From Halorientalis salina (GTDB lineage Archaea > Halobacteriota > Halobacteria > Halobacteriales > Haloarculaceae), in assembly GCF_005049285.1 (NCBI RefSeq), contig NZ_SOSC01000002.1, forward strand, positions 1 to 64,000: a DNA stretch of 64,000 bases. Reading direction: 5' to 3'. This document shows, piece by piece, positions 1 to 64,000 of this stretch. Position numbers and translations under genes: made by a program. Within the stretch, counting starts at the first letter, position 1. Every line of letters begins with the position of its first letter. The notes under the pieces were generated by a model that saw only the letters and a program-made list of their open reading frames with translations, had not been told where the DNA came from and did not search any database.

Positions 1-1
1 C

Positions 2-112
2 GCCCTAAAGTCTGGAACGGTGAAGCCGAAGCGCGGATTTACCGCCTACCCTGATGGGTTCGAAGCCGAGTTCACGGACAAGCCCCACCCTCAAAGCGCC
101 GAAGGCGCTTAG
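2..112 (+). CDS. 3' end of an IS200/IS605-type OrfB (TnpB-like) gene, partial
   Basis: The first 36 codons of the window form an open frame that runs in from the left edge and ends at TAG 110-112. The visible tail (..TVKPKRGFTAYPDGFEAEF..) is of the type found at the C-terminus of haloarchaeal OrfB/TnpB proteins, which are RNA-guided nucleases carried by IS200/IS605-family elements. The stop codon lies inside the large hairpin that marks the element's right end, the usual arrangement for these elements. The RuvC and zinc-finger parts would lie outside the window. Family assignment rests on the tail plus the adjoining hairpin and is therefore moderate. Confidence 0.5.
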   Translation, partial: ALKSGTVKPKRGFTAYPDGFEAEFTDKPHPQSAEGA

Positions 113-127
113 GGTGGGGTAGTTGAC
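83..127 (+). mobile_element. Right-end hairpin of an IS200/IS605-like element
   Basis: A nested palindrome pairs CCCCACCCT (83-91) with AGGGTGGGG (111-119) and AGCGCC (95-100) with GGCGCT (104-109), followed by TAGTTGAC. Subterminal hairpins at the right end are recognised by the HUH transposase in IS200/IS605 elements, which have no terminal inverted repeats. The exact junction, near 127, is inferred from the shape and cannot be fixed without an empty site. Confidence 0.5.
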
Positions 128-189
128 TAGTGCGCTAATTCATTACTGCTGCACTGCGTCGGGGGACCTCCGCGGTCTGTCGAATCGTT

Positions 190-981
190 CTATTCGGACG
201 TAACCAACAGATCGGGGTAGTTGTCACGTGCGAGCGTGAACAGTTCGTCCACGGTTTCCGGATCGGTGGTGAAAGCGCTGTCATAGACACCCGCTGGTTC
301 GCTACTTTCCGCGCTGGGCGCAGAAGACGCCGCCCGTGACTCATCGAGACGTTCTTCGGAGACGAGTGCTGCCTTTCGCTGCGGGTCGTCGTTCCCATCG
401 TACAGGAGAAACCAGTGTTGCTCTAACTCGCGGTGATCGTCCTCGACAACGGTGAACGGGACGGCGTTTAGTGTCGTGTCTGGATAGCCGTAGACACGCA
501 CGTCGACGCCCTCGTTGGCGAGTGTGGTGTACATCTCCATCGTGCGTTCAGAGTTGGCAATCTGTGAGAGGCGCTGGAAGCCAGCGTGGAGTTCACCGCC
601 TCCCTCTCGCAGGGCTCGGCGTTCGAATTCCCGTGAGATGCGGACCATCTCTTTGACGCTCTGTGCCGGTTGCACCGTCACGTCGGTCGACAAAGATGCC
701 ACCATCTCGGGGACCGATGGTTCCTCGCCGTCCTCGATGGCCCTCTCGAAGGACAACCGCGAGAGGAACTCCTCGGCAGCACACGCCCCAAGCACGGTTC
801 CCTCCTCGTCCAGGACGGCGACGTTGTCGAGTCGTGTCCCTTCCGTTGCCACAGTCCTGACATCGATTCCGTATCCGCTCAGCCACTGCGACAACTCCTG
901 GAGTTGGTTCTCTGTTCCCGCGTAGTCATAGATCGTGAGCGTCCGCGAGTGCCGATTGAGATACCTCAAGAGCTCGTTCAT
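190..981 (-). CDS. DICT sensory domain protein
   Basis: A 263-residue soluble acidic protein that begins MNELLRYLNRHSRTLTIYDY, typical of haloarchaeal DICT-domain proteins. DICT domains are found with diguanylate cyclases and two-component systems and are thought to sense a ligand or light. There is no kinase, HTH or membrane segment here, so it is probably a stand-alone sensor or adaptor. Its ATG overlaps the TGA of the upstream DUF7504 gene (ATGA at 978-981), so the two are co-transcribed and probably work together. The C-terminal third, rich in Ser, Ala and Glu, looks like a linker. Its ligand is unknown. Confidence 0.75.
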   Translation of the reverse strand: MNELLRYLNRHSRTLTIYDYAGTENQLQELSQWLSGYGIDVRTVATEGTRLDNVAVLDEEGTVLGACAAEEFLSRLSFERAIEDGEEPSVPEMVASLSTDVTVQPAQSVKEMVRISREFERRALREGGGELHAGFQRLSQIANSERTMEMYTTLANEGVDVRVYGYPDTTLNAVPFTVVEDDHRELEQHWFLLYDGNDDPQRKAALVSEERLDESRAASSAPSAESSEPAGVYDSAFTTDPETVDELFTLARDNYPDLLVTSE

Positions 982-1652
982 CGGGTCTCACCCTGGGATG
1001 GATACTCGGCCCACGTGGTCTCCGTGCCACCCTGGACTCTAAACAGTGTCTTCCCTTCATCTTCTCTGACTTCGATAACAGTCGAAAAGAGCTGCGTGAG
1101 CCTGTTCTTGTCCATGGTGTCGATCGCATCGGTGTCCAGCAGCTGGACAGTGATGTCTCCGAATTCTGTCACGCGGTTGTTAATCGCCGTAATGAATCGG
1201 AAGATACGATCCACGTCGGAATACACTAAGAATGTCGAGAGGTTATCGAGCAGGATGACTCGGCCACCAGTTGTCCCGAACTCGTCGTATCCCTTCGAGA
1301 GGCAGATCCCAACACCGGTCAGGTCAGCAGGCGTAGCTGACGTACAGGTCGGCGTCCCGGTGGCGTCCTCGTTCTGGCCTGATTCGGTACAGTCGATGAC
1401 GTAAAGATCTTCGACTCGTCGATTCGGCGGACTGAACGCGTTGAACCGGGATCGAAACTGGTCCGCTGTGTCCATCGCCGTGATCACGAACGGCGGGCGC
1501 TCGGAGGCCCAACTCTCCGCAAGCAAGTCGAACGCAATAGTGTCTTTCTCACTGCGTGTCGGCCCGCTAATGAGGATGTTCGATTTGAGGGTTTCGTCGG
1601 GAAGTATCTCACTGACTCGTGCCCCATCTCTCTGCGCTGTCAGTTTTTTCAA
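978..1652 (-). CDS. DUF7504 family (RecA/KaiC-like, degenerate P-loop) protein
   Basis: A 224-residue protein with a RecA-superfamily-like layout: a degenerate Walker-A-like turn near residue 30 (ISGPTRSEKDT) and a hydrophobic Walker-B-like strand (GRVILLDNLSTFL) near residue 140. Haloarchaeal proteins of this type are grouped as DUF7504 and often sit beside HalOD1, DICT or response-regulator genes, suggesting a signalling role. The only in-frame start is TTG at 1652, and no ATG or GTG precedes it before a stop. The true start may therefore be rare or the N-terminus shortened. It overlaps the DICT gene by four bases. Confidence 0.6.
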   Translation of the reverse strand: MKKLTAQRDGARVSEILPDETLKSNILISGPTRSEKDTIAFDLLAESWASERPPFVITAMDTADQFRSRFNAFSPPNRRVEDLYVIDCTESGQNEDATGTPTCTSATPADLTGVGICLSKGYDEFGTTGGRVILLDNLSTFLVYSDVDRIFRFITAINNRVTEFGDITVQLLDTDAIDTMDKNRLTQLFSTVIEVREDEGKTLFRVQGGTETTWAEYPSQGETR

Positions 1653-1963
1653 ATTGAACCAGTCTCGTCTATGAGATAGAAAGAGCGTGATATGAAATAT
1701 GCCTTCCCATCGGATAGATCGGAACGGTCGTCCTCCTCTCTATCGGCGAGCCGATGGTGGGATCCGCGAAGTGGCCTTACGCGACTGCCTTGAGAGCAGT
1801 TGTCCGCACGGAATCCCATCCAACCGTCTTCTGCCGTGAGCAACCCGCGAGCAGCGAATACGTGCATGTGGAAAGACCAGTCGAGCTGACGCTGCTCGGT
1901 TCAGGTTCGGAAAAGTGGCACGTGTGGCCAGGTGGCGAGTCGGGGAACGACTCGGAGCGTGGC
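1653..1963. other. Intergenic stretch without a convincing gene
   Basis: About 310 bases between the DUF7504 start and the phaP stop, both genes reading leftward. The right part (about 1660-1700 read on the minus strand) is AT-rich and should hold the promoter of the DUF7504/DICT pair. The only frames (a 72-codon minus frame and the head of a long plus frame antisense to phaP) show no family features. I see no RNA gene. Confidence 0.5.
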
Positions 1964-2701
1964 TTATTCGTCGGTGTCAGCGGCTTCGTCGGCTTCGTCG
2001 TCGCTGATGGAGACCTCGACGTCCTCGACGGCCTTCTCGGCGGCTTCCTGCACGTCGATGACGTTCTCCTCGACGTCTTCCTGGACGTCGTCGAAGCGGT
2101 CCTGAAGCTGGTCGAGCTGGTCCTGGTAGCGGTCGAGCTGCTTGTCGAGCTGGTCCTCGAACTCCTCGGCCTGCTCGATGATGCGGTCGTCGATCTCGTC
2201 GGTCTGCTCTTCGATCTGCTCGACGAGGTTCTCGTACTGGTCGACGATCTGCTCGATGGCGTCGAGAGTCTGGCCTTCGAGTTCCTCGTTGCTGTCGAGT
2301 ACGACCTCCAGCAGGTCACCGAGGCCGTCGAGGGCGTCCTCGGTCGCCTCGGAGTAGCTGTCGATGCCTTCCCCGTACTGCTCGTCGATCACGTCGAGGG
2401 CCTCGGCGTGCTGATCGAGCAGGGTGTCGAAGCCGTTGTTGACCGAATCACGGAGCTGGTCGACGGTGTCGTCGTCGCTCGGGGTCGCGGACTCGACGGT
2501 GTCGAGGATCTGGTTGATCGTGTCCTGACCGAACTCCAGCGTCCGCTGCTGGGCCTCCTTCTGGTCGTCGACGGTTCCCCGGATGGTCTCGTTGACCTCT
2601 TTGGGCACCTTCAGCGTCTGTTCGACGGCTTTCTCGCCGTTCTTGATCGTGTCTCGCTGCAGTTTGAAGATCGTACCGATGGGTGATGTGTTGTTAGTCA
2701 T
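1964..2701 (-). CDS. phaP: Phasin-like PHA granule protein PhaP
   Basis: A 245-residue, very acidic, almost wholly helical protein with long amphipathic heptad-like stretches (roughly residues 20-225), a region rich in Gln, Asp, Leu and Glu, and an acidic tail (..ADEAADTDE). No signal peptide or membrane segment. This matches haloarchaeal phasins, which coat polyhydroxyalkanoate granules. The ATG at 2701 is chosen because it overlaps the end of the upstream AbrB-type gene by eight bases, the phaR-phaP arrangement known in Haloferax mediterranei. A longer in-frame extension upstream lies over phaR and is a shadow. The synthase genes phaE and phaC do not follow here. Confidence 0.75.
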   Translation of the reverse strand: MTNNTSPIGTIFKLQRDTIKNGEKAVEQTLKVPKEVNETIRGTVDDQKEAQQRTLEFGQDTINQILDTVESATPSDDDTVDQLRDSVNNGFDTLLDQHAEALDVIDEQYGEGIDSYSEATEDALDGLGDLLEVVLDSNEELEGQTLDAIEQIVDQYENLVEQIEEQTDEIDDRIIEQAEEFEDQLDKQLDRYQDQLDQLQDRFDDVQEDVEENVIDVQEAAEKAVEDVEVSISDDEADEAADTDE

Positions 2702-2999
2702 TTGAATTCCCCCCGTTGGAGACGGGAACGATGATGGCCTGGACGATGTCGTTTTCCTCGATGTCCAGTGCCTGGCGTTCAGCGTCCGGGATGCTGATGC
2801 GACCACTGCTCTGGACGCGTGTCTTGAACGTCGCCGTCTGCTGGATCGCTTCCAGCGGAAAGTCCGTCGGCGACTGTGCCTGTCCGAGCAGTTGCATGAG
2901 AGCCTGTTGCTGCGTGTCGATCGCCGTCTCGCCCGCCTCTTGGAGTTTGTCTGCGAGTAGCGCCGGTAGCAGCGCGGCCCCGTTCTGGTCGTCTGACAT
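2694..2999 (-). CDS. phaR: AbrB/SpoVT-type regulator PhaR
   Basis: A 101-residue protein. The C-terminal half (about residues 56-95: RVQSSGRISIPDAERQALDI..) is a swapped-hairpin AbrB DNA-binding domain, and the helical N-terminal half may bind granules or dimerise. In Haloferax mediterranei the equivalent PhaR represses phaRP and associates with PHA granules, which is established for that species and inferred here. ATG 2999 is preferred over upstream in-frame codons because a TATA-like GTACTTAG (3027-3034, read on the minus strand as CTAAGTAC) lies about 30 bases before it. It overlaps phaP by eight bases. Confidence 0.75.
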   Translation of the reverse strand: MSDDQNGAALLPALLADKLQEAGETAIDTQQQALMQLLGQAQSPTDFPLEAIQQTATFKTRVQSSGRISIPDAERQALDIEENDIVQAIIVPVSNGGNSND

Positions 3000-3026
3000 C
3001 CCTGTACTAACGTGTAGTCTCCCCGA

Positions 3027-3070
3027 GTACTTAGCTGTTCCCATTGAGAACCATCTGATGCCATCTGATG
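3027..3070 (-). promoter_or_regulatory. phaRP promoter with tandem 10-bp repeat (possible operator)
   Basis: A TATA-like box CTAAGTAC (minus strand, 3027-3034) sits 28-35 bases before the phaR ATG. Just upstream lie two perfect, head-to-tail copies of CCATCTGATG (plus strand, 3051-3060 and 3061-3070), spaced one helical turn apart, where a regulator dimer could bind next to TFB/TBP. Autoregulation by PhaR is known in another haloarchaeon; that this repeat is its site is inference. Confidence 0.4.
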
Positions 3071-3224
3071 ACAACAATAGTAAACTGACTCGGCGTGGTT
3101 TACCGGATCGGCAACGCGGCCGGTCGGTGCGCGTCGATGAGCGACTCGCTCGCGGGTGGGAGGACGGCGCGGACGGCGGGCGCGGAGAGTAACGCTTTTG
3201 CACGGTTCGTCCGGAGGATGAGGT

Positions 3225-3521
3225 ATGAGCGAGTGGCCGCACGACCCGGACGGCGACGAGGGCAGCGAGGGGCGGCGAAAGTACGGACAGGCGATCATCG
3301 CCAAGAAGATCGACGAAACGGAGGACTTCCCGCTGTCCCGCGACGAGTTCGTCGACGAACACGGCGACGAACCCATCCGCATCGATTACGAGACAGTCGT
3401 CAGCCTCGAAACGGCGCTCGACGGCGTCGAAAAATCCGAGTTCGAGGACTTCCCCGAGTTCCACAAGGCCGTCGGCCAGAACATGCGCGAGAAGGGCCTC
3501 TGGTTCTACGAACTCGCATAG
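3225..3521 (+). CDS. DUF5785 family small acidic protein
   Basis: A 98-residue haloarchaeal conserved protein with no signal or membrane segment. Its start ATG at 3225 follows a purine-rich GGAGGATGAGGT that could act as a ribosome-binding site. It contains the family-typical stretch RRKYGQAIIAKKID and ends ..KGLWFYELA. Its function is unknown. It is a single gene read away from phaRP. Confidence 0.7.
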   Translation: MSEWPHDPDGDEGSEGRRKYGQAIIAKKIDETEDFPLSRDEFVDEHGDEPIRIDYETVVSLETALDGVEKSEFEDFPEFHKAVGQNMREKGLWFYELA

Positions 3522-3629
3522 CGCTCCAAGCGATTCGGAGTCCTTCTGTTCGTGATCGTCCGTGTGAACCGTGTGGTATGAGACCGCGACACATACTTGT
3601 GGGTGGCCGATAAATCACCACGATAGGCC

Positions 3630-3995
3630 ATGGCTACAGACGGATCACACCCCGGATGGGTCGGTCCCACCGGACACGGAGAGGGGCTGCCGGCCGCCGT
3701 CATCGAGGACCTGCTCGCGTGCCCGCGACGGCGTGTCTTGCTGACGACGCTGGTCGAAGCCGACGAACCGGTCACCGTCGAGGACCTCGCGGCGGAACTG
3801 GCAGCGGCCGAGTCAGCGCCGGCGGCGTCGGTATCGGCGGCCGACAGACGGCGTGCGCGTACGGAGGTGTTTCAGGAGGGACTGCCCAAACTGACCGCGA
3901 CGGATGTCGTCGCCTTCGATTCCCGCCTCGGGACGGTCGAGTTCACCGGGCCGGAGGCGCTGGCGACCAGACTGGACGCGCTCGCCGAGGAGTGA
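3630..3995 (+). CDS. DUF7344-type winged-helix protein
   Basis: A 121-residue protein with a compact winged-helix core: ACPRRRVLLTTLVEADEPVT followed by a recognition-helix-like VEDLAAELAAAE (residues about 28-60), then a basic helix and a C-terminal β hairpin (VVAFDSRLGTVEFTG). Halobacteria carry many of these as DUF7344, presumed DNA-binding regulators. No sensing domain is present. The target genes are unknown. Confidence 0.65.
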   Translation: MATDGSHPGWVGPTGHGEGLPAAVIEDLLACPRRRVLLTTLVEADEPVTVEDLAAELAAAESAPAASVSAADRRRARTEVFQEGLPKLTATDVVAFDSRLGTVEFTGPEALATRLDALAEE

Positions 3996-4049
3996 CGGGG
4001 ACTCCGGAACCAAAGACAAATAGCAGGCCGGTGTTTACCGACGGGTACA

Positions 4050-4811
4050 GTGACGAATACGCAGGTGACCCACATCCAGATCGACAACTACGGGCCGTGG
4101 ACGGTCACCCCGGAACCGCGCCGCGAGGTGGACCTCCAGACGCTCCAGTCCCGGCTGTTCGCTGACCTCTCACAGCTCTTTGGCAACCGGGACGGCTACG
4201 TTTTCTTCTCGCGATTCGACAACATGATCGCCGTCTCGAACGGACTCGATATGGACGCCCACGCACTCGTCCAGGAGTCGGTCGGGAACCGATACCCGGT
4301 GACGATGAGTCTCTCGGTGGCGACCGGGACGACGCCGGCCCAGGCGCTGGGCGACGCGACGGACCAGCTCCAGGAAGCGGGGAGCGCCCAGGACAAACAC
4401 CGACGAGAGATACTCAAAGGCCGGACGATCGACGACGAGTTCCGGACCGAGGAGGACGTCCAGATCGCCCACTTCGACGTCAACGACGCCACGGGCAAAT
4501 ACACCGACCAGTTGAACGAGTTCGACACGTTCATCCACATCGAACAGGGCTACGCCGAGTTGATGCGCTACATGCGCCAGGCCCACGGCTCGCTGTGCTT
4601 TTTCGTCGGCGGCGACAACGTCATCGGCGTCTGTCCGGACTTGGACGAGGCCGATTACCAGGACGCCATCGATCACGTCAACGACGCCGTCGAGGTCGAC
4701 CTCAAGGTCGGCGTCGGCCGCGGCCGGACCGCCCAGTCGGCCGGCATGGACGCCAAACACGCCCTCGAACACTGCCGCGCGAACGGTGCGGACGTGGAAC
4801 TACTGTTCTGA
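4050..4811 (+). CDS. gch3: GTP cyclohydrolase III
   Basis: A 253-residue homologue of archaeal GTP cyclohydrolase III (MJ0145 type). These enzymes hydrolyse GTP to the formylaminopyrimidine nucleotide FAPy-MP, the first step of riboflavin and of the deazaflavin part of F420 in archaea. The protein shows two nucleotidyl-cyclase-like halves, each with an FF(V/S)-rich core: YVFFSRFDN near residue 50 and LCFFVGGDN near residue 188. Length fits the family. Start is GTG at 4050, giving MTNTQVTHIQIDNYGPW, the expected N-terminus. Monocistronic, downstream of the DUF7344 gene by 54 bases. Confidence 0.85.
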   Translation: MTNTQVTHIQIDNYGPWTVTPEPRREVDLQTLQSRLFADLSQLFGNRDGYVFFSRFDNMIAVSNGLDMDAHALVQESVGNRYPVTMSLSVATGTTPAQALGDATDQLQEAGSAQDKHRREILKGRTIDDEFRTEEDVQIAHFDVNDATGKYTDQLNEFDTFIHIEQGYAELMRYMRQAHGSLCFFVGGDNVIGVCPDLDEADYQDAIDHVNDAVEVDLKVGVGRGRTAQSAGMDAKHALEHCRANGADVELLF

Positions 4812-4962
4812 GATCGACCGTCGATACGTTTCCGCAAAAACACATACGCAGAATATCAGACCCGATGCGGGTGTGGGTCGATCCGGACTCCTTTACTACG
4901 GCGTCAACAGTCTTAAGCGTGGCGTAGGTAGCTTTTAGACACAGTGTGTGAAAGCTTAGCAC

Positions 4963-5541
4963 ATGAACGGTGAAGTCACAGTCAGAGAAGTGATGAGACG
5001 GGAGTACGTCGGGGCAAGCGAGGCGGACACGCTCGTCGACACGGCGGCGTTGATGCTCGAAGAGGACGTGGAGGCGGTCGTGGTCCTACAGGGGTCCAAA
5101 CCGGTCGGGATTCTCACGCAACGGGACCTGCTGGGGGCCGCCGTCGATCAGGGCGACCTCGAATCGCTGCAGGTCAAACACGCGATGACGGACGACCCGC
5201 CGACCGTCTCGGCCTCGGAGTCGCTCGCGACGGCCACGGACATGATGTCGGGAACGTCGACGCGCCGCCTGCTCGTGATGGGTGACGGCGAACCGATCGG
5301 CGTCATCTCCGAACACGACATCGTGACGGCGTCGACGCTGAACCCGCGCGTCAACGGAACGACCAGCCCGGACGTCGAGTCCGAAGACATCGGTGCGGAA
5401 GCCGCCGTGGCAACCACCGAGGCGACGGCTACCGACGAGGAGTACTCCAGCCAGGGCATCTGTGAGGTGTGCGGGTCGCTCACGCGAGATCTCTCGTCGT
5501 TCAACGGCCAACTGGTCTGTGCTGACTGTAAAGACGTCTGA
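4963..5541 (+). CDS. CBS-pair protein with C-terminal zinc ribbon
   Basis: A 192-residue protein with two CBS motifs (about residues 5-60 and 70-128, each ending in a GxLTQRD/GVISEHD-type signature) that would bind adenosyl nucleotides. An acidic Ala/Thr linker follows, then a four-cysteine zinc ribbon (Cys167, Cys170, Cys186, Cys189). Such proteins occur in many haloarchaea and are taken to be energy- or nucleotide-sensing modulators with a nucleic-acid or protein-binding ribbon. The partner is unknown. An AT-rich TAGCTTTTAG (about 4929-4938) lies 25-34 bases before the ATG as a likely promoter. Confidence 0.8.
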   Translation: MNGEVTVREVMRREYVGASEADTLVDTAALMLEEDVEAVVVLQGSKPVGILTQRDLLGAAVDQGDLESLQVKHAMTDDPPTVSASESLATATDMMSGTSTRRLLVMGDGEPIGVISEHDIVTASTLNPRVNGTTSPDVESEDIGAEAAVATTEATATDEEYSSQGICEVCGSLTRDLSSFNGQLVCADCKDV

Positions 5542-5596
5542 GACGGCCGGGGCAGAGAGATACCCTGGCATGGGTTCTCATACCCGTGACGCAATA

Positions 5597-5604
5597 TTTT
5601 ATAA
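5597..5604 (+). promoter_or_regulatory. TATA box of livK
   Basis: TTTTATAA preceded by GCAATA stands 28-35 bases before the livK ATG at 5632, in an otherwise GC-rich context. AAGGAA just before the ATG could serve as a weak ribosome-binding site. The transcript would start about 5626-5630 with a very short leader. Confidence 0.55.
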
Positions 5605-5631
5605 CGGACCGGAGTATACCTAAGAAGGAAC

Positions 5632-6900
5632 ATGACGCAAAAGGTTCATAGACGACGAGTCCTGCAGGGCATCGGCGGTGCGGCGATCGCTGGACTCGCG
5701 GGCTGTACGACGAGCGACGAAGGCAGCAACGGCACGGCAGTGAGTCTGGAAGATCGGTCGAGCGCGATCAAGCTCGGGATTCTGATGCCGGAGACTGGCG
5801 ACCTCGCGGAGTTGGGGCAACCGATTCGCGACGCGGCGCTGTTGCCGGCGACGCAACTCAACGACGCGGACCTCCCGGTGGAGTTCGACACGCAGGTCGA
5901 GGACACGCAGACGAACCCGACGGCCGGCGTCAGCGCGGCCGAGGCACTCGTCAACTCGGGCTATCCGATGGTGACCGGACCGGCATCCTCCGGGGTGAAC
6001 CTCCAGGTGACGCGCGAGGTCCTCATCCCGAGCGAGGTCGTCGGCTGTTCGCCGTCGAGTACGTCGCCGGCGGTGACGGATCTGGAGGACAACGACTACG
6101 TCTTCCGGACGGCACCGAGCGACGCCCTCCAGGGCCAGGTGCTCGCACAGGTCGCCCGCGACCGACGCGAGGCGAGCACGGCCGCGACGATGTACGTGAA
6201 CAACAGCTACGGGCAGTCGCTGTCGGAGAGTTTCGCCGGCGCGTTCGAGGACAACGGGGGAACGGTCCAATCGCAGGTGTCCTTCGAGAAAGAGCAATCC
6301 TCCTACACCTCGCGGCTGGACAACGCCACCGCCGACGACCCGGACATCCTCATCGTCATCGGGTATCCCGCGAGCGGGGTCCAGTTGTTCCGCGACTACT
6401 ACTCGGATTTCTCCTCGGACCGGACCATCATGGTCACGGACGGCCTCCAGAGCGCGGACCTTCCGAGCCAGGTCGGCAACGACATGGAGAACGTCATCGG
6501 CAGCGCGCCGCTGGCCTCGGGGCCGCAGGTCGACACGTTCAACGAACTCTACCGGAGCGAGTACGACACGTCACCGGGCGTGTTCAACGCTCAGGCGTAC
6601 GACGCCTCGGCGGTGATGATCCTCGCGAACATCGCTGCCGGCGGGAACAACGGGACGAACGTGCGCGACAACCTGCGCACGGTGGCCAACCCCGACGGGA
6701 CGACCGTCGGACCGGAGAACCTGGCGGAGGCCTGTGAGATGGTCGGCAACGGCGAATCGGTGAACTACGCCGGTGCCTCCTCGTCGGTCAACTTCGACGA
6801 CAACGGCGACATGGCCGCGGTCAGTTACGAGGTCTGGGAGTTCGCGCCCGACAGCGAGAGCGGGTTCAGTCAGATCACTACTGTCGACTTCGAGGCCTAG
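5632..6900 (+). CDS. livK: Branched-chain amino-acid-type ABC substrate-binding lipoprotein (LivK-like)
   Basis: A 422-residue extracellular binding protein. The N-terminus has a Tat-type RRR run (residues 7-9), a hydrophobic stretch and a lipobox LAGC ending at Cys25, so it is probably exported folded and lipid-anchored. The mature part has the periplasmic-binding type I fold: KLGILMPETGDLAELG at the start, an SS-containing ligand loop (TGPASSGVN) and SAPLASGP later. It ends two bases before the convergent livF and should be the receptor of that importer. The substrate could be a branched-chain amino acid, an amide or urea and cannot be read from the sequence. Confidence 0.85.
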   Translation: MTQKVHRRRVLQGIGGAAIAGLAGCTTSDEGSNGTAVSLEDRSSAIKLGILMPETGDLAELGQPIRDAALLPATQLNDADLPVEFDTQVEDTQTNPTAGVSAAEALVNSGYPMVTGPASSGVNLQVTREVLIPSEVVGCSPSSTSPAVTDLEDNDYVFRTAPSDALQGQVLAQVARDRREASTAATMYVNNSYGQSLSESFAGAFEDNGGTVQSQVSFEKEQSSYTSRLDNATADDPDILIVIGYPASGVQLFRDYYSDFSSDRTIMVTDGLQSADLPSQVGNDMENVIGSAPLASGPQVDTFNELYRSEYDTSPGVFNAQAYDASAVMILANIAAGGNNGTNVRDNLRTVANPDGTTVGPENLAEACEMVGNGESVNYAGASSSVNFDDNGDMAAVSYEVWEFAPDSESGFSQITTVDFEA

Positions 6901-6901
6901 G

Positions 6902-7651
6902 TCACCCGCCGAGGAACTCCTGTCTGACTTCTTCATCGTTCAACAGCGCATCACCGCTGTCCTCGTATCTGTTCTGGCCCTGCACGAGGACGTAGCCGCG
7001 ATCACAGCGCCGGAGCGCCTCTTTCGCGTTCTGTTCGACCATCAGTATGGCCGTCCCGGCCTCGTTGATGCTGTCGATGCGGTCGAACATCTCATCGACC
7101 AGGTCCGGAGCCAGTCCCGCAGACGGCTCGTCGAGCATCAACAGGTCCGGGTCGAGCATCAGCGCCCGGCCCATCGCGAGCATCTGCTGTTGCCCGCCGC
7201 TGAGCGTCCCCGCCTTCTGGGTCTTGCGCTCCTCCAGGATGGGGAACCGGTCGTAGATCACGCGCAGCTGCTCTTCGGGCACCGAATCGAGGATGTAGGC
7301 CCCCATCTCCAGGTTCTCCTCGACGGTCAGGGTGTCGAAGACGTTGTCGGATTGGGGAACGTAGCTCATCCCCTTGTGGATGATGTCTTCGGGGTTCAGA
7401 GCCGTGATGTCCTCGCCAGCGAAGGTGACGGTCCCGCCCATGTGCGTCGTCAGTCCGAACACCGACTTCATCACGGTCGATTTCCCCGCCCCGTTCGGTC
7501 CGACGATGGTGACGTACTCCTCGTCCCCGACGCGCATGTCGACGCCGTCGAGTATCTGCAGGTCGCCGTAGCCGGCGTCTAAGTCCCGTGTTTCGAGGAG
7601 GTCGTCGGTTCGCTCCGCTCCCTGGGTCGCCCCCTGCTGGGACCCGCTCAT
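6902..7651 (-). CDS. livF: ABC transporter ATPase LivF
   Basis: A 249-residue ATPase subunit with Walker [10 protein letters not shown] (about 51-59), Q-loop near residue 100, signature LSGGQQQ (150-156) and Walker B LLMLDEPS (170-177). The size and the YVLVQGQ-type C-terminus are those of LivF in branched-chain amino-acid importers. It is last in the livH-livM-livG-livF operon, with its ATG overlapping the livG stop (ATGA). It drives import together with LivG. All ATPase motifs are intact. Confidence 0.88.
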   Translation of the reverse strand: MSGSQQGATQGAERTDDLLETRDLDAGYGDLQILDGVDMRVGDEEYVTIVGPNGAGKSTVMKSVFGLTTHMGGTVTFAGEDITALNPEDIIHKGMSYVPQSDNVFDTLTVEENLEMGAYILDSVPEEQLRVIYDRFPILEERKTQKAGTLSGGQQQMLAMGRALMLDPDLLMLDEPSAGLAPDLVDEMFDRIDSINEAGTAILMVEQNAKEALRRCDRGYVLVQGQNRYEDSGDALLNDEEVRQEFLGG

Positions 7652-8502
7652 ACGTCCTCCCCCAGATAGGCCTCGATGACCGACTCGTTCGATCGGATGT
7701 CCTCGGCGTCGCCCTCGGCGAGAACCGATCCCTGGTGCATGACGATGACGTGTTCGCAGTTCTCCATGATGACTTCCATGTCGTGTTCGACCAGCAGGAA
7801 CGTGTAGCCGTCAGCCCGCAGGTCGTGGATGTGGTCGAGCAGTTTGTTCTCCAGCGACGGGTTGACGCCGGCGAGCGGTTCGTCGAGCAGGACCATCTCG
7901 GGATCGGTCATGAGGACCCGGGCCATCTCCAGGAGTTTCCGCTGGCCGCCCGAGAGGTTGCCGGCGAACTCCTCGGCCAGGTGGTCGATCTCGAAGAACT
8001 CGAGCATCTCCCAGGCGCGGTCCCGGACCTCGGCTTCCTGTTCGACGACGCCGCCCCGAACGCCCGGCGTGACCGAGCGCCACAGCGCCTCGCCCCGCTG
8101 GTCACGCGGGGCCAGCATTACGTTCTCCAGAACGGTCATCTCGCCGAGTTCGCGAGCGATCTGGAACGTCCGAACCAGTCCGCGCTGGGCGACCTGATAC
8201 GGTTCCAGACCGGTGACGTCCTCGCCGTCGAAGTAGACGGCCCCGTCGGTGGGCTCGTAGATGCCGGTGATACAGTTGAACGTCGTCGACTTCCCGGCCC
8301 CGTTCGGGCCGATCAGCCCCGTCAACGACCCGGCTTCGACCTCGAAGGTCGCACCGTCGACGGCCGTGATGCCGCCGAACTCCTTGCGTAACCCCTCGAC
8401 ACGGAGCGGGTAGTCGGTGTCGTGCGTGGCCGTCGCGTCGGCCCGGTCGGCGGTCTCGGCCGTCTCGCCGGACTCCCGTGGGCTCTCACTCACGGTCACC
8501 AC
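7648..8502 (-). CDS. livG: ABC transporter ATPase LivG
   Basis: A 284-residue ATPase with an extra acidic, Ala/Thr-rich N-terminal extension of about 30 residues, Walker [10 protein letters not shown] (65-73), signature LSGGQRK (183-189) and Walker B MVLLDEP (203-209). The long insert between the Q-loop and signature is typical of LivG. The annotated start is GTG 8502, with another GTG one codon downstream. It overlaps livM by 17 bases and livF by four. Confidence 0.87.
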
Positions 8503-10009
8503 CCCCGTTCCGGCCCGCCGAGAGGTCGACCGCTGCCGCCGACTCCTTGCGGTGTCCGAGCAGTCCCTCGGGACGGTTCTGCATCAGATAGACGATCAGC
8601 ACCCCGAGGAAGATGAACCTGAGCGTCGAGATGTTCTCCAGCGAGTAGGCGATAAACGGGGTGACGTCCAGCGAGGAGAGCGGCGCGATGGCCTCGATGG
8701 AGGTGTTCGGGGCATCGGTAATCTGGAGGCCGAAGAGGTCGTCCAACAGCACGGGGATGATGCGGGCGAGCTGTGGCGGCCCCTCGAACAGCAGGGTCGC
8801 GAAGACGATGCCACCGAGGACGCTGCCCGTGTTCGAGCCCGCGCCGCCGATGATGAGCGCGAGGAAGATGTAGAACGTCTGGATCGGCATGTAGTCGCTG
8901 GGGATCGTAAACCCGGTCGAGCCGCGCCAGAGGATGCCCGCCAGCCCCATCAGCGCACAGCCGACCATGAACGTCTTGATCTTGAACAGCTGGGTGTCCT
9001 TCCCGAGCGAGTTCGCGACCATCTCGTCTTCCCGGATTGCCTTGAGGACGCGACCGAACGGCGAGTTGCCGATGCGACGCAACAGCCAGTAGAAGGCAGC
9101 GACGATGGCGACGAGGGCGATGACGTAGGCCAGCCCGATCACGACCGAATCGCGGATCCCGACCCCCGAGACGAGGAAGACTTTGAGCGACCCGGTGACC
9201 TCGAACAGGACGTCGCCGACGGGGGTGAGCCCGGCCGATGTATCGCCGGGATCGGTGTAGAAGATGGCTCGGATGGGGTTCTCCGGGGTCCGGATGCCCT
9301 GTCCGCCGCCGGTCCCGACGGTGGTACCGAACAGCGTCATCTCCGCGAACACCGACGAATTGAGGGTCAGGCGGATGATCTCGGAGAAGGCGACGGTGAC
9401 GATGGCCAGGTAGTCGGCGTCCAGCCGGAGCGCCGGGAGCGCGGCGATCAGCCCGACCAGCGCCGACGCCAACACGCCCCCGACGATGCCCAGTGGGAGC
9501 GGGAGTCCGAGTCCGAGTTCGGGGCCGGAGATGATGGCCATGGTGTAGACGCCGATGGCCATGAACCCGGCCACGCCGATGTTGAAGAGTCCGGTGTACC
9601 CCCAGTGGAGGTTCAACGCGAGGACGAGCATCGCGTACACCGCCGAGAGGAACGTGATGCGCCGGAGCGTGTTGACCAGGCCGTTCAGCGGTAGCTCCAG
9701 GAACACCACCATCGCGACGCCGAAGACGACGTAGAGCGCGAGCATGACGCCGACGATGAGCAGGGCGTCGCTCTTCGAGTAGCGCCACAGCGCCCCGATG
9801 GCGAACACCAGCCCGGCGTACACTGCCAGCACCATTACGAGTTCGCGCAGCGGCGGGACGATCCCGCCGACGCCGACCAGCGACAGCACCGAGAGGGCCA
9901 CCCAGACGAGCGCGAGCGCGCCCAGAGCAGTCGCCGCGCTGCTCTCGCGCGTGAACTCGGCCAGGTCGTCGGTCGTGAACTGCTCGGTCGTGTCCGCGAC
10001 GGGGCTCAT
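8486..10009 (-). CDS. livM: ABC transporter permease LivM
   Basis: A 507-residue polytopic membrane protein with about ten hydrophobic segments. The LivM-type core includes NLHWGYTGLFNIG, a conserved motif of this permease family, and a cytoplasmic coupling stretch (LKAIREDEMVANSLG) that contacts the ATPases. The N-terminal 130 residues add extra membrane segments compared with short LivM proteins. It lies 52 bases after livH and overlaps livG. It forms the translocation path with LivH. Confidence 0.87.
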   Translation of the reverse strand: MSPVADTTEQFTTDDLAEFTRESSAATALGALALVWVALSVLSLVGVGGIVPPLRELVMVLAVYAGLVFAIGALWRYSKSDALLIVGVMLALYVVFGVAMVVFLELPLNGLVNTLRRITFLSAVYAMLVLALNLHWGYTGLFNIGVAGFMAIGVYTMAIISGPELGLGLPLPLGIVGGVLASALVGLIAALPALRLDADYLAIVTVAFSEIIRLTLNSSVFAEMTLFGTTVGTGGGQGIRTPENPIRAIFYTDPGDTSAGLTPVGDVLFEVTGSLKVFLVSGVGIRDSVVIGLAYVIALVAIVAAFYWLLRRIGNSPFGRVLKAIREDEMVANSLGKDTQLFKIKTFMVGCALMGLAGILWRGSTGFTIPSDYMPIQTFYIFLALIIGGAGSNTGSVLGGIVFATLLFEGPPQLARIIPVLLDDLFGLQITDAPNTSIEAIAPLSSLDVTPFIAYSLENISTLRFIFLGVLIVYLMQNRPEGLLGHRKESAAAVDLSAGRNGGGDRE

Positions 10010-10061
10010 CCGTCCGTCACCTCCTGGTGACCGCGGCCGGTCACCGGGCGTCCGCGGCGCG

Positions 10062-11159
10062 TCATGCCGTTTTCACCCCGCCGAAGATCCCCTCCGGGCG
10101 GAACAGCAGGATGAGGATCATGATGAGGAAGGCGGCGGCCAGGCTGAAGTCGGTCGGGAGCCAGACGAGCGAGAGGTTGCGCACGATGCCGATGATGACA
10201 CCGCCGATCATCGCGCCGTAGATGGAGCCGATGCCGCCGAGGATGACCGCCGCGAAGATCAACAGCAGGAGCACCCAGCCGAGATTGAACCCCATCGACC
10301 CGCGCTTGAGCGCGATGAGGTAGCCGGCCGACCCGGCCAGGCCGGCCCCGAGGAGCCAGGTCCACTGGATGACTCGCTCGGTCGGGATGCCGGTCACCCG
10401 TGCGAGGTCCTTGTTGTCGGACATCGCTCGCATGGCCTTCCCGAACTTCGTTTGCTGGAGGAACACGTGGATGCCGAGCATCAACAGCACCGCGCTGACG
10501 ACCAGCGTCGCCTCGTGTGCGTCGATGGTGATCGTCCCGTCGACGATCGTCGGGCTGACCTTGGGAACGTCCCCGGCCGTCAGCCCCCGGAGGCTGGTTC
10601 CATAGACGAAGACGACGAAATAGCGAAGCGCCAGGGCCACACCGATGCTGGCGATGAGCAGCGAGATGCCGCCCGCATCGCGCATCGGTTCGTAGACGAG
10701 TCTATCGATGAGGAGCGCGATCAGGATCGTCATCACGATCGCCACGACGAGCCCGGCCACGATGGACAGCGGTTCCGCAGTGGCCGTGATCCCGATGTCG
10801 CGCGGACTCGCGTTCAACAAGAAGAGTTCGCCAATCGTCGCCGTGCCGAGCCCGGCGACCAGATACGACGCCGTCCATCCCGAGAACGCCCCGACTGTCA
10901 GGTAGTCACCGTGCGAGAAGTTCGCGAAGTTCAGGATGCTGTAGGTCAGCGAGAGTCCGATCCCGGCCAGACCGATTATCAACCCGATGACAGTCCCGTT
11001 CCAGACATAGCCGGCGACCGTCGAAATGAGCGTCGCACCGGTGAGGATTCGCCGTACCAGATCGAGAAATAACAGTACGGCGATAGCCGAGACGACGACC
11101 AGACCTGGTCGCTCCGTGATGAGTTTTCGACCTCGAATATACGCCTGAGTAGCGCCCAT
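10062..11159 (-). CDS. livH: ABC transporter permease LivH
   Basis: A 365-residue membrane protein with about nine hydrophobic segments and the LivH signatures LTYSILNFANFSHGD near residue 75 and MRAMSDNKDLARVTGI (the ATPase-coupling loop). ATG 11159 is chosen over GTG six codons upstream because a TATA-like box lies about 30 bases before it, which would give a leaderless mRNA. It is the first gene of livHMGF. Confidence 0.86.
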   Translation of the reverse strand: MGATQAYIRGRKLITERPGLVVVSAIAVLLFLDLVRRILTGATLISTVAGYVWNGTVIGLIIGLAGIGLSLTYSILNFANFSHGDYLTVGAFSGWTASYLVAGLGTATIGELFLLNASPRDIGITATAEPLSIVAGLVVAIVMTILIALLIDRLVYEPMRDAGGISLLIASIGVALALRYFVVFVYGTSLRGLTAGDVPKVSPTIVDGTITIDAHEATLVVSAVLLMLGIHVFLQQTKFGKAMRAMSDNKDLARVTGIPTERVIQWTWLLGAGLAGSAGYLIALKRGSMGFNLGWVLLLLIFAAVILGGIGSIYGAMIGGVIIGIVRNLSLVWLPTDFSLAAAFLIMILILLFRPEGIFGGVKTA

Positions 11160-11184
11160 ACTGTGACACGGTATCACTCACACC

Positions 11185-11194
11185 TATTAAGTAT
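11185..11194 (-). promoter_or_regulatory. TATA box of livHMGF
   Basis: Read on the minus strand, ATACTTAATA stands about 26-35 bases before the livH ATG at 11159. This spacing predicts a transcript starting at or next to the start codon, as is common in haloarchaea. Confidence 0.45.
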
Positions 11195-11318
11195 CACTAC
11201 TCCGAGACTGGATCCGACCGGTCACGGGCCGACCCGTCAGTGAGGTGTGATAGCAGCTCTCGATCGCGGACCGGCATCGAACAAAACACCTTTCCTCGGT
11301 CCCAGTGGAACGGTGGAT

Positions 11319-12512
11319 ATGGGGATACCGACGCTGGACGACCTTGCCGTCGACGGGACGACGGTGGGAATACGCGTTGACATCAACAGCCCGCTGTCGG
11401 AGTCGGGCGGTCTCGCGGACGACGCCCGCCTTCGCGCCCACGTCGATACACTGAACGAGTTGCTGGACCGAGGTGGTCGCGTCGCCATCCTCGCCCACCA
11501 GGGGCGACCGGGCGGTGACGAGTTCGCCAGACTCGAGGACCACGCCGACCGTCTCGCCGAGCTCCTCGATCACCCGATCGAGTACTGCGACGCGACGTTC
11601 TCGGCCGACGCCCGCGCCGCCGTCAACCTGCTGGACGACGGCGAAGCCGTGCTCCTCGAGAACACCCGGTTTTACAGCGAGGAGTACATGGAGTTCCCGG
11701 CCGACGAAGCCGCCGAGACCTTCCTGGTCGAGCGCCTCGCGCCGGAACTGGACGCGTTCGTCAACGACGCCTTCGCCGCCGCCCACCGCTCACAGCCCTC
11801 GATGATCGGCTTCCCGGTCCGCGTCGACAGCTACGCCGGCCGCGTGATGGAGCGAGAGCTGGACGTCCTCAGTAACATCGAGGACACACCGCGCCCACGC
11901 GTGTACGCCCTCGGCGGCGCGAAGATCGCCGACGCCCTGGAGGTCGCCGAGAGCGTCCTCTCCCGTGATCTCGCCGATACCATCCTGACCAGCGGGATGA
12001 CCGGCAACGCCTTCCTGGCGGCCAGCGGCGTCGACATCGGCGAACCATCTCGCGAAGCAATTGTCGACCGCGACGCGACAGCCATCGATCAGGCCGCGGA
12101 CCTCCTCGAGGAACACGGTGAGAAGATCCGCGTCCCGGAGGACGTGGCCGTCTCCCGGGACGGCGAGCGCGAGGTCGTCGACGTGGCGGACCTGCCCGTC
12201 GACGCCCCGGCACTCGACGTGGGCGAAGCGACGATCGCTGCCTACGCCGACACGTTCGAGACCGCCGGGACGGCCATCCTGAACGGTCCGCCGGGCGTCT
12301 TCGAGCAGGAGGCCTTTGCCGTCGGCACCCGAGAGATATTCGGCGCTGCGACGCGCGCCGAGTACAGCATCGTCGGCGGCGGTGATACGGCGGCCTCGCT
12401 GCGCAGCCTCGGTATCGACGGGTTCGATCACGTCAGTACGGGCGGCGGTGCGGCCCTCCGATTGCTCACGGGCGGCACCCTCCCGGCCGTCGAGGTACTG
12501 AAAACAGAGTGA
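11319..12512 (+). CDS. pgk: Phosphoglycerate kinase
   Basis: A 397-residue glycolytic/gluconeogenic enzyme that transfers phosphate between 1,3-bisphosphoglycerate and ADP. The N-terminal substrate domain shows VRVDINSPL (family VR(V/A)DxNxP) and a basic-patch HQGRPG. The C-terminal nucleotide domain shows GGAKIAD, LNGPPGVFE and IVGGGDTAASL. ATG 11319 is chosen over an in-frame GTG 24 codons upstream because MGIPTLDDL is the expected N-terminus and the extension is not family-like. Its TGA overlaps the GTG of the next gene. Confidence 0.92.
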   Translation: MGIPTLDDLAVDGTTVGIRVDINSPLSESGGLADDARLRAHVDTLNELLDRGGRVAILAHQGRPGGDEFARLEDHADRLAELLDHPIEYCDATFSADARAAVNLLDDGEAVLLENTRFYSEEYMEFPADEAAETFLVERLAPELDAFVNDAFAAAHRSQPSMIGFPVRVDSYAGRVMERELDVLSNIEDTPRPRVYALGGAKIADALEVAESVLSRDLADTILTSGMTGNAFLAASGVDIGEPSREAIVDRDATAIDQAADLLEEHGEKIRVPEDVAVSRDGEREVVDVADLPVDAPALDVGEATIAAYADTFETAGTAILNGPPGVFEQEAFAVGTREIFGAATRAEYSIVGGGDTAASLRSLGIDGFDHVSTGGGAALRLLTGGTLPAVEVLKTE

Positions 12513-13018
12513 GAATCGAATCACCGGACGTCGAAGCGGCGGACGCCCTCGCGGACCACTGGGTCAGTCTGGCCGCCGAACAGCGCCAGTACGGGTCGCA
12601 CCTCCGGACGGACGCGAACCGCGATGCGATCCGGGAATCGCTGCTCCGGGCGATCGTCACGGACGGCGTCAGAGTCGCCCGTGCCGAAGAAAGCGACGAG
12701 TTCGACGCCGACCGGGACGCGATTCTCGGCTTCGTGATGTACAGTACCGACGGACGGACGTTCGAAACGACGGTCTCCCGCGGGACCATCCAGAACCTCT
12801 ACGTCCGCCCGCCGTATCGCAATCGCGGTATCGGGAGCGATCTGCTCGATGCGGCGACAGCGGGGCTCGAGGAACGCGGTATCGAGGTCGTCAAGCTCGA
12901 AGTCATGGTGGCGAACGACGCCGCCGAGCGGTTCTATCGCCGCCACGGGTTCGAACCCCACCGGATCCAACTGGCAAAGCCAGTGGAAAGCGATAATCAC
13001 TCAAAGGACCGGGAATAA
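12509..13018 (+). CDS. GNAT family N-acetyltransferase
   Basis: A 169-residue protein with the GNAT core. The acetyl-CoA pyrophosphate loop is RPPYRNRGIGSDLL (about residues 98-111), preceded by the strand IQNLYV and followed by the typical AERFYRRHGFE. The substrate is unknown; similar proteins acetylate small amines or protein N-termini. The GTG start overlaps the pgk stop by four bases (GTGA), so the two genes are co-transcribed, with tRNA-Thr 11 bases beyond. Confidence 0.8.
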   Translation: MRIESPDVEAADALADHWVSLAAEQRQYGSHLRTDANRDAIRESLLRAIVTDGVRVARAEESDEFDADRDAILGFVMYSTDGRTFETTVSRGTIQNLYVRPPYRNRGIGSDLLDAATAGLEERGIEVVKLEVMVANDAAERFYRRHGFEPHRIQLAKPVESDNHSKDRE

Positions 13019-13029
13019 CACCGACGTGT

Positions 13030-13103
13030 GCCAGGGGAGCTTGGGTGGTTCAAGCACCCGACTTGTAATCGGGAGTTCGTGCGTTCAAATCGCACCCCTG
13101 GCT
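13030..13103 (+). tRNA. tRNA-Thr (anticodon UGU)
   Basis: A 74-base cloverleaf. Acceptor GCCAGGG (13030-13036) pairs with CCCTGGC (13096-13102). D stem GCTT/AAGC. Anticodon stem CCCGA/TCGGG encloses loop CTTGTAA with anticodon TGT. T stem GTGCG/CGCAC encloses TTCAAAT. All stems are fully paired, there is no intron and CCA is not encoded. The bases at standard positions 8 and 14 read as G and G instead of the usual U8-A14. It decodes ACA (and, with wobble, other ACN) codons. Confidence 0.93.
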
Positions 13104-13347
13104 CTTCTCGCGGTCGCGAACCGTCAGCACAGTGTGAGCCATCGAAGGATCTGAACGAGAGGGGACACAGCCGCCGAACGCAGTGATGCAGGTCGTCTCC
13201 GCGTGATTCCACATCCCTCCTGTGGCAGCGAACGGCAGAATCGATTCCAATCGGGAACGTCAGGCGACATAGCGGACACGGCGTTCCCGAGGGCGACGGC
13301 CCGACCGAGTCGTCGCACTGAAACCCGTCGGCCGAGTACGGGTGTCC

Positions 13348-13887
13348 ATGACCGACGACTGGGCCGCGCAACTCCGCGCCAACCGCGAGGAGAAGGACCG
13401 CTTTTTCGCCGACCACCGCCAGTCGCCGATTCCGCCCGAGGAACGCGACGAGTTCGACGGGCTGAACTACTTCGACCCGGACCCCGAGTACCGCGTCGAA
13501 GCCACCGTGACCGTCCACGACGACCCGGACCCGGTCGAGATGGAGACGAGCGACGGCCGCACGGTTCGGTACCTGCGAGTCGTCACCTTCGCGTTCGAAC
13601 TTGACGGCGAGTCCCGCGAACTCTGTGGGTACCGACAGGAGAACGACGACTCGAAGGCGCTGTTCGTCCCGTTCCGCGACAAGACGACCGGGCCCCAGAC
13701 CTACAAGGGCGGCCGGTACATGGAACTCGAACCCGACCGGGACCTCGAAGACGGCGACCAGGTGACCGTCGATTTCAACCTGGCGTACTCCCCGTTCTGC
13801 GCGTTCAGCGAGACGTTCTCGTGCCCGCTCCCACCCGAAGAGAACTGGCTCGAAACCACGGTCGAGGCCGGCGAGCGGACGCCGTAG
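13348..13887 (+). CDS. DUF1684 domain protein
   Basis: A 179-residue cytosolic protein of the DUF1684 family. Features include an N-terminal helix (WAAQLRANREEKDRFF), a central β-rich part with YGY-like CGYRQENDDSKALFVPF, then GPQTYKGGRYMELE and a Cys-containing FNLAYSPFCAFSETFSCPLPP segment with the NxxYxPxC-type motif conserved in this family. The biochemical role is unknown. ATG 13348 is preferred to a GTG two codons upstream. It lies alone downstream of tRNA-Thr. Confidence 0.8.
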   Translation: MTDDWAAQLRANREEKDRFFADHRQSPIPPEERDEFDGLNYFDPDPEYRVEATVTVHDDPDPVEMETSDGRTVRYLRVVTFAFELDGESRELCGYRQENDDSKALFVPFRDKTTGPQTYKGGRYMELEPDRDLEDGDQVTVDFNLAYSPFCAFSETFSCPLPPEENWLETTVEAGERTP

Positions 13888-14076
13888 TTCCGTCGGAAGA
13901 CTAGCGAATTACGGGGTTCGGTCGCACGGAACTGGCTTCCTACACGGACGGTCTGTGCGTGATTGGTTCCCACTGGTGGCCACGTAGAGTGAGTCGCTCC
14001 AGTGCTTGTCCCAAATTGGTCGCCGGTTGGTGTGGTGCTGGCGAATCTGTATAGCCGAGCAGATGGATGGACGGAT

Positions 14077-14364
14077 ATGGCCCCTACAGACGACGAGTAT
14101 ACGCCGACGCACTTCCAGTTCGACACGAGCGAGAACGAACCGACGTACATCATCGTCGAGACCGTCGCCGAACTCGAAGGCGTCGATTCGGACGAACTGC
14201 CGTCGCTGTACGACACGATCGACCACATGGCCGACAACCTCTACTCGGACCCGCCGACGGCGAAGGCACAGGTAGAAATGACGTTCACCTACGCCGGCTA
14301 TCGGATCACGCTCAATCAGGACGGCTCCGCGGAGTTCCTGAAGATCCCGTCGACGAGGAAGTGA
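14077..14364 (+). CDS. HalOD1 output domain protein
   Basis: A 95-residue protein that is essentially a single HalOD1 domain: YIIVETVAELEGVDSDELPSLYDTID, then a conserved MTFTYAGYRITLNQDG strand pair. HalOD1 is a haloarchaeal output module of signalling systems, usually at the end of response regulators but often free-standing as here. ATG 14077 is chosen because the 25 residues upstream in frame are not family-like. Converges with fumC. Confidence 0.7.
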   Translation: MAPTDDEYTPTHFQFDTSENEPTYIIVETVAELEGVDSDELPSLYDTIDHMADNLYSDPPTAKAQVEMTFTYAGYRITLNQDGSAEFLKIPSTRK

Positions 14365-14388
14365 AGCCGGTTGGGGTGACGCCGCCGA

Positions 14389-15801
14389 TCAGTCGTCAGC
14401 CGAGAGAATGCCTCGAACGGTCATCTTCGCCGGGTCGAGCACGTCGTCGACCTCCTCGGCGTCGAGGTAGCCCTTCTCCAGGACGACCTCTCGAATGGTC
14501 TTGTCCTCTTTGAGTGCGGTTTTCGCCACGTCGCTGGCCTTGTCGTAGCCGATGGCGGGGTTGAGCGCGGTCGCCAGCGCCATGCTCTCCTTGACCCGTT
14601 CCTCGCAGTGTTCCTGGTCGGCTTCCAGTTTCGCGACGAACTTCTCGCCGAAGGTCTCGCTGGCGTTCGCGAGCATGTTCGCGGACTGCAGGAAGTTGTG
14701 TGCGAGGACCGGTTTGTAGAGGTTGAGGTCGATCTGGCCCTCGGCCGCGCCGTACTCGACGGCGGCGTCGTTGCCGACGACCTGCTTGTGGACCTGGTTG
14801 ACCGCCTCGGCGACGACGGGATTGATTTTCCCGGGCATGATGGAACTGCCGGGCTGGTTCTCGGGTTGGTCGATTTCACCGAACCCGTTGCGCGGCCCGG
14901 AGGCGAGCAGGCGCAGGTCGTTGGCCATCTTGTTGAGCGAACCGGCGATCGTTCGAAGCTGACCGTGGGCCTCGGCCATCGCGTCGTGGGCGGCCTGGGC
15001 CTCGAAGTGGTTGTCAGCCTCGCGGAACGCCAGGCCCGTCTCCTCGCTGATGTACTCGGCGGCCAGTGCCGGGAACTCCGGATGGGTATTCAGACCAGTC
15101 CCGACGGCGGTCCCGCCCAGCGCGAGTTCGCCGAGGTGGTCGCGCGTGTTCTCGGCGCGGACGATCGCCTTCTCGACCTGGGTGCGGTAGCCACCGAACT
15201 CCTGGCCCAGCGTCACGGGCGTCGCGTCCTGAAGGTGGGTTCGGCCGGTCTTGACGACGTCCGAGTACTCGTCTTCCTTCGCCGCGAGTTCCGACTGGAG
15301 CGTCTCCAGGGCGGGGATGAGGTCCTTCTCGACGGCTTCCAGGGACGCGACGTGCATCGCCGTGGGGATCACGTCGTTCGAGGACTGGCCGAAGTTGACG
15401 TGGTCGTTCGGGTGGATCTCGCGAGTACCGATCTCGCCGCCGTAGATCTCCGTCGCGCGGTTGGCGATGACCTCGTTGGCGTTCATGTTCGAGGAGGTGC
15501 CCGACCCGGTCTGGAACACGTCGACGGGGAACTGGTCGTCGTGGTCGCCGGCGATGACCTCGTCGGCGGCCTCGATGATGCACTCGGCTTTGTCCTCGGG
15601 GATCAGTTCGAGTTCGAGGTTGGCCTGTGCCGCACCCTTCTTGACGATGCCCAGTGCGCGGACGAACCGGCGGCCGAAGGTGATGCCCGAGATGGGGAAG
15701 TTCTCCACGGCGCGCTGGGTCTGTGCGCCCCAGTAGGCGTCCGCCGGCACCTGCATCTCGCCGAGACTGTCCTGCTCAGTGCGATAGTCGTCGTCACTCA
15801 T
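14389..15801 (-). CDS. fumC: Class II fumarate hydratase
   Basis: A 470-residue TCA-cycle enzyme interconverting fumarate and malate. All three superfamily regions are visible: TGSGTSSNMN (98-107), GRTHLQDATP (186-195, including the substrate-site His) and the signature GSSIMPGKINP (318-328) with the mobile catalytic Ser loop. The N-terminus (GEMQVPADAYWGAQTQRA) is diagnostic of class II fumarases rather than aspartases. Full length. Monocistronic. Confidence 0.92.
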   Translation of the reverse strand: MSDDDYRTEQDSLGEMQVPADAYWGAQTQRAVENFPISGITFGRRFVRALGIVKKGAAQANLELELIPEDKAECIIEAADEVIAGDHDDQFPVDVFQTGSGTSSNMNANEVIANRATEIYGGEIGTREIHPNDHVNFGQSSNDVIPTAMHVASLEAVEKDLIPALETLQSELAAKEDEYSDVVKTGRTHLQDATPVTLGQEFGGYRTQVEKAIVRAENTRDHLGELALGGTAVGTGLNTHPEFPALAAEYISEETGLAFREADNHFEAQAAHDAMAEAHGQLRTIAGSLNKMANDLRLLASGPRNGFGEIDQPENQPGSSIMPGKINPVVAEAVNQVHKQVVGNDAAVEYGAAEGQIDLNLYKPVLAHNFLQSANMLANASETFGEKFVAKLEADQEHCEERVKESMALATALNPAIGYDKASDVAKTALKEDKTIREVVLEKGYLDAEEVDDVLDPAKMTVRGILSADD

Positions 15802-15867
15802 GTTCGTGGAGAACTCCGACCGGAACGCTCCTAAAATGATGTGATACGCCGCTGGCAGGCGCGCCGC

Positions 15868-17457
15868 TCACTGCCGGAGGCCGAGACTCGCCTGCAACCG
15901 ATCGCGGTTGTGGGTGTAGAGCCGCCGAGCTTCGTCGTCGTCGATGTCGAACGCCGTCGCGTCCCGCCGCCCCAGCAGCGACGAGGTGGCTGTGTCGGCG
16001 GTCAGGTGTGCCAGCCCGAGGCGGCGCTGGAAGACCGATCGCTCGCGCACCACCGTCTGTAGTCGGTAGTAGGGGACCACGCGGATGGTCTGTCGCCAGA
16101 ACCCCGACCGGACGACGAAGTACTCCTCGCCGGCATCGTAGCCCAGATGCGTCCACTTGAGGTGAGCGGCGACCGGGACGAGCGGCACGAGCAAGAGCGG
16201 CGTGAACCAGAGCGTGAAGTTCCCCAGAACCTGCGCGATCGCAGCGAAGACGCCGGTCAGCGACAGCACGGCCAGCAGATAGCGAACCACGTAGCGACGC
16301 CTGGCGCGTTTCGGCGGCCGAGAGAACTCGAACTCGTCGAACGCTTCCAGGTCGCGGGCCAGCGAGAGCGTCCGCTCGCGTCCGGCGAGCGGGATCGCAG
16401 CCTGGGGACCGCCCTGGCCGTTCTGCTGTCCCGGGCTGTAGCCCGCCGTCTCGACGCTGAGTCCCGCGTAGCCGAGCGCGCGCATCAGGAGGTTCTCCTT
16501 GATCGTGAGCGTCTGGATCTTGTCGGTCGGAATCGACCCGCTATACCGCTGGAGGAGGCCGCGCTCGTACACGAGGTCCTCGCCCTGCCGGCCCAGCGTG
16601 AAGTTGTAGTACTCCGTGAACGTGGCGACGGCGGAGAGCACCCAGGAGGTGAGGACCGCGAGGAAAATCGCGATGAGGCCGGCGACGAGCGCGATGTCCG
16701 GCGTCGACGTCACCGCCCCGGGACCGAGGTCGACGCCGGTCACCCGGACGGCGGTCCCGACGACGAAGTCCTGGACGAACGGGAACCCGACGACAAGGAG
16801 GAAGATCGACGCCGACCGAAAGGAGGCGGCCGACAGCGCCAGCAGTTCCCCCGACCCGAGCGAGAAGATGGGCGTCGAGGACCCGGCGTCGACCCTGGGC
16901 CCGTGCTCTCGGACCGGGGTCTCGCCGGCGTCGACGGCGTCGTCCGCCACGCCGTCCGGCCGGTCCGCCGTCTCGTCCTCGGCGTCGGTTCCGGTCCGCG
17001 TCTCGCCCTGGGCGGCGGCCCTGCGCTCGCGGATCTCGCCCTGGAGCCGCCGGGCTTCGTCGGCCGCGACGAAGTCCAGTTCGGCCTCCGTCTCCGAGCC
17101 GCCGGCCGTCTCGACGCGGACGACGGCCACGCCCAGAATCCGGTGGACGATGCTCTCGGTGATGTCGACGTTCTGAACCCGTCGGTACGGAATCTCCCGT
17201 TCCTGCCGCCCGAACACCCCGCTGTCGATATCGAGCGTGTCCGGCGTCAGTTCGTACTCGAAGCGGTAGTAGTACGCGACCTGATAGGCGACGCCGGCCA
17301 GAAAGGCCACGGGGAGCAACGCCAGGATGAGCCCGGTTCGGTCCCCCGCGCCCGAAAAGGCGACGTTCGCCATCCCGAACGCGAAGAACACGAACGACGC
17401 TGCGAGGAGCCCACGCTGGAGCGAGCGGGTCACGGCACTCAACGGGTGCAGCTTCAT
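15868..17457 (-). CDS. Bacterial PH-domain (YdbT-like) membrane protein
   Basis: A 529-residue protein built of repeated units of paired membrane helices followed by a bPH2 domain. The first unit carries YYYRFEYELTPDTLDI..EIPYRRVQNVDI (about residues 65-102), the second FTEYYNFTLGRQ..IPTDKIQTLTI and the third VRSGFWRQTIRVVPYYRLQTVV near the C-terminus. A long acidic linker (residues about 145-200) separates unit one from the rest. The family (YdbT) is linked to envelope stress or resistance proteins in bacteria; its archaeal function is unknown. The small YdbS-like partner usually found upstream is not present here. Confidence 0.8.
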   Translation of the reverse strand: MKLHPLSAVTRSLQRGLLAASFVFFAFGMANVAFSGAGDRTGLILALLPVAFLAGVAYQVAYYYRFEYELTPDTLDIDSGVFGRQEREIPYRRVQNVDITESIVHRILGVAVVRVETAGGSETEAELDFVAADEARRLQGEIRERRAAAQGETRTGTDAEDETADRPDGVADDAVDAGETPVREHGPRVDAGSSTPIFSLGSGELLALSAASFRSASIFLLVVGFPFVQDFVVGTAVRVTGVDLGPGAVTSTPDIALVAGLIAIFLAVLTSWVLSAVATFTEYYNFTLGRQGEDLVYERGLLQRYSGSIPTDKIQTLTIKENLLMRALGYAGLSVETAGYSPGQQNGQGGPQAAIPLAGRERTLSLARDLEAFDEFEFSRPPKRARRRYVVRYLLAVLSLTGVFAAIAQVLGNFTLWFTPLLLVPLVPVAAHLKWTHLGYDAGEEYFVVRSGFWRQTIRVVPYYRLQTVVRERSVFQRRLGLAHLTADTATSSLLGRRDATAFDIDDDEARRLYTHNRDRLQASLGLRQ

Positions 17458-17612
17458 TCGTTCGAGGCGTCACGTCGAACGGTGGTATCAGTTTCCCTCT
17501 CGTACTCACCGACGGCTGGCAGGAAGCGATCCCGGCAGCAACGGCACCGAGCCCTTACGACCGGGAGTTCCGTCGAGGTGAGATTCAAGTGTCAGGTCTT
17601 CCTGTACATGAT

Positions 17613-17990
17613 ATGAATCGTCGCCACTTCGTCACGGTTGCAGCGGTCGGATCCCTGGCGGGCTGTTCGGTCCTGTCCGGTCGTACCGAGCGCGGGCAAC
17701 TCGATCTCACCGTGCAGAACGAACGCGCGGACCCTGTCAGCGTGCTCGTCGAAGTCGTCGACGACGAAGGGACGACCTACGAGGAGGAGTCGGATCGGAT
17801 CGAAAGCAGCGTGGCTCGCACCTTCGAGGTCACCGTCGGCACGGACGGTCGGCACGAAGTGACCGTCACCGGGGACGATTGGCAGGGCCAACTCGGGTGG
17901 AACGCCGGGACGTGCGCGCTCTTCGACGGGACCGTCAGGGTCACCGACGGGAGCGTCGAAGTGGCCAGCGAATGCGTCGACACGCGATAA
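17613..17990 (+). CDS. Small secreted lipoprotein
   Basis: A 125-residue protein starting MNRRHFVTVAAVGSLAGC. It has a twin-arginine pair, a hydrophobic core and a lipobox LAGC at residues 15-18. The mature part is a single β-sandwich-like domain (LDLTVQNERADPVSVLVEV..) of the kind seen in many haloarchaeal surface lipoproteins. ATG 17613 is preferred because it places the RR motif at the very N-terminus; an in-frame start eight codons upstream would bury it. Function unknown. Confidence 0.65.
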   Translation: MNRRHFVTVAAVGSLAGCSVLSGRTERGQLDLTVQNERADPVSVLVEVVDDEGTTYEEESDRIESSVARTFEVTVGTDGRHEVTVTGDDWQGQLGWNAGTCALFDGTVRVTDGSVEVASECVDTR

Positions 17991-18051
17991 GGCGGTCGCC
18001 GTGGCTGTCGGGAACCATAGCGGAGTACGCAGACGTCTGTTCCGGTCTGAG

Positions 18052-18068
18052 ATGTCACCCGGAACACT
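18052..18068 (+). repeat. 17-bp direct repeat, left copy
   Basis: ATGTCACCCGGAACACT, identical to 18745-18761. Its CCGGAACA also pairs with TGTTCCGG at 18038-18045 to form an eight-bp stem with a 13-base loop, which could end transcription of the lipoprotein gene. The two copies flank the gene at 18145-18618. Confidence 0.6.
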
Positions 18069-18144
18069 CCCGGGCGAGAAGTCTGGGAGGGGCATAGAAA
18101 GTGAACTTACGAAAGACGATCCGTGAACTCCAACCCTACTGACA

Positions 18145-18618
18145 TCACTCTTCGCGATTGCCGTACGTGTCCTCACCCCACCCGAAACCGGATGCTTCGT
18201 CGTTCCGTTCGAGGTAGTCCTCCAGCGTCTCGTGGACGGTTCGGCCGAGGTCATCTAACGCGCCGTCGATCATCGACACCGTGCTCGAATCGAGCGACTC
18301 GGTCGCGTCTCGCTCCCGCCAGTCGTCCGGAACTGTCGGAGGATCGAATCGAAGGCGGTCGTCGGTGGGGTCCCAGTAGAAGTCGAACGCCTGGAACAGG
18401 TCGAGATCGGTGAGGATTCGAAACTGCGCTTCGTCGAGGTCCGTGTATTCGGCCCACTCGTTGAATCCCTCCGTCCACGCCCCTTCTTGCAGCAGGTCTT
18501 CGAGGTCCTCGCGGTAGAAGTCCTCTGATCCGAGCGTTTCGTCCTGCCACTCGAACTCCCGCGGCATCCCTCGGTTCGAGAGATCCGGTGGGTCCGGTAT
18601 CGCTACATCGAGTGCCAT
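18145..18618 (-). CDS. Hypothetical acidic protein between 17-bp direct repeats
   Basis: A 157-residue soluble, very acidic protein (MALDVAIPDPPDLSNRG..), rich in Asp, Glu and Trp. There is no recognisable domain, signal peptide or membrane segment. I do not recognise the family. The composition is normal for a haloarchaeal cytosolic protein. It is flanked by two perfect copies of a 17-bp sequence (18052-18068 and 18745-18761), which suggests the segment may have been inserted or duplicated as a unit. Confidence 0.6.
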   Translation of the reverse strand: MALDVAIPDPPDLSNRGMPREFEWQDETLGSEDFYREDLEDLLQEGAWTEGFNEWAEYTDLDEAQFRILTDLDLFQAFDFYWDPTDDRLRFDPPTVPDDWRERDATESLDSSTVSMIDGALDDLGRTVHETLEDYLERNDEASGFGWGEDTYGNREE

Positions 18619-18744
18619 ACCAGTGGTTCCACTGGGAACGCAATAAAGCTCATAGCAGATCCCAGCGAAGTGACGTGTAACGCCTCTCTTGACCGCGACA
18701 GAGGACAGCTGATTCTTGCGGGAGTCGTCTAATTCGAGTGTAAA

Positions 18745-18761
18745 ATGTCACCCGGAACACT
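18745..18761 (+). repeat. 17-bp direct repeat, right copy
   Basis: ATGTCACCCGGAACACT, identical to 18052-18068. It lies 127 bases before the start of the hypothetical gene and 27 bases before the folded block at 18788. Confidence 0.6.
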
Positions 18762-18787
18762 AACGACCGACATCATCCGGGGCGGTG

Positions 18788-18890
18788 TGCCCTGTCAGCC
18801 GGGAAACCCTCGTGCCGGGTGGATCAGACGCTCGCAGCGTCTCGTACCCGGACGGCTGTTACCGTCGGGCAGAGTCGCGTGAAGTGCGAC
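18788..18890 (+). ncRNA. Candidate structured RNA (nested stems)
   Basis: TGCCC (18788-18792) can pair with GGGCA (18867-18871), CAGCCG (18796-18801) with CGGCTG (18853-18858), CCGGGT (18815-18820) with ACCCGG (18846-18851) and AGACGCT (18826-18832) with AGCGTCT (18836-18842). This makes one long nested structure, followed by GTCGC/GCGAC (18874-18878/18886-18890). The strand and ends are not known. It could be the scaffold of an IS200/IS605 guide RNA, given the right-end-like hairpin 570 bases downstream, or an unrelated RNA. The Alu-like CTGTCAGCCGGGAAACC resembles archaeal SRP RNA, but no SRP S-domain was found. Confidence 0.3.
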
Positions 18891-19214
18891 CAGGCTGTGA
18901 ATGTCGCGCGCCCGGGTTCTCCGCGCGGTCATCGCGCCCTAACGGGTGTGCTCGGGCGGGGACTAAAGGCACGCAGTGAATCGTAGCGGCCACCGGGAGA
19001 AAAGACTGTCGCGCTACCTGTGACAGCGAGAGAGTTCCCCACCCTTCCCCTGAGAGCCGAGTGTTCCGACGCGCTGTCGGAACCGAGGACCGAACAGGGC
19101 GGGCGTGAATCGCGTTACTTTCACTCAGAGACCCATGGATTTTTGCCCACTGAGGTCGTATGCCGAATCATTTTCTCGGGAAAAGTGGGTGTGGTTTGGC
19201 GTTCACCCGTCATT

Positions 19215-19259
19215 GCCAGACTCCGTCTGGCAGGCAGCCAGAAATCTCCGATTTCTGGC
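19215..19259 (+). repeat. Twin hairpins with identical loops
   Basis: GCCAGA-CTCCG-TCTGGC (19215-19231) is followed five bases later by GCCAGAAAT-CTCCG-ATTTCTGGC (19237-19259). Both stems are perfect, share GCCAGA/TCTGGC and have the same loop, so they look like a duplicated structural unit. Role unknown. Confidence 0.55.
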
Positions 19260-19462
19260 CACATCAAAAACGCGAGCCTGCCCGAGGGAGACTCCGCCGT
19301 GAGGCACAGTCAGGTGGATGGCACTGCCCGCACGGGCCAAGCAGATACCCAAGTACATCACACCGTTCACGCGGTCTGACGGCTTGCGTGCAAACCGGAG
19401 TACCCACGAGGGGAATCTTGCCTCCGGTGGGGTCGGCCCGCCCGCCCCCACGCGAGAGGAAA

Positions 19463-19492
19463 CCTCGGCGTATACGCCGAGGAGGATGTCAT
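19463..19492 (+). mobile_element. IS200/IS605-like right-end hairpin
   Basis: CCTCGGCG (19463-19470), loop TATA, CGCCGAGG (19475-19482), then AGGATGTCAT. A perfect hairpin followed by AGGATGTCA resembles right ends of haloarchaeal OrfB-type elements. The last bases contain the stop codon of the minus-strand reductase gene (19489-19491), so the element would end exactly at that gene. No transposase frame remains upstream. Confidence 0.4.
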
Positions 19493-20847
19493 ACCAGGAA
19501 GTCGTCTTCGCGCAGCTGGCAGAACCGCCCCGAGCGGAGGAAGAACTTCCGACCCTTGTACTCGGCGAGCAGTTTGAGGCCGGTCGCCCCCGCTGTAATC
19601 GCCTTCGTCGGCCGGTAGTGGCCGCCGTCCAGCATGTCGCTGACGGCCCCGAAGGTCCGGTCCCACTGGGTCGGCCCCCAGTCCCGAACCATGTCGGCCA
19701 GCGACACGTTCCGGCGGACCTCCTCGCCGATGGCTGCCTTCCACTCGTCGTTGTACCTGTCGAGGCGGCCCTGCCCGGCGAGTTGCCCGGCGATCTTGCC
19801 GGTCCGAACCGCGACGTGGTCGCCTCCCTCGTGGAACGCCGAGGTCGCGCCCATCGCACCGCCCACTACTGCGATGCCGGCTTTCGTCGGCGACTCGATG
19901 GGGCGGGTCGAGGAGATGGGGTACGTTTCCGTGCCCTTTGCCTTCCCGCGGTCCTCGACGATGGGGAAGTCCGAGATGTCGTACTCGGGGAACTCGCGTT
20001 CGAGCAACCGCTCGATGTAGACCTGCCCGCGCGGGATGTCAGTGTCGTCCTCCTGCAGGAGCGCCCACTCGCTTTTGTCGTAGTCGTCGATGTCCATCCC
20101 GATGGGCATCGTCAGTCCGATGCGGGCGACGTTGTCGTCGTTCGGGAAGATCCAGGGGTACGCCGTGTGTCCGGGCATGATCCCCCACCAGAACTTGATG
20201 AGTTCCGGGTCGAACAGCTCTTCCGGTACTCTGCGGTGTTCCTGGTAGGCGATGTGGTTGGCCCGGTTCGAACCGAGGTGATCGCTGACGCTGTGGTCGT
20301 GGGGCATGAACTGGTCGAGGACCCCCGTTGTGATCGTCCGTTGTGGCCCGTCCGCCAGCACGAGATAGGTGGCCTCGACGTCCTCGCCGTCCGCGAGTTC
20401 GAGGCGGTGGGAGTGTCCGCCGGTCATGTCCGTCTCGACGTCGGTGACGCTGACGCCGACGCGGAACTGCGCCCCGGCGGCTTCCGCGCGTTCGCGGAGC
20501 CAGTCGTCGAACTTCGCGCGGTGGAAGGCGAAGCCGAAGTCAGGATATCGGGCGGAGACGCCGGTGCTGCGGATCGTGATGTCCTCGTTCGGGCCGAGGA
20601 ACTGTGCCCCGTCGAGTTTGCTCAGAATGACCTCGTCGGGAATCTCCTCCGGGCGGAAGTCCATGATGTCGACCCAGTAATCGAGCATGCCGGCGGCGTC
20701 GGTCGAGTCCGGACCGAGGCCGTCGCGGTCGGCCCGGGGAACGCCCTTCTCGAAGACGACCGTGTCGGCGCCCAGCGCGGCGGCCTCGCGGGCCGCGGAC
20801 GACCCGGCCGGACCCCCGCCGACGATGGCCACGTCCACCTGTTCCAT
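19489..20847 (-). CDS. Geranylgeranyl-reductase-family flavoprotein
   Basis: A 452-residue FAD-dependent oxidoreductase. The N-terminal Rossmann motif is VAIVGGGPAGSSAAREAA (residues 6-23) with an acidic ribose-binding end (VVFEKG). There is a central PYPWIFPND-like YPWIFPNDD segment, and the late FAD motif GIAVVGGAMGATSAFHEGG sits near residue 340. Family members saturate isoprenoid chains of archaeal lipids or act on other polyprenyl substrates. The exact substrate is not readable. The stop codon lies in the tail of an IS-like right end (19463-19492), so the last residues could have been altered by an insertion. Monocistronic. Confidence 0.8.
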   Translation of the reverse strand: MEQVDVAIVGGGPAGSSAAREAAALGADTVVFEKGVPRADRDGLGPDSTDAAGMLDYWVDIMDFRPEEIPDEVILSKLDGAQFLGPNEDITIRSTGVSARYPDFGFAFHRAKFDDWLRERAEAAGAQFRVGVSVTDVETDMTGGHSHRLELADGEDVEATYLVLADGPQRTITTGVLDQFMPHDHSVSDHLGSNRANHIAYQEHRRVPEELFDPELIKFWWGIMPGHTAYPWIFPNDDNVARIGLTMPIGMDIDDYDKSEWALLQEDDTDIPRGQVYIERLLEREFPEYDISDFPIVEDRGKAKGTETYPISSTRPIESPTKAGIAVVGGAMGATSAFHEGGDHVAVRTGKIAGQLAGQGRLDRYNDEWKAAIGEEVRRNVSLADMVRDWGPTQWDRTFGAVSDMLDGGHYRPTKAITAGATGLKLLAEYKGRKFFLRSGRFCQLREDDFLV

Positions 20848-21003
20848 ACCGGTATCGCGTAGTGCTGGTGTTAAAGTCCTGCCATTCCGGGCGGTGGCGC
20901 GGTCGGCCTGTCTCGTCGCTGTCAGGCCGGCCTACCCTTTTGTCGACGGGGACCGCGAGAATGCGTATGAACAGCAGAATACCCCGACGGAGGCGATCCG
21001 ACA

Positions 21004-21966
21004 GTGACGAGTAGTTTCGACGTCGTCGTCCTGGGTGAGAAGTTCCACGGACTGCCGCCCTCGGCGTACGCGGCCGCGCTACGCGACCGCCTCCCCGACC
21101 ACGACGTCCGGGTTGCGAAGACGCCGGATCGAGCGCGGGTGCTGCTGGAGACGGCAACGGTCGCGACCGGCTCGGACATCGACGAGTCACTGCTCGAAGG
21201 GGCCGAGAACCTCAGCCTGTTCGCCTGTGCATACGCCGGCTACGATCACCTGCCGCTCGATACACTCGCCGATCGCGATATCGCAGTGACGACCGCCTCG
21301 GGCGTTCACGGGCCGAACGTCGCCGAGCAGGCTATCGGCTTCTGTCTCAGCTTCGCGCGCCGACTCCACGAGGGGTGGCGACGACAGCAGCGCCGACAGT
21401 GGCAGTCGTATCCGACTCACGAATTTGCCGGCAGCACCGTCGGTATCGTCGGCCTCGGATCGATCGGGCAGGCCGTCGCCGCCCGCCTCGACGGGTTCGG
21501 CGTCGACACCATCGGCGTGCGCCACTCGCCCGAGAAAGGTGGGCCGACGGACAAGGTCCTCGGCTACGGGGACGTCCACGAGGCACTGGCCCGGTCGGAG
21601 TACCTGCTCTGTTGCTGTCCGCTGACCGACAAGACGCGTGGCCTCCTCGACGAGACGGGACTCCAGAGCCTGCCGACCGAGGCCGTCGTCGTCAACGTGG
21701 CTCGCGGCGAGGTCGTCGACACCGACGCGCTCGTCGCCGCGCTCCGTCGCAACCAGATCCGCGGGGCCGCACTGGACGTGACCGATCCCGAACCCCTGCC
21801 CGAAGACCACCCGCTCTGGAACTTCGAGAACGTCCTCGTGACGCCGCACAACTCCGGGTTCACACCCGAGTACCACGAGCGACTCGCCGACATCGTCGCG
21901 GAAAACGTCCAGGTGGTCGCCGCGGGCGAACCGGAGAATCTGCGAAATCGGATCAACCTCTCGTAA
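21004..21966 (+). CDS. D-2-hydroxyacid dehydrogenase
   Basis: A 320-residue NAD(P)-dependent 2-hydroxyacid dehydrogenase. It has the dinucleotide motif GLGSIG (150-155) and the catalytic set Arg234 (NVARGEVVD), Glu263 (DPEPL) and His282 (TPHNSG). The substrate may be a 2-keto acid such as glyoxylate or hydroxypyruvate, and is uncertain. Start is GTG 21004. It ends before a palindromic intergenic block shared with the convergent VOC gene. Confidence 0.85.
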   Translation: MTSSFDVVVLGEKFHGLPPSAYAAALRDRLPDHDVRVAKTPDRARVLLETATVATGSDIDESLLEGAENLSLFACAYAGYDHLPLDTLADRDIAVTTASGVHGPNVAEQAIGFCLSFARRLHEGWRRQQRRQWQSYPTHEFAGSTVGIVGLGSIGQAVAARLDGFGVDTIGVRHSPEKGGPTDKVLGYGDVHEALARSEYLLCCCPLTDKTRGLLDETGLQSLPTEAVVVNVARGEVVDTDALVAALRRNQIRGAALDVTDPEPLPEDHPLWNFENVLVTPHNSGFTPEYHERLADIVAENVQVVAAGEPENLRNRINLS

Positions 21967-22037
21967 CAAGCATCCGCGGCGCTCCGCGCCGCGGTTCACC
22001 GGACGCGAATCAAATGAGCGTCCGGGTAATTTTTATA

Positions 22038-22160
22038 CTAAATTTTTGCGAGGAGCGGTGCCGAGCGGAGCGAGGCACCCGACGTGGTTCGAGAGAGCAA
22101 AGCTCTCTCGTCATGCCGAAAGAGCGCTCTGCGCTCTTTCGTAGCAAAGTAAAAATTTAG
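22038..22160. terminator. Palindromic bidirectional terminator-like element
   Basis: CTAAATTTTT (22038-22047) is the reverse complement of AAAAATTTAG (22151-22160), and between them are several perfect hairpins (GAGAGAG-CAAAG-CTCTCTC, GAAAGAGC-GCTCT-GCGCTCTTTC). T-runs face both strands, suiting the end of the plus-strand dehydrogenase and of the minus-strand VOC gene, whose TAA lies in the right arm. A further GC hairpin (CCGCGGCGC-TCC-GCGCCGCGG, about 21975) precedes it. It could also be a small mobile palindrome. Confidence 0.55.
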
Positions 22161-22525
22161 AGTGGCTCGATGAGTTCAACGACGTGGCCGTCGGGGTCCT
22201 CGACGAAGGCCGTGCGGGCACCGGCGGCGGGCTGGTCGGAGGGTTCCTGAACGACGCCGTGGTGATCGATCTCCTCGAAGGCCGCGTCCACGTCCTCGAC
22301 TCCGACTGCGAGGTGGTCCCAGCCAGTTCCGAACTCGAAGTCGTCCTCGCCCTCGGTGTCCGAAAGCTGGATCTCGACGCCGCTGTCTTCGGCGACGTAG
22401 ACGTTGCGCGTCTCGCCGTCCTCGCTCGTGAACTCCCAGGACCGCTCGAAGTCGAGATTCTCGACGTACCAGTCCGCGAGGTCGTCCGCGTCCGAGACGT
22501 TCATGCAGGTGTGCAAGATGTCCAT
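22157..22525 (-). CDS. VOC/glyoxalase family protein
   Basis: A 122-residue single-domain vicinal-oxygen-chelate protein with two βαβββ units: HTCMNVSDADDLADWYVENLDF at the N-terminus and DHLAVGVEDVDAAFEEID in the second half, ending FVEDPDGHVVELIEPL. Metal ligands expected in glyoxalase I-like proteins (His5, Glu near 53, His near 71, Glu at 119) are present. It resembles lactoylglutathione-lyase-like proteins, but haloarchaea lack glutathione, so the substrate is unknown. ATG 22525 is chosen since a longer frame adds unrelated residues. Confidence 0.78.
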   Translation of the reverse strand: MDILHTCMNVSDADDLADWYVENLDFERSWEFTSEDGETRNVYVAEDSGVEIQLSDTEGEDDFEFGTGWDHLAVGVEDVDAAFEEIDHHGVVQEPSDQPAAGARTAFVEDPDGHVVELIEPL

Positions 22526-22586
22526 GCAGTCGGGAGTAGTAGGCAGCGAACCTAAAACCGTTCTCACTGCGAGTTGTCGACGGGCA

Positions 22587-23021
22587 CTAGCCGATGGTGA
22601 ACTCCCGTCCGCTCCAGGTCTCGATCTCAAGCTGGTAGGGCGAGACGGTGTCGGAGTCACCCCATGTGACCGGGTTCGGCGCGTACTGGGTGTTCGTGGC
22701 GAGGACCGCCAGGGCGGGTTCGACGTCCGCGTGTTCGGTTTCGACCAGTTCGCCTTTGACGATGACGCTCCGCCACGTCGATTTCGGTTCCGTCTCCTCG
22801 TAGACGGTGAACCCGACGTTCCGGTCGCGCTGGAGACACCGCTTCTTGTGGCTCTCCTCGTCGCCTTCGAGCTGGACGACGAAGAGGTCGCGCTCGTCGT
22901 CGTAGCCGTACGAAACCGGAAGCGGATGCGGGTTCGCGTCGACCCAGTCGTTCAGGGCCAACACCCCCGTTCCGTTGCGCTGGAGGACGTCAATGACCTC
23001 GGCGTCGGTCAGCTGCCTCAT
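22587..23021 (-). CDS. Pyridoxamine 5'-phosphate oxidase-family (FMN split-barrel) protein
   Basis: A 144-residue protein with the split-barrel pattern: NGTGVLALND, PLPVSYGYDDERDLFVVQ, VGFTVYEE, TWRSVIVKGELVET, and a short C-terminal strand (YQLEIETWSGREF). Haloarchaeal proteins of this kind are annotated PPOX-like and probably bind FMN or a deazaflavin. Substrate unknown. ATG 23021 is preferred because GAGGTGA stands just before it. The next gene on this strand begins 61 bases away. Confidence 0.75.
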   Translation of the reverse strand: MRQLTDAEVIDVLQRNGTGVLALNDWVDANPHPLPVSYGYDDERDLFVVQLEGDEESHKKRCLQRDRNVGFTVYEETEPKSTWRSVIVKGELVETEHADVEPALAVLATNTQYAPNPVTWGDSDTVSPYQLEIETWSGREFTIG

Positions 23022-23154
23022 GTCACCTCGGTAAGTCGTCGCCACAGGTAGAAGACAGTTACGTGTCGGTCGAACCGCCAGACGGTCCGCCGGCCGTTCT
23101 CAGAAACCGGGAACGCGATCCCCCGCTTTTCAGAGAACGACCGTAAGCATCCAT

Positions 23155-25002
23155 ATGCCCGTATCGTCGGAGGAGCCGTTCGCGGAGTGGGACGACGAGC
23201 GGTACAGCGTCGACATCGAGCGGTTCGACGAGCAACACAAGCGTCTGTTCGGACTGTTGAACGACCTGCATACGGCGATGGACGAGGGTCACTCCGACGA
23301 GAAGGTCGGCGACATCCTCCGGGAACTCGAGCGGTACACCGAGTACCACTTCGGCGACGAAGAGGAGTTCATGCAGGACTGTGGCTACGCGATGGACTGT
23401 GCCGACTGTTTCTACAACCACCGGGATATGCACGAGAAGTTCGCCGATCGGGTGAGCGAACTCCGGGAGAAACACGAGAACGGCGAGTACATCACGATGG
23501 AGGTCCTGACGTTCGTCCGCGACTGGCTGGACTCCCACATCGCGGCCAGCGACGTGGACCAGAACTACAGCGACTACTACCGGGAGGAAGTCGACGACTA
23601 CGAGTACAATCCCGGACAGTTGAACGCGAACCGCCGGGACGTCGGCCAGACCGACAGCGAGGACCGGCAGGCCGAGCGAACCGCGACGGAAGCGGACGTC
23701 ACAGTCGAGGGGCCGATCCACGAGGGGGACGACCTCACGGTCCCGGAGGGGCCGATGGCGGCCTGGTTCGAGTCGCTCGCCGAAACACGAGGGGACCGAA
23801 CGGCCGCGCTCGTTCGCGAGGGCGAGACGTACGAGGAGCGCACGTTCGCGGAACTCTACGAGCGTGCGCGAGCGGTCGCCGGCGGCCTCCTGTCCGAGGG
23901 GTTCAAACCCGGAGACCGCATCGCAATCGTGGCGGAAAACCGGTACGACTGGATGGTCGTCGACGTGGCCTGTCAGTTGGCGGGGCTCGTGTCGGTCCCG
24001 ATCTACCCGTCGTTCGAGAGCCAGCAAACGGTCGAACTCCTCGAGGAGGCGGCCGTGGACGGCCTCGTCTCCGAGGTTGAGACGGCCGTCGAGGTCGAGG
24101 AGGCCGCCGGGTCGGTCGTCCAGATCGCGGACCTCCCGACGGAGGAACCACGTGCGCTCCCGGGCTTCGAGGCCGGCGTCGACGACGTGGCCACGATCGT
24201 GTTCGACGTCGGCACTACCGGCGAAGAGGGCGGGTGTGCGCTGACACACCGGAACCTCCTTTCGGCCACCGCGTCGCTGGCCGAGGCGTTGCCGCTCGAC
24301 CCGGGTGCCACCGGGACGTGTTTCCTGCCGCTCGCACACGTCTACCAGCGCGTGTCGACGTATTACCTCTGGGCGAGCGGCGGTGCCGTCGCCGTCATGG
24401 ATCCCGACGGGCTCCCCGACCAGTTCGAGGCCGTCCGACCGGACGTCCTCGTCGGCACGCCCAAGGCCTATCAGGAACTCTACGGCGCGCTCCACGACCG
24501 CATCAGCGACCTGGGCTGGATGAAACGCAAGCTCGCCGGGCGCGTCAGCACGTACGGTCGTGGCATCGTCGACGGGAGCGGGACCCCGCTGAAGTACAAA
24601 GCAGCACAGCGGGTCGTCTTCGGACCGCTTCGCGAGACCTTCGGCCTGGATCAGGTCTCGTACGCCCTCTCGGGAGTCGGCAGCCTCGACGACCACCTCG
24701 TGAATTTCTTCCGCGGATTCGGCATTCCTGTCTGTGAACTGTACGGCCCGGTCGAGACGGCCGGCGTCGGCGCGCTGAATCCGGTCGACTCCTTCGAGCC
24801 GGGAACCGTCGGCCGACCCATGCCAGGCACCGCCTTCGCGCGCTCCGAGGCCGGCGAGATCCTGATCCGCGGCCCGAACGTGATGGACGGCTACCTCGAC
24901 GAAGACGCAACTGCGTACGCGCTCCGTGACGACTGGTATGTGACCGGGCAGTCCGGCGAATTCGACGGCAACGGGTACCTCCGGCTGGGGAGTAGCGTCT
25001 GA
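23155..25002 (+). CDS. Hemerythrin domain fused to truncated acyl-adenylate-forming (ANL) domain
   Basis: A 615-residue fusion. Residues about 10-140 form a bacteriohemerythrin with all diiron ligands: His28, His65, Glu69, His89, His93, His128, Asp133. Residues about 195-615 form the large N-terminal domain of an AMP-binding (long-chain acyl-CoA-synthetase-like) enzyme. The P-loop reads GTTGEEGG (353-360) without the usual Ser and Lys, A5 is LYGPVETAG (529-537), and the TGD motif is TGQ (597-599). The chain stops at GYLRLGSSV, so the C-terminal domain with its catalytic lysine is missing. The next gene converges 52 bases away, so no frameshifted remainder exists. It is probably an O2/NO- or iron-sensing protein with an acyl- or nucleotide-binding module, not an active synthetase. 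Confidence 0.82.
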   Translation: MPVSSEEPFAEWDDERYSVDIERFDEQHKRLFGLLNDLHTAMDEGHSDEKVGDILRELERYTEYHFGDEEEFMQDCGYAMDCADCFYNHRDMHEKFADRVSELREKHENGEYITMEVLTFVRDWLDSHIAASDVDQNYSDYYREEVDDYEYNPGQLNANRRDVGQTDSEDRQAERTATEADVTVEGPIHEGDDLTVPEGPMAAWFESLAETRGDRTAALVREGETYEERTFAELYERARAVAGGLLSEGFKPGDRIAIVAENRYDWMVVDVACQLAGLVSVPIYPSFESQQTVELLEEAAVDGLVSEVETAVEVEEAAGSVVQIADLPTEEPRALPGFEAGVDDVATIVFDVGTTGEEGGCALTHRNLLSATASLAEALPLDPGATGTCFLPLAHVYQRVSTYYLWASGGAVAVMDPDGLPDQFEAVRPDVLVGTPKAYQELYGALHDRISDLGWMKRKLAGRVSTYGRGIVDGSGTPLKYKAAQRVVFGPLRETFGLDQVSYALSGVGSLDDHLVNFFRGFGIPVCELYGPVETAGVGALNPVDSFEPGTVGRPMPGTAFARSEAGEILIRGPNVMDGYLDEDATAYALRDDWYVTGQSGEFDGNGYLRLGSSV

Positions 25003-25054
25003 TCGGTTCGTCGGCGAGCGGGCAAAAAGCGCCGTCGGTCGTCTCGAACCCGGG

Positions 25055-26092
25055 TTAGAGGTAGCCTTCTTCGAGCAGCAGTTCGCCGTTCAGCAGGCTC
25101 GCGCCGGCCGCGCCACGCATCGTGTTGTGCGCGAGGCAATTGAACTGGACGCCGTCGCTCGTCTCCCGGAGGCCGCCGGTCGAGACCTGCATGCCGTTTT
25201 TCCGCATGCGGTCGAGGCGGGGCTGGGGCCGATCGAGGTCCTCGAAGACGTGGATGAGCGGATCGGGGGAAGACGGCAGGTCGATGCTCTCGTACTCGCG
25301 CATGGCCTCGGCGGCGTCCTCGGTGGTGATCTCCGCTTCGGTGTCGGTCCAGACGTTCTCGAGATGGCCGTCCAGCGTCGGGATGCGGTTACACGAGGCC
25401 GCAACGTCGGCTTCGTGCCACTGGACCGCCGCGCCGTCGAATTCGCCCAGCAGTTTCTGGCTCTCGGTCTCCATCTTCTGTTCTTCACCGCCGATGTGCG
25501 GGATGGCGTTGTCGATGATCTCCATCGAGGTGACGCCGTCGTAGCCCGCGCCCGACACTGCCTGCAGCGTCGAGACGCGCACGTCGGTCAGCCCGAACGC
25601 CTCGTCGAGCGCCGCGAGCGGCGGGACCATCGTGATGGTCGAGCAGTTCGGGTTCTTGATCATCGCCCCGTCCCAGCCGCGCTCGTCGCGCTGCACCTCG
25701 ATGAGGCCGAGGTGGTCCGGGTTGACCTCCGGGATTGTCAGCGGAATGTCGTCGTCGGTCCGGAAGTTCGAGGAGTTCGAGGACATCACGTAGCCCGCTT
25801 CCATGAACTCGGGCTCGACCTGTTCGCCGACACTGGAGGGGAGCGACGAGAAGAGGAGGTCCACGTCGTCGGGAACCTCGGATGGGTCGGTGCCGACGAC
25901 GGTCATCTCGGCGACGTCCTCGGGGATCGGCGTTTCGACGCGCCACTTGGCTGCCTCGCGATACGATTTGCCCGCGCTTTCCTCGCTGGCGGTCAGTGCC
26001 GCGAGCTCGAAGTCCGGGTGCGGGTCGATGAGCTGGATGAGTCGTTGTCCGACTGCGCCGGTCGCGCCGAGAACGCCTACGCGTACTGTCAT
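25055..26092 (-). CDS. asd: Aspartate-semialdehyde dehydrogenase
   Basis: A 345-residue enzyme that reduces aspartyl phosphate to aspartate semialdehyde for Thr, Met and Lys synthesis. It has the NADP motif GATGAVG (9-15), an adenine-binding LFSSLPSSVGE, the catalytic cysteine in NPNCSTITM (Cys150), and a conserved catalytic-base region around SGAGYDG..HIGGEE. Length and motifs fit the archaeal/fungal-type branch. It lies 130 bases downstream of rps17e and may share its transcript. Confidence 0.93.
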   Translation of the reverse strand: MTVRVGVLGATGAVGQRLIQLIDPHPDFELAALTASEESAGKSYREAAKWRVETPIPEDVAEMTVVGTDPSEVPDDVDLLFSSLPSSVGEQVEPEFMEAGYVMSSNSSNFRTDDDIPLTIPEVNPDHLGLIEVQRDERGWDGAMIKNPNCSTITMVPPLAALDEAFGLTDVRVSTLQAVSGAGYDGVTSMEIIDNAIPHIGGEEQKMETESQKLLGEFDGAAVQWHEADVAASCNRIPTLDGHLENVWTDTEAEITTEDAAEAMREYESIDLPSSPDPLIHVFEDLDRPQPRLDRMRKNGMQVSTGGLRETSDGVQFNCLAHNTMRGAAGASLLNGELLLEEGYL

Positions 26093-26222
26093 TGGTATCC
26101 GGTGAGTCAGTGGTCCCCATGCAAAACGGTTTGGATACGTGCGGGCGGCGGCGGGCGAGCGGGCGCGCCAGCGGCGTGGCTATCGTCGATACGAGAACGG
26201 CGAAAACAGCGGTCTCCTCGCG

Positions 26223-26414
26223 TCAGGCCGGGACCTGCGCGCCTTCTTTCCGGGTGATGTAGCCGGCGATGCGGTTGCGGACGCCCTTGGACTCGATGTC
26301 GGTCAGTTCCTCGACGACGTCCTTGTTGTGCTCGAAGTCGTGTCCGAAGGCCTTGGGATAGCGCTCCATCAGGATTGTCCCGGTCTTCTTGACGTATGCG
26401 GGTTTGATTGCCAT
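26223..26414 (-). CDS. rps17e: 30S ribosomal protein S17e
   Basis: A 63-residue archaeal/eukaryal-type small-subunit protein: MAIKPAYVKKTGTILMERYP..NRIAGYITRK. The fold is a three-helix bundle and the length matches archaeal homologues. ATG is clear, 42 bases after the DUF447 gene, so it probably belongs to the cofD-citG-DUF447 transcript or has its own promoter in that gap. Confidence 0.93.
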   Translation of the reverse strand: MAIKPAYVKKTGTILMERYPKAFGHDFEHNKDVVEELTDIESKGVRNRIAGYITRKEGAQVPA

Positions 26415-26456
26415 GTGCTTTGTTTCTCCCGGTGACGGTGAAAAAGGGTTCGGATT

Positions 26457-27056
26457 TCACCGGTCGAGGTCGGCGTCGATAGCGTCGCGCAACCGCTCGA
26501 ACGCCGCCCGCTCGCGCTCGGCGCCGCATTTCTCGACGACCGTTTCGAAGTACGACAGCCGATCGAGCAATCGCTCGCGGTCGTAGGCGGGCACGTCCAG
26601 CCGCGAGGCCGCCACAGTCGCCTCGATCACCGCGTAGTAGCCCCGGTTCGTCGTCGGCACCGTCCGGGACTGGACACCCGTCTCGACCGGGTCGAGCGCC
26701 CACTCGACCCACTGGGTGTCGTCCTCCCGACCCTCGTCGATCGCAATGACCTCGACACGCGCCCACGCATCCGCGCTCCCGAGGACCGGCTCGTCTTCCT
26801 CCCGGATCGTCAGCGCGGCCTCGGTGAAATCGACCGGATCGCGGGTGAACTGAACGTAGCCCTCGCCCCGCTCGCGGAAGTTCCGCCAGGTCCGGGTCCG
26901 CCCCCAGGTGGTCGCCGTCACCGGCTCGTCGCTCTCGGGCGCGTGTAGTCCCAGCGCAGCCAGGTTCCACCGGTCGTTCGGCCCCAGCGTCGCAACGATG
27001 GATTCGGTGACGCCCCTGAGCGCGACCGGCCAGTCGGGCGTCCGATCCTCAGACAT
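26457..27056 (-). CDS. DUF447 (FMN-binding split-barrel-like) protein
   Basis: A 199-residue protein of the archaeal DUF447 family, whose fold resembles flavin reductases and split barrels. Visible features are an N-terminal LRGVTESIVATLGPNDRWNLAALGLHAP, a TRTWRNFRERGEGYVQFTRDP segment and YYAVIEATVAASRLD. Related genes occur in methanogens. ATG 27056 overlaps the stop of the upstream membrane gene by eight bases. Its place behind cofD and a CitG-like gene suggests a cofactor role, but the reaction is unknown. Confidence 0.78.
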   Translation of the reverse strand: MSEDRTPDWPVALRGVTESIVATLGPNDRWNLAALGLHAPESDEPVTATTWGRTRTWRNFRERGEGYVQFTRDPVDFTEAALTIREEDEPVLGSADAWARVEVIAIDEGREDDTQWVEWALDPVETGVQSRTVPTTNRGYYAVIEATVAASRLDVPAYDRERLLDRLSYFETVVEKCGAERERAAFERLRDAIDADLDR

Positions 27057-27477
27057 CCAGCGTCGCCTCCGGGTCGCGTTCGAGTCGCCGCCGGAGTGCG
27101 CCGCCGACCGCCCCCACCGCTGCACCGGGGACGGCGTACGCGACGGCGGTTCCCATCAGCCCGAGCAGGAGGAAGTGAACGGGCGCATCGGCCTGCAAGA
27201 ACAGCGCGCCCTGGGCCACGGTCGTCCCGACGAACGCCGCCCGGAAGCCGGTATCGGCGCTCCGTCGGAGGGACCCGCCGTTGAGCCAGCCGGCGACGAG
27301 CGCCCCGGCGTACAGCCCGAGCGCACCGGGACGCAGCACGGTCGTCAGCGACGCCGACCGCTCGATCCCCGTCGCCAGCGCGACGAGTGCGTACCCTAGG
27401 ACGGCGACGGTCACGCCCGCACCGATCGCCAGCGGCCCGCGATCCTCGGTCGTCCGGAGCCGGTCCCCGCCGGTCAC
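27049..27477 (-). CDS. Small membrane protein in the cofD operon
   Basis: A 142-residue protein with four hydrophobic segments (approximately residues 16-36, 46-64, 78-92, 100-128) and a basic C-terminal tail. GTG 27477 overlaps the TGA of the CitG-like gene (GTGA) and its end overlaps the DUF447 start, so it is translationally coupled on both sides. I do not recognise a family. It could be a transporter or anchor for the pathway around it. Confidence 0.65.
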   Translation of the reverse strand: MTGGDRLRTTEDRGPLAIGAGVTVAVLGYALVALATGIERSASLTTVLRPGALGLYAGALVAGWLNGGSLRRSADTGFRAAFVGTTVAQGALFLQADAPVHFLLLGLMGTAVAYAVPGAAVGAVGGALRRRLERDPEATLDV

Positions 27478-28343
27478 ACGTCGAGCCCCCGTTCGAGCGC
27501 GACGAACAGCGCCGCCGCGGTCAGGTCCGCGGTCGTCCCCGGATTGATGCCCTCCGCGACGAACTCGTCGGCGAGCGTCCAGGGGTCGCCGTCGCCCTCC
27601 AGCGCCTCCCTCGCCCGTTCGGTCGCCGCCTCCGCAGTCGCCCGACCCTCTTTGGTCGCGACGAAGGTGTCCGGTTCGTCGGCGAGCAGTTCGAGGAAGA
27701 CGCGAGCCGTCCGATCCGGAACAGCGCCATCGAGTTCGAGCAGCCGGTCGGCCGCCGCGAAACTGCGGTCGAACTCCCCGGTCCACTCCCGGGCGATGCC
27801 GTCGACCTCGACGCTGCGCTCCATGACGTCGAACAGCGTCAGTCCTCGCTCCTCCAGCACCGGTACCGCGTCGGCCCCGCGGCGAACGTCCAGCGGTTCC
27901 AGCTCCGCGGGCGGGTCGTCGACGGCCACGTCGACGTGCTCGAAGGCCCGGTAGAAGTCCGCGGCGTCCGCGACGGTCGACTCAGCGGCCAACTCGGTCG
28001 CACGCTCGCCGGTCAGGTCCCCGTCGGCGGCAGCGACCACCAGCGGGACGAGCGCGAGCAACGCGCCGAACTGGGTGTTGCCGCCGGACTGGCGACTCAT
28101 CCCGGCAACGGCGCGCTCGAAGGCGCGACCGACGCGCTCCCCATCCGAAGCCAGTTCGAGTCCGGGACGCGCCCCGACCGCGCCGGCCATGAAGTGTTCG
28201 AACCGGAGGTCGTCCAGATCGTGTTCACGGTCGACGTTGCCCGGTTTCGGCGTGCCGGTCACCTCCAGCAGGAGCGCCAGTTCGGCGTGCTGGACCACCG
28301 ACCGCTCCGGCGGTGGGTCGACTCGCGTCGGCTCGTCGCTCAC
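27474..28343 (-). CDS. Triphosphoribosyl-dephospho-CoA synthase-like (CitG/MdcB family) protein
   Basis: A 289-residue all-helical protein of the CitG family, with the conserved ALLLEVTGTPKPGNVDREHDLDDLRFEHFM near the N-terminus and AGMSRQSGGNTQFGALLALVPLV later. CitG makes the citrate-lyase prosthetic-group precursor in bacteria. No citrate lyase is seen here, and archaeal members probably do a related nucleotide-coupling step in another cofactor route. GTG 28343 is chosen because it overlaps the upstream stop (GTGA). A longer frame adds a non-family Arg/Gly run. Confidence 0.78.
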   Translation of the reverse strand: MSDEPTRVDPPPERSVVQHAELALLLEVTGTPKPGNVDREHDLDDLRFEHFMAGAVGARPGLELASDGERVGRAFERAVAGMSRQSGGNTQFGALLALVPLVVAAADGDLTGERATELAAESTVADAADFYRAFEHVDVAVDDPPAELEPLDVRRGADAVPVLEERGLTLFDVMERSVEVDGIAREWTGEFDRSFAAADRLLELDGAVPDRTARVFLELLADEPDTFVATKEGRATAEAATERAREALEGDGDPWTLADEFVAEGINPGTTADLTAAALFVALERGLDV

Positions 28344-29095
28344 GCGTCGACCTCCCCCGCGAGCCACTCGGTCGCGGCCGCTTCGACTCGCCGGAGGACC
28401 GCCGGCTCGTCGCTCGGCCGGCCGACGCTGACCGCGTCGGCCCCGTGGTCGAGGTACTCGTGGACGCTCTCGCGGTCCCGGACCTCGTTGTTCGCGATCA
28501 CGAAGCAGTCGGTCGCGGCCGCCACGTCAGCGATGACCGCCTCCGAATCCATCGCGTCGACGTGGAGCACGGACGCACCGGCCTCGTCCAGCCGACGCGC
28601 GGTCGCGGGGAGGTCCACGCCCTCGACCTCCGTCCGGACCTTGACGCTCACCGTCGCACCCGTTTGGGCGGCCGTCCGGACCTGTTCGCAGAGCCGGTCG
28701 GTCTCGCGGAGCAGCGTCTCCCCGGCACCGGCCGCACACATCTCCTCCTGACGGCAGTGGGCGTTGATCTCTATGAGTGCATCCCGCTCGCGACAGATCC
28801 GCGCGGCGGCTTCGAGCGGGTCCAGACTCGTGGTCCGGACGTTGAACCCGGCCAGCAGGTCGGTATCTGCCAGCGACGCCAGCTGCCGGTCGATGAACTC
28901 GATGGGGTCCTCGGGCAGGAACTCGGTGCGGTCGCGAGCCACCAGATCCCGGGCCGCGTCACGGGTTGGCTCGTCGAGCGCGATACCGCCCAGAAACGCC
29001 GCTCCAGCGAACTCGGCTCCGTCCCGCGCCCACTCGGCGTCGGACTCGCCGCTGAGACTCGCGAGCGCCACCCGCGGGGAGAAATCGACCGTCAC
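28340..29095 (-). CDS. Dihydrouridine-synthase-like TIM-barrel protein
   Basis: A 251-residue flavin-type TIM barrel related to tRNA-dihydrouridine synthases and PreA-like enzymes. It shows an [18 protein letters not shown] start, [14 protein letters not shown] (the DUS-like NxGCP region changed to NAHCRQ), VSVKVRTE, and the phosphate-binding end [15 protein letters not shown]. The altered substrate loop and shorter length suggest it may not be a normal tRNA-modifying Dus. GTG 29095 overlaps the cofD stop by four bases. Confidence 0.68.
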
Positions 29096-30084
29096 CGGAT
29101 CGCCTCCAGTGCGTCCTCCGTGGCGCGGGCGACCCGGGCAGCGTCGGTTTCGGTGTCGAGGCTGGTGTCCGTGCGGACGACCGGGCGGTCGAGGTCGGTG
29201 CCGTCGGCCTCGTCCAGGACGAACGCGTCGGCGAAGTCGTAGGCCTCGGCGACGCCGGCCGTCGACGGCTCGTAGCCCACGGCGTCCATCAGCTTCGCGG
29301 CCGGGCCGGAGAACACCCGATCCTCGACGAACGGCGAGACGGCGACGACCGGCGTCTCGCGAAGCGCTTCCTCGATGCCTTCGACGGCGAGAAGCGGACC
29401 GATGCTCGTGACGGGGTTCGACGGGCCGACGACGACGGGGTCGTCGAGCGCGGTCAGGACGGCGTCGGTCGCAGTCGCGTCGGCTCCACCACGGAACGCC
29501 ACGTCCTCGACGGTCGGGTCGCCGTCGTGGCCGACCCAGAACTCCTGGAAGTGCATCGGACCCTCGGGCGTGTGAATAATGCTCGCCACGGGGTCGTCGC
29601 TCATCGGCAGGACGGTCCAGGGCACGTCGAAGGCGTCTGCGAGCGTCCGCGTCACCTCGGTGAGCGTGTGTCCCTCGTCAAGGAGGCTCGTTCGGGTAAT
29701 GTGGACCGCGCGGTCGCGGTCGCCGATGTGCATGAACTCGGCGACGCCGGAGAAGCGCCGCCAGCGCGCGATGTCACGGCCGGCGGTCTGGCGGTCGTCG
29801 GGGAGGTACCGGGGGCCGGCCTCCAGCCCCGCGTCGTCTGCGAGCGAGTGGAGTTCCTCGGAGGTCGTCGCCGGGTCGTCTTCGATGCCCCACCACGTCT
29901 CGCGGTCGAGGACGTCACCGCCCAGAAAGAGCACCGTATCGACGTCCGGGCAGACGAGCAGGCCACCCAGTTCCACGTCGTCGCCCGTGTTCCCGACGAC
30001 AGTCGTGTCGTCGGGGGGAAACACGTCGCCGGCACCCCGGAGGAGTTTCGGCGTCCCGGTCCCCCCGGAGATGAACGTAACCAT
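29092..30084 (-). CDS. cofD: 2-phospho-L-lactate transferase
   Basis: A 330-residue F420-biosynthesis enzyme that joins an activated phospholactate (or phosphoenolpyruvate) unit to the deazaflavin Fo. The N-terminal GGTGTPKLL (7-15), [19 protein letters not shown] and [15 protein letters not shown] are family hallmarks. ATG 30084 gives [11 protein letters not shown], the usual start; a GTG two codons earlier is less likely. It is the first gene of a coupled run with the Dus-like, CitG-like, membrane and DUF447 genes, and it ties them to deazaflavin metabolism. Confidence 0.9.
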
Positions 30085-30123
30085 ACTCACGGGTCCGGAA
30101 GCGAGCGACGAAACGCTTTCGCC

Positions 30124-30912
30124 TCAGTCGGTCGCGCTGCGCGCCTCGGAGAGCCAGGCAGGTTCCGAGACGGTCGTGGATCCGACGTCGCTGTACTGCA
30201 GCGAGAGGTGGTAGCCGAGCGGGTCGCCGTTCGCGTTCTCGCCCGTGACGTGGTACTCGAACGATCGGACGACGCCGTCGCGGTCGACGGCGACGGTCAC
30301 GGAGATAGTCTCGATGCCCTCGGCGGTGAGTATCTCGGGGTCGTGTGCCGAGGCGTTCACCTGGCTGGGGTCGGTGACCTCGTATCTGTCGACCGTCACC
30401 CCGTCGACGGTCTCCGTGCCGGCGTCAGAGAAGTTCAGCCCGTCGAGATACCCGGCGATCCCCGGGTCCCGGTAGGTTGTCGTGTCCGCTTCGTCGCCGT
30501 CGAAGCGCTGGTAACTGGCGTTATCGCCGGCCGACTGTCGGATGTACGCGTTCCCCTGTCCGTCGACGTAGGCGGCCCGAGACGGCTGGAACGCGAGTTC
30601 CTGCTCGGAGCGCAGGCTCCCCTCGGCGAGGTTCGTCTGCGCGGTCACGTTCTTGTAGTTGATGATGCCGCTCCGGTTGCCCAGTTGCCTGGCGGTCGCG
30701 TTCTGCCGGTAGGTGAACGTTTCGGCGTCGTCAAGCGCAGCGGTGTGTGCGTCGATCACTCCGCTGCCATCGAGGGGCAGTTCGTGGACCGGTTCAGACG
30801 TGTTCGTCCCGTTCGTCGGCGTCTGGGAGGGTTCGCCGCCGAACAGCCCGGCACAGCCCGAAAGCGTTGCGAGCGCGACCAGCAGGAGGACCGAGACGGT
30901 GCGTCGGTTCAT
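30124..30912 (-). CDS. Haloarchaeal lipoprotein (DUF7537-like)
   Basis: A 262-residue secreted lipoprotein. The signal is MNRRTVSVLLLVALATLSGC with lipobox at Cys20, then a Thr/Pro/Asn linker and a mature LolA/LppX-like β domain (TFTYRQNATARQLG.., DGQGNAYIRQ, GVTVDRYEVTDPS). Such proteins are common haloarchaeal surface lipoproteins of unknown cargo. Two adjacent ATGs exist (30915 and 30912). It is divergent from the HD-domain gene. Confidence 0.7.
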   Translation of the reverse strand: MNRRTVSVLLLVALATLSGCAGLFGGEPSQTPTNGTNTSEPVHELPLDGSGVIDAHTAALDDAETFTYRQNATARQLGNRSGIINYKNVTAQTNLAEGSLRSEQELAFQPSRAAYVDGQGNAYIRQSAGDNASYQRFDGDEADTTTYRDPGIAGYLDGLNFSDAGTETVDGVTVDRYEVTDPSQVNASAHDPEILTAEGIETISVTVAVDRDGVVRSFEYHVTGENANGDPLGYHLSLQYSDVGSTTVSEPAWLSEARSATD

Positions 30913-31025
30913 CATCGGGAGGAATTCGGTCAGTCGATATGAAAGAACCGACTCGGATCGGCGGAGCCGACCAGACACCGAGGAGAGACAGAGCCTTTTG
31001 TGCCGTCGGTTCGAAGCCGCTCGCA

Positions 31026-32258
31026 ATGAAGAGCATCAAGGACAGCGTCCACGACCACATCGCGGTGACGGGCGTCGCCAGGGACCTGATCGACACCCCG
31101 GCCGTCCAGCGGCTCCGGCACATACGGCAGCTCGGCACCGTCACGCTCGTCTATCCCTCCGCCAACCACACCCGCTTCGAGCACAGTCTCGGCGTCTATC
31201 ACCTCGCCAACGAGGCGCTGGGCCACCTCAACGTCTCCGGCCAGCAGGCCGAACGCGTCCGCGCTGCCGCACTGCTCCACGACGTGGGGCACGCCCCCTT
31301 CAGCCACAACATCGAGGACGTGGTCCATCGCCACACCGGAAAATGGCACGACGACGTGCACGAACTCCTCGAAAACGGCGAGGTCGCACGCGTCCTGACC
31401 GAGCACGGCCTGAACACTGACAGCGTCGCCGACCTCGTCGCCGGCGAGGGCAAACTCGGGCAACTCGTCTCTGGGGAACTCGACGTCGACCGGATGGACT
31501 ACCTGGTCCGGGACGCCCACCATACTGGCGTCCCCTACGGCACCATCGACCACGAGCGACTCGTCCGGGAACTCCGGTTCGTCGACGGCGAACTCGTCCT
31601 CCAGGAAGGGAACGTCCAGACCGCCGAGAGCCTGCTCGTCGCCCGCGCGCTGATGACGCCCACCGTCTACGGTCACCACACCGCCCGCATCTCCAAGACC
31701 ATGCTCCGGCGGGCCAGCGAGCGACTCGTCGAGGAGACCGACACGAGCGCCGAGGAACTGCGGCGGATGGACGACCACGACCTCATCGTGTCCCTCCGAA
31801 ACTGCGGCGAGACTCAGGAGATGGCCCAGCGGCTGAGCTACCGGGACCTCTACAAGCGGGCCGTCTGGGCGGAGATGCCCGACGTGCCGGCGGACCTGCT
31901 CGACCGCGATCACGAGGCCATCCGGGCCGACGAGCGGGCCATCGCCGACGAGGCCGAGGTCGACCCCTCGGAAGTCATCGTCGACGTGCCCCCCCGGCCG
32001 GAGATCAAAGAGTCGACCAGCCGCGTGATGGTCAACGGCGAGGTGCGTTCGCTCGGCGACCAGTCGACGCTCGTGAGCGCGCTCCGGGCCGTCCAGCACG
32101 ACCAGTGGCGTCTCGGCGTCTACGCCCCCGAGGCGGTGAGCGAACGGGTCGGCCACGCCGCCAGTCGAGTGCTCGGCCTCGACATCGACGGGGCCCTGGT
32201 CAACGAGACGCGACCCGGCGTCCACACGACACTCGACGATTTCGAGGGTGAACCATGA
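31026..32258 (+). CDS. HD-domain phosphohydrolase (dGTPase-like)
   Basis: A 410-residue protein of the dGTPase/SAMHD1-like HD family. Metal ligands are seen at His53 (HTRFEHSLG), His85-Asp86 (LLHDVGHAPFSH) and the later Asp in DVDRMDYL. It probably removes phosphate from deoxynucleoside triphosphates or a related nucleotide. ATG 31026 gives MKSIKDSVHDHIAVTG, the usual start; the upstream frame is a shadow. Its end overlaps the amidohydrolase start (ATGA). Confidence 0.85.
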   Translation: MKSIKDSVHDHIAVTGVARDLIDTPAVQRLRHIRQLGTVTLVYPSANHTRFEHSLGVYHLANEALGHLNVSGQQAERVRAAALLHDVGHAPFSHNIEDVVHRHTGKWHDDVHELLENGEVARVLTEHGLNTDSVADLVAGEGKLGQLVSGELDVDRMDYLVRDAHHTGVPYGTIDHERLVRELRFVDGELVLQEGNVQTAESLLVARALMTPTVYGHHTARISKTMLRRASERLVEETDTSAEELRRMDDHDLIVSLRNCGETQEMAQRLSYRDLYKRAVWAEMPDVPADLLDRDHEAIRADERAIADEAEVDPSEVIVDVPPRPEIKESTSRVMVNGEVRSLGDQSTLVSALRAVQHDQWRLGVYAPEAVSERVGHAASRVLGLDIDGALVNETRPGVHTTLDDFEGEP

Positions 32259-33280
32259 TTCTGGAAGGGACGGTCCTGCGCGGCCACGACTTCATCCCGG
32301 TCGAGGGACGGGTCGTCGTCGAGGACGGGGAGATCACGGCGGTCGAGGAGACACAGGCTCGCAGCGACGACATCATCCTCCCGGCCTTCGTCAACGCCCA
32401 CACCCACATCGGTGACTCCATCGCCAAGGAGGCCGGCGGGGGACTGAGCCTCGACGAACTCGTCGCGCCCCCCGACGGGCTGAAACACCAACTGCTCCGG
32501 GAGGCCAGCCGCGAGGAATCGGTCCTGGCGATGCGGCGCTCGCTGCAGTTCATGGAACAGAGCGGCACCGCGAGTTGCATCGAGTTCCGCGAGGGCGGCG
32601 TCGAGGGCGTCGAGGCCATCCGGGACGCGGCCGCGCCGCTTTCGATCGACCCGGTCGTCCTCGGCCGGGAGACCGTCGACGCGATGGAGGCCGCCGAGGG
32701 GTTCGGTGCCAGCGGTGCTCGTGACGGCGAGTTCGGGCACGAGCGAACGGTGACCAGGGACGCGGGCAAACTGTTCGGCATCCACGCCGGCGAGCGCGAC
32801 AGCCACGACGTGAACCCGGCGCTCGACCTCGACCCGGACTTCCTCGTCCACATGGTCCACACCGAACCGCTCCACCTGGAGCGGGTCGCCGACAACGAGG
32901 TGCCGATCGTCTGCTGTCCGCGGTCGAACCTCGTCACCGACGTGGGGTTCCCGGACGTGGCCGAACTGGCCGACCACACGACCGTCGCGCTCGGGACGGA
33001 CAACGTCATGCTGAACAGCCCCTCGATGTTTCGCGAGATGGAGTTCACTGCCAAGTTCTCGGACCTCTCCGCCACGGAGGTCCTGAAGATGGCGACCCAC
33101 CACGGCGCGGACATCGCCGACCTGAACTGCGGCGTCGTCGAGCCCGGGCGGAACGCGCAACTGCTCGTTCTCGACGGTGATTCGGACAACCTCGCCGGCG
33201 TGAAAGACCCCGTCCGGGCCGTCGTTCGCCGGGCGGGCGTCAGCGACGTCAAAGAGGTCGTGCTGGAGAAACCGGACTGA
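32255..33280 (+). CDS. Amidohydrolase (deaminase/chlorohydrolase-like)
   Basis: A 341-residue metal-dependent amidohydrolase with the ligand set His49 and His51 (NAHTHIGDS), His177 (GIHAGE), His202 (MVHTEPL) and Asp249 (LGTDN), so it is expected to be active with one divalent metal. The overall pattern is nearest to the cytosine/adenosine deaminase and chlorohydrolase branch. Coupling to the nucleotide-cleaving HD gene suggests a nucleobase or nucleoside substrate, which is inference. Confidence 0.82.
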   Translation: MILEGTVLRGHDFIPVEGRVVVEDGEITAVEETQARSDDIILPAFVNAHTHIGDSIAKEAGGGLSLDELVAPPDGLKHQLLREASREESVLAMRRSLQFMEQSGTASCIEFREGGVEGVEAIRDAAAPLSIDPVVLGRETVDAMEAAEGFGASGARDGEFGHERTVTRDAGKLFGIHAGERDSHDVNPALDLDPDFLVHMVHTEPLHLERVADNEVPIVCCPRSNLVTDVGFPDVAELADHTTVALGTDNVMLNSPSMFREMEFTAKFSDLSATEVLKMATHHGADIADLNCGVVEPGRNAQLLVLDGDSDNLAGVKDPVRAVVRRAGVSDVKEVVLEKPD

Positions 33281-33343
33281 CCGGAAGTTCGGTCGGGACC
33301 GAACGGTTAAGCTTCTGGGCGGCGACTATGCTAGATGATACCA

Positions 33344-33799
33344 ATGTACGAGCGCATTCTCCTGCCGACGGACGGGTCGGTGGGAATGGACCGCGTCATC
33401 GACCACGCAGGGGAGTTGGCGGCCGAACACGACGCGCTCGTCCACGCGCTCTACGTGGTCGACACGGCGAGTTTCACGAGTCTCCCGATGGAGACCTCCT
33501 GGGAGGGCGTCTCGGACCTGCTCCGCGAGGACGGACAGGACGCGATCAACGAAGTGGAGACGCTGGTCGGCGACCGCGCACAGGTCGAGGGGGTCGTCGT
33601 GGAGGGGTCCCCGAGCAGGGAGATCATCGACCACGCCCGCGAGGACGACTGCGACCTCGTCGTCATGGGCACTCACGGTCGGGGCGGCATCGACCGGCTC
33701 TTGCTGGGCAGCGTCGCCGAGCGCGTCGTCCGCACGGCGGATGTGCCGGTCCTCACCGTCAGAGTGTCCGATCCCGGAACACCGGTCGAAGAGCCGTAA
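33344..33799 (+). CDS. Universal stress protein (UspA family)
   Basis: A 151-residue single-domain protein: MYERILLPTDGSVG at the start and the ATP-binding signature GTHGRGGIDRLLLGSVAERV near the end. ATG 33344 gives the usual N-terminus; an ATG three codons upstream is also in frame. It is 63 bases behind the amidohydrolase and may use GGTTAAGC (about 33305) as a promoter element. Role: nucleotide-binding stress modulator. Confidence 0.88.
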   Translation: MYERILLPTDGSVGMDRVIDHAGELAAEHDALVHALYVVDTASFTSLPMETSWEGVSDLLREDGQDAINEVETLVGDRAQVEGVVVEGSPSREIIDHAREDDCDLVVMGTHGRGGIDRLLLGSVAERVVRTADVPVLTVRVSDPGTPVEEP

Positions 33800-33803
33800 T
33801 CGC

Positions 33804-34739
33804 TCAGACCGGTCGGAGGTGTTCGCAATCGCCAGCCGTCACCCGGACCCGCTCCTCCTCCGTGTCCACGATGAGCGACCCGGGGAACTCCACGTCGACG
33901 GCCTCGCCGACCACGTCGCCGCCCGGCGTCTCGACGCGGACGCGCTGTCCGAGCGTCGCCGAGAGGTCACGCCACGCCGGGAGGACGCTTTCCGGGTCGG
34001 CCCGCAGTGCATCGAACTCTTCGAGGACCCGCTGGGTGAACACCCGGCGGTCAACGTCTCCGACCTGTTCCCGGAGGCTGGTCGCGTCCGGAACCAGCTC
34101 AGCGGCGTCGACGTTGGCGTTGATACCCATCCCGACGACGACCCAGGACACCCTGTCGGCCTCGCCTTCCATCTCGGTGAGGATGCCCACGAGTTTCGAC
34201 GATTCGCCGTCGCCGTCCGGGACGAGCACGTCGTTGGGCCACTTGATGCGCGCGTCGACGCCCGCCTCCCGGGCGGCCCGCGTCACCGCGACCGCGGCGG
34301 CGAGGGTGAACACGGGCGTCTGTGCGGGCGGGACCTCCGGGCGGAACAGAACCGAAAGCCAGATCCCGCCGCTGGGTGAGGACCACTCGCGGTCCAGCCG
34401 GCCCCGGCCACCGGTCTGTTCGTCGGCGAGAACGACCACGTCGGATTCGCCCTCGTCGGCCAGTTCCCGAGCGCGACTGTTGGTGCTGGGAATGCTGTCG
34501 TGGTACTCGATAGTGAAGGGGGCGTCCAGCCCGAACTCGACGGCGGGGCCGCCGAACTCCGGGACGTCGGTCAGTTCGTAGCCATCGTCCCCGCTCTCGA
34601 TCGTGAAGCCGTCCTCCCGGAGCGCTTCGACGTGTTTCCAGATCGCCGCCCGCGAGATGTCGAGTCGCTCGGCGAGGTCCGGTCCCGAGACGGGGCCCTC
34701 GGACAGTGCGTCGAGAACACGGTGGCGCGTCTCCTGCAT
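33804..34739 (-). CDS. birA: Biotin-protein ligase with HTH domain
   Basis: A 311-residue enzyme that adds biotin to carrier domains. The N-terminal winged helix (VLDALSEGPVSGPDLAERLD, about residues 8-60) indicates a BirA-like repressor-ligase. The catalytic part holds GGRGRLDREW (110-119) with the biotinyl-AMP loop GRGR, KWPNDV (166-171) and a C-terminal SH3-like domain. Its target is almost certainly the BCCP domain of PccA encoded 2 kb away. Confidence 0.9.
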   Translation of the reverse strand: MQETRHRVLDALSEGPVSGPDLAERLDISRAAIWKHVEALREDGFTIESGDDGYELTDVPEFGGPAVEFGLDAPFTIEYHDSIPSTNSRARELADEGESDVVVLADEQTGGRGRLDREWSSPSGGIWLSVLFRPEVPPAQTPVFTLAAAVAVTRAAREAGVDARIKWPNDVLVPDGDGESSKLVGILTEMEGEADRVSWVVVGMGINANVDAAELVPDATSLREQVGDVDRRVFTQRVLEEFDALRADPESVLPAWRDLSATLGQRVRVETPGGDVVGEAVDVEFPGSLIVDTEEERVRVTAGDCEHLRPV

Positions 34740-34830
34740 ACGTTGCGTGATACCGGCAGGCCCCTAAAGACCTCGGCGTCGTCCGGGCTGATCCCCTGTC
34801 CCTTTTCTCATTACGGTCGAACAGTGACGT

Positions 34831-35271
34831 ATGCGTTACTTCGAGGATCTCACGGTCGGCGACGACGCGACGTTCGGCGAATGGCCCGTCACGAGCGAGG
34901 AGATCGTCTCCTTCGCCGAGCAGTGGGACCCGCAACCGATGCACGTCGACGAGGCCGCCGCCGAGGCGTCGGTCCACGGCGGCCTCATCGCCAGCGGCCT
35001 GCACACGGTCGGGATCGCCATGCGGCTCTGGGTCGACGAGTGGCTCGTCGACGTGGCCAACAAGGGAGCGCGCTACATCCAGCGGATCGAGTTCCACGAA
35101 CCGGTCCGGCCCGGCGATACCGTCGTCGCCAGGGGCGAGGTACTGGAGAAAACGACGCCCGACCACACCGACAGCCACGGTTACGTCGACTACGAACTGT
35201 CGGCACACGTCGACGGCGAGCCTGTCATGACGATGGTGACGGACCTCGTGGTCGAGCGCGGCGGAGAGTGA
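34831..35271 (+). CDS. MaoC-family enoyl-CoA hydratase
   Basis: A 146-residue hot-dog-fold protein with the hydratase-2 motif WDPQPMHVDEAAA (Asp33 and His38 as the catalytic pair) and GGLIASGLHT. R-specific hydratases of this type make (R)-3-hydroxyacyl-CoA, a PHA monomer, from enoyl-CoA, which fits the phaRP and pcc genes in the window. The exact chain length is unknown. It converges with the transducer gene through an 82-bp palindromic element. Confidence 0.83.
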   Translation: MRYFEDLTVGDDATFGEWPVTSEEIVSFAEQWDPQPMHVDEAAAEASVHGGLIASGLHTVGIAMRLWVDEWLVDVANKGARYIQRIEFHEPVRPGDTVVARGEVLEKTTPDHTDSHGYVDYELSAHVDGEPVMTMVTDLVVERGGE

Positions 35272-35282
35272 CCGATCGGGTC

Positions 35283-35364
35283 ATACGGAATGCTGTAGAA
35301 GGTTTCCGCATCGACCGCCCGACTGCGGGCGGTCGTAGCGGTACACAGCGACAGCAAACCGTAT
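35283..35364 (+). repeat. 82-bp inverted-repeat element, copy 1
   Basis: Begins ATACGGAATGCTGT and ends ACAGCAAACCGTAT (ends match as inverted repeats at 12 of 14 positions), with a central perfect 8-bp hairpin GACCGCCC/GGGCGGTC. It is 76/82 identical to the reverse complement of 53049-53130. It fills the gap between the convergent maoC and transducer genes, and its last base is the first plus-strand base of the transducer's stop triplet (35364-35366). Probably a bidirectional terminator, possibly of mobile (MITE-like) origin. Confidence 0.75.
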
Positions 35365-36695
35365 CAGTCGGTGACCGACCGCATCCGGTCGTCGATACGG
35401 ACGACGTCGTCGTTCAGGGACTCGATTTTCGACTGCTGATCCCGGTTCGCGTCGGCGATGCGCTCGACGTCGTCGGCGACGTCGGTGGCGGTCTCGGCGA
35501 TCTCGTCGATCATGCTGGCGATCTCTTCGGCGCTGGCCGCCTGATCGTCGGTCGTCTCCGCGATCTCGGTGACGCCGCGGTTCGTGTCCGTCACCGACGA
35601 GAGGATCGACTTCTGGTTCTCGATGACGGCTTCGAGGTCCTCGGCGGTCGCCTGGATCTCCCTGTTGGCCTCGGTGATGTTGTCGGCCGTCTCCGTCGAC
35701 ATCGCCTGGACCTCCCGGATGAGCGACTCCGCTTCCTCGGCGCGGTCCTGGGACTCGGTCGCCAACTGCTTGACCTCGTCGGCGACGACGGCGAACCCCT
35801 CGCCGGCCTCCCCGGCCCGCGCGGCCTCGATGGAGGCGTTGAGCGCGAGGATGTTCGTCTGCTCGGCGATGTCGTTGATCACCTCGACGATCTCGTCGAT
35901 CTCGTCGACGCGCTCGCTCAGGTTCTGCGCGTTATCGGCCACGCTGTCCGCCGAATCCGCGAGCGTGTCCACGCGGTCGATGGTTTCGCGGGCGGTCTCG
36001 ACCGACGCCTCCGCCTTGGCTTTCGTCTCCTCGCTCTGATCGCTCACCTGGTCCGCACTGGCAGCGATCTCCTCGACGGTCGCGCTGAACTCCGAGACCT
36101 CGCTCTGGACCTCCGATAAGTTCGCCGCCTGCTCGTCGGCGTGCTCGCTGATGTCGTCGGACTTGGCAGCGACCTCGTCGGCCGAGTCCCGCAGTTCCGA
36201 AACCGACTCGCTGACGGTATCGGACACCTCTTCCTGGAGGTCCCGAACCGCTTCGCGTTGCTCGACGAGTTCCGAAACCTGGTTCAGGAACTCGACGGCA
36301 CCGACGACCTCGCCGTCCGGCGCTCGGACGGGTACCGCCTGTACCCGCGAGTAGCTCTTCTCGCCGCCGACGTTCGACGCCGACCGGACCTCGCCCTCGC
36401 GAATCGCTTCGCCCGTGCGCATTACCTCTTCGGCGAGGGTCTCGCTTTCCCCCTCGGTCCCGAACACCTCGTAGGCGTCCTCCCCGACGGCCTCCTCGGC
36501 CGACACCCCGAACCGGTCGGCGATCGAGTCGCTCCAGTGCGTTATCGTTCCTGATGCGTCCACGACGAACGTCGGGTCGACCATGTTGTCCACCATCGAT
36601 TCGAACGCCTGCCGCCAGAACTCGCCGCTGGCGTCCCGGTCGGTGTCCGCGTCCGGATCCGGACTGAGCGGCGACGATTGCGCTCCTGTAGCCAT
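35364..36695 (-). CDS. Soluble PAS-domain methyl-accepting transducer
   Basis: A 443-residue chemotaxis transducer without membrane segments. It has an N-terminal PAS-like sensor (about 30-140: [20 protein letters not shown].., with [20 protein letters not shown]), then a long coiled coil and the highly conserved signalling tip [19 protein letters not shown] that contacts CheA and CheW. Being cytosolic, it should sense an internal or redox-type cue. No chemotaxis kinase gene is near. Confidence 0.85.
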
Positions 36696-36720
36696 GTCTC
36701 AGGGTCGCGAGTTCACGGGA

Positions 36721-36730
36721 ATTAAATTAC
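36721..36730 (-). promoter_or_regulatory. TATA box of the soluble transducer gene
   Basis: Read on the minus strand, GTAATTTAAT lies 26-35 bases before the ATG at 36695, in the AT-rich gap that follows pccA. The spacing predicts a leaderless transcript. Confidence 0.5.
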
Positions 36731-36810
36731 GCGGATTGCAATCATCGGTGATAATCTTACCCGTGTTAGCGAAATAGACCGATTCTGGACGGAGTGTTAA
36801 CCGGGCTCCG

Positions 36811-38673
36811 TTATTCAATTACGATAAGCAGGTCGCCCATGTCGACGCTTTCGCCTTCGGAGATGGCGACCTGGGCGACGGTGCCGCCCCGCGGGGCGAC
36901 GATGTCGTTTTCCATCTTCATGGCTTCGAGCACGCAGATCACGTCGCCCGAGGCGACCTCGTCTCCCTCCTCGACGTCGACCTCCAGGATCGTCCCCTGC
37001 ATCTCGGCGGTGACCGTCTCGCCCTCGGCCGTCGCGGCCTGGGAACTGCCGCCGCTGTTGCCACCACCGCCTCCGCCGCCGTTCCCGCCGGCGGGGCGCT
37101 GTGGCTGGCTGCCGCCACCGTTGCCCGCGCTCGTCGGGATGGGCGGCGCGCCGCGCTCTTCGAGTTCGACCTGGAAGCGTTTGCCGTTGACCTCGACGGT
37201 GAACTCTCGCTCGACGATTTCCTCGTCCTCGTCGCCGCCTTCGGACTCCGTCCCGGTCGAGCCCCACTTCTCCTGGGCCTCGTCGATGCGTTCCGGGTCG
37301 AGTTCGTCGTCGAGGTACTTCGTGTGGTGGAGTCCGCTGGTGAACTCCTCGTCGGTGAGCATCAACCGGTGGAACGGGATGATCGTCGGGATGCCCTCGA
37401 TGTCGTACTCCCGGAGCGCGCGCTTTGAGCGGTCGATACACTCCTGGCGGGTGCTCGCCGAGACGACGAGTTTCGCGATCATCGAGTCGTAGTCGGTGAC
37501 CAGCTCGTCGCCCTGTCGGAGCGCGTCGTCCAGGCGGACGCCGATGCCGCCCGGCGGGTCGTACACGTCGAGTTCGCCCCCGGTCGCCGGCGCGAAGTCC
37601 TCGGCCGCGTTTTCGGCGTTGATGCGGAACTCCATGGCGTGGCCGTCTATGTCGACGTCCTCCTGCTCGAAGCCGAGTTCGTCGCCCGCGGCGACCCGGA
37701 GTTGCCACTTCACGATGTCGATGCCCGTTATCTCCTCGGTGACGGTGTGCTCGACCTGGATGCGCGTGTTCACTTCGAGGAAGTAGAAGTTCGTGTCGGG
37801 GCCGAGGATCTCGTCGCCGTCGTCGCGGTCGTCCTCGACGAGGAACTCGACGGTGCCCGCGTTGTAGTAGTCCGCCGCCTTCACGCCGCGGCGCGCGGCC
37901 TCGCCGATCTCCTCGCGGAGTTCGTCGCTGAGCGCGGGACTGGGCCCTTCCTCGATGACCTTCTGGTGGCGGCGCTGCAGGGAACAGTCGCGTTCACCCA
38001 GATGGCGGACGTTGCCGTGATGGTCGGCGATGATCTGGACCTCGATGTGGCGCGGGCCTTCCAGGAACCGCTCTAAGTAGACCGAGTCGTTGTCGAAGTA
38101 GGCCTCGCCCTCTCGTTTCGCGCTTTCGAGTTGGTCCTCGATCTCGTCTTCGCCGTGGACGATCTTCATCCCGCGGCCGCCACCGCCGCCTTCGGCCTTG
38201 ATCGCGATGGGGAAACCGTGTTCCTCGCCGAACTCCCGGACTTCCTCGGGGTCGGTGACCGGGTCATTCGTCCCCGGAACGATCGGGACGTCGGCTGCCT
38301 CCATCGTCTTTCGGGCTTTGGTCTTCTCGCCGAGCCCTTCCATCGCGTCGCCGGCCGGGCCGATCCACGTGACGCCGTCGGTGTCCTCGACCTTGCGCGC
38401 GAAGTCGGCGTTCTCGGCGAGGAAGCCGTAGCCGGGGTGGATCGCGTCGGCGTCGGCCTTCTGGGCCGCCTCGATGATACCCTCGTGGTCGAGGTAGGAG
38501 TCGGCCGCGCGCGCCGGCCCGACGTTGTACGCCTCGTCGGCGTAGCGAACGTGGCCGCCGTGTTTGTCGGCCTCGCTGTAGACAGCGACCGTCTCGACGC
38601 CGAGTTCCTCGCAGGCACGCATCACCCGGACCGCGATCTCTCCCCGATTCGCGACGAGCACCTTGTCGAACAT
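36811..38673 (-). CDS. pccA: Propionyl/acetyl-CoA carboxylase biotin carboxylase-carrier subunit
   Basis: A 620-residue subunit. The ATP-grasp biotin carboxylase starts [17 protein letters not shown] and contains the glycine-rich [11 protein letters not shown] loop, the catalytic [19 protein letters not shown] and [15 protein letters not shown] Gly/Gln/Pro-rich linker leads to the biotin carrier domain with EAMKM (biotinyl Lys586). It carboxylates biotin for the PccB step. ATG 38673 is chosen over an extension of nine codons because it gives the family start and has a TATA box 26-34 bases before it. Confidence 0.92.
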
Positions 38674-38698
38674 ACCGACCTGTACCGTGAGTTGACCC

Positions 38699-38707
38699 AT
38701 AAAAGTA
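38699..38707 (-). promoter_or_regulatory. Internal TATA box before pccA
   Basis: Minus-strand TACTTTTAT lies 26-34 bases before the pccA ATG, in the 100-base gap after pccX. It suggests pccA can be transcribed apart from pccBX. Confidence 0.5.
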
Positions 38708-38773
38708 TGCGCACCCGCAAGCTTGCAATCGACGCGATCTCCCCTGGAACAAACTATAGAGCGGCGCGAGACC

Positions 38774-39097
38774 TCACATCCGGTCGGCGCGGCCGGCGGC
38801 CGTCCACTCGTCCGTCGGTGCGTCCCGACGGACGCGAACGCCGTCCCGTCGAAGCGTCCCCTGAATGCGGCCGGCGTAGGCCCACTGTTTGCCGTCCCAG
38901 CCGGGTTCAGAGTCGGATTCGGCCGCCGCGGCCGCCGCGGCCCGCTGGCGGTCGTTCATGTGTGCGCTGATCGCGGCGGCGATGGCCGCGGCCTGGTCCG
39001 TCGTCGCCGACGGGACGGCCTCGAAGACCGCCGCCACGAGCGCCTGATCGGGCGTCGGGCCGTCGGATGTCGCCTCTGCGTCGGTATCGGCTGCCAT
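38774..39097 (-). CDS. pccX: Small carboxylase subunit PccX-like
   Basis: A 107-residue protein: an acidic N-terminus, an Ala-rich helical middle ([29 protein letters not shown]) and a C-terminal [18 protein letters not shown]. Its position between carboxyltransferase and biotin-carboxylase genes matches PccX, the small third subunit needed for propionyl-CoA carboxylase activity in Haloferax mediterranei. Here the role is inferred from place and size. Its ATG is two bases after the pccB stop. Confidence 0.72.
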
Positions 39098-39099
39098 GG

Positions 39100-40650
39100 T
39101 TACAGTGGGATGTTGCCGTGTTTGCGGTCCGGGTTGTCCTTGCGCTTCGAGCGCAGGACTTCCAGATCCGTGATGAGTCGTTTGCGCGTCTCCTGTGGTT
39201 CGAGCACGTCGTCGACGAAGCCCCGTTCGGCTGCAGTGTAGGGGTTCGCGAAGGCGTCGCGGTACTCGTCGATGAGTTCCTGTCGGCGGGCCTCGACGTC
39301 CTCGGCGTCTTCGAGTTCGTCGTCGTAGAGCACGTTCACCGCGCCTTTCGGCCCCATAACGGCGATCTCGGCGGTCGGCCACGCGTAGTTCACGTCCGCG
39401 TCGATGTGCTTCGATGCCATCACGTCGTAGGCCCCACCGTAGGCTTTCCGGGTGATGACCGTCAGCAGCGGCACCGTCGCCTCCGAGTAGGCGTACAGCA
39501 ACTTCGCGCCGTGTTTGATGATCCCGTTGTGTTCCTGTTCCGTGCCGGGCATGAAGCCGGGCACGTCCACGAACGTGAGTATGGGGATGTTGAACGCGTC
39601 ACAGAACCGGACGAACCGCGCGCCCTTGAGCGACGCATCGATGTCGAGCGTGCCGGCGTTGACGTGCGGGTTGTTGCCGACGATGCCGACCGAGTGGCCG
39701 TCCAGACGGGCAAAGCCCATGGTGAGGTTCCGGGCGTACTCCTCGGCCACCTCGAAAAAGGAGTTCTCGTCGGCGATCCGCTCGATCACGTTGCGCATGT
39801 CGTACGGTTTCTGGGGCTGTTCGGGCACGATGTCCATCAGGTCGTCGGGTTCCCGTTCCGGGTCGTCCCAGGGCTGGACCCGTGGCGGGTCCTCGACGTT
39901 GTTCTGGGGGAGGAACGAGAGGAGGTACTTGATGTCGTCCAGGGCCTCCTCCTCGCCGGCGCGGGTGAACTGCGAGACGCCGCTTTCGGTGGCGTGAGTC
40001 TTCGCGCCCCCGAGTTCCTCGAAGCCGACCTCCTCACCGGTGACCGTCTCGATGACGTCCGGCCCGGTGATGAACATGTGACTCGTCTCGTCGACCATGA
40101 AGATGAAGTCCGTGATGGCCGGCGAGTAGACCGCACCGCCCGCGCAGGGACCCATGATCGCCGAGATCTGCGGGACGACGCCGGAGGCGAGCTGGTTTCG
40201 GTGGAAGATGTCGGCGTAGCCGGCCAGCGAGTCGATGCCTTCCTGGATGCGCGCGCCCGCCGAGTCGTTGAGGCCGATGATCGGACAGCCGGTTTCGATG
40301 GCCTTGTCCATGATCTTCGAGACCTTCTGGGCGAACGCCTCGCCGAGCGACCCGCCCATCTGGGTGAAGTCGTGGGCGAAGACGAACACCTTGCGGCCGT
40401 CGACCTCGCCGTAGCCCGTGACGACGCCGTCGCCGGGCATCTCCCGGTCGGCCATGTCGAAGTTCTGCGAGCGATGTTCGCGGAGCGTGTCCACCTCGTT
40501 GAACGTGCCGTCGTCCAGGAAGTAGTCGACGCGCTCGCGGGCGGTCATCTTCCCGCGTTCGTGCTGGGCTTCGATGCGCTCCTCGCCGCCGCCCAGTTCC
40601 GCCTTGCGTTTCTTCTCCCTGAGTTCCTCGACGCGGTCGTCCATCGTCAT
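39100..40650 (-). CDS. pccB: Propionyl/acetyl-CoA carboxylase carboxyltransferase subunit
   Basis: A 516-residue carboxyltransferase that moves CO2 from biotin to acyl-CoA. It has the two crotonase-like halves of PccB: acyl-CoA site [27 protein letters not shown] and [18 protein letters not shown] in the first, [26 protein letters not shown] and [16 protein letters not shown] in the second. The choice between propionyl- and acetyl-CoA cannot be settled from the sequence; neighbouring PrpB and PHA genes favour propionyl-CoA. First of pccB-pccX-pccA. Confidence 0.9.
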
Positions 40651-40733
40651 CGGGAATCACACCCAGCGACCGAGTAACCGTCCATGCCTGTTGAACACAC
40701 AGCGGCGCGAAAAAGGTTTATGACAACGGTTTC

Positions 40734-40747
40734 GATCATTTTTGATC
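40734..40747. promoter_or_regulatory. Palindrome in the pccB/prpB divergent promoter
   Basis: GATCA-TTTT-TGATC lies in the 163-base gap between the divergent pccB and PrpB-like genes, beside an AT-rich GGTTTATGAC (40715-40724) that reads on the minus strand as a possible pccB TATA box. A dimeric regulator could control both genes from here. Which one is unknown. Confidence 0.35.
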
Positions 40748-40813
40748 ATTATCGACGGCGTCGGCCTCGACCGACCCGGCAACACTTTTGTCCGGGCCGT
40801 CGGATGCGGGTTC

Positions 40814-41701
40814 ATGAACGACCAGACGCCCCCGGAACGCCTTCGCTCGCTGCTTTCGGGATCCGAAACCCTGGCACTGCCTGGCGTGTTCGATGCCCTC
40901 TCGGCTCGACTGGCCGAGCAGGCGGGGTTCGACGCCGTCTTTACCTCCGGGTTCGGCATCGCAGCTACGACCCTCGGGATGCCGGACATGGGGCTGTTGA
41001 CGATGGCGGAAAACACCGACCGCGTCGACGCAATCACCGACAGCGTCGACGTGCCGCTGGTCGCGGACATGGACACCGGGTACGGAAGCGCCCTGAACGT
41101 GCGCCGGACGATGGGCGAGTGTGTCGACGCGGGCGTCGCCGGCGTGATCCTCGAAGACCAGGCCTGGCCCAAGAAGTGCGGCCACATGGACGAGAAACGC
41201 GTCGTCGACACCGAGGAACACGTCCGCCGGGTTCAGGCGGCCGCCGACGTGCGCGCGGAACGGGACTCGGAGTTCGTCATCGTCGGCCGCACCGACGCCC
41301 GCGAGCGACACGGACTCGACGAGGCCATCGAGCGCGGGCACGCCTACGTCGACGCCGGTGCAGACGTGGTGTTCGTCGAGGCCCCGGAGTCCCGCGCGGA
41401 ACTGGAACGGATCGGTGACGCCTTCGACGTCCCCACCTTCGCGAACATGGTCGAGGGCGGCAAGACGCCGTTCCTGCCCGCCGACGAACTCGAAGCCATG
41501 GGGTTCGACATCGTCGTCTACCCGCTGTCGGCGCTGTTCGCGGCGACAGCGGCGATGCAGGAGGCCTACGAGACGCTGGCGACCGAGGGAACGACGGCGG
41601 GCGTCGACGGCGTCGGCTTCGAGGGGTTCGAGGCCGTCGTCGACGCACCGGGGGTCCGCGAGCAGGAAGCGCGGTACGGAGCGGCCGACAGCGACGAGTG
41701 A
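40814..41701 (+). CDS. PrpB/PEP-mutase superfamily lyase
   Basis: A 295-residue enzyme of the isocitrate-lyase/PEP-mutase superfamily: LPGVFDALSARLAEQAGF, metal-binding DMDTGYG, and the active-site KKCGHM with its reactive Cys. That motif is typical of 2-methylisocitrate lyase (PrpB) and related oxaloacetate decarboxylases. Divergence from pccB favours a propionate-linked role, but no methylcitrate synthase is seen nearby. ATG 40814 is chosen over an upstream ATG since it gives the family N-terminus. Confidence 0.8.
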   Translation: MNDQTPPERLRSLLSGSETLALPGVFDALSARLAEQAGFDAVFTSGFGIAATTLGMPDMGLLTMAENTDRVDAITDSVDVPLVADMDTGYGSALNVRRTMGECVDAGVAGVILEDQAWPKKCGHMDEKRVVDTEEHVRRVQAAADVRAERDSEFVIVGRTDARERHGLDEAIERGHAYVDAGADVVFVEAPESRAELERIGDAFDVPTFANMVEGGKTPFLPADELEAMGFDIVVYPLSALFAATAAMQEAYETLATEGTTAGVDGVGFEGFEAVVDAPGVREQEARYGAADSDE

Positions 41702-41835
41702 TCCGACTACTGTCGGTCAGTTCCGAACCGACCGCTCACTGCCGGACGCTCCGCTCGGGGCCTGATTCCAAGACGGCGTCCGAGCGGACTCAGCGATAGT
41801 TCACGGTCCGTCGGGACGACTGGAAAAAGTCCGAG

Positions 41836-42054
41836 TTACTGCTGTTGGTTTTTCGCCAGCTCCAGCGACCAGAAGAAGCCGAAGTAGGCGACGATACCAG
41901 CGAGCATGAACATGTAGTAGGCCCACTGCGGGCCGTCGACGAAGTTGAAGAACAACTCGACGATGGTCACCCACACGACCGCGAACAGGAGGTCCGAGAA
42001 CATCCCCGAACGGTGCTCGCGGACGTGGTCCGTGATCGTATCGACGATGCTCAT
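41836..42054 (-). CDS. Small two-helix membrane protein
   Basis: A 72-residue protein with hydrophobic segments at about residues 19-37 and 43-62, a basic, His-containing N-terminus and a short Gln-rich end. No family recognised with certainty. It follows the stress-protein gene by 65 bases at the end of the acetate block and may share the transcript. Confidence 0.6.
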   Translation of the reverse strand: MSIVDTITDHVREHRSGMFSDLLFAVVWVTIVELFFNFVDGPQWAYYMFMLAGIVAYFGFFWSLELAKNQQQ

Positions 42055-42119
42055 CGCCGATCACCTCGGGTCGGTCGCGTGAATGGGTCGGTCATGCTCG
42101 GAATGGTAGGGGCGTGTCG

Positions 42120-42605
42120 TTATTCCGCTTCTGCTTCGTCGACGTCGCTCTCCCCGTGGACGTCCACGATGAGGACTGGGAGTCTGGTCCGCCGGAGTAC
42201 TTTCTCGGCGACGCTGCCGAGCACCACACGCGAGAGCCCGGACCGGCCGTGCGATCCCATGACGATGAGGTCGATCTCGCTGTCCTCGACGAACTTTCGG
42301 ATGGCGCGTGCGGGCTCGCCGACGCGGATGTGCTCCTTGACGGTCAGGCCGTGTTCGGCTGCCGCGTCCGCGACGTAGCTCGTGGCTTCGTCGGCGGCCT
42401 CCTTGACTTCCGGCATGTCTTCGAGGTGGCCCTGTCTGATCCGGTCGACCTGTTCGGTCCCCAGCGAGTAGCTGGTGGCGTCGACGTCCACGACGTAGAG
42501 GACGTGGACGGTCGCGTCGTACTTCGAGGCGATGTCGATCGCCTGGTCGACCGCGTGTCGTGCCGTCTTGCTCCCGTCAGTGGGAACGAGGATGTTATCG
42601 TACAT
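42120..42605 (-). CDS. Universal stress protein (UspA family)
   Basis: A 161-residue single-domain USP: MYDNILVPTDGSKTARHA and the nucleotide-binding GSHGRSGLSRVVLGSVAEKV with the GxxGx9G(S) spacing, so ATP binding is expected. Four bases behind the symporter gene, so it is co-transcribed with it. It may tune the transporter, a pairing often seen in haloarchaea. Confidence 0.88.
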   Translation of the reverse strand: MYDNILVPTDGSKTARHAVDQAIDIASKYDATVHVLYVVDVDATSYSLGTEQVDRIRQGHLEDMPEVKEAADEATSYVADAAAEHGLTVKEHIRVGEPARAIRKFVEDSEIDLIVMGSHGRSGLSRVVLGSVAEKVLRRTRLPVLIVDVHGESDVDEAEAE

Positions 42606-42609
42606 TGTC

Positions 42610-44238
42610 TCAGTCGTCCGCGGGGGTCTGGCCCCCGTCGGTACTCACGACGTCTTCGGCAGTCTGTTGCTGGCCCATCGGCTCCGGGCTGTGACACTGC
42701 CGAACCATCTTCTTTGTTTTCTCGTCGGGTTCGGCAGTCATCAGCGAGACGACGATGGTGACCGCGAACACGATCGGGGTGCCGGGGAGTGCCGCGCCGA
42801 TTGCCGGCACGAACTCGCCGTACACGTCGCTGAACGGCATGATGAGGTCGTTGACGACCGCCGCGATCCAGATCACGAGACCGGTCGTCATCCCTGCGAG
42901 TGCGCCCTGGCGGTTCGTGTTCTCCCACCAGAGACCGAGGAAGAACATCGGGAACAGGACGATGGCCGCCAGCGAGAACGCGAGTGCGACCAGTTCGCCG
43001 ATGAGCGCCGGCGGGTCGAGCGCGGTAAACGTCACGAGCGCACCGATACCGACTATCGTCGCGCGACCGAGCATGACCTGCTGGCGCTGGGTCGCGTCGG
43101 GGTTGATGAGTTCCGTGTAGATGTCGTGTGCGACCGCGGAAGAGGCCGTGATAAAGAGTCCGGCCGTGGTCGCGATCGCCGCGGCCATCGCACCGGCCGC
43201 GACGAAGCCGACCAGCCACTGTGGGAGCGCAGCGAACTGCGCCGCCAGCACGACGATGACGTCACCTTCGGCACCGCTCATGGCATTGGACCCGGAGAAG
43301 ACCTCCGACGCCGAGATGCCGGCGTCCGCTGCGAACAGGTCGACGCCGAGCGCGGCCATCGCGGGAGCCGACCAGTACAGGAGCATGATGAAGAACAGCC
43401 CGGAGACGGTCGACCAGCGAGCGGTCCGCTCGTTCTCGACGGTGTAGAACCGCACGAGGACGTGCGGGAGGCCGCAGGTCCCGAAGATCAGGGAGAAGGC
43501 AGTCGCGACCCAGAGGTAGAACGAGGCGTTGACGAACGGCTCGGAGAACTGGTTCCCGAGATCGTTGATCATGGCCCCGTACTGAATCTGGGGCAGGACC
43601 ATTCCCTGATGGGTCCAGCCCACGGCGAAGACGCCCACCAGGAACGCGACGATGAGGATGACGTACTGAACGGCCATCCCTTTGGTCGCACCGAGCATCC
43701 CGGAGAGCGCGAGGTAGCCGACCGTAATCGCCATCATCACGATGACCATCGGAACGAAGTCGAGTCCGAAGACGTACTGGCCGACCAGGCCCATGCCGCT
43801 TGCCTGTCCGACCGAGTAGACGTACGCGATGAGGATCGTCGTCAAGGCGGCGATCGCGCGTGCGGTCGAGGAGTTGTAGCGGTCCCCGACGAAGTCGGGT
43901 GCGGTGTACTTCCCGAACCGACGCATCTGCGCGGCCAGGAAGATCAGCAGAACGAAGTAGCCAGTCGTCCAGCCGATGACGAACGCCAGCCCGTAGAACC
44001 CGGCGAGGGCGATCAGCCCTGCCAGTCCGAGATACGACGCGGCGGACATCCAGTTGGCGCCGATCGCCATCCCGTTCTCGATGTACCCGATACCACGGCC
44101 GGCGACCCACATCCCCTCGGTGTCGGCGACCCTGAACAGGTAGCCGATCGCGAGGAACGACGCCATCATCAGGAAGACGATGGCCGCACCGAGGGGCTTG
44201 AACGAGATGTTGAGTGCTTCCGCTTGCAGTGGGATCAT
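42610..44238 (-). CDS. Sodium:solute symporter (acetate-type, VC_2705-like)
   Basis: A 542-residue SSS-family transporter with about 13 hydrophobic segments. Helix-1 motif WVAGRGIGYIENGMAIGANWMSAASYLG and the later GLFITASSAVAHDIYTELI are typical. A paired small DUF4212 subunit is encoded just upstream (TAATG overlap), as in ActP-like acetate/short-acid transporters, and acs follows the same orientation. Acetate is therefore the likely solute. Confidence 0.88.
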   Translation of the reverse strand: MIPLQAEALNISFKPLGAAIVFLMMASFLAIGYLFRVADTEGMWVAGRGIGYIENGMAIGANWMSAASYLGLAGLIALAGFYGLAFVIGWTTGYFVLLIFLAAQMRRFGKYTAPDFVGDRYNSSTARAIAALTTILIAYVYSVGQASGMGLVGQYVFGLDFVPMVIVMMAITVGYLALSGMLGATKGMAVQYVILIVAFLVGVFAVGWTHQGMVLPQIQYGAMINDLGNQFSEPFVNASFYLWVATAFSLIFGTCGLPHVLVRFYTVENERTARWSTVSGLFFIMLLYWSAPAMAALGVDLFAADAGISASEVFSGSNAMSGAEGDVIVVLAAQFAALPQWLVGFVAAGAMAAAIATTAGLFITASSAVAHDIYTELINPDATQRQQVMLGRATIVGIGALVTFTALDPPALIGELVALAFSLAAIVLFPMFFLGLWWENTNRQGALAGMTTGLVIWIAAVVNDLIMPFSDVYGEFVPAIGAALPGTPIVFAVTIVVSLMTAEPDEKTKKMVRQCHSPEPMGQQQTAEDVVSTDGGQTPADD

Positions 44239-44729
44239 TACTGGTCAACACCTCCGTCAGCAGCCGTCGCGTCCGCACTGCTCGCCTCGGTGGCTGAGCT
44301 GGTGTTGATGCCGTACTTCTCGTCTAGCTTGTCCCGCTGGCGGGCGTAGATGGCCGCCAGCACGAGCGAACTCGTCGGCGCGAAGAAGGCCACCAGGAAG
44401 TAGTGGGCCGGGAAGCCCAGGACCGTTATCGAGGTCATCGTGCTCGGGGCAAAGTACGTCGCCACGACCGGTCCCCACGTCGTGAGGATCCAGACGAGGA
44501 AACTCCCCCAGACTAGCTTCAGGTGGTCTCGCATGAACGCCGTGCTGGGTTTCAGCAGGTTCACTTTCTTGTCCAGATAGTCGGTGTCGCGATGGCGCTG
44601 TGCGGCCCCGCTGACCGTTCCGCCGTCAGAACGGACTTCTGATGAGGAACCGCTCGGGTCGCTCGCGGTGCCGCCATCGGTCTCGACTACCGTGTCGTCG
44701 GTCGATTCGTGTGAGGTTTTGTCTGTCAT
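44238..44729 (-). CDS. DUF4212 small symporter subunit
   Basis: A 163-residue protein with an acidic, Ser/Thr-rich N-terminal tail of about 50 residues and a DUF4212 core of two membrane helices (LKLVWGSFLVWILTTWG and HYFLVAFFAPTSSLVLAAIY) flanked by the conserved YARQRDKLDEKYGI. DUF4212 proteins always accompany SSS transporters. ATG 44729 is preferred over an upstream start. It overlaps the symporter gene by one base. Confidence 0.85.
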   Translation of the reverse strand: MTDKTSHESTDDTVVETDGGTASDPSGSSSEVRSDGGTVSGAAQRHRDTDYLDKKVNLLKPSTAFMRDHLKLVWGSFLVWILTTWGPVVATYFAPSTMTSITVLGFPAHYFLVAFFAPTSSLVLAAIYARQRDKLDEKYGINTSSATEASSADATAADGGVDQ

Positions 44730-44798
44730 GGTTTGGCTGTGTCGTCTTGGTGTCTGTCGGTGTGTTGGTGTCAAGCCTGCCGAAAAGTGGAGTGTCGT

Positions 44799-46784
<1,986 letters not shown>

Positions 46785-47026
46785 GATTCGTCATGATAGT
46801 CTCCAACTTCCATGTTAAGCCACGGTTCTAATTATTACAACCACGAGCGCCAGAACAGTCACAATATCCAACAAGTAAGCGCGAAGATAAACGCCAGAGA
46901 ACAAAAATGCGGTTTCTACTGGCCGATAATTAGCGGAAAACGGGCGTCAGTGTCGTTCGGTCGGCGTCACGTCACCGGGTTTCGCGGGACAACACGGCAC
47001 TCACTAAACAGTTAGCGACTCGCCAC

Positions 47027-48856
47027 TCACTCGTCGGTCCAGGGCATATCAGTCGCGTGGTGGTCGGCCTGGTCGTAGAAGGTCGAGAGGAGTTTCTGCT
47101 GGGCGCGCCGCAGGTGATTGTGCAGCGTCGGCGAAGTGATTCCGATGGCGTCCGCGAGTTCCTCGGCGGTGCTGCCCCGTGGCCACTCGAAGTAGCCCGC
47201 GTGGTAGGCGGCCTGGAGGACGGCGGCCTGTTTCTCGGTGAGGTTCTCCCTGAGCGAGGACCGGAACGCCGGGAGCGACTCGGCCGGGAGTTCCCGCTCG
47301 CGCTTTTTCGACAGATCGGTCCCGGGAAACGTCGCGGTGACGTCGTCCACGATGTCGCGAACCGACGCGTTCGCGGGAACCTCACCGACGACCTCCTGCC
47401 GGCCAGCGGTCGCCTCTATCTCACGGATCGTCGCCCCGTGTTCGACCAACGTCTTCGAGAGGTCGGGGCCGTCGACGACCAGTTCCAGCAGCGCCTCCTC
47501 GCCGTAATCGCGGACTAACCTGGCGTCGGTGACGGCCTCGGTCGTGGGGGCCCACTCGACGACGGCGTCGGGTTGTGCATCCGCCAGCGTCACGAAGTAA
47601 AGTAGCGACCGTTCCTCGCCCGGAACGACGCCCTCCATGGAGAGCGTCCCGTCGAATCTGGCGGACGCGCCGGCGAAAAACGAATCCGGGTTCCGACACT
47701 CGAAGGTCAGTTCCACGGACGTGTCGGCGAGAAGGAACTTCCGTTGTTCGGCGGCGGTGATGGCCTGCCCGACGCGCGCGCCGAGGTCCGCCAGTAACGT
47801 TCGCTCGCGGTCGCTGATGTCGCCGGTCGCGGCTGCGCCGATACCCAGCACTCCGTAGGTGGAATCGCCGTCGTCGACCGGGATCACGGCGGCCGCATCC
47901 GCGTCGTACTCCCGCCACGGGGCGAACGCGTCGTCCGTGTTGACCGACGACACCAGGACCCGATCCTCCGAGAGAGCGGTCCCGGCCGCGCCGTCGGCGA
48001 CCGCGAGTTCGTCGACGGCATCGGTATCGAGTCCCGCCACCGCGACGGGACGGAACCCGTCGCCCTCGCGCTGGGCGAACCACGCGAACTGGTAGCAACC
48101 GACGCCGACCAGTCGTTCACAGGTCGTTCGTTCGACCTCCTCGCGCGTCGAGGCGGTCGTCAACCCCTCGCCGACGTTGCGTAAGCCGTCGATAATCCGG
48201 TCCAATCGAGCCAACGACGGCTGCCCGGAACCGTTCTCGGCCGTGGCCGTCTCGGCGTCGGTCAGACGGGAGTCAATCGCGTCGGAGCGGGCGAACGCGG
48301 CCGCGATGTCGTCGGGCTCTGGCTCCTCGAGGTACGGGGCGAGACTCTCGATGCGTTCCCAGCCACCGACCGCCTGGACCACCCGCGGGTCGACCCACTC
48401 TTTCACCAGGTGGCGTGCGAAGTACTGTCGCAGGGTCTGCGAGGACACCTCCCGGAACCGGTCCTCGCCGGTGCGGTCCGCGGCGCGGTCGGCGACCTCC
48501 GAGACGAGCATCTGGACGCGCCGCGGTGTCACCGGAATCAACCGCTCGTCCGCTGCCACGTCCTCGGCGCGCGCGTACTGCCGCAGGTCGTGTTCGACGT
48601 CCTCGGGCAGGTACGCCAGCCGGGTCTCCGCGTCGGATTCGGGCACCGTGAGGAAGTAATGCTCAGCCCCATCGTGGTCGCGATTCCGGACGTGATCCGG
48701 TCGAATCCGCGTGATCTCCGCCGGTCGAAGCCCCACTTCTCCCCCGAGCCGAAGCACCAGCTCGGCCCGATACGTCTCGCTCGCACGCCGGAGGGTGCGG
48801 TACTCCGCCGCTCCGATCTGCATCCGATTTCCATCGGCCGTCTCTCCCACACCCAT
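47027..48856 (-). CDS. Bat-type regulator with integrase-like N-terminus and GAF domain
   Basis: A 609-residue regulator. Residues about 20-180 resemble a tyrosine recombinase: Arg44 in GLRPAEI, Arg143 in TLRQYFARHL and Tyr175 in APYL are kept, but the box-II His is Gln140 and the usual GH is GG. It is therefore probably a DNA- or protein-binding module rather than a recombinase. A GAF-type sensor follows (about 205-365), then a Bat domain and an HTH_10 helix-turn-helix (LTEKQAAVLQAAYHAGYFEWPRGST.., about 540-600). ATG 48856 gives a natural start. It lies between the two acetyl-CoA synthetase genes and is a likely regulator of them. Confidence 0.82.
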   Translation of the reverse strand: MGVGETADGNRMQIGAAEYRTLRRASETYRAELVLRLGGEVGLRPAEITRIRPDHVRNRDHDGAEHYFLTVPESDAETRLAYLPEDVEHDLRQYARAEDVAADERLIPVTPRRVQMLVSEVADRAADRTGEDRFREVSSQTLRQYFARHLVKEWVDPRVVQAVGGWERIESLAPYLEEPEPDDIAAAFARSDAIDSRLTDAETATAENGSGQPSLARLDRIIDGLRNVGEGLTTASTREEVERTTCERLVGVGCYQFAWFAQREGDGFRPVAVAGLDTDAVDELAVADGAAGTALSEDRVLVSSVNTDDAFAPWREYDADAAAVIPVDDGDSTYGVLGIGAAATGDISDRERTLLADLGARVGQAITAAEQRKFLLADTSVELTFECRNPDSFFAGASARFDGTLSMEGVVPGEERSLLYFVTLADAQPDAVVEWAPTTEAVTDARLVRDYGEEALLELVVDGPDLSKTLVEHGATIREIEATAGRQEVVGEVPANASVRDIVDDVTATFPGTDLSKKRERELPAESLPAFRSSLRENLTEKQAAVLQAAYHAGYFEWPRGSTAEELADAIGITSPTLHNHLRRAQQKLLSTFYDQADHHATDMPWTDE

Positions 48857-49012
48857 GTTTCGCAATACTACAAGAATACGAAACAAAAACCTTGCCCCGC
48901 ATCAGCCGTGGACGGGTATCCGCCGACAGACGGGGGGATCGTTCGATCTGCGTTTCGTGTTTTTCGAGAAGGGCGAAACCCGCGTTCGGCCTGTCGGCTG
49001 CTCCGGCCCGGT

Positions 49013-50977
<1,965 letters not shown>

Positions 50978-51214
50978 CTATGGAGAACGTACGGCCTTGC
51001 CAGAATAAGTGTTGGCACTAATCGCTTCCCCACGGCAACAGGTTCGCCGCTCTCGTGGCGGCGTCCGGTCAGAACCTCGCGCCCGAGCCGACCTCGTTGC
51101 GGTGTTCGAACTCGGCTGCTATGGCCCGACGGAGGAGCGCGACGACCGGGGAAGTACCACGAGTTGATCGCCGGTCCCGCGCAGTTTTAGTGTCGTCCAC
51201 CCTCTCCGGAGAGT

Positions 51215-51841
51215 GTGGAGAACGTCACCGACCGGACCTCGAACCCCTTCGACATGCGGCCACCCTGTGAGCCGTTCGTTCCCGGATACGGCGACGCCAA
51301 CGCGCACTTCCACGTCGTCGGCGACCACCCCGGCGTCCACGGCGGCGTCGACTCGGGAATCCCGTTCACGGAGTCCGTTGCCGGGGAGCGACTCCAGCAG
51401 GCCCTCGTCGCCGCCGGACTCCTCGACCGGGTCGGAACGCCCCCGACCGTCGACAGGACCTTCCTGTCGTACCTGTACATGTGCGTTCCCGGCGGAGACG
51501 GGCCCAGCGACGAGGAGTACGCGCGACTGGAGCCCGTTTTCGACGCCGAACTCCGGGCCATCACGGCACACGTCCTCCTGCCGGTGGGCGAGCGCGCGAC
51601 CCGGCACGTCCTCGCGAACTACACCGCTCGCGACCCGAACCGCGACGTGAGCGAGTTACACGCGACCGAACTGCTCGGGAGCGGCTTCCTGGTCTATCCG
51701 ATCAAAGAGCCGGTCGACTGGACGAAAGCCGACGAGGCCGACCTCGTGGCGGCACTCCGGGACCTCCAGCAGGGGGATTACCGCCGCGAGGTCGATCTCG
51801 GTCGATTCGTCGCCGACGACGACCCCTACTTCGTTCGATGA
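51215..51841 (+). CDS. Uracil-DNA glycosylase superfamily protein
   Basis: A 208-residue protein with a divergent UDG fold: HVVGDHPGVHGGVDSGIPFTES in place of the GEAPGxxE motif, followed by GERLQQALVAAGLLDRV, SYLYMC and LLPVGERATRHVL. The changed first motif means that base-removing activity is uncertain. Start is GTG 51215, the only clear start giving the whole first strand. Not in an obvious operon. Confidence 0.68.
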   Translation: MENVTDRTSNPFDMRPPCEPFVPGYGDANAHFHVVGDHPGVHGGVDSGIPFTESVAGERLQQALVAAGLLDRVGTPPTVDRTFLSYLYMCVPGGDGPSDEEYARLEPVFDAELRAITAHVLLPVGERATRHVLANYTARDPNRDVSELHATELLGSGFLVYPIKEPVDWTKADEADLVAALRDLQQGDYRREVDLGRFVADDDPYFVR

Positions 51842-52061
51842 GGAGCTGGGTGCGCACGGAATGCGGAAGAAATCCCCGCAACCTGTGACGACCGGCGATC
51901 GGGAGATAGCCGCCAAAACAGCGTGACTCCGCGGAACGCGGTCGAAAAACGTGCGTCGCGCTCGCCTCGTACGCGAGCAGGATTCTCCGCTGTAGTGTCA
52001 CCCATACGTGGGGCAGGCCTGAATGTAGTCACGAGCCGGTGGACACACCACTCAGAGACAC

Positions 52062-53036
52062 ATGGCAACGGACCACGCAGACATCGACGCGCGACAGTTC
52101 GCCCGACACCTGCGAGCCCTCCGCTACCGGGAGGTGACGATGGCGTTCGCGACGCTGGCAGTCGTTCTGGGAGCCATCGTCCTATACCCCGGACGGGACG
52201 GGATAGCCACCGGCATCCAGGCCGACGTGGGCCTGACGACGCTGGCGCTGTTCGTCGGCGTCGCGGTGCTCGCCGGCGTCGTCAAGGGGATGATCGGCTT
52301 CGGCTACGCGCTCATTACGACCCCGATCTTCGCGACGGTCATCGACCCGACGCTCGCTGTCGTCGTGCTCGCCATTCCGCCGTGGATGCTCAACATGTTC
52401 CAGATCGGCGAGACCGACACCGGACTCGCGTTCGTCCGGGAGGAGTGGGTGTTGCTCGTCCTGGCCGTGGTCGGCTCAGTGGTCGGCGTCACGTTCCTCG
52501 CCCAGTACAGCGCCGGCCCCGCCGTTCCCTTCCTCATCGGCCTCATCATCTTCGGGTACGTCGTCTTCCAGATCGTTCAGAACTTCGTGACCGTCGAGGA
52601 GGCCCATCACCCGCTCGCGCTGAGTACGGCCGGCTTCCTCGAAGGGTTCCTGCTCGCCGCCTCGAACCTGGGGCCGCTGCTGCCGGCGTACTTCCACACC
52701 TTCGAGCGCGACGCCGAACGGTACATCGGGGGCCTCTCGATGGTCCTCGGGACCATCTTCACCGTCCGCATCCTCCAGATGCTCGCGATGACGGCCATCG
52801 AATCGCCCCTCACGGTGGGCGGGACGACCGTCCTGGCCGCGACCGACCTCATGACGCCCTATCGGCTGTGGCTCGGGTGTGTCATCGCCGTCGTCACGAT
52901 CGTCGGCCTCCTCGCCGGCACGTACCTCCGGCGGCTCGAAATCGACGAGGAACGGTTCAACTGGTTCGTCGTGGGCCTGCTCGGGATCATCGCGCTCAAC
53001 ATCTTCCGGAACACGATTCCGGTGCTGTTCTTCTAG
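52062..53036 (+). CDS. TauE/SafE-family sulfite/sulfonate permease
   Basis: A 324-residue membrane protein with about eight hydrophobic segments and the family repeat G(x)KGMIGFGYALITTPIFA near residue 75, and a second unit with FLEGFLLAASNLGPLLPAYF. Export of sulfite or organosulfonate is the family role; the substrate here is not known. It ends 12 bases before the second copy of the 82-bp palindromic element. Confidence 0.82.
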   Translation: MATDHADIDARQFARHLRALRYREVTMAFATLAVVLGAIVLYPGRDGIATGIQADVGLTTLALFVGVAVLAGVVKGMIGFGYALITTPIFATVIDPTLAVVVLAIPPWMLNMFQIGETDTGLAFVREEWVLLVLAVVGSVVGVTFLAQYSAGPAVPFLIGLIIFGYVVFQIVQNFVTVEEAHHPLALSTAGFLEGFLLAASNLGPLLPAYFHTFERDAERYIGGLSMVLGTIFTVRILQMLAMTAIESPLTVGGTTVLAATDLMTPYRLWLGCVIAVVTIVGLLAGTYLRRLEIDEERFNWFVVGLLGIIALNIFRNTIPVLFF

Positions 53037-53048
53037 ATCGGACCCCTC

Positions 53049-53130
53049 ATACGGTTTGCTGTAGCTGTGTACCGTTACGACCGCCCGCAGTCAGGCGGTC
53101 GATACGGAAATGTTCTACAGCATTCCGTAT
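53049..53130 (-). repeat. 82-bp inverted-repeat element, copy 2
   Basis: The reverse complement of 35283-35364 with six substitutions; ends ATACGG/CCGTAT and the central hairpin are kept. It fills the gap between the convergent TauE-like and NSS genes, and again its last base is the first plus-strand base of the minus-strand gene's stop triplet (53130-53132). See copy 1. Confidence 0.75.
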
Positions 53131-54527
53131 CAGAGGACGGCCCCCGGCCGTCGGACGAGGGCGATAGCGCCACCGACGCCGACGACTGCCGCGACCGCGA
53201 GCGCCTCGAAACCGACGGACAGACCGACCACGGAGGTGATCCCCGAGAGGAGACTGAACGCCAGGAACAGCGGCAGCACGACGGCCACGGCGTACAGCCA
53301 CGGGACACCGACAGCGCTGGCCAGCGGGCCGGCACCGGACCGGTACTCCTCGAGAGCCGATCGGCCGAGCACCCAGCCGGTGAACAGCAGGAACCCGAGC
53401 AGTCCGGCTGTCAACGCGAGGTTCGCGATGGTGTCCGCGAGCAGGGTGAAAACGGACGGAATCATCGCCGCGACGCTGCCGGTCACCAGAAAGAGGGCGG
53501 CGACAGCGCCCGTCGCGCGCGACCGCGTCGCGTCGCGTTCGTCGACGAGATAGGAGACCAGCACTTCGAAGATGCTGATCGACGACGACAGCGCGGCCAG
53601 GGCTACCACGCCGAAAAAGACTGTGCCGACGAGGCGACTGTACGGCAACTGCCCGAACGCGCCGGCGAGGCTGATAAAGAGCGCGCCGGGGCCGCCCTCC
53701 CCCGGCGAGACGTCGAGGGTGAACAACACGGGGAAGATGACCAGCCCAGCGAGCACGCCGATGCCGGTGTTGAGCGCGGCGATCACGGTCCCGTCGGCGG
53801 CGAGCGAGCGGTCCTCGCCGAGATAGGAGGCGTAGGTCAACATGACGCCAGCCCCGACCGAGAGCGTAAACAGCGCCTGCCCGGCCGACGCGGCGAGCAC
53901 GTCGAGGAAGTTCGCCCGAAGATACGCCACGTCGAGGGTGAGGTAAAAGGCGTAGGCGTCGCCGGCACCGGGGAGCGTGGCCGCCCACGCCGCGAGCGCG
54001 CCCAGCAGGACGACGATGGCGGGGACCATCACCTTCGTCGCGAGTTCGATGCCGCGGTCGACCCCCGCGTAGACGACGCCCGCGGTCAGCGCCAGAAAGA
54101 GGACGTGGAACCCGACGGCACCCAGTCCGTAGTCGATCGCCGCGAAGTACTGCTGGGGGGCGTCGAAGTACGCACCGGTGAGACTGCCGAGGACGTACCG
54201 GAGGATCCAGCCGCCGACGACCGAGTAGAAGGTCAACACGACGACCGACGCGACCAGGGCGAGGCCGCCGAGCGCGCGCCAGTTGCGCCCGCCGAGTTGC
54301 TCGAACGCGCCCACCGGGTTACGGCTGGTCCGTCGCCCGATGACGAACTCACCCAGCAGTCCCGGGACGCCGACGAGCACGATCACGACCAGATACAACA
54401 GGAGGAACGCGCCGCCGCCGTTCTCGGCCGTCAACCAGGGGAACCGCCAGACGTTCCCGAGACCGACGGCGCTCCCGACTGCGGCCAGGATGAACCCGAG
54501 CCGACTCTGCCACGATGCTCTCGTCAT
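53130..54527 (-). CDS. Sodium-dependent transporter, NSS family (copy A)
   Basis: A 465-residue neurotransmitter:sodium-symporter family protein with about 11-12 helices. Helix 1 carries GSAVGLGNVWRFPW (18-31), the unwound sodium/substrate site, and helix 6 the FTLSVGAGVMLTYASYLG stretch. Prokaryotic members import amino acids with Na+. It follows the second NSS gene by 44 bases, so the two may be one transcript and could be paralogues with different substrates. Confidence 0.87.
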   Translation of the reverse strand: MTRASWQSRLGFILAAVGSAVGLGNVWRFPWLTAENGGGAFLLLYLVVIVLVGVPGLLGEFVIGRRTSRNPVGAFEQLGGRNWRALGGLALVASVVVLTFYSVVGGWILRYVLGSLTGAYFDAPQQYFAAIDYGLGAVGFHVLFLALTAGVVYAGVDRGIELATKVMVPAIVVLLGALAAWAATLPGAGDAYAFYLTLDVAYLRANFLDVLAASAGQALFTLSVGAGVMLTYASYLGEDRSLAADGTVIAALNTGIGVLAGLVIFPVLFTLDVSPGEGGPGALFISLAGAFGQLPYSRLVGTVFFGVVALAALSSSISIFEVLVSYLVDERDATRSRATGAVAALFLVTGSVAAMIPSVFTLLADTIANLALTAGLLGFLLFTGWVLGRSALEEYRSGAGPLASAVGVPWLYAVAVVLPLFLAFSLLSGITSVVGLSVGFEALAVAAVVGVGGAIALVRRPGAVL

Positions 54528-54571
54528 CAGTCAGGTCTTCCAGCGGAGGGCGATAAGGGTGACGAGACGGG

Positions 54572-55912
54572 TCAGAACGGAGCGAAGGCGGCCGGGCTCT
54601 CGCCGAGGAACATCGTGTCGAAACCGAGCGCAAGCGTCGCCAGCACACCCAGAACCACGACCGTCCGGAGCGCCCACAGCCAGAGCGGACCGAACGCGCC
54701 CAGCCCGCCGGTCCCCTGACGGAGTTCGGCCACGGCGTCGTCGGCCAGCACCCAGCCGACGAACAGGACGAGCAAGAGCACCGAGAGCGGCAGGAAGATC
54801 TGGTAGGCGAAGTTGTCGAACCAGGTCAGCCAGGCGGTGTCCCACGCCGAGGGGAGGCCCAGAGCGAACAGCCCGAGACCGACACCGACGGCGAGTTTCG
54901 GGCGAGAGATCCCGTAGTTGTCGTTGGCGTAGGCCACGGTGACTTCCAGCAGGCTGATGGCCGAGGACAGCGCCGCGATAAGGACGACACCGAAGAAGAC
55001 GACGCCGATGACGCGGCCGAATGGGAGCGCGCCGAACCCGGAGGCGACGGCGATGAAAAGCGCCGAAGCTCCGCCCTCAAGCGCGGGGTCGATGCCGTTC
55101 GCGAAGAGGATCGGGAACACGATGAGACCGGCCAGAACGCCGATGAGCGTGTTGGTGACGACGATGACGCCGCCGTCGACCGGCAGGTTGTCGTCTTCAC
55201 CGATGTACGACGAGTAGGTGATCATGATGGCCATCCCCAGCGAGAGCGTGAAGAAGGCCTGTCCGACGGCGAAGGGGATGACGGTTCCGGCGTTCGCCGT
55301 GATCGTGCTCAGGTCCGGCGAGAGGAAGTAGCTGTAGCCCGCGCCGGCCCCGTCGAGGGTCGCAACCCAGGCCGCGAGCCCGAGCATCAGGACGACGATG
55401 CTCGGGACCATGACCTTCGTCGCTTTCTCGATACCGTCCTCGATCCCCAGAGCCACGATCCCGACGACGATAGCCAGGAAGACGCCCTGTGCCAGAACGG
55501 CTTCGGGCCCGGCCGAAACCGCCACGAAGTAGCCTTCGGCGTTCCCGAAGTACGACCCCGTGGCGCTCCCGAGGATGTACCGGAGCACCCAGCCGCCCAC
55601 GACGTTGTAGTACGACAGGATCCAGAAGCCGGTGAGGAGCCCGACGGCACCGATGATCCGCCAGGATCGGTGGCCCAACTCCTCGAAGGCGTCGACGGCG
55701 TTCCGGTGTGTCCGTCGACCGACCACGAACTCCGCTAGCATCGCCGGGAAGCCGATGAGCAACACGGCGACGAGATAGAAGACGACGAACGCGGCTCCGC
55801 CGTTGCCGGCGGTCTTGAACGGGAACTGCCAGAGGTTGCCGAGCCCGACCGCGCTCCCGATGGCGGCTACGAGGAACCCGACGCGCGTCGCCCACGTCTC
55901 TCTCTGTGACAT
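54572..55912 (-). CDS. Sodium-dependent transporter, NSS family (copy B)
   Basis: A 446-residue paralogue of the gene at 53130-54527 with the same helix-1 motif GSAVGLGNLWQFPF and helix-6 FTLSLGMAIMITYSSYIG. ATG 55912 (MSQRETWATRVGF) is used, as the only earlier start is TTG. First gene of the pair. Likely an amino-acid importer; the substrate is unknown. Confidence 0.87.
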   Translation of the reverse strand: MSQRETWATRVGFLVAAIGSAVGLGNLWQFPFKTAGNGGAAFVVFYLVAVLLIGFPAMLAEFVVGRRTHRNAVDAFEELGHRSWRIIGAVGLLTGFWILSYYNVVGGWVLRYILGSATGSYFGNAEGYFVAVSAGPEAVLAQGVFLAIVVGIVALGIEDGIEKATKVMVPSIVVLMLGLAAWVATLDGAGAGYSYFLSPDLSTITANAGTVIPFAVGQAFFTLSLGMAIMITYSSYIGEDDNLPVDGGVIVVTNTLIGVLAGLIVFPILFANGIDPALEGGASALFIAVASGFGALPFGRVIGVVFFGVVLIAALSSAISLLEVTVAYANDNYGISRPKLAVGVGLGLFALGLPSAWDTAWLTWFDNFAYQIFLPLSVLLLVLFVGWVLADDAVAELRQGTGGLGAFGPLWLWALRTVVVLGVLATLALGFDTMFLGESPAAFAPF

Positions 55913-56057
55913 TGTCAACGTCCATATACCCGGACCCCCAATTTAATCCCTGTGGGACGAACCGGGGCGCCGGTTTCCAGAAACTGACATCGATACACGG
56001 GTGCGTCGGACAGTGTACAAGCCTGTCCGCACGGGTCGATTCCCGTCCAGTGCCCCG

Positions 56058-56765
56058 TCAGGCTTCGCCGTACACCGGGACCGCCGCACCGCTCGTGACG
56101 CTCGTGGCGTCCGAACAGAGGGCCAGAACCGTCTCGGCGATGTCGGCGGGGTCGACCCACGCGTCGTGGTCGGCGTCGGGCATCATCTCCCGGTTGGTCG
56201 GCGTGTCGATGACGCTCGGCATCACGGCGTTGGCCCGAACGGTCCCGCGGTTCTCCGCGGCGATGGTCTCGGTCAGTAGCCGGACGCCCGCCTTGCTCGC
56301 CCGGTAGGGACCGTCACCCTCGCCGCCCTCCAGGGAGGACCGCGCCGACACCGAGACCACTGCGCCCCCCGAGTCCTGGAGATACGGCAGCGCGTGTTTC
56401 GAGGCCAGGAAGGCCGTCTTCAGGTTCACGTCGAGCATGAACTCGAAGTCCGAGACGTCCGTCTCCTCGATGGGGGTGCCGCCGCGCCACGACCCCGCGA
56501 CGTTACAGAGGTAGTCGAGGCCGCCCCGCTCCTCGGTGATGTCGTCGACGATGCGCTCGACATCGTCTTCGTCGGTGAAATCGCCCTGGTGGTGACAGAC
56601 CGGTTCGGGGTCGGCCAGGAAGTCCTCGCTGTCCGGCCCGACGATGTCCGCGCCACAGACCGACGCCCCCGCATCGTGAAAGGCCTCGATGACTGCGCTA
56701 CCCAGTACTCCCCCCGCGCCAGTGACGAGGACGACGTCCCCGCCGAAGTCGAACTCGACTCCCAT
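56058..56765 (-). CDS. SDR-family oxidoreductase
   Basis: A 235-residue short-chain dehydrogenase/reductase with the cofactor motif TGAGGVLGSAV (TGxxxGxG type), NVAGSW (NNAG position), catalytic Ser in VSVSARSS and YRASK (Tyr-xxx-Lys). Asp after the second strand (CGADIVG) favours NAD over NADP. ATG 56765 gives MGVEFDFGGDVVLVTG, the family start. The substrate is unknown. Divergent from the phosphodiesterase gene. Confidence 0.84.
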   Translation of the reverse strand: MGVEFDFGGDVVLVTGAGGVLGSAVIEAFHDAGASVCGADIVGPDSEDFLADPEPVCHHQGDFTDEDDVERIVDDITEERGGLDYLCNVAGSWRGGTPIEETDVSDFEFMLDVNLKTAFLASKHALPYLQDSGGAVVSVSARSSLEGGEGDGPYRASKAGVRLLTETIAAENRGTVRANAVMPSVIDTPTNREMMPDADHDAWVDPADIAETVLALCSDATSVTSGAAVPVYGEA

Positions 56766-56920
56766 ATCCTTGCGTACCGCCCGAAAGGGCAAAAAACCAG
56801 GCGCGTGCCACAAGATTGACCGAAACATCGCTCACGACGGGTCGTGGTTCCAAGCGACGGGGCAATCCCGGGTCGAGCGGCACAAACACTTTCTCACCCG
56901 GCTACGGAGGATACCGTAAC

Positions 56921-57583
56921 GTGCGCTGTATCGCTCACAGGGGGTTCGCCGAGACCTACCCCGAAAACACGGTCGCCGGCGTCAGGGCCGCCTTCGAACA
57001 CGTCGACGCGGTCGAGGTCGACGTGCGCCGCTGTGGCTCGGGCGAACTCGTCGTCGTCCACGACGAGACCGTCGACCGCGTCACCGGGACCACGGGTGCG
57101 GTCGTCGACTACTCGCGATCCGAACTCGCGGGCCTGGACGTCCTCGACTCCGGGGAAGGGATTCCGACGCTCGACGCCGTGCTGGCAACGGTCCCCGACG
57201 GGGGCGAACTCAACCTGGAACTCAAAGAAGGGGGAATCGCGGCCGACGCGCTGGCCGCGGCCGACGACGCCGACGTCGACGTGCTGATCTCGTCGTTTTC
57301 CACCGAGTCCCTCCGGGAGGCTCGCGGCGCCGGCGGGAGCCGGCTCGCGTACATCTCGGCCGAGGCCGACGAGGAGGGGATCATAAACGCCGCCCGGCAG
57401 CTCGATTGCACGGCGCTCCACCCCCACTGGCAGCTCTGCGTCGACGAGTTCGTCGACAGAGCCCACGACGCCGGCCTGAACGTCAACGCCTGGACCGTTC
57501 CGTCCCGACACGACGCGGACGCGCTCGACGTCGTCGGCGTCGACGGCGTCATCGTCGACCGACCGGACGTCTGTGAGAAGTGA
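56921..57583 (+). CDS. Glycerophosphodiester phosphodiesterase
   Basis: A 220-residue GDPD-family TIM barrel: IAHRGFAETYPENTVAG (catalytic His and the ENT metal site), VEVDVRR, HDETVDRVTG, LNLELKEG, and the closing VNAWTV..GVDGVIVDRPD. GTG 56921 is chosen because GGAGG sits 11 bases before it and the family start is IAHRG. It hydrolyses glycerophosphodiesters from lipid turnover. A longer upstream frame overlaps the SDR start region and is not family-like. Confidence 0.85.
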   Translation: MRCIAHRGFAETYPENTVAGVRAAFEHVDAVEVDVRRCGSGELVVVHDETVDRVTGTTGAVVDYSRSELAGLDVLDSGEGIPTLDAVLATVPDGGELNLELKEGGIAADALAAADDADVDVLISSFSTESLREARGAGGSRLAYISAEADEEGIINAARQLDCTALHPHWQLCVDEFVDRAHDAGLNVNAWTVPSRHDADALDVVGVDGVIVDRPDVCEK

Positions 57584-57796
57584 CGCGTCGCGACCCGCAG
57601 GAACGGAGCAACGGCTCCCGAGCGTCGGGAAAGGTAGAAAGGGGTGGGGGATGGTGGGGTGGCACAGAAATCCTGTGCCTGTCACGAATTGAGCGCGCGG
57701 AGCACATAAATCCACCGGCCGAGTATCGGAAAAGATACCGAGATCCGGGGTCGCACCGTGTCCGCGTATCGGGTTGTTCGGAGGTGAATCGGCCGA

Positions 57797-58552
57797 TCAG
57801 AGGCCAGCGACGTTCTGGCGGAGTTTGATGGTCGCGGTCATCAGCGTCGTCGCGGTCATGATGACGAAGACGACCTGGATGTGGCGGACGATGCCGACGT
57901 TCAGCCCGAAGAGGATCGTGAGGTCGATGGCGAGGACGAGCAGTCCGAAGGCCACGACCGGGAGGAGATGTCGCAGGAGCGAATCGATCATGGTCCCCTG
58001 GACCGACGACCGGGAGAGTTGCCGCTGGCCGTAGACGAGGCCGTAGGAGGCAAAGACCAGTGCGGCGACGCCTTCGACCGCCGTCAGGACGATGTGCGTC
58101 CCGAAGATTCCCGTCCCGAACACGGACCCGGTGACGATGACGGCGAAACTCATCTCGATGGTCCGGCGCTGTTCGAAGGCGCCGCCGGAGTCGATTCCTG
58201 CGTTCGTCAGCGCGTCGTTATCGTAGATCTCACGCATCGTCAGCGCGAGCATGAGGAGGAAGGCCAGGAACACGCCGTCCCGATACGGCGTTTCGACGAC
58301 CGTCATCGACGGTGTGACGGCCGTCACCGACTCCACGACGCCCAACAGTCCGTACAGGGCGGCCGCGAGGCCGACGAACAACAGGTACTCCCAGAGCACG
58401 GCCTGTGAGTCCAGGTCGGTTGCCCCCAGGTTCCAGTAAGCGTACAGCGCGAAGCGGACGCCGAGGACGGTCATGAGGGAAAAGGCGATGAAAAAGATGA
58501 ACGCGAGGCTGCTGTCCACGGCGAACACCGACTGGAGAGGTACCACGTCCAT
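57797..58552 (-). CDS. Seven-segment membrane protein next to a pseudokinase
   Basis: A 251-residue protein with about seven hydrophobic segments, no known motif and no retinal lysine motif. It begins MDVVPLQSVFAVDSSLAF and ends ..ATIKLRQNVAGL. I do not recognise a family. It starts three bases after the pseudokinase stop, so they are one operon, and it may be its membrane partner. Confidence 0.65.
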   Translation of the reverse strand: MDVVPLQSVFAVDSSLAFIFFIAFSLMTVLGVRFALYAYWNLGATDLDSQAVLWEYLLFVGLAAALYGLLGVVESVTAVTPSMTVVETPYRDGVFLAFLLMLALTMREIYDNDALTNAGIDSGGAFEQRRTIEMSFAVIVTGSVFGTGIFGTHIVLTAVEGVAALVFASYGLVYGQRQLSRSSVQGTMIDSLLRHLLPVVAFGLLVLAIDLTILFGLNVGIVRHIQVVFVIMTATTLMTATIKLRQNVAGL

Positions 58553-58555
58553 GCT

Positions 58556-60013
58556 CTACTCGGCCGCCCGACGGAGATCGCTCACCAGTTGTGAGACGGT
58601 TTCGTAGCGGGTCAGTTTTTGTTTTGCCATTGCCTTCCTGACGACTTCGTCCAGCCCGTTCGTGATCTCGGGGTCGTGTTCCGACGGTGGAACGGGGTCC
58701 GTATTCAAGATTCCCGTCCGGACCTCGTTGTAGTTGCCCTCGAACGGCGGTCGCCCCGTCAGGAGTTTGTAGACGACGGCACCGAGCTGGTAGATGTCGG
58801 TCGCGTGGTCGATGTCGCCGTAGCTTCGGTCGAAATACTCCGGGGCCGCGTACCGGGGGTCCAGCAGCGTCGACGGATCGAAGTACTGTCGCATCACGTT
58901 CATCAGTCCGAAGTTCTTCACGAGCGGGCGGTCCCCTTCGGACATGAACCCGTCGGCGTACACGACGTTGTACGGGTCGATGCCGGCGTGGATAACGCCG
59001 CGTTGGTGGGCGTGCGATATCGTCTTGGCGACCGTGACCGCGTCCCGGATCGCCCGGCTCAGATCCACGTCGGTCCGGTCGTACAGTGTCCGGACCGCGT
59101 ACTCCGTCGCCATCCAGGGCGCGGGCGAACTGGCCCAGTCGAACAGCGACACGACCGAGTCCTCGTCGGCGATAGCCGCCCAGTTCTCCAGGGCGTCGGT
59201 CACCTCCGCGGCGAACCGCTCGCGGTCCGAATCGGGCGTCCGGAAGCAGTTGATCGCGATGCCCTCCTCGGAGTTACCGCGCACCGCGCGCGTCCGGAAG
59301 ATCGTCGTGTACCGGCCGTCGATACCGGGGGCGACGATGGCCAGTCGGTCGAACCGGCTCTCCTCGGTGATGTCCTCGATGGCCGCCTCCCCGGCCGCCC
59401 GTTCCAGGTCGGCCTCGCGTCCCTGCCGTCTGGCTGCTGCCCGCCGCTGGTCGTCCAGATCGTCGACCCGTCCGTCGAGCAGTTCCGAGAGGTCCTTCAT
59501 CTCCTCGGGCTCTTCGCCGTCGTTTTGCCGGTTCTGGTAGACGCTCCGTGGGTCGCTCTCGTTCCCCTCGGGGACTTTCGTCCGGCCGACGTCCCGCGAC
59601 ACCATGCCGCCGCTGATGTAGTCACTCCGGGCCAGGCTTCCCCCACGTTCCCCGAGGCGGCGGCGGACGTCTTCGACCGCGGACTCCTTTGCCACGTCCG
59701 AGAGCACCTCGGAGACGGTTTCGGGAAAACGGTTGCGAAGGTACGCAAAGGCCAGCTCCGCTTCGGCCGTCGGTTCCCCCTCCCCGTCGGTACCGAGCCT
59801 GGTGGCGAGTCCGGTCGCGATCCGCTCGACGGCACCGGGATCGTACTGTGCGACCAGGGAGAGCGACCACGCCGCGTTCAGCCTGGTCGGTCGGTCGTCG
59901 GAATCGAGGAGGACGAGCAGTTCGGACAGCTGCTCGCGCCCGGCCGCGGGATCAGCGACCGTCTCACGAAAGACGGGGCGGACGCTCGACTCGTCGTCTG
60001 ATCCGTGTACCAT
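58556..60013 (-). CDS. HEAT-repeat protein with pseudokinase domain
   Basis: A 485-residue protein. The first 125 residues are helical HEAT/armadillo-like repeats (LLVLLDSDDRPTRLNAAWSLSLVA..). A charged linker follows, then from about residue 220 a protein-kinase fold. Structural landmarks remain (APE at 390-392, Asp406 in DIYQLG), but the catalytic residues are lost: Lys is Asn255 (GIAIN), HRD is HAG (342-344) and DFG is NFG (367-369). It should therefore be a signalling scaffold, not an enzyme. It is coupled with the membrane gene 57797-58552 and lies next to htrII on the other strand. Confidence 0.8.
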   Translation of the reverse strand: MVHGSDDESSVRPVFRETVADPAAGREQLSELLVLLDSDDRPTRLNAAWSLSLVAQYDPGAVERIATGLATRLGTDGEGEPTAEAELAFAYLRNRFPETVSEVLSDVAKESAVEDVRRRLGERGGSLARSDYISGGMVSRDVGRTKVPEGNESDPRSVYQNRQNDGEEPEEMKDLSELLDGRVDDLDDQRRAAARRQGREADLERAAGEAAIEDITEESRFDRLAIVAPGIDGRYTTIFRTRAVRGNSEEGIAINCFRTPDSDRERFAAEVTDALENWAAIADEDSVVSLFDWASSPAPWMATEYAVRTLYDRTDVDLSRAIRDAVTVAKTISHAHQRGVIHAGIDPYNVVYADGFMSEGDRPLVKNFGLMNVMRQYFDPSTLLDPRYAAPEYFDRSYGDIDHATDIYQLGAVVYKLLTGRPPFEGNYNEVRTGILNTDPVPPSEHDPEITNGLDEVVRKAMAKQKLTRYETVSQLVSDLRRAAE

Positions 60014-60220
60014 GTGACTGCGTCTCTGTTCCCGAGAAGTTGGAAGTCACCCCATAAGACGCTTGTGTTAGATTCACAACCAGAGAATCGCGACGGCTGT
60101 CGGGGACCTGAACGGCCGTGTCGGCACAGGAGCGGTGCCACGCGGGAATTCGTGACCAGTGACTTCGAGACGGAACCGACCGTCCGCACCTTATCAGCAG
60201 TGAGAATTACGGAGGAACGC

Positions 60221-60228
60221 TTTACATA
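60221..60228 (+). promoter_or_regulatory. TATA box of htrII-sopII
   Basis: TTTACATA stands 23-30 bases before the htrII ATG at 60251. The flanking 237-base gap also should hold the pseudokinase promoter on the other strand. Spacing suggests a leaderless or very short-leader mRNA. Confidence 0.5.
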
Positions 60229-60250
60229 GGATAGTCCTTGGCCATCGACA

Positions 60251-62557
60251 ATGGCACGAGATACATTATCTCTTCTGCCCGAGTCCATACGGAGTCGGTA
60301 CACCGCTCGGCTCGGGTTCGCACTGGCGCTGGCGATACTGGTCGTCGTCGCGTCAGGTGCAGTCATCAGCCAACAAGCACAGGCGAGTCTCCAGGAGGAC
60401 GTCAGGAACGAACTCCGGACGGTCTCGGAGACGCAGGCCGATCAGCTGGACACCTGGTTGAACGCCGTCAAGAGCAACGCGCGCACCAGTTCACAACTGG
60501 CGGTGTTCAAGTCCGGTGACAGTGACCGGATCGAGGGGCAACTGGAGACGATGGTCGCCGACGAGTCAGTCCCGCCGGACGTCGTCGCGGTACACTACAT
60601 GAACACCACGACAGGGACCTTCACGGCCAGTTCGGACGAGCAGTTCGTCGGCGTCAGCCCCGCCGAGCAGGGCGCACCCTTCGCCGAGAACCCGCCGGCG
60701 TTCGAGGGTCCGAACGACGTCCACGTCTCGGAGCCGTTCACGGTCCCCATCGCCGACCATCCGATCGTCGCAGTGGTGACGCCGGTCCCGAACGAGGACG
60801 CGGTGCTCGTCTACATGATCGACCTGGAGGCTCGGACGGAGGCGCTGTCCTCCGATAACAACGAGACCGTCACGGTCGTCCTCGACGACCAGAACCGCTA
60901 CATCGCCCATCCGAACGCCTCGAAGATACTGACGGAACACGACGGGGAGTCGACGTCCGGTTCGTTCTCGGAGGTGACCAGGGACGGCGAGCGGGTCCTG
61001 ATGACGTCGATGGCCCTCGAAAGCGAAGACTGGACCGTGATGTCGCACACGCCAACCTCGGAGGCGTACGCCCTCGGCCAGCAGATCAACTCCGATCTGA
61101 TCGGGCTCATCATGTTGGCGGTCATCAACCTCGGACTCATCGGGGTGACCATCGGCAGCGGGACGGCGATCTCGTTGCGCCGGCTCTCGAACCGAGCCGA
61201 GGCGATGGCGGACGGGAACCTGTCGGTAGATCTCACCTCGGCCCGGGCCGACGAGATCGGGTCGCTCTACCGGTCGTTCGACCGGATGCGCGGGTCGCTC
61301 CGCTCGAAGATCACGGAGGCCGAAGAGGCCCGTGAGAGCGCCGAAACGGCCCAGGAAGAGGCCGAGGAGGCCCGTCAGGAGGCCGAACGCGAGCGCGAGG
61401 AAGCCCGCGAGATGAACGAACGGCTCCAGCGGAAAGCCCAGGAGTACGGCGACGTGCTCGGCGCGGTGGCCGCCGGCGACCTCACGGTTCGGGCCGATGC
61501 GGACGTGGACAACGAGGCCATGGCCGAGATCGCCGAGGCCATCAACGAGGCCATCGCCGACCTGGAGGCGACCATCGCCAACACCCAGGAGTTCGCGGAG
61601 AACGTCCTCGAATCGAGCCAGGCGGTCGGAGAGAGCGCCGAAACGGTCGACGAGGCGAGCCAGCAGGTCCGCCAGTCGATCCGGGAGATCTACGACGGCG
61701 CCAGTGAACAGAGCGAGAACCTCCAGGATGCGGCCGATCAGATGGAGAACCTCTCGGCGACCGCCGAGGAAGTGGCCGCCTCCGCACAGGAGGTCGCGGA
61801 CACCTCCGCGGAGGCCGCGTCGGTCGGCGAAACCGGGCGTGAAGCGGCCCAGGACGCCATCGAGGGGATGAGCGCCATCGAAGACGAGACCGAGGCGACG
61901 GTCCAGGAGATCACGCAGCTCGACGAGGAACTCAGCGAGATCGGCGACATCGTGAGCGTCATCACCGAGATCGTCGAGCAGACGAACATGCTCGCGCTGA
62001 ACGCCTCCATCGAGGCCGCCCGTGCGGGCGAAGCCGGCGAAGGGTTCGCCGTCGTCGCCGACGAGGTCAAACAACTCGCCGAGGAGACCAAGGACGCGGC
62101 CGGGGACATCGAGGACCGGATCGAGCGCATCCAGGCACAGGCGGGCGACACCGTCGACACGATGGAGACGACACAGGCCCGCATCACCGACGGCGTCGAG
62201 ACCGTCGAGAACACGGTCGACGCGCTGGAAACCATCGTCGAGCACACGGAAGAACTCGACACGGGCATCCAGGAGATCGACGAGGCGACGGCCGAACAGG
62301 CCCGTACGTCCCAGGAGGTGATGCAGGTGATCGATCACCTGACGGCGATCAGCCAGCAGACCTCGACGGAGGCCAACACGGTCGCGGAGGCGGCCGACGA
62401 ACAGACCGACTCCATCTCGGAGGTCTCGGGCAACGCCGAGGCGCTCCGGGCGCGAGCCACCGAGCTGTCGAACCTGCTCGAACGGTTCGATGCCGAAGCG
62501 GCCCACGCCGCGGGAACGGACGATCGAACGACGGCTGCGACTACTGACGACGACTAA
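60251..62557 (+). CDS. htrII: Transducer protein HtrII (phototaxis)
   Basis: A 768-residue transducer of sensory rhodopsin II. TM1 is about 20-40 and TM2 about 283-304; between them is a large extracellular ligand domain of about 240 residues, as in the Halobacterium salinarum HtrII, which also senses serine. A HAMP region follows (about 305-360), then a long coiled coil with the tip [19 protein letters not shown] (about 575) for CheA/CheW. Methylation-type glutamate pairs flank it. ATG 60251 is clear. Co-transcribed with sopII. Confidence 0.9.
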
Positions 62558-62559
62558 CT

Positions 62560-63285
62560 ATGGTAGATATCACGACCTGGTTCCAACTGGGCACGATCGG
62601 AATGGTCCTGGGAACGTTGGCGATGGTCTGGGCCACGCGCTACGTTCCCCGGGAGAAGTATCGAGAGAGCGGCCTGCTGATCGCAGTCGGGGCGATCGCG
62701 GCGGTCGCGTACGCCCTCATGTCGGTCGGCATCGGGACGATCCGGGCCGTCGACGGCCACACGGTCTACCTGGCGCGATACATCGACTGGCTGCTGACGA
62801 CCCCGCTGCACGTCGTCTACCTCGGACTGCTGGCGGAAGCGACGCGGCGACAGCTCGGCGAACTCGCGGTCTGGCAGGCGCTCACCATCGCGTTCGGTCT
62901 CGTCGGGGCCTACCTCGCCCCGCCGATGAAGTGGGTGCTGTTCCTGGCCGGCGGGCTGGCGTTCGTTCGCGTGCTCTATCTGCTCTACCGGCCGATCTAC
63001 GCCCGGGTCGCGGAGCGCCGGTCCGACAACATCTCGGAACTCTATCAGAAACTGCTCAACTTCATCGCCGTGCTGTGGCTGATGTATCCGATCATCTGGA
63101 TACTGGCACAGAGCGGCCTCGGACTGTTGGACCTAGAGACCCAGTCGCTCGTCGTCTCGTACATCGACGTGGTCGCGAAGGTCGGCTTCGGCCTCATCGC
63201 CCTGAACGGCCAGGCGATCGCGGCGTCGCTCGGCTCGGACGAGGAGGAAGCGGCGGCGACCGCTGGCGCTGCGTCGACTGACTGA
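62560..63285 (+). CDS. sopII: Sensory rhodopsin II
   Basis: A 241-residue seven-helix retinal protein. Helix C is RYIDWLLTTPLHVVYLG with Arg73, the counterion Asp76, and Tyr87 where proton pumps have an acidic residue. Helix G holds the Schiff-base lysine Lys207 in DVVAKVGFG. Tyr176 (YPIIW) equals Tyr174 of NpSRII. The position of NpSRII Thr204 is Ala206. Two bases after htrII, so it forms the photophobic receptor pair with it. Confidence 0.9.
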   Translation: MVDITTWFQLGTIGMVLGTLAMVWATRYVPREKYRESGLLIAVGAIAAVAYALMSVGIGTIRAVDGHTVYLARYIDWLLTTPLHVVYLGLLAEATRRQLGELAVWQALTIAFGLVGAYLAPPMKWVLFLAGGLAFVRVLYLLYRPIYARVAERRSDNISELYQKLLNFIAVLWLMYPIIWILAQSGLGLLDLETQSLVVSYIDVVAKVGFGLIALNGQAIAASLGSDEEEAAATAGAASTD

Positions 63286-63306
63286 CGCGAAAAAGAGATC
63301 GGGCGT

Positions 63307-64000
63307 CTATCGGACGCCGATCGCTTCGATCTGTTCCTGATACCGGTTCCGGATGGTGACCTCGGTCACCTGGGCCACGTCCGCGACCTCGCGCTGAGTC
63401 TTCTTCTCGTTACAGAGCAGCGACGCGGCGTAGATGGCAGCGGCCGCGTACCCGGTCGGGGACTTCCCGGAGAGCAGCCCCTTCTCGGCGGTCTCGTCGA
63501 TGATCTCGTTGGCCTTCGACTGGACCTCTTCGGAGAGGTCTAGATCGGAGGCAAAGCGGGGCACGTACTGCTTGGGGTCGACCGGCTCCATCTTCAGGCT
63601 GAGCTCCTGGGCGACGTACCGATAGGTGCGGCCGATCTCCTTCTGTTCGACCCGGGAGACGTCAGAGACCTCTTCTAAGCTGCGCGGGATCCCCTCCTGT
63701 CGACAGGCGGCGTACAGACAGCTCGTCGCGACGCCCTCGATGGAGCGGCCACGGATGAGGTCCTCGTTCAGCGCCCGGCGATAGATCACGGAGGCGACCT
63801 CCCGAACCGACCGCGGGACGCCCAGCGCCGAGGCCATGCGGTCGATCTCGGAGAGGGCGAACTGGAGGTTGCGCTCGCCGGCGTCTTTCGTCCGGATGCG
63901 CTCCTGCCACTTCCGGAGCCGGTGCATCTGGCTCCGCTTCTCCGAGGACAGCGACTGGCCGTACGCGTCCTTGTCCTTCCAGTCGATCTGGGTGGTGAGC
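63307..64000 (-). CDS. tfb: Transcription initiation factor IIB (TFB), N-terminus beyond the window
   Basis: The C-terminal 230 residues of a TFB. They hold the B-finger exit and linker ([20 protein letters not shown]) and two cyclin repeats: the first with [31 protein letters not shown], the second with [34 protein letters not shown] and the C-terminal BRE-reading helix ([20 protein letters not shown]). TFBs are numerous in haloarchaea and this may be a general or a special one. The zinc ribbon lies outside the window. Confidence 0.93.

Follow-up and report, generated by a model that had tools for sequence, protein, structure and literature searches.

The fusion gene and its divergent neighbour

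The window, that is the whole 64,000-nucleotide stretch of Halorientalis salina DNA that was analysed, holds at positions 23155..25002 of the plus strand a gene for a protein of 615 residues, in which a bacteriohemerythrin is followed by the whole large domain of an ANL/long-chain acyl-CoA synthetase. The open reading frame runs from an ATG at 23155 to a TGA at 25000-25002 without any internal stop, and has orthologues in six named genera. The first-pass annotation had read the gene as a hemerythrin (Hr) joined to an ANL large domain, and this is borne out by Pfam, by NCBIfam and by the AlphaFold model. The Pfam matches are Hemerythrin (PF01814) at residues 21-131 (E 2.8e-12) and AMP-binding (PF00501) at residues 206-581 (E 2.3e-55), while the bacteriohemerythrin model NF033749 gives 115 bits against a cut-off of 84, and TIGR02481 gives 96 bits against 52. 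The hemerythrin domain occupies approximately residues 9-145 (23179..23589, plus strand) and the ANL large (N-terminal) domain, which has no C-terminal lid behind it, 23707..24999 on the same strand; a variable linker of low model confidence lies between them at about residues 161-184 (23635..23706, plus strand). The AlphaFold model (22 orthologues) has a mean pLDDT of 81, with values mostly of 85-98 in the ANL domain and of about 65-82 in the hemerythrin helices, and the confidence falls below 50 in the cysteine loop and in the linker, so that the coupling surface between the two halves is not modelled.

On the minus strand at 22587..23021 lies a divergently oriented NimA/PNPOx-like gene of the Pyridox_ox_2 family (Pfam PF12900, 53 bits against a cut-off of 27), which has its likely start at the ATG at 23021 and an alternative upstream GTG at 23045. 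The PDB relatives of its product are 2hq9 and the NimA-related 1w3o. The protein was not assigned as a Nim resistance protein, as its score lies under the cut-off of the NimABCDEF equivalog. Between the two genes is an operator-like palindrome, TTCTCAGAAACCGGGAA, at 23097..23113, 58 bp upstream of the fusion ATG, and a TATA-like element, TTTTCA, can be read at 23127..23132 of the plus strand, 23-28 bp upstream of the same ATG, a position that would be compatible with a leaderless transcript.

A cysteine-bearing hemerythrin and an ANL domain without P-loop residues or lid

The diiron ligands of the hemerythrin half are H28, H65, E69, H89, H93, H128 and D135 (or D133), the first six being invariant. 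The seventh is an invariant Asp at H+7 (D135), and the position H+5, which is D133 here, is occupied by D, N or E among the relatives. In haloarchaeal Hrs two residues are inserted ahead of the last ligand, for which the canonical spacing is H-x4-D, and the seven ligands claimed in the first-pass annotation thus appear correct in number for this copy, but with the seventh at a non-canonical spacing. Between ligands E69 and H89 there is a five-residue insertion with a CX5CX2C region (C76, C82 and C85; 23380..23409, plus strand). According to the alignment these three cysteines are invariant in haloarchaeal Hrs, fused as well as stand-alone, and the insert was not found in 15 other Hrs of the phylum in the same alignment. 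Judged by the CX5CX2C insert and by the altered spacing at the seventh iron ligand, the Hr of the fusion belongs to a haloarchaeal subtype, which is described here for the first time. The cysteines, which lie between two stretches of diiron ligands, could form a redox or metal switch.

The ANL half has kept its fold. Compared with known ANL large domains, the model of the domain gives Z values of about 43-44 and rmsd values of 1.9-2.2 Å over 359-384 residues (ten best matches), and ten positions (A276, R399, P429, P436, Y439, A484, G497, G521, G553 and G573), which are part of the fold positions invariant in intact enzymes, are retained in all 37 distinct fusion sequences. The P-loop at residues 350-360 (24202..24234, plus strand) reads FDVGTTGEEGG in this copy instead of YTSGTTGxPKG, with Ser replaced by Val and Lys by Gly. 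The P-loop residues T351, S352 and K359 are retained in none of the 37 sequences, and the C-terminal lid with the catalytic Lys is likewise missing from all of them, the protein stopping at the hinge; the earlier claims of a lost P-loop Ser/Lys pair and of an absent lid therefore hold for the fusions as a whole. The claim that the Asp of the TGD motif is lost applies to this copy, where residues 597-599 (24943..24951, plus strand) read TGQ, but not to the whole family, since 15 of the 37 sequences have the Asp. The A5 Glu (E534) is retained here and in 20/37 sequences altogether. Of the features expected of an active ANL enzyme, this copy thus has the fold, and lacks the P-loop residues, the lid and the TGD Asp. 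The constant lesions of the fusion clade are the P-loop and the missing lid, losses common to all its members; the other motifs eroded in parts of the clade, probably later.

Full-length orthologues of the fusion, about 605-654 residues long, were found in 35 of 146 family genomes and form one clade (tree support 100/99), with members in Halorientalis, Haloarcula, Halosimplex, Halomicrobium, Salinibaculum and Halovenus, the genera being named from the sequence records. In the tree the fusion ANL is closest to intact stand-alone long-chain acyl-CoA synthetases. The median dN/dS in 91 Haloarcula pairs is 0.039 for the Hr half and 0.118 for the ANL half, so that both are under purifying selection, the ANL half with a looser constraint. 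The first-pass annotation had itself named two observations that would speak against its reading, namely intact homologues, which would make this copy a recently decayed gene, and a sequencing error near 25000. No fusion with an intact ANL was found among 392 genomes of the order, searched by sequence, or among the 146 family genomes, and a sequencing error is excluded, as the homologues share both the end point and the lesions. A search of 393 genomes of the phylum with the Hr alignment found Hrs outside Haloarculaceae only in frames of at most 181 residues. Local decay was seen in the Halomicroarcula-like branch of Haloarcula, where the partner gene is also missing: a second fusion copy is frameshifted (L114:3808-5642, genome G289), and another copy is internally deleted (L120:3333-3947, genome G319).

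The NimA/PNPOx-like gene is divergently adjacent to the fusion in 28 of 35 fusion genomes. Orthologues, defined by a score above 200 bits where the next homologues in the 146 family genomes reach at most 136, occur in 28 genomes, always at the locus of the fusion, and the 111 genomes that lack the fusion have none. It is the only neighbour conserved across loci (14/17, every other cluster being found at four loci or fewer), and its linkage to the fusion is newly reported here. The seven fusion genomes without it belong mainly to the Halomicroarcula-like branch. Salinibaculum sp. KK48 has two divergent fusion copies, one on a plasmid and one on the chromosome, neither of which adjoins a NimA/PNPOx-like gene. 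Other genes near the fusion in the window, such as asd and those for a glyoxalase and a 2-hydroxyacid dehydrogenase, were rejected as conserved neighbours, as they are shared only with Halorientalis marina, a close relative of the haloarchaeon analysed here.

The palindrome and the genes that carry it

Of 37 fusion genes, 34 have the palindrome, TTYYCA-N5-TGGGAA with some variation, beginning 57-59 bp before their ATG, and it is present also at fusion loci that have no NimA/PNPOx-like gene. Its distance from the start codon of either gene is about 60 bp in Haloarcula, Halosimplex, Halomicrobium and Halorientalis persicus, and the fusion and the NimA/PNPOx-like gene are probably both controlled from this one palindromic operator. 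It was not found before the intact sister ANL genes and is present at two stand-alone Cys-type Hr genes (L061 and L115), which suggests that it was probably the Hr half that brought the operator along. In Salinibaculum sp. KK48 a stand-alone Cys-type Hr gene is immediately followed, on the same strand, by nirK and a blue-copper-like gene (L179:3204-5112).

A genome-wide search with a relaxed form of the palindrome gave 17 forward and 12 reverse matches, some palindromic sites being counted twice, against 0 and 1 for a control with the reversed pattern, and many of the sites lie 57-63 bp before an ATG. The motif-bearing set, read from this genome and four related ones, includes nirK (copper nitrite reductase), halocyanins, multicopper oxidases, COX15/CtaA (heme A synthase), the NirDL siroheme decarboxylase, DmsR_N-HTH_10 regulators, Htur_1727 proteins and an MCP transducer, together with genes that are not obviously respiratory (Usp, TrkA and creatininase). 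We regard this set (loci L125-L147 and L148-L169) as a candidate haloarchaeal respiratory/denitrification regulon with an operator about 59 bp before the start codons. The palindrome may be bound by a regulator of the DmsR/NarO type; one DmsR_N gene was found in this genome, and its locus does not have the palindrome. nirK is present in 32 of 35 fusion genomes against 50 of 111 others, a difference that is confounded by phylogeny. The small proteins of the Htur_1727 family, a radical-SAM partner, recur with the palindrome (L145:1223-1459, L157, L161 and L164), and this recurrence suggests that they might take part in respiration at low oxygen or in heme synthesis.

Possible function and comparison with known systems

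The first-pass annotation had inferred an O2-, NO- or iron-responsive module that would control a ligand-binding pseudoenzyme. The reading that we prefer, and to which we give about even chances, is that the fusion is a dedicated accessory or sensor protein of the low-oxygen/denitrification response in Haloarculaceae, in which the dead ANL domain serves as a binding or output module and which acts together with the NimA/PNPOx-like protein. The diiron Hr with its cysteine-bearing loop would bind O2 and/or NO, gases that we favour over iron because of the operator and the linked flavin-type gene. Binding at the Hr would alter the state of the retained, catalytically dead ANL large domain, the candidate ligands of which are acyl-CoA, acyl-AMP or a partner protein. 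The product of the divergent NimA/PNPOx-like gene would act in concert with the fusion; it might, for instance, be a flavoprotein that serves to reduce or to read the diiron site. A more specific proposal, and one that we hold to be unlikely in this full form, is a new class of archaeal gas sensor in which a thiol-containing diiron Hr gates a pseudo-adenylating receptor of acyl-CoA or acyl-adenylate, so that O2/NO and acyl (carbon) status would be passed to a dedicated flavoprotein encoded from the same bidirectional operator.

The main rival to the sensor reading, which is possible although we consider it doubtful, is an O2/NO scavenger or carrier, where the Hr is the working part, reduced by the flavin-type partner to give an O2 or NO reductase, and the ANL domain serves only as a scaffold, stabiliser or protein-docking surface that binds no metabolite. 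The Hr half evolves slowest (dN/dS of 0.04 against 0.12), the ANL half has kept its fold positions and lost those of the P-loop, and the orthologue of the NimA/PNPOx-like gene is confined to the fusion locus, all of which is in line with such a role, as is the O2 delivery attributed to the hemerythrin of hypoxic denitrifying methanotrophs (PMC12607906). However, a domain of 430 residues under purifying selection would be costly as a mere scaffold, and the same family also uses stand-alone Cys-type Hrs without any ANL domain.

It is very improbable that the ANL half is active in trans, as one subunit of a two-subunit enzyme gated by the Hr, binding an acyl-adenylate or acyl-CoA while another ANL protein supplies it with the lid or the adenylate. 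The large domain does stop precisely at the hinge, and the TGD Asp and the A5 Glu are retained in part of the clade, but the P-loop Ser and Lys are missing from all 37 sequences and no lid-only gene occurs among the conserved neighbours at 17 loci. The progressive loss of A5 and A7 residues, and the frameshifted and internally deleted copies of the Halomicroarcula-like branch, would fit a slowly decaying relic in a fusion with no function beyond that of its Hr; we think there is little chance of this, as the open frame is intact in 35 genomes of a single clade that spans six genera, with the ANL dN/dS at 0.12. Iron-sensing hemerythrin domains exist, as in the eukaryotic FBXL5 (cited in PMC4919030), and the fusion might by analogy sense iron levels with the ANL half as effector. 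This is the least probable of the explanations considered, since the motif-bearing genes are those of respiration and denitrification and no iron-uptake gene is among the annotated ones. With the tightly linked NimA/PNPOx-like gene and the operator, what would be an orphan fusion becomes a three-part system that can be tested, and the palindrome provides a candidate regulon for haloarchaeal respiration and nitrite reduction.

In some respects the motif-bearing set can be compared to the NarO/DmsR-controlled anaerobic respiration of haloarchaea (PMC11218638), as DmsR_N-HTH_10 regulators, nirK and halocyanins are found in both, but the denitrification motif reported for Haloferax mediterranei, CGAAYATDKTYG (PMC11218638), differs from the TTYYCA-N5-TGGGAA found here. 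The domain pair itself has been mentioned before. A survey from 2016 (PMC4919030) names Hr with AMP-binding in one sentence, for Euryarchaeota with an assignment to Methanococci, and describes no degradation, partner, operator or function. In our data the pair was seen only in Haloarculaceae, and the assignment to Methanococci may be a slip. The statement in the first-pass annotation that no system of this kind had been described has therefore to be narrowed: this sentence was all that was found in the open-access literature on hemerythrin in connection with AMP-binding domains, acyl-CoA synthetases or haloarchaea, and no description of the pseudoenzyme state, the Cys insert, the partner or the operator was found there.

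With regard to the ANL half, the closest comparison is with the nine sister stand-alone haloarchaeal long-chain acyl-CoA synthetases, which are 38-44% identical to the fusion over the ANL large domain. They keep the SGTTGxPKG motif, TGD, the hinge and the whole lid, whereas the fusion has kept neither the P-loop nor the lid, and, unlike the fusion, they are not joined to an Hr, are not linked to a NimA/PNPOx-like gene and carry no operator near the start. The same fold is found in feruloyl-CoA synthetase (8wev), in the N-domain of FACL13 (3t5c/5zrn) and in MenE (5x8f), with Z values of 43-44 and rmsd values of 1.9-2.1 Å, but these enzymes retain their catalytic motifs, while the fusion has lost the P-loop residues and the lid by evolution. 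With regard to the Hr half, the bacteriohemerythrins and DcrH-Hr (McHr of Methylococcus capsulatus, 4xpx; DcrH of Desulfovibrio, 2avk) share the four-helix diiron fold, with six ligands in register. The fusion differs from them in the CX5CX2C insertion near the diiron site, in the two-residue insertion before the seventh ligand, and in its fusion partner, which is an ANL domain and not an MCP or other signalling domain.

Sensor fusions of Hr are already known, and what is new here is the Hr subtype, the linkage to a NimA/PNPOx-like gene, and the palindrome with its gene set. The known hemerythrin sensors mostly have standard outputs, such as chemotaxis, cyclic-di-GMP or a ubiquitin ligase. Here the output would be an ANL-superfamily pseudoenzyme that was inactivated in a single lineage and has stayed under selection, which suggests that ANL domains can take on new roles that need no ATP chemistry.
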